From the NCBI GenBank assembly GCA_021800255.1, contig JAJYZC010000035.1, positions 1 through 35,000 of the forward strand: a stretch of 35,000 bases of DNA. The letters are read 5' to 3'. This stretch comes from Acidobacteriota bacterium (GTDB lineage: Bacteria; Acidobacteriota; Terriglobia; Terriglobales; Acidobacteriaceae). This document shows, piece after piece, positions 1 through 35,000 of this stretch. The translations under genes were made by a program, and so were the position numbers. The notes beneath the pieces were generated by a model, which did no database searches, was not told where the DNA came from, and saw only the letters and a list, made by a program, of their open reading frames with translations. The number at the start of each line of letters is the position of its first letter. Within the stretch, counting starts at the first letter, position 1.

Positions 1-450
1 CAGCAGGAAACCTGGAACCGTATAACCCATGTAATCTCCAAAATGCGATCTGAGGGTACATCGCTCACCCAAGCATCGCGCGAATTCGGCCTTGATCCCC
101 GCGTGGTCAAGAACCGCGCCGGATCAGCACTACGGAAGTCAAAGAATGGGCGCTACGTCGCACGACCCAGCGACAAGTTGCTCCGGGTGCTCGTAATTCC
201 TAGCCCGGACGGCTTGATGGAGGTTGCCGTGCGCAGTTCTGACATTGCCAGCAAGATCGGCGAGTACAATGCCGCTGTTCAGAGATACCTGCGAACAGGT
301 GATGCGTCGCGCCTCAAGAAGTTTCGGCGTTTGAAGCTCTTGACCGAAAAGGGCAAGCGAATCAAGCTCGTTACGGATTTGGCTGAATTGCAAAAGCTGG
401 GTTCGGCAGGCGTGTTGTCATTTGAATCTCTCTACAGGAGCGCAGCCTAA
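1..450 (+). CDS. Helix-turn-helix hypothetical protein (5' end outside window)
   Basis: The frame is open from base 1, so the gene begins upstream; an internal ATG at 43 is unlikely to be the true start because the upstream residues (QQETWNRITHVISKM) read as coherent protein. The segment GTSLTQASREFGLDPRVVKN (internal residues about 5-24 from the ATG at 43) has the look of a helix-turn-helix, followed by a basic region and a C-terminus ending SAGVLSFESLYRSAA. It is probably a small DNA-binding or adaptor protein; no named family can be assigned. Its stop overlaps the next start by one base (TAATG), so the two genes are translationally coupled. From memory, similar small proteins sit beside bacterial PolB-type genes, but I could not check this. 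Function unknown. Confidence 0.7.
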   Translation, partial: QQETWNRITHVISKMRSEGTSLTQASREFGLDPRVVKNRAGSALRKSKNGRYVARPSDKLLRVLVIPSPDGLMEVAVRSSDIASKIGEYNAAVQRYLRTGDASRLKKFRRLKLLTEKGKRIKLVTDLAELQKLGSAGVLSFESLYRSAA

Positions 451-950
451 TGAAGAACAAACTTCCCACACGTGACCCGATAGGGAAAGAGCTACGCCGC
501 AGCCGAGCGCAGCGGCGGGTAGGCCCAGGCAGCAAGTGCAAGTCGTGCGGAGAGGCGCGGCCCGAAGCCCTGATTGGCCAGTCGAATCCGATGATCTGCG
601 CAGAATGTAAGCGCAAGCAAGCGGGACAATCCGTTATAGATCGCCATCACATTGCAGGGCAAAGAAACCATGATCTGACGATCCCAGTACCGGCAAACGA
701 CCATCGCGCAATCCTTACCCCAGCCATGTATGACTGGCCAAGGGAGACGCGCGAAAATCCGACCGGGTCTCCCTTACTCGAAGCCGCCGGGTGCATTCGG
801 GGCTTCTGCGATTTCATCGTCTACCTACTGGACGAACTTCTTCTTTGGGTAGCAGAACTTCTCGAAGCCCTACACAAGGAATTGGTGCACAGGTTCGGAG
901 AGTGTTACTGGCAGGTTGTGAAAATTGGGTCCACAGAGCGACGGCGATAG
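450..950 (+). CDS. Four-cysteine, HNH-like hypothetical protein
   Basis: A 166-residue protein. Two CxxC pairs (C30/C33 and C50/C53) form a likely zinc-binding knuckle. They are followed by DRHHIAGQRNH (65-74), then N83 and H85, which resembles the bba-metal arrangement of HNH nucleases (H-H...N...H) but is short and may be degenerate. The basic N-terminus fits nucleic-acid binding. The C-terminal half (about 113-150) is a hydrophobic, amphipathic helix-rich stretch without an obvious full membrane span. The start codon overlaps the preceding stop by one base, and the polymerase gene starts 10 bases after the stop, so the three genes look like one transcription unit. The role as a nuclease is inference from the motif only; it could also be a structural zinc ribbon. 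Confidence 0.68.
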   Translation: MKNKLPTRDPIGKELRRSRAQRRVGPGSKCKSCGEARPEALIGQSNPMICAECKRKQAGQSVIDRHHIAGQRNHDLTIPVPANDHRAILTPAMYDWPRETRENPTGSPLLEAAGCIRGFCDFIVYLLDELLLWVAELLEALHKELVHRFGECYWQVVKIGSTERRR

Positions 951-960
951 AAATTCTCTT

Positions 961-2910
961 ATGTGTGAACCCTACCCTCTTGACCTCGCAATTCGCGTAT
1001 ACCCGGAAGTTGAGGGCCTAGCGCCCAAACCGAGAGTGCATCCGCCGTGGCATCCGCCAAGCGCAATGCTGGTCTTTGATACGGAGACGCGAACAGATGC
1101 GACACAAAGCCTCATGTTTGGATGTTTCCGGTTCATTGTGGATGGGCAATGTGTACGCGAGGCTCTTTTCCATGCACCAGATTTATCAAAGACTGAAATG
1201 GCCACGTTGAAGAAGTACGTGGCGACTCGTCCGGCATGTGTAGCCCGACATTGCTGCTCCTCTCTTGACCTGCTCTCGTTAGACGAGTTTCTTTATGAGT
1301 TATTCCGCGCGGCCTACAAAACGAAATGCCTGCTTGTGGGCTTCAATCTCCCCTTCGACTTGTCGAGACTGGGGTTTGACGTTGCGCCAGCTAGGGGCGA
1401 ATTCGTAGGCGGCTTTTCGCTAGGTCTTTGGTCATATGTTGACAAAAAGGGTCACCGAAAGAGAAATGCATTTCGCCCAAGAATAGGGATCAGACATATC
1501 GACAGCAAACGTGCCTTGATAGGATTCACTGCCAGAAGAAGCCCGGACGATGGCGATCTGGACAAGGATAATAAAACAGGAAAAGAGAACACCTTCCGAG
1601 GAAATTTCCTTGATCTTCGGACGCTTGCATTTGCGCTCGACAGGAGCCATTCTCTCAAATCTGCTTGCGATGCCTTCGGTGTCGAGCATGGCAAAATCGA
1701 AGCGCCGGAACACGGCAAGATCAGCGAAAGATATATTGATTACTGCCGAAGAGACGTTGAGGCAACTGCCGAGCTTGCAGAGAAATTGCTGGAGGAATTC
1801 GACAAGCATCCGATACAGCTTCGCGCAACAAGCGCCTTTTCACCTGCCTCAATCGGCAAAGCATATCTGCGGGCAATGGGCATCTCGCCGGTCTTGGATC
1901 GGCAGGAGAATTTGCAGCCTTATATTGGCTATGCGCAGTCTGCATTCTATGGCGGGCGCACCAGCGCCCACATCAGGAAATTTCCCGTGCCTGTCGTTTA
2001 CACGGATTTTCTGTCGATGTATCCCACGGTAAATAGTCTCCTTGGCCTTTGGAATTTTGTCATCGCCAAGGAAATCGGAATTCGGGCTGGCTGCAACGAT
2101 GAAATTCAATCGCTGCTGGAAAAAATAACGACGGACGAATTATTTAAGCAAAGCACTTGGGGACAGTTGACGGCATTTGTCCAAATTATGCCCCAGGGCG
2201 ATATTCTACCCGCTCGCTGCAAATACAACCCGGCAACAAATGATTGGCAGGTTGGCATCAATCATCTTTACGCGAGAAACTCCGATGATGCGCTTTGGTT
2301 TTCTCTGCCGGATGTTGTGGCCTCTGTGATCCTAACGGGACGTGTTCCGCGCATTGTCGATTCGTTCATTCTGGAGGCTTATGAGAAGCTACCGAATTTG
2401 CGGCCAACAAAACTGCGCGGCGCAATTGACGTTGATCCGCGCAAACAGGACTTTTTTCGAGTTGTAATCGAAGAGCGCAAGCGGCTCTTTCGCCGAACTG
2501 ACATTTCGGACACGGAAAGGGAGCGACTTTCCAAAGCCTTGAAAGTGCTGGCGAATTCGGCGAGCTATGGCATTTATGCCGAAATGAACCGTGAGGATTC
2601 AAGCAACCGGGTTCCCGTTCATTGCTATGGTCTGGATGCGAAGCCATTTTCCTGCCGGGTGCATAATCCAGAAGTTCCAGGCGAATTTTGCTTTCCGCCG
2701 TTCGCCTCGCTTATCACTGGCGCGGCCCGGCTGATGCTTGCGCTACTCGAAAAGTGTGTCACCGATCTTGGCGGCACCTACGCAATGGAGGATACAGACT
2801 CGATGGCGATTGTTGCCACGGAGCGCGGCGGCCTGGTCGATTGCCCTGGTGGGGATCGCCGCAAAAAAATAGAGCCGCAGTGGTCAAGGCTCTTTCATGG
2901 AGACAAGTAG
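961..2910 (+). CDS. Family B DNA polymerase, N-terminal part (exonuclease and palm), ends at frameshift
   Basis: This frame holds all core family B motifs. Exo I is FDTET (39-43), Exo II NLPFD (129-133), Exo III YCRRD (261-265). Motif A is DFLSMYP (D349-P355), motif B KVLANSASYG (K528, N532) and motif C DTDS (611-614). The enzyme therefore should have 5'-3' polymerase and 3'-5' proofreading chemistry. I chose ATG 961, ten bases after the previous stop; a TTG at 925 overlaps the previous gene. The frame terminates soon after motif C, before the thumb KxY motif, which is found intact one frame back (next entry), so this product alone is truncated. About 170 residues separate motifs A and B, more than in compact replicases. 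It is not a housekeeping enzyme in most bacteria and points to a mobile or plasmid-derived element. Confidence 0.85.
   Translation: MCEPYPLDLAIRVYPEVEGLAPKPRVHPPWHPPSAMLVFDTETRTDATQSLMFGCFRFIVDGQCVREALFHAPDLSKTEMATLKKYVATRPACVARHCCSSLDLLSLDEFLYELFRAAYKTKCLLVGFNLPFDLSRLGFDVAPARGEFVGGFSLGLWSYVDKKGHRKRNAFRPRIGIRHIDSKRALIGFTARRSPDDGDLDKDNKTGKENTFRGNFLDLRTLAFALDRSHSLKSACDAFGVEHGKIEAPEHGKISERYIDYCRRDVEATAELAEKLLEEFDKHPIQLRATSAFSPASIGKAYLRAMGISPVLDRQENLQPYIGYAQSAFYGGRTSAHIRKFPVPVVYTDFLSMYPTVNSLLGLWNFVIAKEIGIRAGCNDEIQSLLEKITTDELFKQSTWGQLTAFVQIMPQGDILPARCKYNPATNDWQVGINHLYARNSDDALWFSLPDVVASVILTGRVPRIVDSFILEAYEKLPNLRPTKLRGAIDVDPRKQDFFRVVIEERKRLFRRTDISDTERERLSKALKVLANSASYGIYAEMNREDSSNRVPVHCYGLDAKPFSCRVHNPEVPGEFCFPPFASLITGAARLMLALLEKCVTDLGGTYAMEDTDSMAIVATERGGLVDCPGGDRRKKIEPQWSRLFHGDK
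2863..2869 (+). other. A7 homopolymer at the polymerase frame change
   Basis: Seven A bases read as AAA AAA A in the polymerase frame. A -1 move here joins the motif C frame to the thumb-domain frame with sensible protein on both sides (RRKK then NRAAVVKALSW). An eighth A would restore a single continuous gene. It may be a programmed -1 site, transcriptional slippage, a real inactivating deletion or a homopolymer sequencing error; the sequence alone cannot decide. Confidence 0.7.
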
Positions 2911-3968
2911 GCGGGATTGTCGAGCGGTTCAAATCCCTTAGCCCGTATGACAACTCTGCTGTACCCGGATCGATTCTTAAAGTTGAGGATGACAACTTTG
3001 ATCTGAAGACTGGAAAGCAGCGCCAACTGTGGTGCTACGCGATTTCTGCCAAGCGATATGCGCTCTTTCTCCGCAATGCAAACGGCACACCGGAATTGCT
3101 TAGAAAGGAAAAGAATAACAGTGAGAATCGCTGGTCCGAACATGGCCTTGGTCACTTACTGAATCCGACAGACTCCGAAAGCGATGATCGGGAGTGGATT
3201 GCGCACGTATGGCAGCAAATTCTAAATTCTGCGGTAGGCAGGCGAATTGTTCCAATGTCTTTTCAAGCGACTCCCGCCGTTGGGCGCGTCACCGTGAGCA
3301 ATCCGGCAATTCTTCGCGCGTTGGAGACCTTGAATTCAGGAAAGAACTACCCTGAGCAGATCAAGCCCTTTAATTTCTTGCTGAGTTGCCACGTGAAACC
3401 ATTGGGGCATCCGGTCGGTGTTGATCCTGCGCGCTTTCACCTTATTGCGCCCTATGAGATGAATCCTGCGAAGTGGACCCACCTTGAATGGACAGATCAG
3501 TATTCGGGGCAAGCATTCCGAATTTTCACTTCCGAACATTATTCGAGCAGGCAAACTGCAAGTGTAAAGACGTTCGGAGATGTGATCTCCGAATATGAAT
3601 TCCATGCCGAGCCTAAATGTGCCGACTCAAAAGGGAACACTTGCGAGAAAACTACACGCGGGTTGCTCCAGCGGCGGCACGTCCTGATTGATCGAATCAG
3701 ATTCATTGGGAAGGAATCGAATGAGCTTGAGGAAATCGACGCTGGTTTGATCCATTCCGCAGCCGATGCGTACACTGAGTTCATTGATCCGAGCCGTGAC
3801 GATTGGGCAGTCAAAATCAGGCCAGCATTGAAGCGAATTGTTCTATCCAAACTGCGCAAGGAAACAGGGTTTTCACGCCGGGCGCTCATCAACTGGCGCA
3901 CGGGGAAATCGCGGCCACACCCGCGCAACCAAGGGAGACTCGTTGATTTCTTGCGGCGAAATGGGTGA
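2868..3968 (+). CDS. Family B DNA polymerase, C-terminal part (thumb, KxY motif, terminal HTH), in -1 frame
   Basis: This is the continuation of the polymerase in the -1 frame. It begins where the two frames can be joined at the A run; a GTG at 2880 is the nearest independent start but has no convincing ribosome site. ISAKRYALF (KRY codons 3051-3059) matches the KxY thumb motif of family B polymerases, which contacts the primer strand. It is preceded by ILKVEDDNFD, where family members position the end of the palm. The last about 45 residues (LSKLRKETGFSRRALINWRTGKSRPHPRN...) look like a helix-turn-helix. Joined with the preceding part, the enzyme would be about 1002 residues. No stop codon or other damage is seen across 1.1 kb, which suggests either a very recent frameshift or real recoding. 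Confidence 0.75.
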   Translation, partial: NRAAVVKALSWRQVGGIVERFKSLSPYDNSAVPGSILKVEDDNFDLKTGKQRQLWCYAISAKRYALFLRNANGTPELLRKEKNNSENRWSEHGLGHLLNPTDSESDDREWIAHVWQQILNSAVGRRIVPMSFQATPAVGRVTVSNPAILRALETLNSGKNYPEQIKPFNFLLSCHVKPLGHPVGVDPARFHLIAPYEMNPAKWTHLEWTDQYSGQAFRIFTSEHYSSRQTASVKTFGDVISEYEFHAEPKCADSKGNTCEKTTRGLLQRRHVLIDRIRFIGKESNELEEIDAGLIHSAADAYTEFIDPSRDDWAVKIRPALKRIVLSKLRKETGFSRRALINWRTGKSRPHPRNQGRLVDFLRRNG

Positions 3969-4054
3969 TTTCCTTGATGTGTGGCGTCAACGGTAGCTTT
4001 CCTGGAAAATGTTGAGCGCGCGCGCAGGCCGGGTATTTAGAATGGAATCCGTCC

Positions 4055-5596
4055 ATGCCCAAGCTCGATTGGCTCACTCGAAACGAAGATGAGAAGGTCT
4101 CCGCCCGCGTTCCCTACCGGCTGCTGGAAGCGGTGCCGGAGCATTCCTATGGGGACCCGAACGCCGAAAACATGCTCATCCAAGGGGACAACTTGGACGC
4201 GCTGAAGGCCCTGCTCCCGTTCTACGCGGGCCGGGTGAAGTGCATCTTCATCGATCCGCCCTACAACACCCGGAGCGCCTTTGAGCACTACGATGACAAC
4301 CTGGAGCACACGCAATGGCTCGGAATGATGTACCCGCGTCTGGAGCTGTTGCGGGATTTGCTTGCAGAGGACGGCAGCATTTGGGTCACGATTGATGACA
4401 ATGAGGCGCATTACCTCAAAGTCATCATGGATGAGGTGTTCGGGCGCAAGAATTTTGCCGCAACGATTGTTTGGGAGAAAAGGACGACACGGGAGAATAG
4501 GCGTGTCTTTTCATTCAAGCATGACCATGTTTTGATTTATGCGAAAGATAAGTCCATTTTTGAACAGATTCGCAATCCACTTGAGATAAACGATGCCATA
4601 AAGGCGCGGTACAGCAATCCCGACAACGATCCTCGTGGTCCTTGGCAGTCCGTATCAGCGAACGCGATGGCTGGTCACGGAACACCGAGCCAGTTTTACG
4701 CTCTCGTGACTCCATCAGGTAGAAAACTTGACCCGCCTCCTGGTCGATGCTGGTTGTATACACAAGAAAGAATGAAAGAGGAGATAGCGCACGGCAATAT
4801 ATGGTTCGGAAAGAACGGATCGGGTGTGCCCCGCGTGAAGCGATTTTTCAGGGCCAGTAAAGATACGGGACTTACGCCCGAGACAATATGGAATGCGGCT
4901 GAGGTCGGAACTAACGACGAAGCGAAGAAGGAAACTAATCGCATTTTTGAGGTTGATAGTCTGTTTGACACGCCCAAACCTGAGAGGCTCATCGCACGAG
5001 TGATTCATATTGCATCGAATCCTGCCGACATAGTATTGGACAGCTTTCTCGGCTCCGGCACAACGGCTGCTGTAGCACACAAGATGGGCCGCCGCTACAT
5101 CGGCATTGAGATGGGAGAGCACGCGATTACGCATTGCGTCCCGCGCCTCAAGAAAGTGGTGGACGGGGAGCAGGGCGGAATCTCGGAGGCGGTTGGCTGG
5201 AAGGGCGGAGGCGGATTCCACTTTTACAAGCTCGGCAGTCCCGTGTTTGATGAAGAGGGCCGCATCAATCCGGCTGTACGTTTCGCGCACCTTGCCGCGC
5301 ACGTCTGGTTTGCCGAGACGCGCACACCGTTGCCGCGTCACAAGATGCACCAGGGGCGGCGCTCGCCGCTGTTGGGCGTGCATGAGGGAGTGGGCTATTA
5401 CCTGCTTTTCAACGGCATCCTTGGGGACAAGCGGCCTGATGGCGGCAATGTGCTGACGCGCCGGTTGCTTGCAGAGTTGCCCGCGCACGATGGCCCCAAG
5501 GTGATTTACGGCGAAAGCAGCCGGTTGAGCAGGGAAAGCCTGCTCCAGCTTGGCATCACGTTCAAGCAGACACCCTACGATGTGAAGGCGCGTTGA
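4055..5596 (+). CDS. mod: Type III restriction-modification DNA methyltransferase (Mod)
   Basis: A 513-residue adenine-N6 DNA methyltransferase. Motif IV DPPY (67-70) precedes the AdoMet-binding motif DSFLGSGTT (329-337), the beta-class order used by Type III Mod subunits. The N-terminus (MPKLDWL...VPYRLLE) and the segment NMLIQGDNLDALKALL are typical of the family. The central part (about 135-325) would be the target-recognition region that sets the DNA site; it is noticeably more AT-rich than the rest. The C-terminal part (GWKGGGGFHFYKLGSPVF and following) is the usual Mod tail. The res gene begins 78 bases after the stop, so the two should be co-transcribed. Mod methylates one strand of an asymmetric site and guides Res for cleavage. 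No simple repeat suggestive of phase variation was found. Confidence 0.93.
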   Translation: MPKLDWLTRNEDEKVSARVPYRLLEAVPEHSYGDPNAENMLIQGDNLDALKALLPFYAGRVKCIFIDPPYNTRSAFEHYDDNLEHTQWLGMMYPRLELLRDLLAEDGSIWVTIDDNEAHYLKVIMDEVFGRKNFAATIVWEKRTTRENRRVFSFKHDHVLIYAKDKSIFEQIRNPLEINDAIKARYSNPDNDPRGPWQSVSANAMAGHGTPSQFYALVTPSGRKLDPPPGRCWLYTQERMKEEIAHGNIWFGKNGSGVPRVKRFFRASKDTGLTPETIWNAAEVGTNDEAKKETNRIFEVDSLFDTPKPERLIARVIHIASNPADIVLDSFLGSGTTAAVAHKMGRRYIGIEMGEHAITHCVPRLKKVVDGEQGGISEAVGWKGGGGFHFYKLGSPVFDEEGRINPAVRFAHLAAHVWFAETRTPLPRHKMHQGRRSPLLGVHEGVGYYLLFNGILGDKRPDGGNVLTRRLLAELPAHDGPKVIYGESSRLSRESLLQLGITFKQTPYDVKAR

Positions 5597-5674
5597 GTGC
5601 TGGCCGCACGGGCGGCGTTTGTGTGTGCGGGCCAAGCGTTTGCGATTGACCGATCCTGGCAGCAAGGGGATGGA

Positions 5675-8296
5675 ATGAGGCTAAAGAATTTCCAAGAGGA
5701 CACGCTGAAGGCTCTGAAAGAGTATCTGGAGGCCGTGCGCCTGAGCGGGGACCCGGAGACGGCATTCCTGAAGGTGGCGAAGCCGCCCGATGGCCGCTTG
5801 CCGTTGTACCGGAAAGTGCAGGACCTGGAGAGCATCCCATACGTCTGCTTGCGGCTGCCCACGGGCGGCGGCAAGACGATTGTGGGAGCCTATTCCATCC
5901 GCGTTGCCGGGCAAAGCTACATCGAAAAGGACTACCCGGTTGTGCTGTGGCTGGTGCCTTCAAACTCCATCCGCACGCAGACGGCACAGGCGCTCAAGAA
6001 CAATGCGCATCCATACCGCATCGCGTTGGATGAAGCCTTCGATGGGCGCGTGCGCGTGTTTGAAATATCGGAGATTGAGAACATCCGCCCACAGGATTTA
6101 CGGGACGGGGTGTGCGTAGTGGTGGGCACCATTCAATCGTTGCGCGTGACCAGCACGGAAGGGCGCGACGTGTACGCGCACAAAGAGGCTCTGGAGGACC
6201 ACTTCACAAGACTGAATGTGAACGTGCCGGGTTTGGAGCGCATCGAAAACGGCGCGGGCGCGGGCAAGGTGAAGTATTCTTTCGCCAACCTGATGATGAT
6301 TCACCAGCCGCTCATCATCATGGATGAGGCGCATAACGCCCGCACGTCACTGACCTTTGACACGCTGAAGCGGCTCGCGCCTTCAGCCATCATCGAACTG
6401 ACCGCAACGCCAGACACGGACCCGCGCACGGGCAGCAATGTGCTTTATCGTGTCTCCGCATCAGAGCTGAAGGCCGAAGAGATGATTAAACTGCCCATCG
6501 TGCTCACGGTCCATGAGAGCAATTGGGAGGAAGCGGTTGGGGATGCTTGTCGCACGCGCAAACGGCTTGCGGAGACGGCGGCAGGTGAGCCTGAGTACAT
6601 TCGCCCCATTCTGCTGATTCAGGCGGAGAACAAAGACAAGCCCGCAAATGTGGAGGCCGTAAAGCAATTCCTGCTGGACAGCGAACATCTCACGGAAGAG
6701 CAAATCGCCATTGCAACGGGAGACCAACGGGACCTGGACAAAATCAATCTCTTTGACCCGGCGTGCAAGGTTGAGGTGGTCATCACGGTACAGGCGCTCA
6801 AAGAGGGATGGGATTGTTCCTTCGCCTATGTGTTTTGTTCCACGGCGAACATCGGGAGCAGCCGGGATGTAGAGCAGCTTTTGGGCCGCGTGTTGCGGAT
6901 GCCGTATGCGAAACGGCGCAAGGCGGCGGAACTAAACAAAGCCTATGCCCACGTTTCCAGCCCCAATTTCCTGGAGGCGGCAAAGCAGCTTGAAACCTGC
7001 ATGATTGAGAAGATGGGCTTTGAAGAGACTGAGGCAGAGCAGTACATCGAAGTGCAACAGCCGTCCATTCCGAATCTGCCGCTCTTTCTTCAGGAGAATC
7101 CACTTCGATTGACGATTGCGGAGCCGCTGAAGCTGGAGGGCCTTTCCGAGCGGGAGCGCCAGTCCATCATCGTGAAGTCTGAGGCTCCGGGGCAAATCGA
7201 AATTGAGGTGCATGGGCAGGTTACGCCGCAGATTCAGAAGGCCGCTCTTGCCGCTGTACCGGAGCCACAACGCGCCGAAACACTGCGGAGGATCACTGAG
7301 CACATTGCGGAGCAGGAATCGCGCCTGGCGCCCGCTCTGCGCGGGGAAAAGCTGCTAGTTCCGCGCCTGTGCGTGCGCTACCAAGGCGAGCTGTTGCCGT
7401 TCGATAAAGAGCTGGTGCTTGATGCCGCGTCGTGGGACTTGAGCCAATGCGCCGTTGACCTGAGTGACTTCCGGTTCAACGACACATCGAAGACGTTTGA
7501 ATTTGATGTGCAGGGCAGCAAGGTTGTGTATACGTTCAAAGGTGAGCAGCAACTTGACCTGAATCTGCTGCCGGGCGAGTGGACCGAGAATGACCTGATT
7601 CGTTGGCTGGACAAGGAACTGCGGCAGCCGGACATTCGGCAAACGGCAAGCCTCGCATGGCTCCGCATGTGCGTGCGGCAGCTTTTGGACCGCAAGGGCT
7701 TTGACCTCCCACTGCTGGTGCGGGCGAAATTCATCCTTGCGGGCAAGCTGGCGGAGCGCCGGGATGAGTGCCGGGCATCCGCATATAACGCCGGGTATCA
7801 GGAATTGCTCTTTGGGCCGAACGCCGCACCAGAAACCAGCTTTGATTTCGCCTTCCGGTACGATCCGAATGTGTATCCGGCCAAGTGGTACTACAGCGGG
7901 CGGAATCGGTTTGAAAAGCACTTCTACCCGATGGTGGGAGAGCTGAAGAGCACGGGCGAAGAGTGCGATTGCGCAGAGGCATTGGATGCTCAATCGGGGA
8001 TCAGGACTTGGGTACGGAATCTGGCGCTCCAGCCGGACTCATCATTTTGGCTTCAGACTTCAACTGACCGCTTCTACCCGGACTTTGTGGCGGAAACGCT
8101 GGATGGCCGCTTGCTGGTGGTGGAGTACAAAGGCGAGGATTACGCCACCAATGACGATTCCAAGGAAAAGAAGCTGCTTGGAGAATTATGGGCAAGCAAG
8201 AGCAACGGCAGAGCCTTGTTCCTGATGGCAGTCAGAATAGATGAGCGGGGCAGGAACGTCCATGAGCAAATCAGGGGAACGATAGAGGGTTGGTAG
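5675..8296 (+). CDS. res: Type III restriction enzyme, helicase-nuclease subunit (Res)
   Basis: An 873-residue SF2 helicase with a C-terminal nuclease. Walker A is LPTGGGKT (61-68), motif II DEAH (217-220), motif III TAT (243-245), and motif VI QLLGRVLRMP lies in the second RecA domain. Near the C-terminus PD (802-803) and EYK (817-819) make a PD-(D/E)xK nuclease site in FYPDFVAETLDGRLLVVEYK. Together with the adjacent Mod this is a Type III system in which ATP-driven sliding leads to cleavage of unmethylated DNA. I chose ATG 5675 because an AGGGG ribosome site lies just upstream and MRLKNFQEDTL matches the usual N-terminus; GTG 5597, abutting the mod stop, would add 26 atypical residues. All motifs are intact, so it should be active. 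Confidence 0.92.
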   Translation: MRLKNFQEDTLKALKEYLEAVRLSGDPETAFLKVAKPPDGRLPLYRKVQDLESIPYVCLRLPTGGGKTIVGAYSIRVAGQSYIEKDYPVVLWLVPSNSIRTQTAQALKNNAHPYRIALDEAFDGRVRVFEISEIENIRPQDLRDGVCVVVGTIQSLRVTSTEGRDVYAHKEALEDHFTRLNVNVPGLERIENGAGAGKVKYSFANLMMIHQPLIIMDEAHNARTSLTFDTLKRLAPSAIIELTATPDTDPRTGSNVLYRVSASELKAEEMIKLPIVLTVHESNWEEAVGDACRTRKRLAETAAGEPEYIRPILLIQAENKDKPANVEAVKQFLLDSEHLTEEQIAIATGDQRDLDKINLFDPACKVEVVITVQALKEGWDCSFAYVFCSTANIGSSRDVEQLLGRVLRMPYAKRRKAAELNKAYAHVSSPNFLEAAKQLETCMIEKMGFEETEAEQYIEVQQPSIPNLPLFLQENPLRLTIAEPLKLEGLSERERQSIIVKSEAPGQIEIEVHGQVTPQIQKAALAAVPEPQRAETLRRITEHIAEQESRLAPALRGEKLLVPRLCVRYQGELLPFDKELVLDAASWDLSQCAVDLSDFRFNDTSKTFEFDVQGSKVVYTFKGEQQLDLNLLPGEWTENDLIRWLDKELRQPDIRQTASLAWLRMCVRQLLDRKGFDLPLLVRAKFILAGKLAERRDECRASAYNAGYQELLFGPNAAPETSFDFAFRYDPNVYPAKWYYSGRNRFEKHFYPMVGELKSTGEECDCAEALDAQSGIRTWVRNLALQPDSSFWLQTSTDRFYPDFVAETLDGRLLVVEYKGEDYATNDDSKEKKLLGELWASKSNGRALFLMAVRIDERGRNVHEQIRGTIEGW

Positions 8297-8590
8297 CAGA
8301 TGCGCATTGTGAATTGCTGCGGATTTCATCGCATGATGGGACCAAAGCTGCGCTCGGATACTCCCACGTCTATCCGCTTGTGTGCCGCGTTCCACTACGC
8401 GCCGTTACTTGATTTGCACACATCTCAGCACTGGAAATGGAATGAGGCAATTGCCCCAATCTTGGGGCAGTGAGGGGGGGCACTGGAGCAGTGGGGGGGG
8501 GGTGCACTTTTCCCGGTCCCTGTCTCCTATCCCCTGCTCCATTTGACCCTGTCTTTGCGGCTAACTAGACTTGCAGACAGGGCTTCTTCG
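8297..8590. other. Gene-poor junction between restriction system and chromosomal genes
   Basis: No credible gene is seen. The stretch holds a perfect 8-base inverted repeat with two bases between the arms (8452-8469, TGCCCCAA/TTGGGGCA), a G7 run (8474-8480) and a G10 run (8493-8502). The hairpin lacks a following T tract, so it is not a standard terminator. Composition changes across this stretch from the less GC-rich left part to the GC-rich right part, so it may be the island boundary. No tRNA-like fragment or obvious attachment repeat was recognised. Confidence 0.45.
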
Positions 8591-10402
8591 ATGAACTTAC
8601 GGTCGTATCGCGCCTTCGCCTTTCATGCCGCCGTGTTGCTGGGTGTGCCGCTTGCCTTTGCTCCCCTCCCGGCCCGCGCGCAATCCTCTTCGAGCAGTTC
8701 GTCTCAAAGCGAGGGCGTACCCGTTTCCCTCCCTCCGCCCGTTTACGTGCAGGAGACCACGCCCTCGCTGGTCAATCCCGCCGGTCCCACCATCTCGCTC
8801 ATCAGCTCGGAGCCGGTGTTTATCGTGACGTCGGCGTTGAATGCCTGCGGCTATAACGAGGGTCTGGACCAGAGCGCGCCGGTGCGCAAACAAGTGCGCC
8901 AGGAGATGGATCAGGCGCTGGCCGCGAGCGCGGACGCCCGCGCCAGGCGCGATGCGCTCTGTCTTTACATTACCCAGCACCGCATGACCGGCACCGACCG
9001 CGACATTTCGCAATACATCTCTCTGGCCCTCTACCTTACCCCGCCGCCGCACATGGAACTGACCGCGAACCTGGAGCGGATGCCGCCCGATGCCACCCAG
9101 GTGGTGGGCGTCCTGCCCCTCCTCAAGGCATTTTCCACGGCCGTCGATCTGCCTGGAATTTGGCTGACGGTGCACGACATTTACGACCAGATAGCCGAAC
9201 AGTTGCACGATCCGCTCACGCAGATGATCGTCTCCACCGACCTCTACTTGAAGATGCCGGCGCAGACCTCGATGGGGCGGCACTTCATCGTGGTGGTCGA
9301 GCCCATGCTGTCGCCGAGCATGGTAAACGCCCGCATCTACGGCAGCGACTACGTCGTGGTGGTGTCGCCGGCGAACGGGAAGGTTCCCATGTCCGACGTG
9401 CGCGACACTTACCTTCATTATGTGATCGACCCATTGCTGCTTACGGCCACCGACGACATCAAGGGAGTGGACCCCGTTCTCAAGGTGATTCAGGATGCGC
9501 CCCTCGCCTACCGTTACCGCGCCAGCTCGGTGGCGCTCACCATCGAGTGCCTGATCAAGGCCATCGAGGCCCGCACCATGGATACTGGCGTTCCTGTGTA
9601 TACCATTCCGCCCGGCGTTAACCGCTCCCAGATGCCGCGCTACGAGCATCAACTGCGCCTCTATCAGAAGAAGGTCGCTGCGGCGCGCAAGGCAGCGGTG
9701 GCTCACGATATGGCCCAGGGATTTGTGCTCACGCAGTATTTTTATGACCAGTTGATTGCGTTTGAAAAGGGCCCGGCCAGCCTTGAGAGCACGATCGGCG
9801 AAATGGTGTACAGCATGGACGTGGACGAACAGGTGCACCGGGCCAAGCAAATCCAGTTCGACAAAGAATCCGATGAAGAAGAAGTGCTGCAACGCAGCCA
9901 GCCGCGCAAGCTCACGGGATTGGATCTGGCCGAGGCGCGCCTCGCCGGCGGCGACGTGGCGGATGCCCGGACCATGGCGGAGCAGGTCCTCGCCGATCCT
10001 GCCAGCACACCGGCAGCGATTGCGCAGCGCGCCCGCGCCTACTTCATCTTGGCCAGGGTGGAGCTGTTGAGCGGTCATCCCCAAGTGGCGATTGCGGATT
10101 TCCAGCGGACCCTGGCCACGAGTAAACAAAACCGGCTGCTGGCCTGGTCGCACATCTATCTGGGAAGGCTGCTGGACCTGGAATGCAACCGCCCTGCGGC
10201 TCTGGCGGAGTACAAAGAGGCCATGACGGAGCGCGATTGGCAGCAGGATACCCGCTTAGCCGCCGAACGGGGCCTGAAGGCGCCGTTTACAGTCAACGGC
10301 CACAGTTGCTCTGAGAATGCCTCGGACGATTCGCCTGAACCGGCAGCGGTCAAGCCGGGAGCGCAAGTTTCCGGCCACAACCCGGCGCAAACGCCGCAAT
10401 AG
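8591..10402 (+). CDS. Exported TPR-containing hypothetical protein
   Basis: A 603-residue protein beginning with a clear signal peptide (basic MNLRSYR, hydrophobic core, cleavage likely after ARA at about residue 30) and then a Ser/Gln-rich linker. ATG 8591 is preferred over TTG 8543 because it places the signal peptide at the N-terminus. The C-terminal third (about 450-580) has helical repeats with A..Y..LA/ A..Y..A spacing (YFILARVELLSGHPQVAIADFQ and WSHIYLGRLLDLECNRPAAL) that fit tetratricopeptide repeats. The middle part contains VRDTYLHYVIDPLL, a motif I associate with acidobacterial exported proteins; it sits where gluzincin-type peptidases would have a His-rich helix, but no HExxH is present. 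It is likely periplasmic or envelope-associated. Function unknown. Confidence 0.75.
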   Translation: MNLRSYRAFAFHAAVLLGVPLAFAPLPARAQSSSSSSSQSEGVPVSLPPPVYVQETTPSLVNPAGPTISLISSEPVFIVTSALNACGYNEGLDQSAPVRKQVRQEMDQALAASADARARRDALCLYITQHRMTGTDRDISQYISLALYLTPPPHMELTANLERMPPDATQVVGVLPLLKAFSTAVDLPGIWLTVHDIYDQIAEQLHDPLTQMIVSTDLYLKMPAQTSMGRHFIVVVEPMLSPSMVNARIYGSDYVVVVSPANGKVPMSDVRDTYLHYVIDPLLLTATDDIKGVDPVLKVIQDAPLAYRYRASSVALTIECLIKAIEARTMDTGVPVYTIPPGVNRSQMPRYEHQLRLYQKKVAAARKAAVAHDMAQGFVLTQYFYDQLIAFEKGPASLESTIGEMVYSMDVDEQVHRAKQIQFDKESDEEEVLQRSQPRKLTGLDLAEARLAGGDVADARTMAEQVLADPASTPAAIAQRARAYFILARVELLSGHPQVAIADFQRTLATSKQNRLLAWSHIYLGRLLDLECNRPAALAEYKEAMTERDWQQDTRLAAERGLKAPFTVNGHSCSENASDDSPEPAAVKPGAQVSGHNPAQTPQ

Positions 10403-10458
10403 CGCCAACGAAGCTCCGGACGGACCGCATGAAGCTCGCTCCTTCGAGTGCGTGCTTT

Positions 10459-10482
10459 CCCAGGTCCCGAAGGGGACCTGGG
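10459..10482 (+). promoter_or_regulatory. Perfect 10-bp hairpin in the rnc leader
   Basis: CCCAGGTCCC (10459-10468) pairs perfectly with GGGACCTGGG (10473-10482) around the loop GAAG. It ends ten bases before the rnc ATG and overlaps a second palindrome (10477-10492). It could be an RNase III target for autoregulation or a member of a dispersed palindromic repeat family. Confidence 0.55.
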
Positions 10483-10492
10483 GCGCCCCAGG
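10477..10492 (+). promoter_or_regulatory. Perfect 16-base palindrome abutting the rnc start
   Basis: CCTGGGGCGCCCCAGG reads the same on both strands and ends at the base before ATG 10493. As RNA it can fold as a 6-bp stem with loop GCGC. It shares CCTGGG with the upstream hairpin, so the two folds are mutually exclusive. The only AGG near the start lies inside it. Confidence 0.5.
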
Positions 10493-11356
10493 ATGGCGCA
10501 AAATCAAGCGGTCAGAGACCTGGTGAAGCAGCAATCGGACGAGGTGCGCGTGGAACCGGCATGGGCGGAGCTCGAAACCTCACTCGGACATGAATTCTTG
10601 AGCCGCGAACTGCTGGTGCACGCGCTCACCCATCGGTCACTGGCCAACCAACTGGCGAATGAGCATAAGGAGAAGGCGGCCGGCGACAATGAACGCCTGG
10701 AGTTTTTAGGCGACGCAGTGCTGAATCTCGTGGTGGCGGAAGTTCTGTTTGCATCCCACCCGGAATGGCAGGAGGGCGAGTTAACCCGGGTCCGCGCCCA
10801 GTTGGTGAGCCGCCAGCATCTGGCGCAGGTGGCCGTGGCCGTAGAATTGGGCCAATATCTGCGTCTGAGCCGTGGTGAGGAGCACAGCGGCCTCCGGCGC
10901 AAAGGAGCCGTACTTTCAAACGCCATGGAAGCAGTCATAGGAGCGATGTTTCTCGACGGCGGCCTGGAGCCGGTCAGGGCCTTTGTACGCCGTCAGGTCA
11001 TGGGCGAGGCCGCGCAACAGTTAGCCCAGGATCTGCGCTCCGGCGCCGCGCTGGGCGACTACAAATCGGCCCTGCAGGAGCGATTACAGGCGTCGCGGGC
11101 GGGGATGCCCGTTTATCGCCTCAAGCGCGCCAGCGGTCCTGAGCACCGCAAGCGTTTTTTGGTAGAGGTTCTCCTCAAAAAGGACGCCCATGAGCCGGGC
11201 GAGCCGCTGGCTCGCGGCACAGGCCGTTCCAAGAAGGTTGCGGAGCAAGATGCCGCCCGGCGCGCGCTCAGCCGGCTTGCGGCCAGCCCGCGCGGCCCTG
11301 CCGCCGCAGAGGATCTTCCCACCGGCGCGCCGCAGGGGAAGACGGCAACGCCGTGA
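10493..11356 (+). CDS. rnc: Ribonuclease III
   Basis: A 287-residue double-strand-specific endoribonuclease used in rRNA processing and mRNA turnover. The signature NERLEFLGDAVL (66-77) gives catalytic acidic residues E67, E70 and D74, and E146 matches the essential second glutamate. The position equivalent to E. coli D114 is Asn (N143 in LSNAMEAVIGA), a departure from the usual Asp. A C-terminal double-strand RNA-binding domain (about 195-265) includes DYKSALQERLQ, PVYRL, and GTGRSKKVAEQDAARRAL, followed by a Pro/Ala-rich tail. Start choice is uncertain: ATG 10493 lies directly after a palindrome and lacks a well-spaced ribosome site; GTG 10448 or GTG 10550 are alternatives. Downstream is lepB, a common bacterial partner. 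Confidence 0.93.
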   Translation: MAQNQAVRDLVKQQSDEVRVEPAWAELETSLGHEFLSRELLVHALTHRSLANQLANEHKEKAAGDNERLEFLGDAVLNLVVAEVLFASHPEWQEGELTRVRAQLVSRQHLAQVAVAVELGQYLRLSRGEEHSGLRRKGAVLSNAMEAVIGAMFLDGGLEPVRAFVRRQVMGEAAQQLAQDLRSGAALGDYKSALQERLQASRAGMPVYRLKRASGPEHRKRFLVEVLLKKDAHEPGEPLARGTGRSKKVAEQDAARRALSRLAASPRGPAAAEDLPTGAPQGKTATP

Positions 11357-11694
11357 ACGCTCTGGTTCCATGAATTCGCTCGAGGTTCATTGACCTCTCG
11401 CTGCGGCGGCCCTCCGGTTCCGCTTCGCGGCTGGCCGCGGATGATAGACTCGGACACGGCAGGGAATTTTTTGGCAAGGCGGGCGGCTTTGCGCGCTGGA
11501 GCCGGATTTTTTCACGTGGTTCACGGAACGGCTTTGAATCGAGATTACGGCATTTTCGAAAATACCGGGAACGATTGAGAGCCGTGAAAGTGGATTTTTC
11601 TTGAGGGAAAATCCACTCAGCAGGAGCGGTTCCGGTCTGCGCCTTTTCCGAAAATGCTATACCAACGTTCAAGCCTTCCTGCAATGAGCACAGG
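11357..11694. other. Intergenic region between rnc and lepB
   Basis: No gene is seen in this 338-base stretch. It contains a 10-bp inverted repeat (11589-11617) about 80 bases before lepB. It probably carries the lepB promoter, but I could not pick a convincing -35/-10 pair. Confidence 0.4.
11589..11617. repeat. 10-bp inverted repeat upstream of lepB
   Basis: AGTGGATTTT (11589-11598) and AAAATCCACT (11608-11617) are perfect complements with a 9-base loop. It has no following T run on the plus strand. It may be an attenuator-like hairpin or a protein-binding site. Confidence 0.5.
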
Positions 11695-12537
11695 ATGACA
11701 AAGAAAAAAGTTTTGCCTTCCAAATCGGCGTCCACGGTTTCACCGCCGCCTGTTTCCACCCCCGCTCAACAAGATGTGGAAGAGACCCCCTACGAGGCGC
11801 TGGCCGGCATCTGCGCCTTGCTGGTGGTGGGCTTGTTCTGCCTCACATTTTTGTGCCAGAACTTCGTCATTCCATCCGGATCGATGGAAAAAACCCTGCT
11901 CATCGGCGATCACCTGCTCGTGGACCGGATCACGCTGTCGCCGCCGGCCAAGTGGATTGAGCCGCTGGTTTACTACCGCGAGCCGCGGCGCGGCGATGTG
12001 GTGGTCTTCATCAAGCCCGTTCCCGACCTGAATGCGCAGGGCAAACCACAGTATCTTTTCCTGGTCAAGCGGCTGATCGGCCTGCCCGGCGATCACATCC
12101 ACATGCACAACGGCATTGTCATCATCAACGGCGTGCCCCAGCCCCAGCCGCATGCCCAGCCCACGACGCCGCAAAACTTCTCAGAATTTCTCGACGATTT
12201 TCCCGCCGTGCCCCCTTATCCGCAGCCCGGCGGGGCCACCGAGAGCTGGGCGGTGGCCTTTCCCCATTACATCCGGAACGGTAACCTGGTGGTGCCGCCG
12301 GGAATGTACTTCATGATGGGCGACAACCGGCATGACAGCCTGGACTCCCGCTTTTGGGGTTTCGTGCCCAGGGCCGACATCATCGGCCGCCCGCTGTTCA
12401 ACTACTGGTCGTTCAAGAGTACAGAGTCGGACTACGAACAGCAGGGCGCCGGCAATCAGTTAGCGTGGATGGCCCATGTGGCGTTGCACTTCTTCACCGA
12501 TACGCGCTGGAAGCGGACCTTCCACGTGATACACTGA
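11695..12537 (+). CDS. lepB: Signal peptidase I
   Basis: A 280-residue inner-membrane peptidase that removes signal peptides from Sec/Tat substrates. One membrane segment (about 35-55) anchors it. The catalytic serine is S63 in PSGSM and the general-base lysine is K125 in LVKRLIGLPGD; the conserved box GDNRHDSLDSRFWGFV is near residues 209-224. Between the lysine box and that box there is a Pro/Gln-rich insert (QPQPHAQPTTPQ) of the kind seen in long signal peptidases. The N-terminus is basic and Pro/Ser-rich. The AsmA gene follows after 21 bases, so the two are likely co-transcribed. Many exported proteins in this window (TPR, beta-barrel, GWxTD, GH28) would be its clients. Confidence 0.95.
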   Translation: MTKKKVLPSKSASTVSPPPVSTPAQQDVEETPYEALAGICALLVVGLFCLTFLCQNFVIPSGSMEKTLLIGDHLLVDRITLSPPAKWIEPLVYYREPRRGDVVVFIKPVPDLNAQGKPQYLFLVKRLIGLPGDHIHMHNGIVIINGVPQPQPHAQPTTPQNFSEFLDDFPAVPPYPQPGGATESWAVAFPHYIRNGNLVVPPGMYFMMGDNRHDSLDSRFWGFVPRADIIGRPLFNYWSFKSTESDYEQQGAGNQLAWMAHVALHFFTDTRWKRTFHVIH

Positions 12538-12558
12538 TCCGCTCCATCCTGAAAGGCC

Positions 12559-15171
12559 ATGAGGGAAGATGTGCAGGGCGGGCAACCAAAACGCAGACGG
12601 CTTCGCCTCGCGCTGACTGCCGTTGCGGTCATCGTGCTGGGGCTGATCGTGCCTCCGCTGGTGAGCTTAAGCCGCTATAAAGGCCGCATCACTGAGCTTA
12701 TAGCAACATCGCTGGGCCGGCCCGTCCGCCTTGCTTCGGTGGGGTTCCGGCTCCTGCCCTGGCCGGGTCTCGTGCTCAACGATCTGAGCGTCGCGGAAGA
12801 CCCGGCCTATGGCGCCGAGCCGGTGCTCCACGCCAACACGGTCATCGCCTCCATCCGCCTGCTTCCACTGTGGCGAGGCCGGCTGGAGATCGGCAGCATC
12901 AGCGTCGACGAAGCCAGCCTGAACGTCGCCCGCAGCGCCCCGGGCCGGTGGAATCTGGATCCGCTCTTCCGTACCGTTGCCGCCAAAGCAGGGCGCGCAG
13001 GCGGGGAATCACGGCGCGCCGTGCATCTGCCCTACCTTGAGGCCACCAACTCCCGGATCAACTTCAAAAACGGTGCGGAGAAGCTGCCCTTTTCACTGGT
13101 CAACACCGGCCTTTCGTTCTGGCAGGAAGCGCCTGGCGAGTGGCGCATCCGGCTGCGCGGCCAGCCTGTGCGCACCGATGTGAGCCTGGATCTTGCCGAA
13201 ACCGGAGAGGTCAGCCTGGAGGCCAGCTTGCACAGCGCGCCTGAACTGCGGCTGATGCCTTTGCGCCTGGATATTGAATGGCGCCAAGCGCAGCTCGGCC
13301 AGCTTGCCAGGCTGCTCACCGGCTCGGACCTCGGCTGGCGCGGCAACCTCACCGCCGCCCTGCACCTGGACGGCACTGCCGATGCCGCCCGCGTCAGTGC
13401 GCGGCTCCGCACCACCGGCGTCCATCGCATCGAATTTGCTCCCGCAGAGCCGCTGGATTTCGACGCCAACTGCGCCTTCGTCTACCACTATTCGCTGCGC
13501 GCCTTCGACAATCTGCGCTGTGATTCGCCCCTCGGCGATGGCCATATCCAGCTTCGCGGAGATCTGCCTGGCAGGGGCGCGCCGCCCAGCTTTGCGCTGG
13601 AACTCCAGAGCGTTCCCGTGGCCGCCGGCCTTGATTTGCTCCGTATCCTGCGCAGCAGCCTCAATCCCAGCCTGCAGGCAAGCGGGACTGTGGGGGGAAA
13701 GATTGTCTACGCGGAAAGCAACGCCCGGTCAAGAGCAGCGAAATCGGCCAGAATGAGGCCAGCCAAAGCGGCGTCCGTCGAGCGCAGTGCTCTCACTGGC
13801 AGTTTGGCTGTACGGAACTTTGAATTGAGCGGAGGCAGTTTGAGCCAGCCCATCCGGGCGCCCAGTATCTTGCTGGAGCCGGCGGAAATTCCCCCTGACC
13901 ATCTCCCCTCGCTTGCCGGCAGCGTAGACCTTCGCGCAGGCGGAGCTGAGCCGCTCAGGCTGGCCTTCCGTCTGTGGCCCTACGGCTACTACATCCGAGC
14001 GAATGGCCAAATGAACCTTGCCCGGCTGAAGGAGTTGGCGCGCCTAGCCGCGCCGCAGGCCGCCGCCCTGAATGCGCTCTCCGCAGGGCCTGTCAGCGTG
14101 GATCTGACCGCCGCAGGCCCCTGGCTGCCGGCCCAGGAGGCTCTCATTCGCAATCATCCGTCTGCCGCGCCGGCGCGCACCTCGGCTCCCGCTCCTTCCG
14201 GTCTGGCTGTGGAAGCCAGGCCGGCTGCGGATACCCTGACGGGAACGGCAACGATCCGCAATGCCAACTGGAAGGCAGGCTATCTGGCCAGCCGCGTCCT
14301 CATCTCCGAAGCCACTCTCCATTTGGCTTACGGCGAAATCCGTTGGGACCCGGTGTTCTTTTCCTACGGCCCGCTGAAGGGAACCGCCAGCCTGACTCTG
14401 CCCGCAGCTTGCACTGGCCCCGAGCCCTGTCCGGCGCGGTTTCATGCGCGCCTCGGCGACATCAGAGCGGACACTTTACAGGCCGCGCTCCTCGGCGCCC
14501 ATGAGCGCGGCGCGCTGCTGGCCACGTTGGTTGAACGCCTGCACCTCTCGTCTCCGCCCACCTGGCCGCGGCTGGAGGGCACGGTGCGAGCCGGCTCGTT
14601 GGTTTTGGGGCCGGTGACGCTCGAAAATCCCTCGGCTAGGCTGCGCATACTTCCGAGCGGAACCACAATCACTAGCCTGACAGCCGGAGTGCTGGGCGGC
14701 CATCTATTCGCCAGCGGAACCCTCACCCGGCCCGATGACGGCGGCGGACGGCCCTTCTATGCATTGCAGGCGAGGTTTTTGAGGTTAAGAGCGCCTGCGG
14801 TTGGCGAGCTGCTGGGAATGCGCTGGGCCGGCGGCGCCTTCAACGCAGAAGGCAAGATCGATCTTTCCGGTTTCACGGCCAGGGAACTTGCCGCCTCGGC
14901 CAAGGGCGCGCTTCTGTTTAAATGGCGGCACGGAGGCGTAGGCCATCCGCCTTCCGCCGCGCCGAAGGCTGAAGTCATTCCTGCGGCGCTGGCCCATTTC
15001 GACCGCTGGAGCGGCCAAGCCGCAATCGCCGGCGGCGCCGTCACTCTCCGGAATAGCCAGGTGCAGGCCGCGGGCGGCAAGCGCACGGTCGACGCCACGC
15101 TTACCCTCGGCGATCCGCCCAAGGTTCGTTTTGCTGCGCCGCAGACGGCGCCAGCCAAGGCACGGAGGTGA
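12559..15171 (+). CDS. AsmA-family envelope protein
   Basis: An 870-residue protein with one N-terminal membrane segment (about 17-36) after a basic start, then a long periplasmic part. The opening after the membrane span (YKGRITELIATSLGRPVRLASVGFRLLPWPGLVLNDLSV) and the segment LHANTVIASIRLLPLWRGRLEIGSISVDEASLNVAR match AsmA/YhjG-type proteins, which form long beta-groove structures implicated in outer-membrane lipid transport and assembly. A GAAAGG ribosome site sits just before ATG 12559. Two Ala/Pro-rich low-complexity linkers occur near residues 390-410 and 535-555. It lies 21 bases after lepB. Precise cargo is unknown. Confidence 0.85.
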   Translation: MREDVQGGQPKRRRLRLALTAVAVIVLGLIVPPLVSLSRYKGRITELIATSLGRPVRLASVGFRLLPWPGLVLNDLSVAEDPAYGAEPVLHANTVIASIRLLPLWRGRLEIGSISVDEASLNVARSAPGRWNLDPLFRTVAAKAGRAGGESRRAVHLPYLEATNSRINFKNGAEKLPFSLVNTGLSFWQEAPGEWRIRLRGQPVRTDVSLDLAETGEVSLEASLHSAPELRLMPLRLDIEWRQAQLGQLARLLTGSDLGWRGNLTAALHLDGTADAARVSARLRTTGVHRIEFAPAEPLDFDANCAFVYHYSLRAFDNLRCDSPLGDGHIQLRGDLPGRGAPPSFALELQSVPVAAGLDLLRILRSSLNPSLQASGTVGGKIVYAESNARSRAAKSARMRPAKAASVERSALTGSLAVRNFELSGGSLSQPIRAPSILLEPAEIPPDHLPSLAGSVDLRAGGAEPLRLAFRLWPYGYYIRANGQMNLARLKELARLAAPQAAALNALSAGPVSVDLTAAGPWLPAQEALIRNHPSAAPARTSAPAPSGLAVEARPAADTLTGTATIRNANWKAGYLASRVLISEATLHLAYGEIRWDPVFFSYGPLKGTASLTLPAACTGPEPCPARFHARLGDIRADTLQAALLGAHERGALLATLVERLHLSSPPTWPRLEGTVRAGSLVLGPVTLENPSARLRILPSGTTITSLTAGVLGGHLFASGTLTRPDDGGGRPFYALQARFLRLRAPAVGELLGMRWAGGAFNAEGKIDLSGFTARELAASAKGALLFKWRHGGVGHPPSAAPKAEVIPAALAHFDRWSGQAAIAGGAVTLRNSQVQAAGGKRTVDATLTLGDPPKVRFAAPQTAPAKARR

Positions 15172-15189
15172 TTCCCTTTGCGATGGGCG

Positions 15190-15933
15190 CTACTGGCTGG
15201 CCTCAACGCGGCGGCCGCGCAGGTCCTGCAAGGGGCGGACGTTCATGGGGAAGAGCCTGGCAAAGGCGTGCAACTGGGAGCGGCTGATGCTCAGTTGCCG
15301 CCGGAGCACGAACCAGCGCACCCCTTCGGTGCAGGGCGGGCGGGTCAGCGATCCCATATAGGTCCAATAGCTGCGGTCGGCGGGCAACAGCCCTGCGGGG
15401 TCCACCATGTCCGTAATCTCTTCCCTTTGCCCCTGAGCGGCCGGCAAGTGCGTCCAGAGCATGGCGAGCGTAGCGTTGGGGAAGTCCTGAGCAGAGTTCA
15501 TCCGCACCGCCAGGATAGCCAGCTTGCCGGCGGCGCTTTGGAACACGAAGTCAACGGCCATGTCAGAGGAAACGCCCTTCACCGCATCCTCACTGGGATC
15601 GTGGAACTCGAAACGCACAAGGCCGTAGCGCACGCCGTTGGCAACCATATAGCTGCCCGGAACCACCTTGACCAATACGGTATGGCCGTCGTTTTCAAGG
15701 GTCACCGGCCCGGCCAGGAAGCTGAACTGGATGGGCTTGAGCGCCGGGTTCAGCACAGGATGGCGGATGTCGATGGGCGACTGCTGCCGGCCGGTGGAGC
15801 AAGTACTGTAGGCGGGGTCGAGCTTGCCCCAGTAAGCTGGGCCCTCCGGGCCCTTGTAACTCCAAGGTGCGTTCTGCGCGGCGGCCGCGGCGGCTACGGC
15901 GAAGATTAGAACGGCAGGTGAAGGAAAGCGCAT
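15190..15933 (-). CDS. Alpha-carbonic-anhydrase homologue with degenerate zinc site
   Basis: A 247-residue exported protein. The start at 15933 is chosen for its GGAGA ribosome site and because it gives a clean signal peptide (to about A19/Q20). The fold is recognisable from WSYKGPEGPAYWGKLDPAY, GRQQSPIDI (49-57) and SYWTYMGSLTRPPCTEGVRWFV. Active alpha enzymes bind zinc with three histidines in FHFH and ExH. Here the first is E109 (FEFH), only H111 is kept, and the third is D128 (MAVDFVF); the usual gatekeeping E before the third ligand is A126 and the following SEH is SED. The product may be catalytically dead, act as a carbonic-anhydrase-related binding protein, or bind another metal through E/H/D. 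It converges with the AsmA gene with an 18-base gap. Confidence 0.88.
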   Translation of the reverse strand: MRFPSPAVLIFAVAAAAAAQNAPWSYKGPEGPAYWGKLDPAYSTCSTGRQQSPIDIRHPVLNPALKPIQFSFLAGPVTLENDGHTVLVKVVPGSYMVANGVRYGLVRFEFHDPSEDAVKGVSSDMAVDFVFQSAAGKLAILAVRMNSAQDFPNATLAMLWTHLPAAQGQREEITDMVDPAGLLPADRSYWTYMGSLTRPPCTEGVRWFVLRRQLSISRSQLHAFARLFPMNVRPLQDLRGRRVEASQ

Positions 15934-16012
15934 GAGATTCTCCGAATTTGCTGGGCGCGTGGGCGTCCGCAAGCACGTTAGTAGTGTCTCAGAAATCTCT
16001 TGCTACCGCATT

Positions 16013-17833
16013 TTATCTTCCGTCCGGCAGGCTCACCGGCCTGGCCTCAAGCAGCGCCTCGATGGTCTGAAGCGACTCGAGCGCCGTTTCCGCCACCGGC
16101 GCGTCCACCTGCACCACCGCCAGCGCTTTCACCGGCTTGGGTCCGCTCCGCTCGCGGCCCAACGCGAAGTTGGCGATGTTCACGCCTTGCTCGCCCAGAA
16201 TGGTGCCGATGCGGCCGATGACTCCGGGCACGTCGTAGTTGCGGCAGACCAGCAGGTTGCCTTCGAGCGGGGCCTCGATGTCGATGCCGTCGAAGGCCAG
16301 CAGGCGGGGCTGCTCGCCGTGGAGGATGGTGGCGCTGGCCCGGCTCTCGCCGGCCGGAGCGTGGAGCACGATGGTCAGCAAACCGGCTGCGCCGCCGTGC
16401 GGGTTTTCCTGCTTCTCTTCATGGATGCGGATGCCGCGCTCTTGGGCCACGGCGGCGGCGTTGATGCGGTTCACATTCTCCGAGCCTTCCAGCAGCCCGG
16501 CGATGGCCGCGTTGCGCACCAGCTCGGTCTTGGCCTCAGCGAGGGCGCCGGCATACACCAGGTGAATGGACTCCACCCCGGCCTTTCCGGCCTGCGCCAA
16601 AAACGACCCCAGCCGTCCGGCCAGGCCGATATAGGGCGCCAGGTGCAGGTACTCCTCGTGGCTGAGGGAGGGAAGGTTCACGGCGTTCTGCACCACGCCC
16701 AGCTTCAGGTACTCGCGTATCTGCATGGCGATCTGCACGCCCACCGCCTCCTGCGCCTCAGCCGTGGAGCCGGCGATGTGCGGGGTCAGAATCACGTTGT
16801 CCATCTCAAAATAAGGCGAGTCCTTCAGTGGCTCGTGGCTGAACACATCGAGCGCCGCGCCCGCCACCTGGCCGCTCTTGAGCGCCGCCGCCAGGGCCGC
16901 CTCATCCACCAGCTCACCGCGGGCGCAGTTGATGATGCGCACCCCCTTCTTCATGCCGGCCAGCGTCTTGGCGTTGATGATGCCCGCGGTTTGCGGCGTC
17001 AGGCCCACGTGCAGCGTCAGATAATCCGCGCGCGCAAAGAGATCCTCCAAAGGGACCAAAGATATGCCGTTCTCTCGGGCCACGGCGGCCGAGACGAAGG
17101 GATCGGCGCCGGTCACTTCCAGGCCAAAGGCGCGCGCGCGCCGGGCCACTTCCAGGCCGACCCGGCCCAGACCCAGGATGCCCAGGGTTTTGCCGCGCAG
17201 CTCCGTGCCCTGCAGCGACTTCTTCTCCCACCTGCCGGCGTGCATGGTCGCGTTCGCCACGATCACTTTGCGGCAGAGCGCGACCATCAGGCAGATGGCG
17301 AGCTCGGCCACGGCCACGGCGTTGGCGCCCGGCGTGTTCATCACCACGATGCCCCGGCGCGTGGCCGCATCGGTGTCGATGTTGTCCACCCCCACGCCGG
17401 CGCGGCCGATCACGCGCAGCTTGGGCGCGTGCTCCAGCAGCGCGTCGTCCACCTGCACCGCGCTGCGCACCACCAGCGCGTCGGCCTCGGCCAGCGCCGC
17501 CGGCAATCCATCGGTCAACTGGTCGTGCGTCACGACTTCCCATCCCGGTTCGGCCTGAAACACCGCCAATGTCGCCGGAGAAACCTTTTCCGCCAGTACG
17601 ATCTTCATCGCAACTCCCCTTTTGCTGTTCTCATACTCGTCAAAGCGGATGCCGTGCTTCTCGCACAACAGGTCGAACATCCGCACCACCGCCGCGTGCG
17701 GCTTGCCTTCGCCGCGTTCATACTTGGTCACCGAGTTGGGATGCACGCCCAGCCGCTCGGCCATCTCGTATTGATAGAGGTCAAGCTGTTTGCGCGCAAT
17801 CAGCAGCTTTTCGCCAAAAGTTAGTTCCGCCAT
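16013..17833 (-). CDS. serA: D-3-phosphoglycerate dehydrogenase with N-terminal XRE helix-turn-helix domain
   Basis: The frame encodes 606 residues. Residues 1-70 form an XRE-type DNA-binding domain (EKLLIARKQLDLYQYEMAERLGVHPNSVTKYERGE). Residues 76-606 are a complete SerA of normal length (531): NAD-binding GLGRVG (221-226), catalytic R305, E334 and H352 (full-length numbering), an intervening ASB-type domain and a C-terminal ACT domain (LLVCRNYDVPGVIGRIGTILGEQGVNIANF). SerA oxidises 3-phosphoglycerate to start serine synthesis, and the ACT domain suggests serine feedback. An internal ATG at 17608 has a strong AAAGGGGAG ribosome site, so SerA alone may be made from the same frame, with no stop codon separating the two parts. 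The class V aminotransferase gene lies 144 bases upstream on the same strand. The fusion or dual-start arrangement is unusual. Confidence 0.92.
   Translation of the reverse strand: MAELTFGEKLLIARKQLDLYQYEMAERLGVHPNSVTKYERGEGKPHAAVVRMFDLLCEKHGIRFDEYENSKRGVAMKIVLAEKVSPATLAVFQAEPGWEVVTHDQLTDGLPAALAEADALVVRSAVQVDDALLEHAPKLRVIGRAGVGVDNIDTDAATRRGIVVMNTPGANAVAVAELAICLMVALCRKVIVANATMHAGRWEKKSLQGTELRGKTLGILGLGRVGLEVARRARAFGLEVTGADPFVSAAVARENGISLVPLEDLFARADYLTLHVGLTPQTAGIINAKTLAGMKKGVRIINCARGELVDEAALAAALKSGQVAGAALDVFSHEPLKDSPYFEMDNVILTPHIAGSTAEAQEAVGVQIAMQIREYLKLGVVQNAVNLPSLSHEEYLHLAPYIGLAGRLGSFLAQAGKAGVESIHLVYAGALAEAKTELVRNAAIAGLLEGSENVNRINAAAVAQERGIRIHEEKQENPHGGAAGLLTIVLHAPAGESRASATILHGEQPRLLAFDGIDIEAPLEGNLLVCRNYDVPGVIGRIGTILGEQGVNIANFALGRERSGPKPVKALAVVQVDAPVAETALESLQTIEALLEARPVSLPDGR
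17596..17625 (-). promoter_or_regulatory. Internal ribosome site and second start for SerA
   Basis: On the minus strand AAAAGGGGAG lies about 6 bases before ATG 17608, where residue 76 of the long frame starts MKIVLAEKV, the usual SerA N-terminus. This is a much better ribosome site than the one before ATG 17833. It supports production of a 531-residue SerA separate from, or in addition to, the XRE-SerA fusion. Confidence 0.6.
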
Positions 17834-17859
17834 AGATGAGTTCTCGCCAACCGGTTGCC

Positions 17860-17997
17860 GTTTTCAGTTTTCAATGGCTGTGACTCCAAAAACAATTCCG
17901 CCTCGATTTACCGGAAACACAACCCGTGACCGCAAAACAATCCTCCAGGCAAAAATCAACTGCCAACTGCCAACTGATCACTGACCACTGACCACGG
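17860..17997. repeat. Intergenic heptad-repeat element (copy 1)
   Basis: Right arm: six consecutive 7-base units from 17956 to 17997 (TCAACTG, CCAACTG, CCAACTG, ATCACTG, ACCACTG, ACCACGG), each with CTG or CGG at the end. Left arm: GTTTTCAGTTTTCA at 17860-17873 is the same kind of heptad (TGAAAAC) in the opposite orientation. The right arm runs over the stop codon of the aminotransferase gene, so it encodes its last residues. Compare the element at 32356-32448. Confidence 0.55.
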
Positions 17998-19153
17998 CTT
18001 TCGCATACACGGCCTGCGCCGCCGCCACGCCCTGCCCGTATTCCACCTTCAGCCCCAGTGTGTGCTTGGCGATGTGCTCCATCGCGCCCAACAGAGCCAC
18101 CGTGTCCAGATAATCGAAGAAACCCAGGTGGGCGATGCGGAAGATCTTGCCCTTCATCTCCCCCTGGCCGTTGGCGATGACCGCCGCGAAGCGCGTCTTG
18201 AGCGCCTTCACCACCGCGCTGGAATCCATTCCTTCGGGCACAGCCACCGCCGTGGCCGCGGCGGCCGGCGACCCAGGCGCAAACAGCGTGAACCCCAGCG
18301 CCACCAGGCCCGCCCGCGTAGCCGCGGCGTTCACCTGGGCGTTGTCTACCAGGGCCTCGCGCCCTTTTTCCAGGTCTCCGCCCGCTTGCCCGGCGATGTA
18401 GTCCAGGGCCGCGCCCAGCCCCGCCACCAGCGCCACCGAAGGCGTATAGGCGCTCTCGGCCTTGGCCGCGTTTTTGCGCTCCTTGCGCAGGTCGAAGTAG
18501 TAGCGCGGATTCTTCGCCGTCTCCATCGCCGCCCAGGCGCGCTCACTCACGCTCAGGTAGGCCAAACCCGGCGGAATCATCACCGCCTTTTGCGACCCGC
18601 CGATCAGAATGTCGATCCCCCAGCCGTCCACGTCGAAGTGCGTCGTGCCCAGCCCGGTGATCCCATCCACGACCAGCAGCGCCCCGGCCTCCTTCACCAG
18701 CTTGGCCACTCCCTCCACGTCGTGGCGCACTGCGGTCGAGGTCTCTGTGGCCTGCATGTAGACGGCTCTGTGCTCCGGCTTGAGCGCCTTGCTTACTTCG
18801 GCCAGGTCGAAGGTCTGGCCGTAGGGAGCCTTCACCACGTCTACCTGGCAGCCGAAGGCCCTGGTCAGGTCCACCCATCGCTCGCCGAACTTGCCCGCCG
18901 TCAGCACCAGCACGCGGTCGCCGGGCGAGGTCAGATTCGAGACCGAGGCCTCCATCGCACCCGTGCCTGAGCTGGCCAGCAGCAGCACATCATTCTTGGT
19001 GCCCACAAAAACCTTCAACTGCGCCAAAACCTTCTGGAACAGGGCGCGAAACTCCGGCGTGCGGTGGTGAATGTCCGCCGCCGCCATGGCAAACTGCGCC
19101 GCCGGAAGCAGCGGCGTTGGACCGGGTGTATAAAGCCTGGTTTTACGAATCAT
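17978..19153 (-). CDS. Class V aminotransferase (serine-pyruvate / alanine-glyoxylate type)
   Basis: A 391-residue PLP enzyme. Start 19153 is preferred over 19174 because AGGAG lies seven bases upstream. YTPGPTPLLP at the N-terminus, SSGTGAMEAS (61-70), D163 in VVDGITGLGT and the PLP lysine K189 in GGSQKAVMIPPG are diagnostic of the AGXT/SPT group. This group moves amino groups between serine, alanine, glyoxylate and pyruvate. Because it lies directly upstream of serA and no serC is visible here, it may serve as the phosphoserine (3-phosphohydroxypyruvate) aminotransferase, as proposed for similar gene pairs in Thermotoga and some archaea; that is inference. Its last codons are built from a heptad repeat array. 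A promoter overlapped by a palindrome lies 80 bases upstream. Confidence 0.9.
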   Translation of the reverse strand: MIRKTRLYTPGPTPLLPAAQFAMAAADIHHRTPEFRALFQKVLAQLKVFVGTKNDVLLLASSGTGAMEASVSNLTSPGDRVLVLTAGKFGERWVDLTRAFGCQVDVVKAPYGQTFDLAEVSKALKPEHRAVYMQATETSTAVRHDVEGVAKLVKEAGALLVVDGITGLGTTHFDVDGWGIDILIGGSQKAVMIPPGLAYLSVSERAWAAMETAKNPRYYFDLRKERKNAAKAESAYTPSVALVAGLGAALDYIAGQAGGDLEKGREALVDNAQVNAAATRAGLVALGFTLFAPGSPAAAATAVAVPEGMDSSAVVKALKTRFAAVIANGQGEMKGKIFRIAHLGFFDYLDTVALLGAMEHIAKHTLGLKVEYGQGVAAAQAVYAKAVVSGQ

Positions 19154-19231
19154 CTCCCATCTCCTCGCGTTCAAACAGAATCATTGCCGGGCGTTGCGCC
19201 CACCGAACAATCAGTAGATCTGGAGCGCAAA

Positions 19232-19263
19232 TCACATAATACACAATTTTGTATCTTATGTGA
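19232..19263. promoter_or_regulatory. 32-bp imperfect palindrome, candidate operator
   Basis: Outer arms TCACATAA (19232-19239) and TTATGTGA (19256-19263) are perfectly complementary, and the inner parts match at most positions (13 of 15 per arm) around a central TT. It covers the promoter -10 and most of the -35, the placement expected for a dimeric repressor site. It is strikingly AT-rich against the surrounding sequence. Confidence 0.6.
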
Positions 19264-19264
19264 A
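19236..19264 (-). promoter_or_regulatory. Sigma-70-like promoter of the aminotransferase-serA unit
   Basis: Read on the minus strand: -35 TTCACA (19264-19259), spacer of exactly 17 bases, -10 TATTAT (19241-19236). It lies about 80 bases before ATG 19153 and is embedded in a 32-bp palindrome. Confidence 0.55.
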
Positions 19265-19506
19265 TTCTGTTGATGAAAATTTGTCGTCCCGCAGTCTCGC
19301 CTGTGCAAAAGGGAGCGGAATCCCAGGCTCAGGCGTGGGCAGCCCCTGTGCTCAAGGCCGGGTTGCCTCTCTGAAACACTCTTTCGATTGAGTTACTTAA
19401 ACTGCCGAAGGGCAGAGTCTGGATTGCCGGTTTCCGGCTTGAGGTCTGGTAACTGGGGACGCGAACCCGTGGGAAGCAGACAAGATTTCATCGATGCGGA
19501 GAGCAG

Positions 19507-21204
19507 TCAGAAGGTAAAGCCCAGGCCGCCGCCGAAGCTGCGCTGATCGGCCGCGAAAAGGAGGAGCGAGCCGTCGCTGAGGATGTAGGGACGATAGCCC
19601 TCGGCGAGCAGGTTGCGCACCTCAAGGAGCACCTCGATACCTCCCGATCCATCGCGGTTGATATGAATGGGCTGGGCAAAGCTCATGGTGAGAAAAGGAT
19701 CAATGTCGTTGACCGCGAAGGGAGCAACCGCAGTGACGGCGTCATCCGGCTGCCAGCGGTAGGTAGCGCACCACTGGGTTTTGGTGCCGCTGAGCACGCC
19801 GGAGAGGTCGAGGGCGTAGGTCTGGACGTAGCGGGGGTGAGCGGCGGCAAGAATCTGGGCCGGCCCGGTGAATTGAGGCAAGGCCGGCATGACCAGCGCG
19901 TCGCCGCTGGCGTAACTGAGACGAACCTGGTTGCCGTCCGGCAGGCGGCGCTCAAAACTAGCCTCAACCCCGGTGGTGGAGAAATCCGGTCCGGCGGCGC
20001 GGAGCAGGCCGCTGGCAGGGTCGAAGATCATGCCAGCGTTCATGGGTGCGGCGCCGGGATCGCCGGAAACGAAGTGGCCGCCGGCCTCGAGGACAGGATT
20101 CTGAATATCGTCTGTGTAGACGAAGACGGCCATTCCCGAAGCATGAGAATGGCGTTCCCAGCCGATCTCCTGGTGGAGGCCGTGTTCAAGGACCAACTGT
20201 CCGGCGCGCGCGGAGAACTCCGGCAGCATGGCGGCGGCCTGGGCGCCGTCCCAAGCCTCCGGGCCCTCAACCATGGTGTCCATACGATAGCTCACCGTGG
20301 AATCGCCATCCTGCCACTGAATGCTGGCGAAGGGCAGACCCTCAGCGACGGTGGAAGGCGACGCGCCCATCAGACGGCCCCAAGCCTCGGTGGCGCCTAC
20401 GTTGGCCTGGAGGGCGGGACCGAAGCTCATGGTCTCTGAGGTGCGCATGGCGGCTTCGTCGAGGCCTGAGCCTCCGGCGTTCACGATCTGGGGGTGAAGA
20501 GACACGGCCGCTACCGATTGCACGGAACCGACAAAACCGAGATCCTGGCGGAAGCCGAGCATGGATTCCATGCCTTGATTGGAGCCGGGGGCGAAATCCA
20601 CGCGCGCCAAAAGCTCGCGGCTGTTGGCCGGCGTACTCTGAACGGCGGCGGTAATCCACTGGCCGCTCTCGCCGAAGGTTCCGGCCCGGCCGGTGGCCAT
20701 AAGGCGGGCCATGACCTTGGGCCGTGCGCTGGAACCGTCTGAGACCACCACCAGCGGCCCGTTTTCCAACCAGCGCAGCAAGGGGCGGTCAGCGGCCGAA
20801 CGCAAGGTCCACATCCAGTCGTCCTTTTGCTCGTTGGGGGTGCGCGGCTGGGCGGGAAACCATTGCATCACTTCGTATAGGGTGTTCAGGGTGAGGTTGA
20901 CGACGGTGGCGCGGCGCACGCGCACGTTCTCGCGCAGGGCGGGCAGAAAGCTCATAGCCATGGCCTTGAGGGCATAGCGGCCGGGAAGGACCTGGGCGAT
21001 GCTAAATTGTCCCTGGCTGTCGGTATAGGCGCTGGCGGCCACGCTGAGGTCGGGGCGGAGCAATTCGACCTCAGCGCCGATCTGGGGCACGCCCGCCGAG
21101 TCGCGCACCACCCCCGACACTGACGCCAGCCTCGCTCCCCACGCAGGAGCGGCGCCCAGGGCGATCAACACGGCCAACCCGGCAAGATGAGAACCGCGCT
21201 TCAT
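19507..21204 (-). CDS. Exported carboxypeptidase-regulatory-domain, beta-barrel-like protein
   Basis: A 565-residue protein with a signal peptide (MKRGSHLAGLAVLIALGAAPAWGA). Residues about 27-110 form a carboxypeptidase-regulatory-like Ig domain (VSGVVRDSAGVPQIGAEVELL...YTDSQGQFSIAQVLPGRYAL). The rest has alternating beta strands and ends in phenylalanine after GGGLGFTF, as in outer-membrane beta-barrels. Acidobacteria encode many Oar/TonB-receptor-like proteins with this front domain; this one is shorter and shows no recognisable TonB plug. It is probably surface-located; ligand unknown. It shares orientation with the GWxTD gene upstream (101-base gap), so the two may be co-expressed. Confidence 0.75.
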   Translation of the reverse strand: MKRGSHLAGLAVLIALGAAPAWGARLASVSGVVRDSAGVPQIGAEVELLRPDLSVAASAYTDSQGQFSIAQVLPGRYALKAMAMSFLPALRENVRVRRATVVNLTLNTLYEVMQWFPAQPRTPNEQKDDWMWTLRSAADRPLLRWLENGPLVVVSDGSSARPKVMARLMATGRAGTFGESGQWITAAVQSTPANSRELLARVDFAPGSNQGMESMLGFRQDLGFVGSVQSVAAVSLHPQIVNAGGSGLDEAAMRTSETMSFGPALQANVGATEAWGRLMGASPSTVAEGLPFASIQWQDGDSTVSYRMDTMVEGPEAWDGAQAAAMLPEFSARAGQLVLEHGLHQEIGWERHSHASGMAVFVYTDDIQNPVLEAGGHFVSGDPGAAPMNAGMIFDPASGLLRAAGPDFSTTGVEASFERRLPDGNQVRLSYASGDALVMPALPQFTGPAQILAAAHPRYVQTYALDLSGVLSGTKTQWCATYRWQPDDAVTAVAPFAVNDIDPFLTMSFAQPIHINRDGSGGIEVLLEVRNLLAEGYRPYILSDGSLLLFAADQRSFGGGLGFTF

Positions 21205-21305
21205 CTACATTCGCAACCCCGCCGCGTCTCTGGCTTTGCTCCTCAACTCAGGCCCACCCGGCTTTCCGAATCTGCGGTCCGGCTTCCTTACGCGCGGGAT
21301 GATTA

Positions 21306-23045
21306 CTATTCGACGATAAAAGGGGCCGATTGCGCAATCTCTTGCTTGGAAATTGCGTCATTTACCTTGATCGTCACATCGTACTTGCCGGGCTGAAGAC
21401 CGGCGATAGGGAGGGCTTTGGCCACCGTCAATTCGTCGCTATGCGCCTCCAACTGCTTTGATTGCAGTTGTTTCTCCAGCAGGACCTGGCCCTTGGCGTC
21501 CGTGATCTCGTAGGTCACGGTGGCGGAATTGCTCTTGGTGGCCGCGTTAATGCCCAGATTGTAAACCTGCATCCAGAAGTTGAGATACTGGTGGCGATTG
21601 AAGGTCACCGGGTCGCCCGGGGTGGCGCTCACGCGGGGCCGGATGAAAGTGTCGCCGATGACGAAGTTGCCGGTGCCGATTTCGCTCGAGGAGACCGGAT
21701 TCATTACGTCGGCCAGAATCAGCGACGAGGTTCCCAGTTTTTCATCGTGATATTCGGGCACGTCGATGCTGCTGCCATAGATGCCGACGTGGTCCGGATT
21801 GTTGACGTCCTTAATGGCTATATCGAGGCGGTAGAGGCCGGGCTGCAAGGGCAGCGCCTTCCAGTAGACCGAACTATTCTTGAGCACCTGCGGCAATAAC
21901 TCCGACGGCTCATCCACCTCGACCGTGTTCTCGAAGGTCTGCACCGTGCGGTCGGTAATGGTGGTGACTTTGCCGAGAATGTTGACCAGGCCCTTGGATA
22001 CGCCGTCCTTGGTCACGAAGGTGATATTGCGGTTCTGGATCATCAGCGTGATGGGAATCAGATCCATGTCGTCTGTGACCTTCACATAATCGGTACGCAC
22101 GTCGAAGGGGAAGACTGGACCGCTCAATATCTTGTGCTGGGTGATAAAAGCGTCCAGGTCCTTGAACTTGATGGGCGGGGGCGCAAACAGCTTGGCAGCC
22201 ATCTCGATGCGGTCGAACTCTTTGCTTTGCGCCTCCTCCCCGGCCGGACCGCCGAGATTGTACAGTCCGCCGCCCTCGAAGCGGTCCTGCTTATTGCCGC
22301 CGTGCATCTGCTCCCAGTCGGTCAGGCCGGCGCCGGGAACGTGGAGCAGGGCGTCCTTTTCTTCCGGGTTGAGGGTGAAGTGGTACTCGCCGCACATGCA
22401 GGTGTCAACAAACTCGATGTTGACGTTTTCGCCGATGCCGGGCAGGTAGCGGTAGTGCCATACCTCGAAGGGAAAGGTGCTGGTTTGGCCGCCGCCTTCA
22501 GAGAAAGGCCGCTGATAGAGACCGCCGGAAGGATGGGAATCGATGCTGTCAGGAGGACCCCACTCGATATAAATCCGGCCGCGATCGGTCTTCCATCCCG
22601 GCTCGCCGGCGGCGAAGTGTTCGTTGGCATAGGCGATGCGCCGGTAGTACTCCTCGCGAAAGGTGTTTTCGGGAGAATCGGGATTGGGGTTGCGGCGCCG
22701 CCAGAAGGCTTGAATAAAGGCGTCGCGCTCCTCGTCGTTGCTCAGGCTCATGAAGGCCTTGCGCTCCTGCGGAGTGATGATGTAGGGAACTTCCTCATCC
22801 AGCCACTCTCTGTAGGGACCCTTCAACTCCTGGCGGAGCTCCTTCTGCTGCTTAAATCTCTCCTTGGCAGGGAGCGGCCGGTTCAGAGGATTCGCGTTTT
22901 GATCCTGATCGGCGGTCTGTTGCGTATCTTGCTGATCGGAGCCCGCGCTTTGGTGCTTGGACAGGGCAAGAAGATGAGTGGCGGAGATAAAAACCAAGCC
23001 GCACACCAGCGTGAGAGAGAAAATAGAGCGGCTGTACAACGTCAT
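21306..23045 (-). CDS. GWxTD-domain exported protein
   Basis: A 579-residue protein. The start at 23045 gives a signal peptide (MTLYSRSIFSLTLVCGLVFISATHLLAL) and has AAGG/AGGAG upstream; an earlier ATG at 23099 would place 18 extra residues in front. The domain-defining motif is GWKTDRGRIYIEWGPPD, preceded by FWRRRNPNPDSPENTFREEYYRRIAYAN. After the signal peptide comes a Gln/Asp-rich linker. The C-terminal half has beta-rich repeats (VTYEITDAKGQVLLEKQLQSK; LPIAGLQPGKYDVTIKVND) like Ig-type folds. GWxTD proteins are widespread in Acidobacteria and Bacteroidetes-like groups and are exported, but their biochemical role is not established. Confidence 0.87.
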   Translation of the reverse strand: MTLYSRSIFSLTLVCGLVFISATHLLALSKHQSAGSDQQDTQQTADQDQNANPLNRPLPAKERFKQQKELRQELKGPYREWLDEEVPYIITPQERKAFMSLSNDEERDAFIQAFWRRRNPNPDSPENTFREEYYRRIAYANEHFAAGEPGWKTDRGRIYIEWGPPDSIDSHPSGGLYQRPFSEGGGQTSTFPFEVWHYRYLPGIGENVNIEFVDTCMCGEYHFTLNPEEKDALLHVPGAGLTDWEQMHGGNKQDRFEGGGLYNLGGPAGEEAQSKEFDRIEMAAKLFAPPPIKFKDLDAFITQHKILSGPVFPFDVRTDYVKVTDDMDLIPITLMIQNRNITFVTKDGVSKGLVNILGKVTTITDRTVQTFENTVEVDEPSELLPQVLKNSSVYWKALPLQPGLYRLDIAIKDVNNPDHVGIYGSSIDVPEYHDEKLGTSSLILADVMNPVSSSEIGTGNFVIGDTFIRPRVSATPGDPVTFNRHQYLNFWMQVYNLGINAATKSNSATVTYEITDAKGQVLLEKQLQSKQLEAHSDELTVAKALPIAGLQPGKYDVTIKVNDAISKQEIAQSAPFIVE

Positions 23046-23375
23046 GGCCTTGAGGCTCCTGCAATCCCATATTTTACGGTTCCCGATAGGGCTGGGCAAG
23101 CTACCCGCCTTCCGTTGTGAACAGAAATTGGACGCGGCGGCGGTTCCGAGGTAACGCAGCCGCTATGGCGTATAGATAGAATTGCCATGAGGGGAGCGGC
23201 CTTATCCGCCGCGCAGCAGCCGGCCGCCGCTTCCTGGTGAGCCGCTGCGCGTGCTCAAAAAAATCGGGCGCTGCTGAAGCATAACCCCGATTCTCTGACA
23301 CTCGCGCTGACGGAAAGCCGGGAACCGGCCGGAGGCCGGAGCAAAGGATAAGATTCAGGTAGGAGCGAAGCGCGG
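23046..23375. other. Divergent intergenic region between GWxTD and ABC ATPase genes
   Basis: The flanking genes are divergent, so promoters for both must lie here. A short GC-rich hairpin CCGGCC-GGA-GGCCGG is at 23335-23349 and TATAGAT at 23171-23177 resembles a -10 box, but I see no matching -35 at good spacing. No coding sequence is evident. Confidence 0.4.
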
Positions 23376-24128
23376 ATGGCTCTCAACGGCGCCGGCACGG
23401 AAGAACTTGTGGAACCCGCGGTCCAGGCCGCTGACGAGGTCATCGTCGTCGAGGATCTTTGGCGCACCTACGATATGGATTCCGAGCAGCAGGTTCATGC
23501 GCTGCGCGGCATCTCTCTGCGCATCCGGCGCAACGAGTATGTCGCCATCATGGGCCCGTCGGGTTCCGGCAAATCAACATTGATGAATCTGATCGGCTGC
23601 CTGGATACGCCTTCCCAAGGCCGCTATTGGCTCAACGGGCAGTTGGTGAGCGAGCTGAACGGCGATGAGTTGGCGCGCATCCGCAACAAGGAGATCGGGT
23701 TTGTCTTTCAGACCTTCAATCTGCTGGCCAGGGGCACGGCGCTGCACAACGTGGAGCTGCCGCTGATCTACAACGGCACCTCAGCGGCGGCGCGCATCGA
23801 GCGCGCCCGCCAGGCTCTGGCGGAGGTGGGCCTGGAATCGCGGATGCATCACAAGCCCGGCGAGCTCTCCGGGGGCCAGCGCCAGCGCGTGGCCATCGCG
23901 CGCGCCCTCGTCAACCATCCCTCGATCATTCTGGCCGATGAGCCGACCGGCAACCTGGACTCGAAGACCAGCCTGGAGATCATGGCTCTGTTCGGCCATA
24001 TCCACGCCGCCGGCAACACCATTGTGCTGGTGACGCACGAAGCCGATATCGCCGCGTTCGCCGGGCGCGTCGTGCATCTGCGCGACGGGCAAATCTTCTC
24101 TGACGAACGCTCCGCGCGCGGGCGATAG
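23376..24128 (+). CDS. ABC transporter ATP-binding protein, LolD/MacB type
   Basis: A 250-residue ATPase. Walker A is GPSGSGKS (60-67), Q-loop [10 protein letters not shown] (109-118), signature LSGGQ (164-168), Walker B IILADE (184-189), then the TGNLDS and VTHE boxes. [12 protein letters not shown] and the sequence around the Q-loop place it in the LolD/MacB/FtsE-like group that powers lipoprotein release or mechanotransmission rather than classical import. GGTAGGAG precedes the start. No permease gene is adjacent on either side, so its membrane partner must be encoded elsewhere or it acts with a distant MacB-like subunit. The N-terminus has about 20 extra residues before the core. Confidence 0.92.
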
Positions 24129-24795
24129 CACGCACCGGGAGCGATGCCGGCGGATTTTGCCTCGATTGGAAAATTGCATCCCGATCCGGGTAACAATGAG
24201 AATTGGTGCGCGCGGTCAGGGGGATCGATGCACCTCAGCGGCTTCACAGCGGTGGAAAACGCGCCTTGACAGGTGTGGAAAAAAGGGCCACTATCAAGGC
24301 AGAACGATCGGGATCGATGCACGCGGTCAGGGGGATCGCGGGAGCGTTGTTCCAGACGCCGCAAATCCAGGCCGCATTCGTCCCCGGCATCCGCTGCCGC
24401 GGCGTATGCAGGTAGCACGGCAGGCACTGGAGCAGGACTCCAAGGTGCACGCTGCGTTTACTCTGGCTTTTCTTCTTCTGTTTCCATCCTGATCGGTGAT
24501 TTGGGATGCGCCGCCGCGCCACTGCTCTCCATGTTCCACAAACGAGCGCGCATCTTTTCTTGCGTGGAGCTTGCCGGCCGGCTTCGCCGCAGCAAGTCCC
24601 GACCGGCAAGTTGAACGATTGATCCTTGCCGCGGTGATGCAGGTCACCGGCCGCGATATATCGTCAGTCCAGCCGCTGAGGGCGCAGCCAGAAATTACAT
24701 TCGCAGCGGCGCAACGTCCAACACTCCGTTCTTTGTCAGGATCGTGACTGGTTGAAATTGTCCCTATGGGGCGCTGGGTTAACCGGAGGTGCGCA
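24129..24795. other. Gene-less stretch with direct repeats and a promoter-like site
   Basis: About 670 bases with no credible gene. CGCGGTCAGGGGGATCG occurs at 24211-24227 and 24322-24338, and GGGATCGATGCAC at 24221-24233 and 24310-24322, so the two units swap order between copies. Between them lies a sigma-70-like promoter. The small open frames here have unlike-protein composition. It may hold a non-coding RNA or remnants of a repeat element. Confidence 0.5.
24266..24294 (+). promoter_or_regulatory. Promoter-like TTGACA-N17-CACTAT
   Basis: A perfect -35 TTGACA (24266-24271), a 17-base spacer and -10 CACTAT (24289-24294, four of six matches to consensus). The nearest plus-strand gene starts 500 bases downstream, so it either has a long leader or drives an unannotated RNA. 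Confidence 0.4.
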
Positions 24796-25152
24796 ATGTT
24801 CGTTCAAGCGCAATGCAAAGGGCACCAGGTGACAGGACTGCGGGTGGGCGCTGCGAACGCCCGCCGCTACTTCCCCAGGGACATAGCAGCCATCGAGCTG
24901 CAACTGGATCATTTGCGCATCGAATGCCGGTTGTCGCCGGATTTTTGGGAGGGCCAGCCGGAGATTCACGATCCGCGCTTGTGTCTTTGGCTGACGTCGA
25001 AACAATTGAACGGCAATACCTGGCGATTACCTGTCTATCTGGCCATGATTCGAGTGGGAGAGAACGCATTCCGTTTGGAGCCCGCCTCCTGGAAGCATCC
25101 ATCCAGAATCAGACACGCCGCCGATACCGTGCTCCCCCGCCGCGCCGCCTGA
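24796..25152 (+). CDS. Hypothetical protein of unknown family
   Basis: A 118-residue protein with a good GGAGG ribosome site seven bases before ATG 24796. The sequence (QVTGLRVGAANARRYFPRDIAAIELQLDHLRIECRLSPDFWEGQPEIHDPRLCLWLTSKQLN) reads as a compact globular domain, with no signal peptide or membrane segment. From memory similar short proteins recur in Acidobacteria, unnamed. It ends 53 bases before the next gene and probably shares its transcript. No function can be assigned. Confidence 0.65.
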   Translation: MFVQAQCKGHQVTGLRVGAANARRYFPRDIAAIELQLDHLRIECRLSPDFWEGQPEIHDPRLCLWLTSKQLNGNTWRLPVYLAMIRVGENAFRLEPASWKHPSRIRHAADTVLPRRAA

Positions 25153-25205
25153 CCGGAAGGGCGGCAAGCGCGAGGCCGCACCGCCATGGACCGCAGGAGG
25201 GGATG

Positions 25206-25733
25206 ATGAGAAGCCACGCAACAGACGCACTCGAAGTTCGTGCCGCCGCCGCCCTGCGCGCGGCGCTGGAGCAGGTTTCCACTATCAAGATTAAGGATCT
25301 GCGGAGTGCGCCGCAGGCCGCCGGCCAGAGCATCGTGGCGCACCTTCAGGTGCTGGGGCACAGTCATACGCTGGCCTGCGAGCTGGCGCCCAGCGCGAAC
25401 CTTGGGGATGTGGAAAGATCGCTGGCCAAGGCCGGCGCCGATGCCGCGCGATTGGGCGCGGAGGCGGCGCCGGTGCTGATTGCGCCCCATCTCTCCGCGG
25501 AGGCGCAGGCGCTGTGCAAGCAGAACCATACCGGATTTCTGGACCTGGAAGGGAATGCGCACCTGGTGATCGGCGAGGTTTTCATCCTCAGGCGCTCGCT
25601 TTCCGTTCCTACCCTCCAACCATCTTCCTCGCCGCTTGCGCAAAGGCGCCTAGCGGGAGCCCGGGCAGGATTTCCCCCGGCTCGCGCTGAAAACCCTGCC
25701 GGCAGCAGCCGCGTGCCGGCCTGCGGCGGCTGA
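25206..25733 (+). CDS. Hypothetical protein, AbiEi/nuclease-like N-terminal region
   Basis: A 175-residue protein. AGGAGG lies five bases before ATG 25206 (ATG 25203 would be too close). Segments VAHLQVLGHSHTLACELAP, PVLIAPHLSAEAQALCKQNHTGFLDLEGNAHLVIGEVFI resemble a group of proteins with a D-L-x-G-N-A box that I associate with AbiEi-like antitoxins or predicted restriction-like folds. The match is from pattern memory only. Beyond residue about 135 the sequence turns into a Pro/Arg/Ala-rich low-complexity tail, so the gene may be truncated relative to longer relatives or may have a disordered end. It follows the 24796 gene in the same direction. Confidence 0.6.
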   Translation: MRSHATDALEVRAAAALRAALEQVSTIKIKDLRSAPQAAGQSIVAHLQVLGHSHTLACELAPSANLGDVERSLAKAGADAARLGAEAAPVLIAPHLSAEAQALCKQNHTGFLDLEGNAHLVIGEVFILRRSLSVPTLQPSSSPLAQRRLAGARAGFPPARAENPAGSSRVPACGG

Positions 25734-25855
25734 CATGCTGGAGAGCGGGCGCTACCCGCGCCCTTGGCTGCGCGAGCCGCGCCTGAGGGCGTTCCCATGC
25801 TCTCTTTTTGTCCCCAGACTTTCCCCATCCAGAGTTGCCGGCTGAGATATGCAGG

Positions 25856-26482
25856 CTAATCGTTGTTAGTGGACGAAACCAGATGGAACGAGTTGAAGAA
25901 GCGGGTCACATCGCTGTCGCGCCGCGCAGTCACCGAAGGGAAGGCGGACATGAGCAGGTAAAGCCGCTGGCCGGCCAGAATGAGGCGGGCGTTGAAGACG
26001 CCGCCGCTTTCGTTGCGCCCCACGAAATCGCGCACCGGGTAGCCGTCCAGCGTGGTCCGCGACTCGCTGACCAGGCTGCATTGGGAGCGCGTCAGAGCGT
26101 CGTCTCGCGCCATGTCCAAGGTCAGGTCGGCGGATCCGCCGCTGGCCTGCATGACGGGTGGATTATCCTCCCAGGAGACGGAAAAGGAGGTCTCCGCGTC
26201 CGGGTAGGAATAAATCATGGTCACCTGTTCGGCGGCGCCCTGCTGGTTATAAGCGGGAACCTCGATCTCCGAGGTGCCGGACGGCATATCGACGGTAAAT
26301 CCCTGAAAAGAGCGGTCAACCTTCACCCAGTCGATGTGAGCCGGTCTGAGGTCTGCATTCGCGCCGGGCTCGGAGCCGCTCGAAAACGGCACAGAGATTC
26401 CCAGATCCTGCCGGTGCAGGTAGATGTAGATCACCCCCACCACGAGGATGCCGCCCAGAACGATGTAGTACCAGCGATTCAC
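25856..26482 (-). CDS. Membrane-anchored hypothetical protein
   Basis: A 208-residue protein beginning with a single N-terminal membrane segment (WYYIVLGGILVVGVIYIYL, residues 4-22) and then a soluble, probably periplasmic, domain. The core (FQGFTVDMPSGTSEIEVP...YSYPDAETSFSVSWEDNP...VRDFVGRNESGGVFNARLILAGQRLYLLMSAFP...FFNSFHLV) has the beta-sheet pattern and terminal FFNSFH of PsbP/DcrB-like domains. The start codon is GTG; AAGGAGG lies rather far upstream (13 bases). Function unknown; it converges with the 25206 gene. Confidence 0.7.
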   Translation of the reverse strand: MNRWYYIVLGGILVVGVIYIYLHRQDLGISVPFSSGSEPGANADLRPAHIDWVKVDRSFQGFTVDMPSGTSEIEVPAYNQQGAAEQVTMIYSYPDAETSFSVSWEDNPPVMQASGGSADLTLDMARDDALTRSQCSLVSESRTTLDGYPVRDFVGRNESGGVFNARLILAGQRLYLLMSAFPSVTARRDSDVTRFFNSFHLVSSTNND

Positions 26483-26586
26483 ACTCTCAAGATTGCCTCC
26501 TTCACCCGATCAATGCAAGCCGATTCTCATCTTGCGGCTTAAAACGGAGGGCCAGAGGGACAGAGCGGGCAGGCTGCAAACCTGGT

Positions 26587-27588
26587 TCAGACCGTGGCGT
26601 GGGCGCGCGATTCGAGTTCAGCCAAGCGGCCGCCCAGGAGCGTCTCCAGCTTGACGAGCGCGGCCGAAAAGCCCTCGATGCCCTCCTTCAGCTTGTCGCT
26701 GGCCATGCGGTCGGCGGCGTGCATACGGTCGAAGGTGGCCTTGTCCATGGCGATCCTCTCGATGGCGTGGGTCTTGGCCGCCTGGGGATCGAGCTTGCGC
26801 GGCAGCTCGCCTTCGGTGCTTTCGAGCTCCCCGAGCAGTTCCGGCGAAATCGTGAGCAAGTCGCAGCCGGCCAGCTCGCAGATTTCGCCCGTGTTGCGGA
26901 AGCTGGCGCCCATGACCACGGTTTTGTAGCCGAATTTCTTGAAGTAGTTGTAGATGCGCGTCACCGACTGTACGCCGGGATCATCGGCCCCGGTGTAGTC
27001 TTTGCCGGTGTTTTTCTTGTACCAGTCGAGGATGCGGCCCACAAAGGGCGAGATGAGGGTGGCGCCGGCCTCGGCCGCGGCGATGGCCTGATGAAGGCCG
27101 AACAGCAGGGTCAGGTTGCAGTGAATGTTCTCCTTCTCAAGGGCCTCGGCCGCGCGAATACCCTCCCAGGTGGAGGCGATCTTGATGAGCACGCGCTCAC
27201 GGCCGATACCCGCGGCATCGTATTGGGCGATGATGCTGCGCGCCATGGCGATGGTGCCCGCGGTGTCGTAGGAGAGACGCGCGTCCACCTCCGTAGAAAC
27301 GCGCCCGGGAACGATTTCGAGAATCTTTTTGCCGAAGGCGATGGCCAGCCGCTGGAAGGCCAGGTTGGCGATGGCCTGATCGCCGGCGCCCTCGCCCAGT
27401 TCCTTGCGCGCGTCCAGCAGCACGCCGTCCACAATCGATTGGTAATGCGGCATCTGCGCCGCCGCGGTAATCAGCGAGGGGTTGGTGGTCGCGTCCTGGG
27501 GGCGAAACTTCTCCATCGCCTCTATATCGCCGGTATCGGCGACCACCACGGTGTACTTGCGCAACTGTTCCAGTAAATTCTGCGGCAT
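26587..27588 (-). CDS. tal: Transaldolase
   Basis: A 333-residue cytosolic enzyme of the non-oxidative pentose phosphate pathway that moves a dihydroxyacetone unit from sedoheptulose 7-phosphate to glyceraldehyde 3-phosphate. The Schiff-base lysine is K136 in [16 protein letters not shown], preceded by the usual ATTNPSLI box (about 33-40) and VVADTGD (D18); [24 protein letters not shown] matches classical TalA/TalB subfamily members. Start 27588 has GGAGG five bases upstream; an earlier start at 27618 would add ten residues. It is separated from glnD by about 120 bases on the same strand. Confidence 0.96.
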
Positions 27589-27708
27589 GATTCCTCCGGG
27601 GGTAAGCGCGGCGTGCAAACGCTTTGCGAATATAGTCTACCTCTCTTACGATGCGCCGCCGCAGCGCGGGTTGCAAAGCGGATCAAAGAGGAGGGCGCGC
27701 GGGCGGCC

Positions 27709-30303
27709 TCAGCCGCGCATGGCATCGAGCGCCGCAGTCAGATCTTTGGCGAGCGCCTGCTCCGACTCAGGGGTGAGCTTGGCGCCCTGGCGGGTGAGGT
27801 AGAAGACATCGATAGCGGTTTGGCCTTCGGTGTCAATGAGGGCGATCTTGATGTTGCACTGGTGAGAGCTGAGGGTGAGCGCGATCTGGCGGAGCAGACC
27901 CGGCAAGTCCTGGGCGACCACCTGCAAAAGCGTGGAATGGGTGGAAGATTCGGAGTCGAATTCCAGGCGTGTGGCCACTTCCACGCGGATGTGACTGGGA
28001 TGGGTGAGATGGCGGCGAGCCTCGAGAAGCTGTTCGACGGAGAGCTTTTGCGCGACTACATCGCCAATGCTCTCTAAGAAGCGGTCCTTTTCAGTGGGGT
28101 TGAGCTCGATGGTGCGGAAAACATCGGAGAAGTGGAAGCTGTCTACGATGATGCCGGCGTCGTTGGAATAGGCGCCGGCGCGGACGATGTTCATGCCCCA
28201 GGCGGCCAGCGCGCCTGCCACGTCGGCAAACAGGCCCGTGCGGTCGCGGGTAATGACGGTCAGGTCATAGAGCTGGCGGCTGGGACGCAGGTCGAGCTGC
28301 ACCGGATTGCCGTTCAAGCTGAGCGCCATCTGAAAGTGGCTGCGAATCTGCTCCGGCGGGCGGGTTTGCAGATAGCGTTGCGGAAGGCCCTCCAGAAACC
28401 ACTGCAACTCCCCCTGCTGGCTGGCGGGGACCATGGAGCGGAGGCGGTTGAGCAGCGTGGGATCGAAGGCGGAGTGATAGCGGGCCTCGTCTACCGAGCG
28501 GTCCATGTAGTTGGAGGCGGACATGTAGAACTGCCACAGGTTTTCCGCCTTCCAGGGGGTGAGCGCGTCCGGATTGACGGCCTTGATGTCGGCGAAGGTC
28601 ATCAGGGTCAGCATCTTCAGAAGCTGCGGACTGCCTATCTTGGCCGCGAAGGCGCGCACGTTCTCCGGGTCGAAGATGTCGCGGCGCATAGCCGCCGACA
28701 TCTCCAGGTGCAGGCGGATCAGTTTGAGCACCGGCTCGCGCTCTTCGGCGTCGAAGTCGAGACGGGCGAGAAAGCTGTCGGCCAGCTCCACGCTTTGGGC
28801 GGCGTGCTCGCCGCTGCGGCGGCTCTTGCCGGTGTCGTGCAGCAGCAGGGCCAGGAGAAACAGGTCGAAGCGCTCAATCTCGGGGAGCAACTGCGCAAGG
28901 CGCTGCTCGTACTCGCGCGTGGACCGGCGCAGGCCGTGCACATTGTCGATGACCAGGAAGGTATGTTCATCGACGGTATAGCGGTGGTAGCTGTCGCGGA
29001 TGACGAGAGCGTCGATGCCGTGAAACTCGGGAATGAACATCTCCAGAATGCCGAGGGCGTGCATGGTGCGCAAGGCGTGGGCGGCATAAGGGCCGGTCAG
29101 TACCTCGCGCAGAGCGTTCCACAGATACGGCCCTTCGGGAACGTTGATGGCCAGCACGGGCAGAGCGTCCGTGATGCGGTCTTCGGCGGCCTGCGAGAGC
29201 GTGTAGCCGTGGCTGGCCATGAGCGAGAAGACGCGCAGGATGGCGGCCGTGTCATGGAACTGGGCGCCGGGCTGAACGTCGATGCGCCCCTGATCGAGAA
29301 AAAACTCCGTGCCCGCGATGGGGGTGCGCCGGCGCCGGAACTGGCGGTAGAAGCTCACCGGCGCGGGCAGATGCTCCATTAAAAGAGCGGCGCGGCGATA
29401 GACCACGCGCGCGTGCCGGTAATAGGTGCGCATCCAGTAGGAGGGGTCGGCGGTGCCGCGGGTTTCAAGGCCGATAGAGAGCGAGGCAGCCTCGTCTTGG
29501 GACTGCCAGTCGAGGATGTTGTTGTCGCGGCCGAACCGGAAATGGAGAAAACAGCGCGCGTCGGCAAGGAAATCGAAGGCGGCCTCGGCGTCGCCGTGGG
29601 CGCTTTGGAAAACTCCGTGCTGGCGCGGCCATTCCTTGGTTTCCTTCAGATGGAAGAGGATGGCGAACCAGACCGCGAGGTGGTAGTCGCGCAGGCCGCC
29701 GGGACAATCCTTGAGGTTGGGCTCGAGATGAAAGATGGTGTTGCCGAATTTGGCGTGGCGGGCGCGGGCGATCTCGCCCAGCTTTTGCGTGATGGCGTTC
29801 CACTCGCTCAGGACGAGGCCGGGAAAAACAACCTGATGAAGCTGCTGGTAAAGAGGGAACTGGCCGGCCAGGAAGCGGCGCTCCAAGGTAGCCAGGGTGA
29901 ATTCCAGATTGTCGGGGTCGAAGCGGCCGGCTTCTTTCACCGTCCGGGAGCTGGGGCTGGCGCGCAGACCCACGTCCCACATGCCCTGGATGATGGCGCG
30001 CACGGCCTCCTTGGAGTGCTCCTCGGTCTTGTCGTCGGCAAAGGCGAAGAGCACGTCGATGTCGGAGTAGGGAAAGAGGTCTTTGCGTCCGTAGCCGCCC
30101 AGGGCCAGCAGAGCGGCGTTTTGCGCGGGCCGGTCGGCAAAGGCGCGCCGCCACATCTCCACCAGAATCCGGTCCACTACCGCCGAGCGGCGGCGGATGG
30201 CGGCCGCGCCGTCGCCGGTGCGCTCGCAGGTCTGGCGTACAAGCGCCATCTCCCTGAGATACTGCTCCCGTAGATCGTCCACCGTGAAAGACACTGGATT
30301 CAT
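27709..30303 (-). CDS. glnD: Bifunctional PII uridylyltransferase / uridylyl-removing enzyme
   Basis: An 864-residue nitrogen sensor. The nucleotidyltransferase site is [18 protein letters not shown] (69-86; S80, D81 and D83 fit the GG..S.D.D motif). An HD phosphohydrolase domain has HD at 489-490 in [15 protein letters not shown]. Two C-terminal ACT domains (about 680-770 and 790-862) sense glutamine. The enzyme adds or removes UMP on the tyrosine of PII. A PII gene whose loop tyrosine is present and an amtB gene lie upstream on the same strand, completing the circuit, though a GH28 gene stands between. ATG 30303 is chosen; a GTG at 30375 would add 24 residues not expected in the family. Confidence 0.94.
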
Positions 30304-30458
30304 GTGGGTTTGCCCGGCGCGCCGCAGCAAAAGAGGTTGCCTACAAGCATAAGCGATGCGGGCGGGGAATGACACTCTTCGTTGCCGTGAGGTGGAAAGA
30401 CCTGCGGCCGAAACGGATCCAACGCACGGTTTGCGCGACCCGGCGCGCGCCCAGGGTT

Positions 30459-31835
30459 TTACTGCGGAAAGGGCGCGAACATAGCCGCGCAGGAGACAGG
30501 CCTGCCTTTCTGGGGCCTTCCCTTGATTGTCGAGTCCGTGCCTGCGGGCAGCAGCAGATTCGTCGGCTCCGGTCCGAGCGTTATATCGGCGTGAGCCAGC
30601 TCGTAGGTGTAATGGGCCTGGTCGGTGATCTGCACGCCGTCGAGGGTGACCGCGATGCGATGGGTGTGGTCGTAGCCGTTGAAGGTGATCTTGCCGCCGC
30701 CGGAGATGCGCACGTGCTGGAGCGTAATGGCGCGCATAACAGGCAGCGAGTTCCCTGTCAGCGTGCCAGCCGCCGCGTAAGCCGTGTCGAGCGTGATGGG
30801 GTGGGGCGAGTCGCGGATGCAGACATGGTCGTAAACCACATCTTCAACCAATCCGCCGCGCGAGCCGTTGGATTTGATGCGAATGCCGTTATCGGGGCCG
30901 TCGAGCGAGAGGTTGGATACAAAAATGTGGCTGACGCCGCCAAAGGTCTCGCTGCCGATGGACATGCCGTGGCCCCAGTAAAAGTGATCGTCGCTGATGG
31001 TCATGTCGCGAGCGCCGCCGGCGCCGCCCTTGATGGCCACGTTGTCGTCGCCGTCGCGGATGTAGCTGTGGGTGATGGTCACATTCCTCGCGCCGTCGCC
31101 GGGATCGATGCCGTCCGTATTGCGCGCGTGGCGTTGGGGCGTGTTGATCTTGACGCCCCACGCCGTGAATCCGTCGCCGTGATCGTAAACCACGTGGAAG
31201 TTCGCCGAGTTTCTGAGGGTGATGCGGTAAAGCGTGAAGTTGCCGGAGTAGTCGGCCACGATCAAGCGCGGAACCTGCTGCCGGCCGCCGGCGCGCGCCT
31301 GCGCGGCCAGCTTCCACCAGGAAAATTGCGAGCCGAGCATAGCCGCCCCGCCGCGGCCGTCGATAACCCCGTTGCCCATCACGCCGGAGCCGGGCGCATG
31401 ATCGGCGGAGATGAGCGGCTTGCAGCCTGGCCGGGCGTGGTTGACTACTCCGCAACTGCCCGGCGAGATGGCGTAAAGCGCCGGATCGCGGGAGGCGAAG
31501 AGCGTAACGCCCTTGCCCACGATGAGGGTAACGCCGGCGCGCAACTGCAGCGGGCCGCTGAGGAAGGCGTTGTCAGAGCCGCGCGCGCTGAGCGCCACGC
31601 CGTGTCCCTTGGCGCAGTGGTCGATGGCGCTCTGAATGCGGGCCGTGTCCAGCTTGCGCTCGTCGGCGGGCGCGAGCGTGCCGCCGCTCGGATCTTGAAT
31701 CGAAACGAGGTGCGCCTCCAGGCTGGCGCATACCGGCGGAAGAACCGGCTCTGTGACCCTGCGCTTGTCCTGCGCGGCGAGGCCGGAAACGAGGATGAGG
31801 AAAGTGGCGAGCGGCGCCATGAAACGTGGATGCAT
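30459..31835 (-). CDS. Glycoside hydrolase family 28 (polygalacturonase-like)
   Basis: A 458-residue exported enzyme with signal peptide ([22 protein letters not shown]). All four GH28 signatures are present: NTDGID (N239, D241, D244), GDDN (D263, D264), GHG (288-290) and RIK (319-321), on a right-handed beta-helix with typical repeats. It should hydrolyse alpha-1,4 galacturonan (pectin) or a related uronic polymer, fitting a plant-litter lifestyle. GGAGGGAGG about six bases before the start is a strong ribosome site. It sits between the PII gene and glnD, all on the minus strand, so it might be co-transcribed with nitrogen genes; endo- or exo-action cannot be told. Confidence 0.93.
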
Positions 31836-31919
31836 ACGGTCCTCCCTCCAATGCAGATTCAGAGGTCAGACCAGTTTACCGCATGGACAAGCTGGGCGCG
31901 GAGGCCGCCAGCAGGCGCC

Positions 31920-32285
<366 letters not shown>

Positions 32286-32355
32286 TCAGGAGGCGCTGCC
32301 GGTTAACAGCGCCGCGCAATAGTTTTTTGTTCCGCGTAATTGCCGGAACCAACGA

Positions 32356-32448
32356 ATCAGCCGTCAGCTTTCGGCCATTTCTTGCGGGAATTGAAACGCA
32401 TCTTTACCACGAAAATAAGCTGAAAGCTGAGAGCTGATGGCTGATAGC
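32356..32448. repeat. Intergenic heptad-repeat element (copy 2)
   Basis: Right side: consecutive 7-base units from about 32415 (TAAGCTG, AAAGCTG, AGAGCTG, ATGGCTG), followed by ATAGC running up to the amtB stop codon. Left side: 32356-32372 (ATCAGCCGTCAGCTTTC) is the inverted counterpart, matching 15 of 17 bases to the complement of 32429-32445. The layout (inverted arm, about 55 bases, direct heptads, stop codon) mirrors the element at 17860-17997 although the unit sequence differs. Confidence 0.55.
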
Positions 32449-33837
32449 TTACGTGTTGAAATCGTAGCCTTCCTCGCCGTGCTGCGAAAGATCGAGGCCG
32501 GCGGCTTCGTCCTCGGGAGCCACGCGCAGCCCGATGACCTTATCGACCATGAAAAGCAGGATCAGCGTACCAACGATAGAGATGCCCCAGGCGACGCCCA
32601 CCCCGGCAAGCTGATTGAGCATCTGGCCCCAGTGGCCGTCCATCCCGCCGGTGGGCGCGTGGTCGCCAAAGATGGGGTTGATGGCGCAGGTGGCGAAGAC
32701 GCCGGTCAGGATCGCGCCCAGCGTTCCGCCGGCCCCATGCACGCCAAAGGCGTCAAGGGAGTCGTCGTAACCGAAGATGCTCTTTACCTTGAAGACCATG
32801 AAGGAGCAGAAGAAGCCCGCCGCAAGGCCGATGAGCAGGGCGGCGAAGGGCTGAACAAAGCCCGAAGCCGGGGTGATGGCCACCAATCCGGCAACGGCGC
32901 CGGAGATAGCTCCCAGAGCCGTAGGCTTGCCGTTGTGCAGCCACTCGAAGATCGTCCAGCCCAGGATGGCGGTCGCGGTGGCGAATTGGGTATTCACAAA
33001 GGCGCTGGTGGCCAGCGGGCTGGCGCCCAGCGCGCTGCCGGCGTTAAAGCCGAACCACCCCACCCATAGCAGGCAGGCGCCGATAAAGCTCAGAACCAGG
33101 TTGTGCGGCGCCATCTTGGTGTGCGGGTAGCCGATGCGCTTGCCCAGATAAAGACAGGTGACCAGCGCGGAGACGCCGCTGGTGATGTGAACCACCGTCC
33201 CGCCCGCAAAGTCCAGGCTGGGAATGTGGCCGCCGGCGGCGTTCAGCAGTCCGCCCACCCCCCACACCATGTGCGCCATGGGACAGTAAACGCACAGCGA
33301 CCATAGCGAAAGAAAGACCGCCATGCCGCTGAACTTCATGCGTTCGGCAAAGGCCCCGGTGATGAGCGCCGGCGTGATGATGGCGAACATGAGCTGGTAG
33401 ACCATGTAGGTCTGCTCGGGAATCGTCGGGGCGTAGTTGGGATTGGGCTTGAGGCCCACCCCGCGCAGGAAAAGATGCTGCAAGCCGCCGATAAAGAGGT
33501 TGCCGCGACCGAAGGCCAGCGAGTAGCCAACGACGGCCCAGAGAATGGTGACCAGAGCCATCATGGCGAAGCTCTGCATCATGGTGCCGAGAACGTTCTT
33601 TTGCCGCACCAGACCGCCATAGAAGAGCGCCAGGCCGGGACCGGTCATCAGCAGCACCAGAGCAGCCGAGGCCAGCATCCAGCCGTTGTCGCCGGCCGAT
33701 TGCGCCCTCTGAACGGCCTGCTGGAGGGCCTCAATCTGGGCCTGCGTGGCGGGTGCCGGGGCCTGCTGCGCAAAAGCCAGGGCGGGTACTGCAAAGAGGA
33801 CTGCGAAAAGCATTACCTTGAAGGCGCGAAGTGACAT
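32449..33837 (-). CDS. amtB: Ammonium transporter
   Basis: A 462-residue Amt/Rh-family channel. A cleavable signal peptide (MSLRAFKVMLFAVLFAVPALAFA) is followed by a Gln/Ala-rich linker and then about eleven membrane spans. The pore twin histidines are H189 (CPMAHMVWG) and H367 (FGVHGAGG). ALFYGGLVRQKNVL and FNAGSAL are family signatures. It conducts ammonium inward and is gated by the PII protein encoded next downstream. Start 33837 is chosen because it begins the signal peptide; the ribosome site GGGAG is about 12 bases upstream. A longer reading from 33873 is less likely. I saw no clear sigma-54 promoter, which amtB often has in Proteobacteria. Confidence 0.96.
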   Translation of the reverse strand: MSLRAFKVMLFAVLFAVPALAFAQQAPAPATQAQIEALQQAVQRAQSAGDNGWMLASAALVLLMTGPGLALFYGGLVRQKNVLGTMMQSFAMMALVTILWAVVGYSLAFGRGNLFIGGLQHLFLRGVGLKPNPNYAPTIPEQTYMVYQLMFAIITPALITGAFAERMKFSGMAVFLSLWSLCVYCPMAHMVWGVGGLLNAAGGHIPSLDFAGGTVVHITSGVSALVTCLYLGKRIGYPHTKMAPHNLVLSFIGACLLWVGWFGFNAGSALGASPLATSAFVNTQFATATAILGWTIFEWLHNGKPTALGAISGAVAGLVAITPASGFVQPFAALLIGLAAGFFCSFMVFKVKSIFGYDDSLDAFGVHGAGGTLGAILTGVFATCAINPIFGDHAPTGGMDGHWGQMLNQLAGVGVAWGISIVGTLILLFMVDKVIGLRVAPEDEAAGLDLSQHGEEGYDFNT

Positions 33838-34438
33838 GCGTTTTTTTGACTCCCAAAAAGCATGGCCGGGCAACAGTCCATGTCTTGCGGCGGAATTCCG
33901 GCTGCCGCCCGGACGAGCTAAACAGGCTGAGGCGCCGGCCGCGCAGGACTGCTTGATGAGAGGCTACCGCCGGAGCAGGAATGATAAGAGCAGACGGGCG
34001 CGGCGCAACCGCACCCGCCGACGTGCGTCATTGAGCTAAAAATCTCATAATGCGCATAAAGATCCCATGAAGATACAGAAATTCCCCCTGGTAATCTCAT
34101 CAGCGTTGTGCGTAGCCGCTTGAACCCCAGGCGAAGCGGCTGAACGGCTGGCAAGGGGGATCATCCAATCCCACCATCGGAGATCAAAGAGAGGGGACGG
34201 GAGGGTGGCGCGCCCGATCCTCCGTTACTCGCCGGCCAAGCCGTGGCCGTTCTGTCTCTGTTTTCGGTGACGCTCCAGGCCCAACCGGAGTAAAATGACG
34301 CCAGCTTCGCAACTCGCAGCCCAAGACAGTTCTTTCACAAAGGGCAGGCCGGCTGAAACGAGATTGCGCAGCGATCTTCCCCGCTCCTGATTCCAGCGCC
34401 TTCGGCCGCGGAGATGGAGATAGAGAGGCTGGACTCAG
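33838..34438. other. Divergent intergenic region between amtB and the DUF362 gene
   Basis: No gene is seen in these 601 bases. The amtB promoter must be here (minus strand). An 8-bp inverted repeat AGCCGCTT/AAGCGGCT is at 34114-34141 with a 12-base loop. An AT-rich patch at 34030-34080 is a plausible promoter region. Confidence 0.45.
34114..34141. repeat. 8-bp inverted repeat in amtB-DUF362 gap
   Basis: AGCCGCTT (34114-34121) and AAGCGGCT (34134-34141) are perfect complements around 12 bases. There is no T tract beyond it. Role unknown. Confidence 0.4.
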
Positions 34439-35000
34439 ATGAAGATGCACCGTTCCCGCAGAGAATTCCTCGGCGCCATGAGCATGGCGGCCGGCGCTTA
34501 CATGGTCCAGCCCTCCCTGTTGCGGGCCCTGCCGGCTAACAATGCCCGGGTCGCCATCGGGCGCTGCCCGGAGTACAACCGCCAGGTTGTGATCGCGCTT
34601 GGCGCCATGTTTGACCAGCTCGGCGGACTCCGGCGGATGGTCGCGGGCAAGACCGTCGCCATCAAGCTCAACATGACCGCCGGCCCCACGAACCGCTTGA
34701 ACGGCATGCCTGTGGAGATGACCCACTGGGTTCACCCCAAGGTCATTGCCGCCGTGGTCTATCTGCTCGGCCAGGCCGGAGCGCGGCGCATCCGCCTGGT
34801 TGAAAGCACAGCCGACCGCGCCCGCCCCCTCCAGTACTTTATGGCCTCGGCGGGCTGGAATCCCCAGGAATTCGTCCGCGCCGCGCCCAAGTCCAAGGTC
34901 GAGTTTGAGAACACCAATTTCCTGGGCAGCTATAAAACCTACGCCACCTTCATGGTTCCCGGCGGCGGCCTCATGTACAAGGGCTTCGACCTCAATCGCG
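34439..35000 (+). CDS. Tat-exported DUF362-family protein (3' end outside window)
   Basis: The first 187 residues of a longer protein. The N-terminus MKMHRSRREFLGAMSMAAGAYM is a twin-arginine signal (SRREFL), so a folded, possibly cofactor-bearing protein is exported. The following ARVAIGRCPEYNRQVVIALGAMFDQLGGLRRMVAGKTVAIKLNMT and VHPKVIAAVVYLLGQAGARRIRLVES match DUF362 proteins, which are often annotated as iron-sulfur or uncharacterised. ATG 34439 or the in-frame ATG at 34445 may be used; GAGAGG lies upstream. The frame stays open to the last base, so the gene continues beyond the window. Its role is not known. Confidence 0.82.
   Translation, partial: MKMHRSRREFLGAMSMAAGAYMVQPSLLRALPANNARVAIGRCPEYNRQVVIALGAMFDQLGGLRRMVAGKTVAIKLNMTAGPTNRLNGMPVEMTHWVHPKVIAAVVYLLGQAGARRIRLVESTADRARPLQYFMASAGWNPQEFVRAAPKSKVEFENTNFLGSYKTYATFMVPGGGLMYKGFDLNR

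Follow-up and report, generated by a model that had tools for sequence, protein, structure and literature searches.

The window examined here, a 35,000-nucleotide stretch of DNA from a member of the Acidobacteriaceae, carries an XRE DNA-binding domain fused in frame to 3-phosphoglycerate dehydrogenase (SerA), and we confirm that this fusion is real and kept beyond chance. We consider it probable that the fused protein is a trigger enzyme, with SerA serving also as a dedicated regulator that would repress its own serine operon, and with plain SerA made in addition from an internal start; DNA binding, repression and the role of serine as effector are at present inferred. The initial annotation had read the locus in much this way, as a fusion with a dual start that could act as a serine- or NAD-sensing transcription factor, and comparison of related genomes supports that overall reading. 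Fusions of enzymes with DNA-binding domains show regulators arising from enzymes, and few are so compact: the gain of the XRE head appears to have left the ancestral SerA start inside the frame and to have arrived with one new operator. A direct comparison is possible in this case, as unfused close relatives keep the aminotransferase gene and serA adjacent.

The fusion gene, its spread and its operon

Table 1. Features of the XRE-serA operon in the window
Feature	Position	Strand	Remarks
XRE::SerA fusion ORF	17833-16013	minus	606 aa
XRE (HTH_3) DNA-binding domain	17636..17833	minus	residues 1-66, helix-turn-helix; five predicted helices
Linker	17609..17635	minus	residues 67-75; length differs among relatives; low model confidence at 69-72
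Putative internal Shine-Dalgarno, AAAAGGGGAG	17614..17623	minus	inside coding sequence
Internal ATG, SerA start	17606..17608	minus	coincides with SerA start of unfused relatives
SerA (3-phosphoglycerate dehydrogenase)	16013..17608	minus	complete, residues 76-606; 531 aa + stop
Class V aminotransferase (Aminotran_5)	17978..19153	minus	ATG at 19153; precedes fusion
35-bp operator/promoter element, TTCACATAAGATACAAAATTGTGTATTATGTGATT	19230..19264	minus	four CACA/TGTG half-sites, one imperfect in the window
-35-like hexamer TTCACA	19259..19264	minus	inside element
-10-like hexamer TATTAT	19236..19241	minus	inside element; 17-nt spacer

The in-frame fusion that had been proposed is borne out by an uninterrupted reading frame, by profile matches to both of its parts and by a junction that is open in every locus where it could be read. 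Pfam HTH_3 matches residues 13-49 (30.9 bits against a gathering score of 23), and TIGR01327, the NCBIfam phosphoglycerate dehydrogenase equivalog, matches residues 77-601 (554.4 bits against a cut-off of 454). The enzyme part has the 531 residues first attributed to it and retains its catalytic, NAD-binding, intervening and ACT domains, as judged by Pfam. In an alignment of 31 SerA sequences (A2; 22 fused and 9 unfused), R305, E334 and H352, which we take to be the catalytic set, are invariant, as are the ACT residues N532, D534 and N552. The enzyme residues of the fused SerA thus appear to be intact, and catalytic activity and tetramer formation are inferred only. The closest solved structures to this part are mycobacterial (1ygy, 3dc2 and 3ddn; the alignment spans residues 3-502 of 531), and CtBP, a relative among the D-2-hydroxyacid dehydrogenases, is also found among its homologues.

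The XRE head is modelled by AlphaFold as helices at residues 6-17, 21-28, 32-39, 47-59 and 65-68, with a pLDDT of 74-87 over the first six blocks of ten residues; a conserved alignment of the head (A1) was built from 21 loci. Its best solved relative is the HTH of MqsA (3fmy, E 7.7e-5), and the head does not meet the MqsA family cut-offs of either Pfam (27.2 bits against 30) or NCBIfam TIGR03830 (35.9 against 61.8). The arrangement of the domains is poorly predicted in the model of the whole fusion (pTM 0.58, with low confidence in the linker), and structure matches to the whole model, with query TM-scores of about 0.35 at best among the matches listed, are uninformative beyond the enzyme part.

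The initial annotation had suggested looking for the same fusion in related genomes, and it is present in three genera of the Acidobacteriaceae. Within the genus of the window (25 sampled genomes, its own included) a match reaching the XRE end was found in 22; the exceptions are two genomes with weak SerA matches only (G003 and G014) and one in which the 5' part is missing (G024). A class-wide sample of 399 genomes gave XRE profile matches in 16, 13 of them in the window's genus and three in genus g22. Family-wide, 133 of 150 sampled genomes have a strong SerA match, and this begins at residue 1 in 10 (genera g1, g22 and g138) and at residue 43 or later in the other 123, three of which are 5'-truncated fragments. 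A scan of 84,980 species genomes, which used the XRE alignment by way of two short peptide patterns and so reaches close relatives only, returned 73 XRE loci, all Acidobacteria by title; isolates among them are Terracidiphilus gabretensis S55, Occallatibacter savannae AB23 and also AB60. On a quick SerA tree of 73 fused and 30 unfused sequences, from which 4 of the 77 fusion loci were left out, the difference between fused and unfused requires one change. Because one change suffices, the fusion looks like a single gain, so far as this tree can tell, in one part of the Acidobacteriaceae.

A stop codon between the two domains in relatives had been named as an outcome that would refute the fusion, and no such stop was seen. 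Of 78 distinct XRE loci one (L120) ends before the junction and was dropped from all junction counts; the remaining 77, the window among them, are in frame across the junction without exception, and the frame is kept even though the position of the internal methionine ranges from residue 75 to 84. A lack of translation from the first start had likewise been named as refuting. This is countered, at the level of sequence only, by the low dN/dS of the XRE part and by the retention of its start, the first codon being ATG in 74 of 78 loci with Met or Val one codon later in the other four. In 67 comparisons against the window (one XRE value was saturated), median dN/dS was 0.08 for the XRE part, 0.135 for SerA residues 78-390 and 0.174 for SerA residues 391-600. 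As the XRE value lies below those of SerA, we infer that the head is under purifying selection and is constrained at least as much as the enzyme. The dN/dS and column tests left out nine of the 77 loci with short or interrupted SerA; early stops occur inside SerA in five loci (L074, L095, L096, L101 and L113) and are probably assembly errors.

The aminotransferase gene and serA adjoin in many unfused relatives too, which argues that the pair is older than the XRE head. A profile search of the window's own genome found no SerC above the family cut-off, and the operon's aminotransferase is the sole SerC match in that genome, a weak one (27.4 bits against a cut-off of 443.6); among 14 genomes used as SerC family controls, 11 had some match and four a match above cut-off. 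Its best NCBIfam match is BhcA-like and below cut-off. The class V aminotransferase is probably the phosphoserine aminotransferase of the operon and may stand in for SerC; given that no other candidate scored, the operon is likely to supply the enzymes for steps one and two of serine synthesis. Among fusion loci, 5 to 287 bp separate the aminotransferase from the XRE start. In this gap the window has short arrays of 7-bp tandem repeats (CAACTGC and ACTGACC, 17957-17995), and short arrays of 7-bp repeats are also present in the gap of L093 (AGCTAGA; 3822-3857 and 3949-3994), the units differing between the two genomes scanned. Downstream of the fusion the window encodes an alpha-type (eukaryotic-type) carbonic anhydrase (15190-15972). 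This downstream gene was beside the operon in none of 55 other loci (1 of 56 if the window itself is counted), and the nearest upstream gene in none of 52 other loci with enough flank; little can be drawn from the 0 of 52 counted for the second upstream gene, most of which would fall outside the 4-kb flank.

A phylum scan of 396 genomes did not identify the donor of the XRE domain. No stand-alone XRE gene was seen beside serA in the unfused loci examined. That search covered 15 stretches, in 14 of which both genes are present, 178 to 1380 bp apart (L220 is without the aminotransferase, and the gap of L221 is without any ORF of at least 55 aa); compared with Pfam, ten ORFs from the gaps gave seven TIG domains, three with no family and no HTH. 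A tblastn search with the XRE domain on 59 unfused loci also gave zero matches at E up to 0.1. The small TIG-domain ORFs lie between aminotransferase and serA on the opposite strand (L209, L210, L216-L219 and L222), are 117-155 aa long and have a Cys-rich, GCGYGS-like start. Outside the fusion, the phylum scan gave three weak XRE matches (E 1.3e-8 to 6.1e-7). One of these (L225, G141:C2:363730-363909, E 1.3e-8) is in a 356-codon open frame of an unfused family member and is a possible lead to the donor.

The internal start of SerA

The linker is read from AGC AAA AGG GGA GTT GCG ahead of ATG AAG and, as had been claimed, its codons double as a putative ribosome site, AAAAGGGGAG being found before the internal ATG. 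This ATG is kept in all 77 fusion loci. We favor the possibility that there has been selection at the DNA level for ribosome binding within the coding frame, and that two products are to be expected from it. Our reasoning is that: (i) the third codon before the internal ATG is Gly in 76 of 77 loci and is GGA or GGG in 75 of these 76 (the exception, L046, has GGC), against a SerA background in which Gly codons are 68% GGC and 23% GGA/GGG; (ii) when 46 conserved Gly columns are ranked over the 68 loci whose SerA is nearly complete, this one comes first, with GGA/GGG at 98.5% compared with 70% for the next and a median of 17%; (iii) GGAG stands upstream of the internal start in 64 of 77 loci, as against 8 of 493 other in-frame ATGs and (iv) the duplex with an anti-SD sequence has a mean energy of -9.3 kcal/mol for internal starts, compared with -7.1 for XRE starts and -3.5 for the 493 other in-frame ATGs. 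Thus the suggestion that one frame gives two products stands as regards a conserved start and ribosome site, and the use of both starts in cells remains an inference. In the window the duplex energies are -5.6 kcal/mol for the XRE start and -8.7 for the internal start, and the internal start outscores the XRE start in 66 of 77 loci. Since the XRE start has the weaker ribosome site of the two, the fusion may be the minor product.

An artefact of assembly or annotation, in which two genes were joined by a stop lost in one assembly, can be practically discounted: no data favor it, and the 77 distinct in-frame junctions come from many assemblies, those of the isolates T. gabretensis S55 and O. savannae AB23 included. 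It is harder to dismiss, though we still regard it as quite unlikely, that only the fusion is made, the internal ATG being a leftover of the ancestral SerA start and the ribosome site either a relic or the by-product of a protein-level constraint on a Lys-Gly linker. Lys-Gly is indeed the commonest linker pair preceding the internal Met, and a GGAG-like site is found at the same place in many unfused relatives, so that it may have been inherited. A constraint on the protein would not explain the use of GGA/GGG in 75 of 76 loci despite the preference for GGC, nor the first rank of this column, and the purine-rich stretch stays where the linker residues change (L053 and L005). We therefore retain the reading that both starts may be used.

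A conserved element at the operon promoter

The palindrome noted at 19232-19263 exists and falls inside a 35-bp element, TTCACAAAAACCACAAAANTGTGTATTCTGTGATT, that is conserved in the fusion loci. With the consensus CACA-N5-CACA-N4-TGTG-N5-TGTG, it was found in every one of the 69 fusion loci whose promoter could be read, starting 56 to 153 bp before the aminotransferase; the other nine of the 78 were left out because the aminotransferase start was unreadable or the upstream DNA insufficient. In the window it occupies the stretch from 111 to 77 bp ahead of the aminotransferase ATG. Its dyad correlation is 0.78, the maximum of 5000 column permutations being 0.62. A scan of 1.65 kb for sigma-70-like promoters gave a single match in the window, made up of the two hexamers within the element (Table 1); shuffles average 0.4. 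Promoter function would account for some of the conservation of the operator but is insufficient on its own for the nearly invariant CACA within the spacer and TGTG past the -10 hexamer.

A matrix of the operator scores 32.6 to 60.6 bits in the 69 fusion loci. When 30 aminotransferase loci of the family were scored, the seven fused ones reached 41.5 to 50.6 bits and the 23 unfused ones, drawn from 102 other genomes with a match, -19.8 or lower, so that the operator was present in none of the 23 unfused loci read; L155, which is fused and lies outside the set used to build the matrix, scored 43.3 bits. A scan of 29 same-genus genomes with the core pattern, allowing up to two mismatches, found a single operator site in each of them, 67-151 bp ahead of where the aminotransferase begins, and the reversed control pattern gave none in the same 29 genomes. 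From these comparisons we take the element to be a site dedicated to the operon promoter that, in the loci read, is lacking wherever the XRE domain is lacking. They lend strong comparative support to the earlier guess that XRE-SerA targets the palindrome, and binding itself is still inferred. As fusion and non-fusion are separated by one change on the tree, the co-occurrence of fusion and operator counts as one historical event. A wider regulon was considered and rejected, as the sole further match in the window's own genome needs three mismatches and looks like chance. CRP sites are arranged as TGTGA...TCACA, and a CRP-type site was likewise rejected since the half-sites of the element, TCACA...TGTGA, face the opposite way.

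We also looked at covariation between the XRE domain and the operator over 69 pairs. The strongest of many residue-base links, and picked as such, joins operator positions 7-8 to residue 46, which lies a few residues past the recognition helix region. Among the 66 rows on the tree, TT occupies these positions in 6 of 6 with Gln46 and in 0 of 60 with His46, where AA (56), AT (3) and TA (1) are found instead. The tree has two changes of residue 46, each accompanied by TT; this is the direction that would be expected for direct contact and it is not significant (sign test, p 0.5), two events being unable to reach significance. A covariation of residue 36 with operator base 10, spotted by eye, proved to be only a tendency, and residue 46 is the stronger of the two.

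Working model and known systems

In our working model the XRE head would bind the four half-site element over the -35 and -10 hexamers of the aminotransferase-XRE::serA promoter, and occupancy of the element would keep RNA polymerase off, giving autorepression. Overlap of both promoter hexamers is a usual position for repressor sites, and as the element overlaps both, binding should repress the operon. Phosphoglycerate dehydrogenases are commonly tetramers, so up to four XRE heads on one SerA core could meet the four half-sites. In related phosphoglycerate dehydrogenases the ACT and intervening domains sense L-serine; here they would couple operator binding to the serine level, and the simplest effector that can be inferred is serine, as a corepressor that works by way of the ACT domain. 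The internal start would supply plain SerA, so that the doses of enzyme and repressor differ and mixed tetramers become possible. The model in its full form, a two-start gene for an enzyme and a single-target repressor in which four heads meet four half-sites and in which both the ratio of long to short chains in mixed tetramers and ACT-bound serine set repression, is offered tentatively, as we would put its chances a little short of even. If it is true, serine synthesis would be feedback-inhibited and repressed at the gene level through one sensor in one molecule, and the fusion would make a small, transplantable metabolite-responsive regulator.

Another regulator might instead bind the palindrome, the XRE head serving some other purpose, for example binding elsewhere or only mediating protein contacts. 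With a single change on the tree, a different regulator gained simultaneously could bind the site. We nevertheless think this unlikely: the one site per genome invariably lies by the operon from which the XRE head is made (29 of 29), the window's nearest neighbours are not conserved round the operon (the neighbourhood was not screened for regulators), the half-sites differ from the CRP arrangement, and XRE residue 46 varies with the operator bases. Should the XRE head be the ligand of the site, as we prefer, it could still activate rather than repress, or respond to NAD(H) or the state of 3-phosphoglycerate instead of serine. We hold this to be a real possibility, if a rather unlikely one. The catalytic and NAD-binding parts are intact, and CtBP, which appears among the homologues of the enzyme part, is an NADH-sensing corepressor. 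The NAD-responsive PutA is a precedent (PMC9132996). Against this stand the coverage of both promoter hexamers by the element and the intact ACT domain, and repression with serine as the effector remains our preferred reading.

XRE-SerA would belong to a known class, that of trigger enzymes with a built-in DNA-binding domain, its dual function being inferred. Among the matches listed in open-licence full text, none describes in its title or the opening of its abstract a SerA joined to an HTH domain, of XRE or any other type, which is only weak evidence that no description exists. We have not met before the combination of an intact biosynthetic enzyme with an ancestral enzyme start retained within the frame of the fusion and with one operator dedicated to it. 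Taken singly, the parts have evident relatives. The mycobacterial D-3-phosphoglycerate dehydrogenases (1ygy, 3dc2 and 3ddn) are chains of 528-529 residues without an XRE domain, and the MqsA antitoxin, whose HTH is the best solved relative of the head, is paired with a toxin, whereas the XRE head is fused to SerA. NadR, in which an HTH is fused to NMN adenylyltransferase and a kinase, represses genes of its own pathway; it resembles XRE-SerA as a biosynthetic enzyme with a helix-turn-helix, but enzyme and ligand differ.

The DNA-binding domain of PutA is a ribbon-helix-helix. PutA, a trifunctional proline dehydrogenase with a DNA-binding domain, is a repressor of the genes for proline utilisation, is autoregulatory and switches in response to its substrate and cofactors, and many targets figure in that study (PMC9132996). 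PutA and XRE-SerA are thus alike as metabolic enzymes that carry a DNA-binding domain, and they differ in that PutA is catabolic and has many targets and a domain of another fold, whereas XRE-SerA has an XRE domain, is biosynthetic and has one site per genome. The second product expected from the internal start is a further difference from PutA. BzdR has an N-terminal HTH-XRE joined by a linker to a shikimate kinase-like sensor domain; kinase activity was not detectable in it, and the promoter under its control is one for benzoate degradation. The Q1 chimera rebuilds a bifunctional possible ancestor of it (PMC3602430). BzdR shares with XRE-SerA the order of N-terminal XRE, linker and enzyme fold. 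XRE-SerA is unlike BzdR in that its enzyme residues are intact and it is encoded in its own biosynthetic operon.
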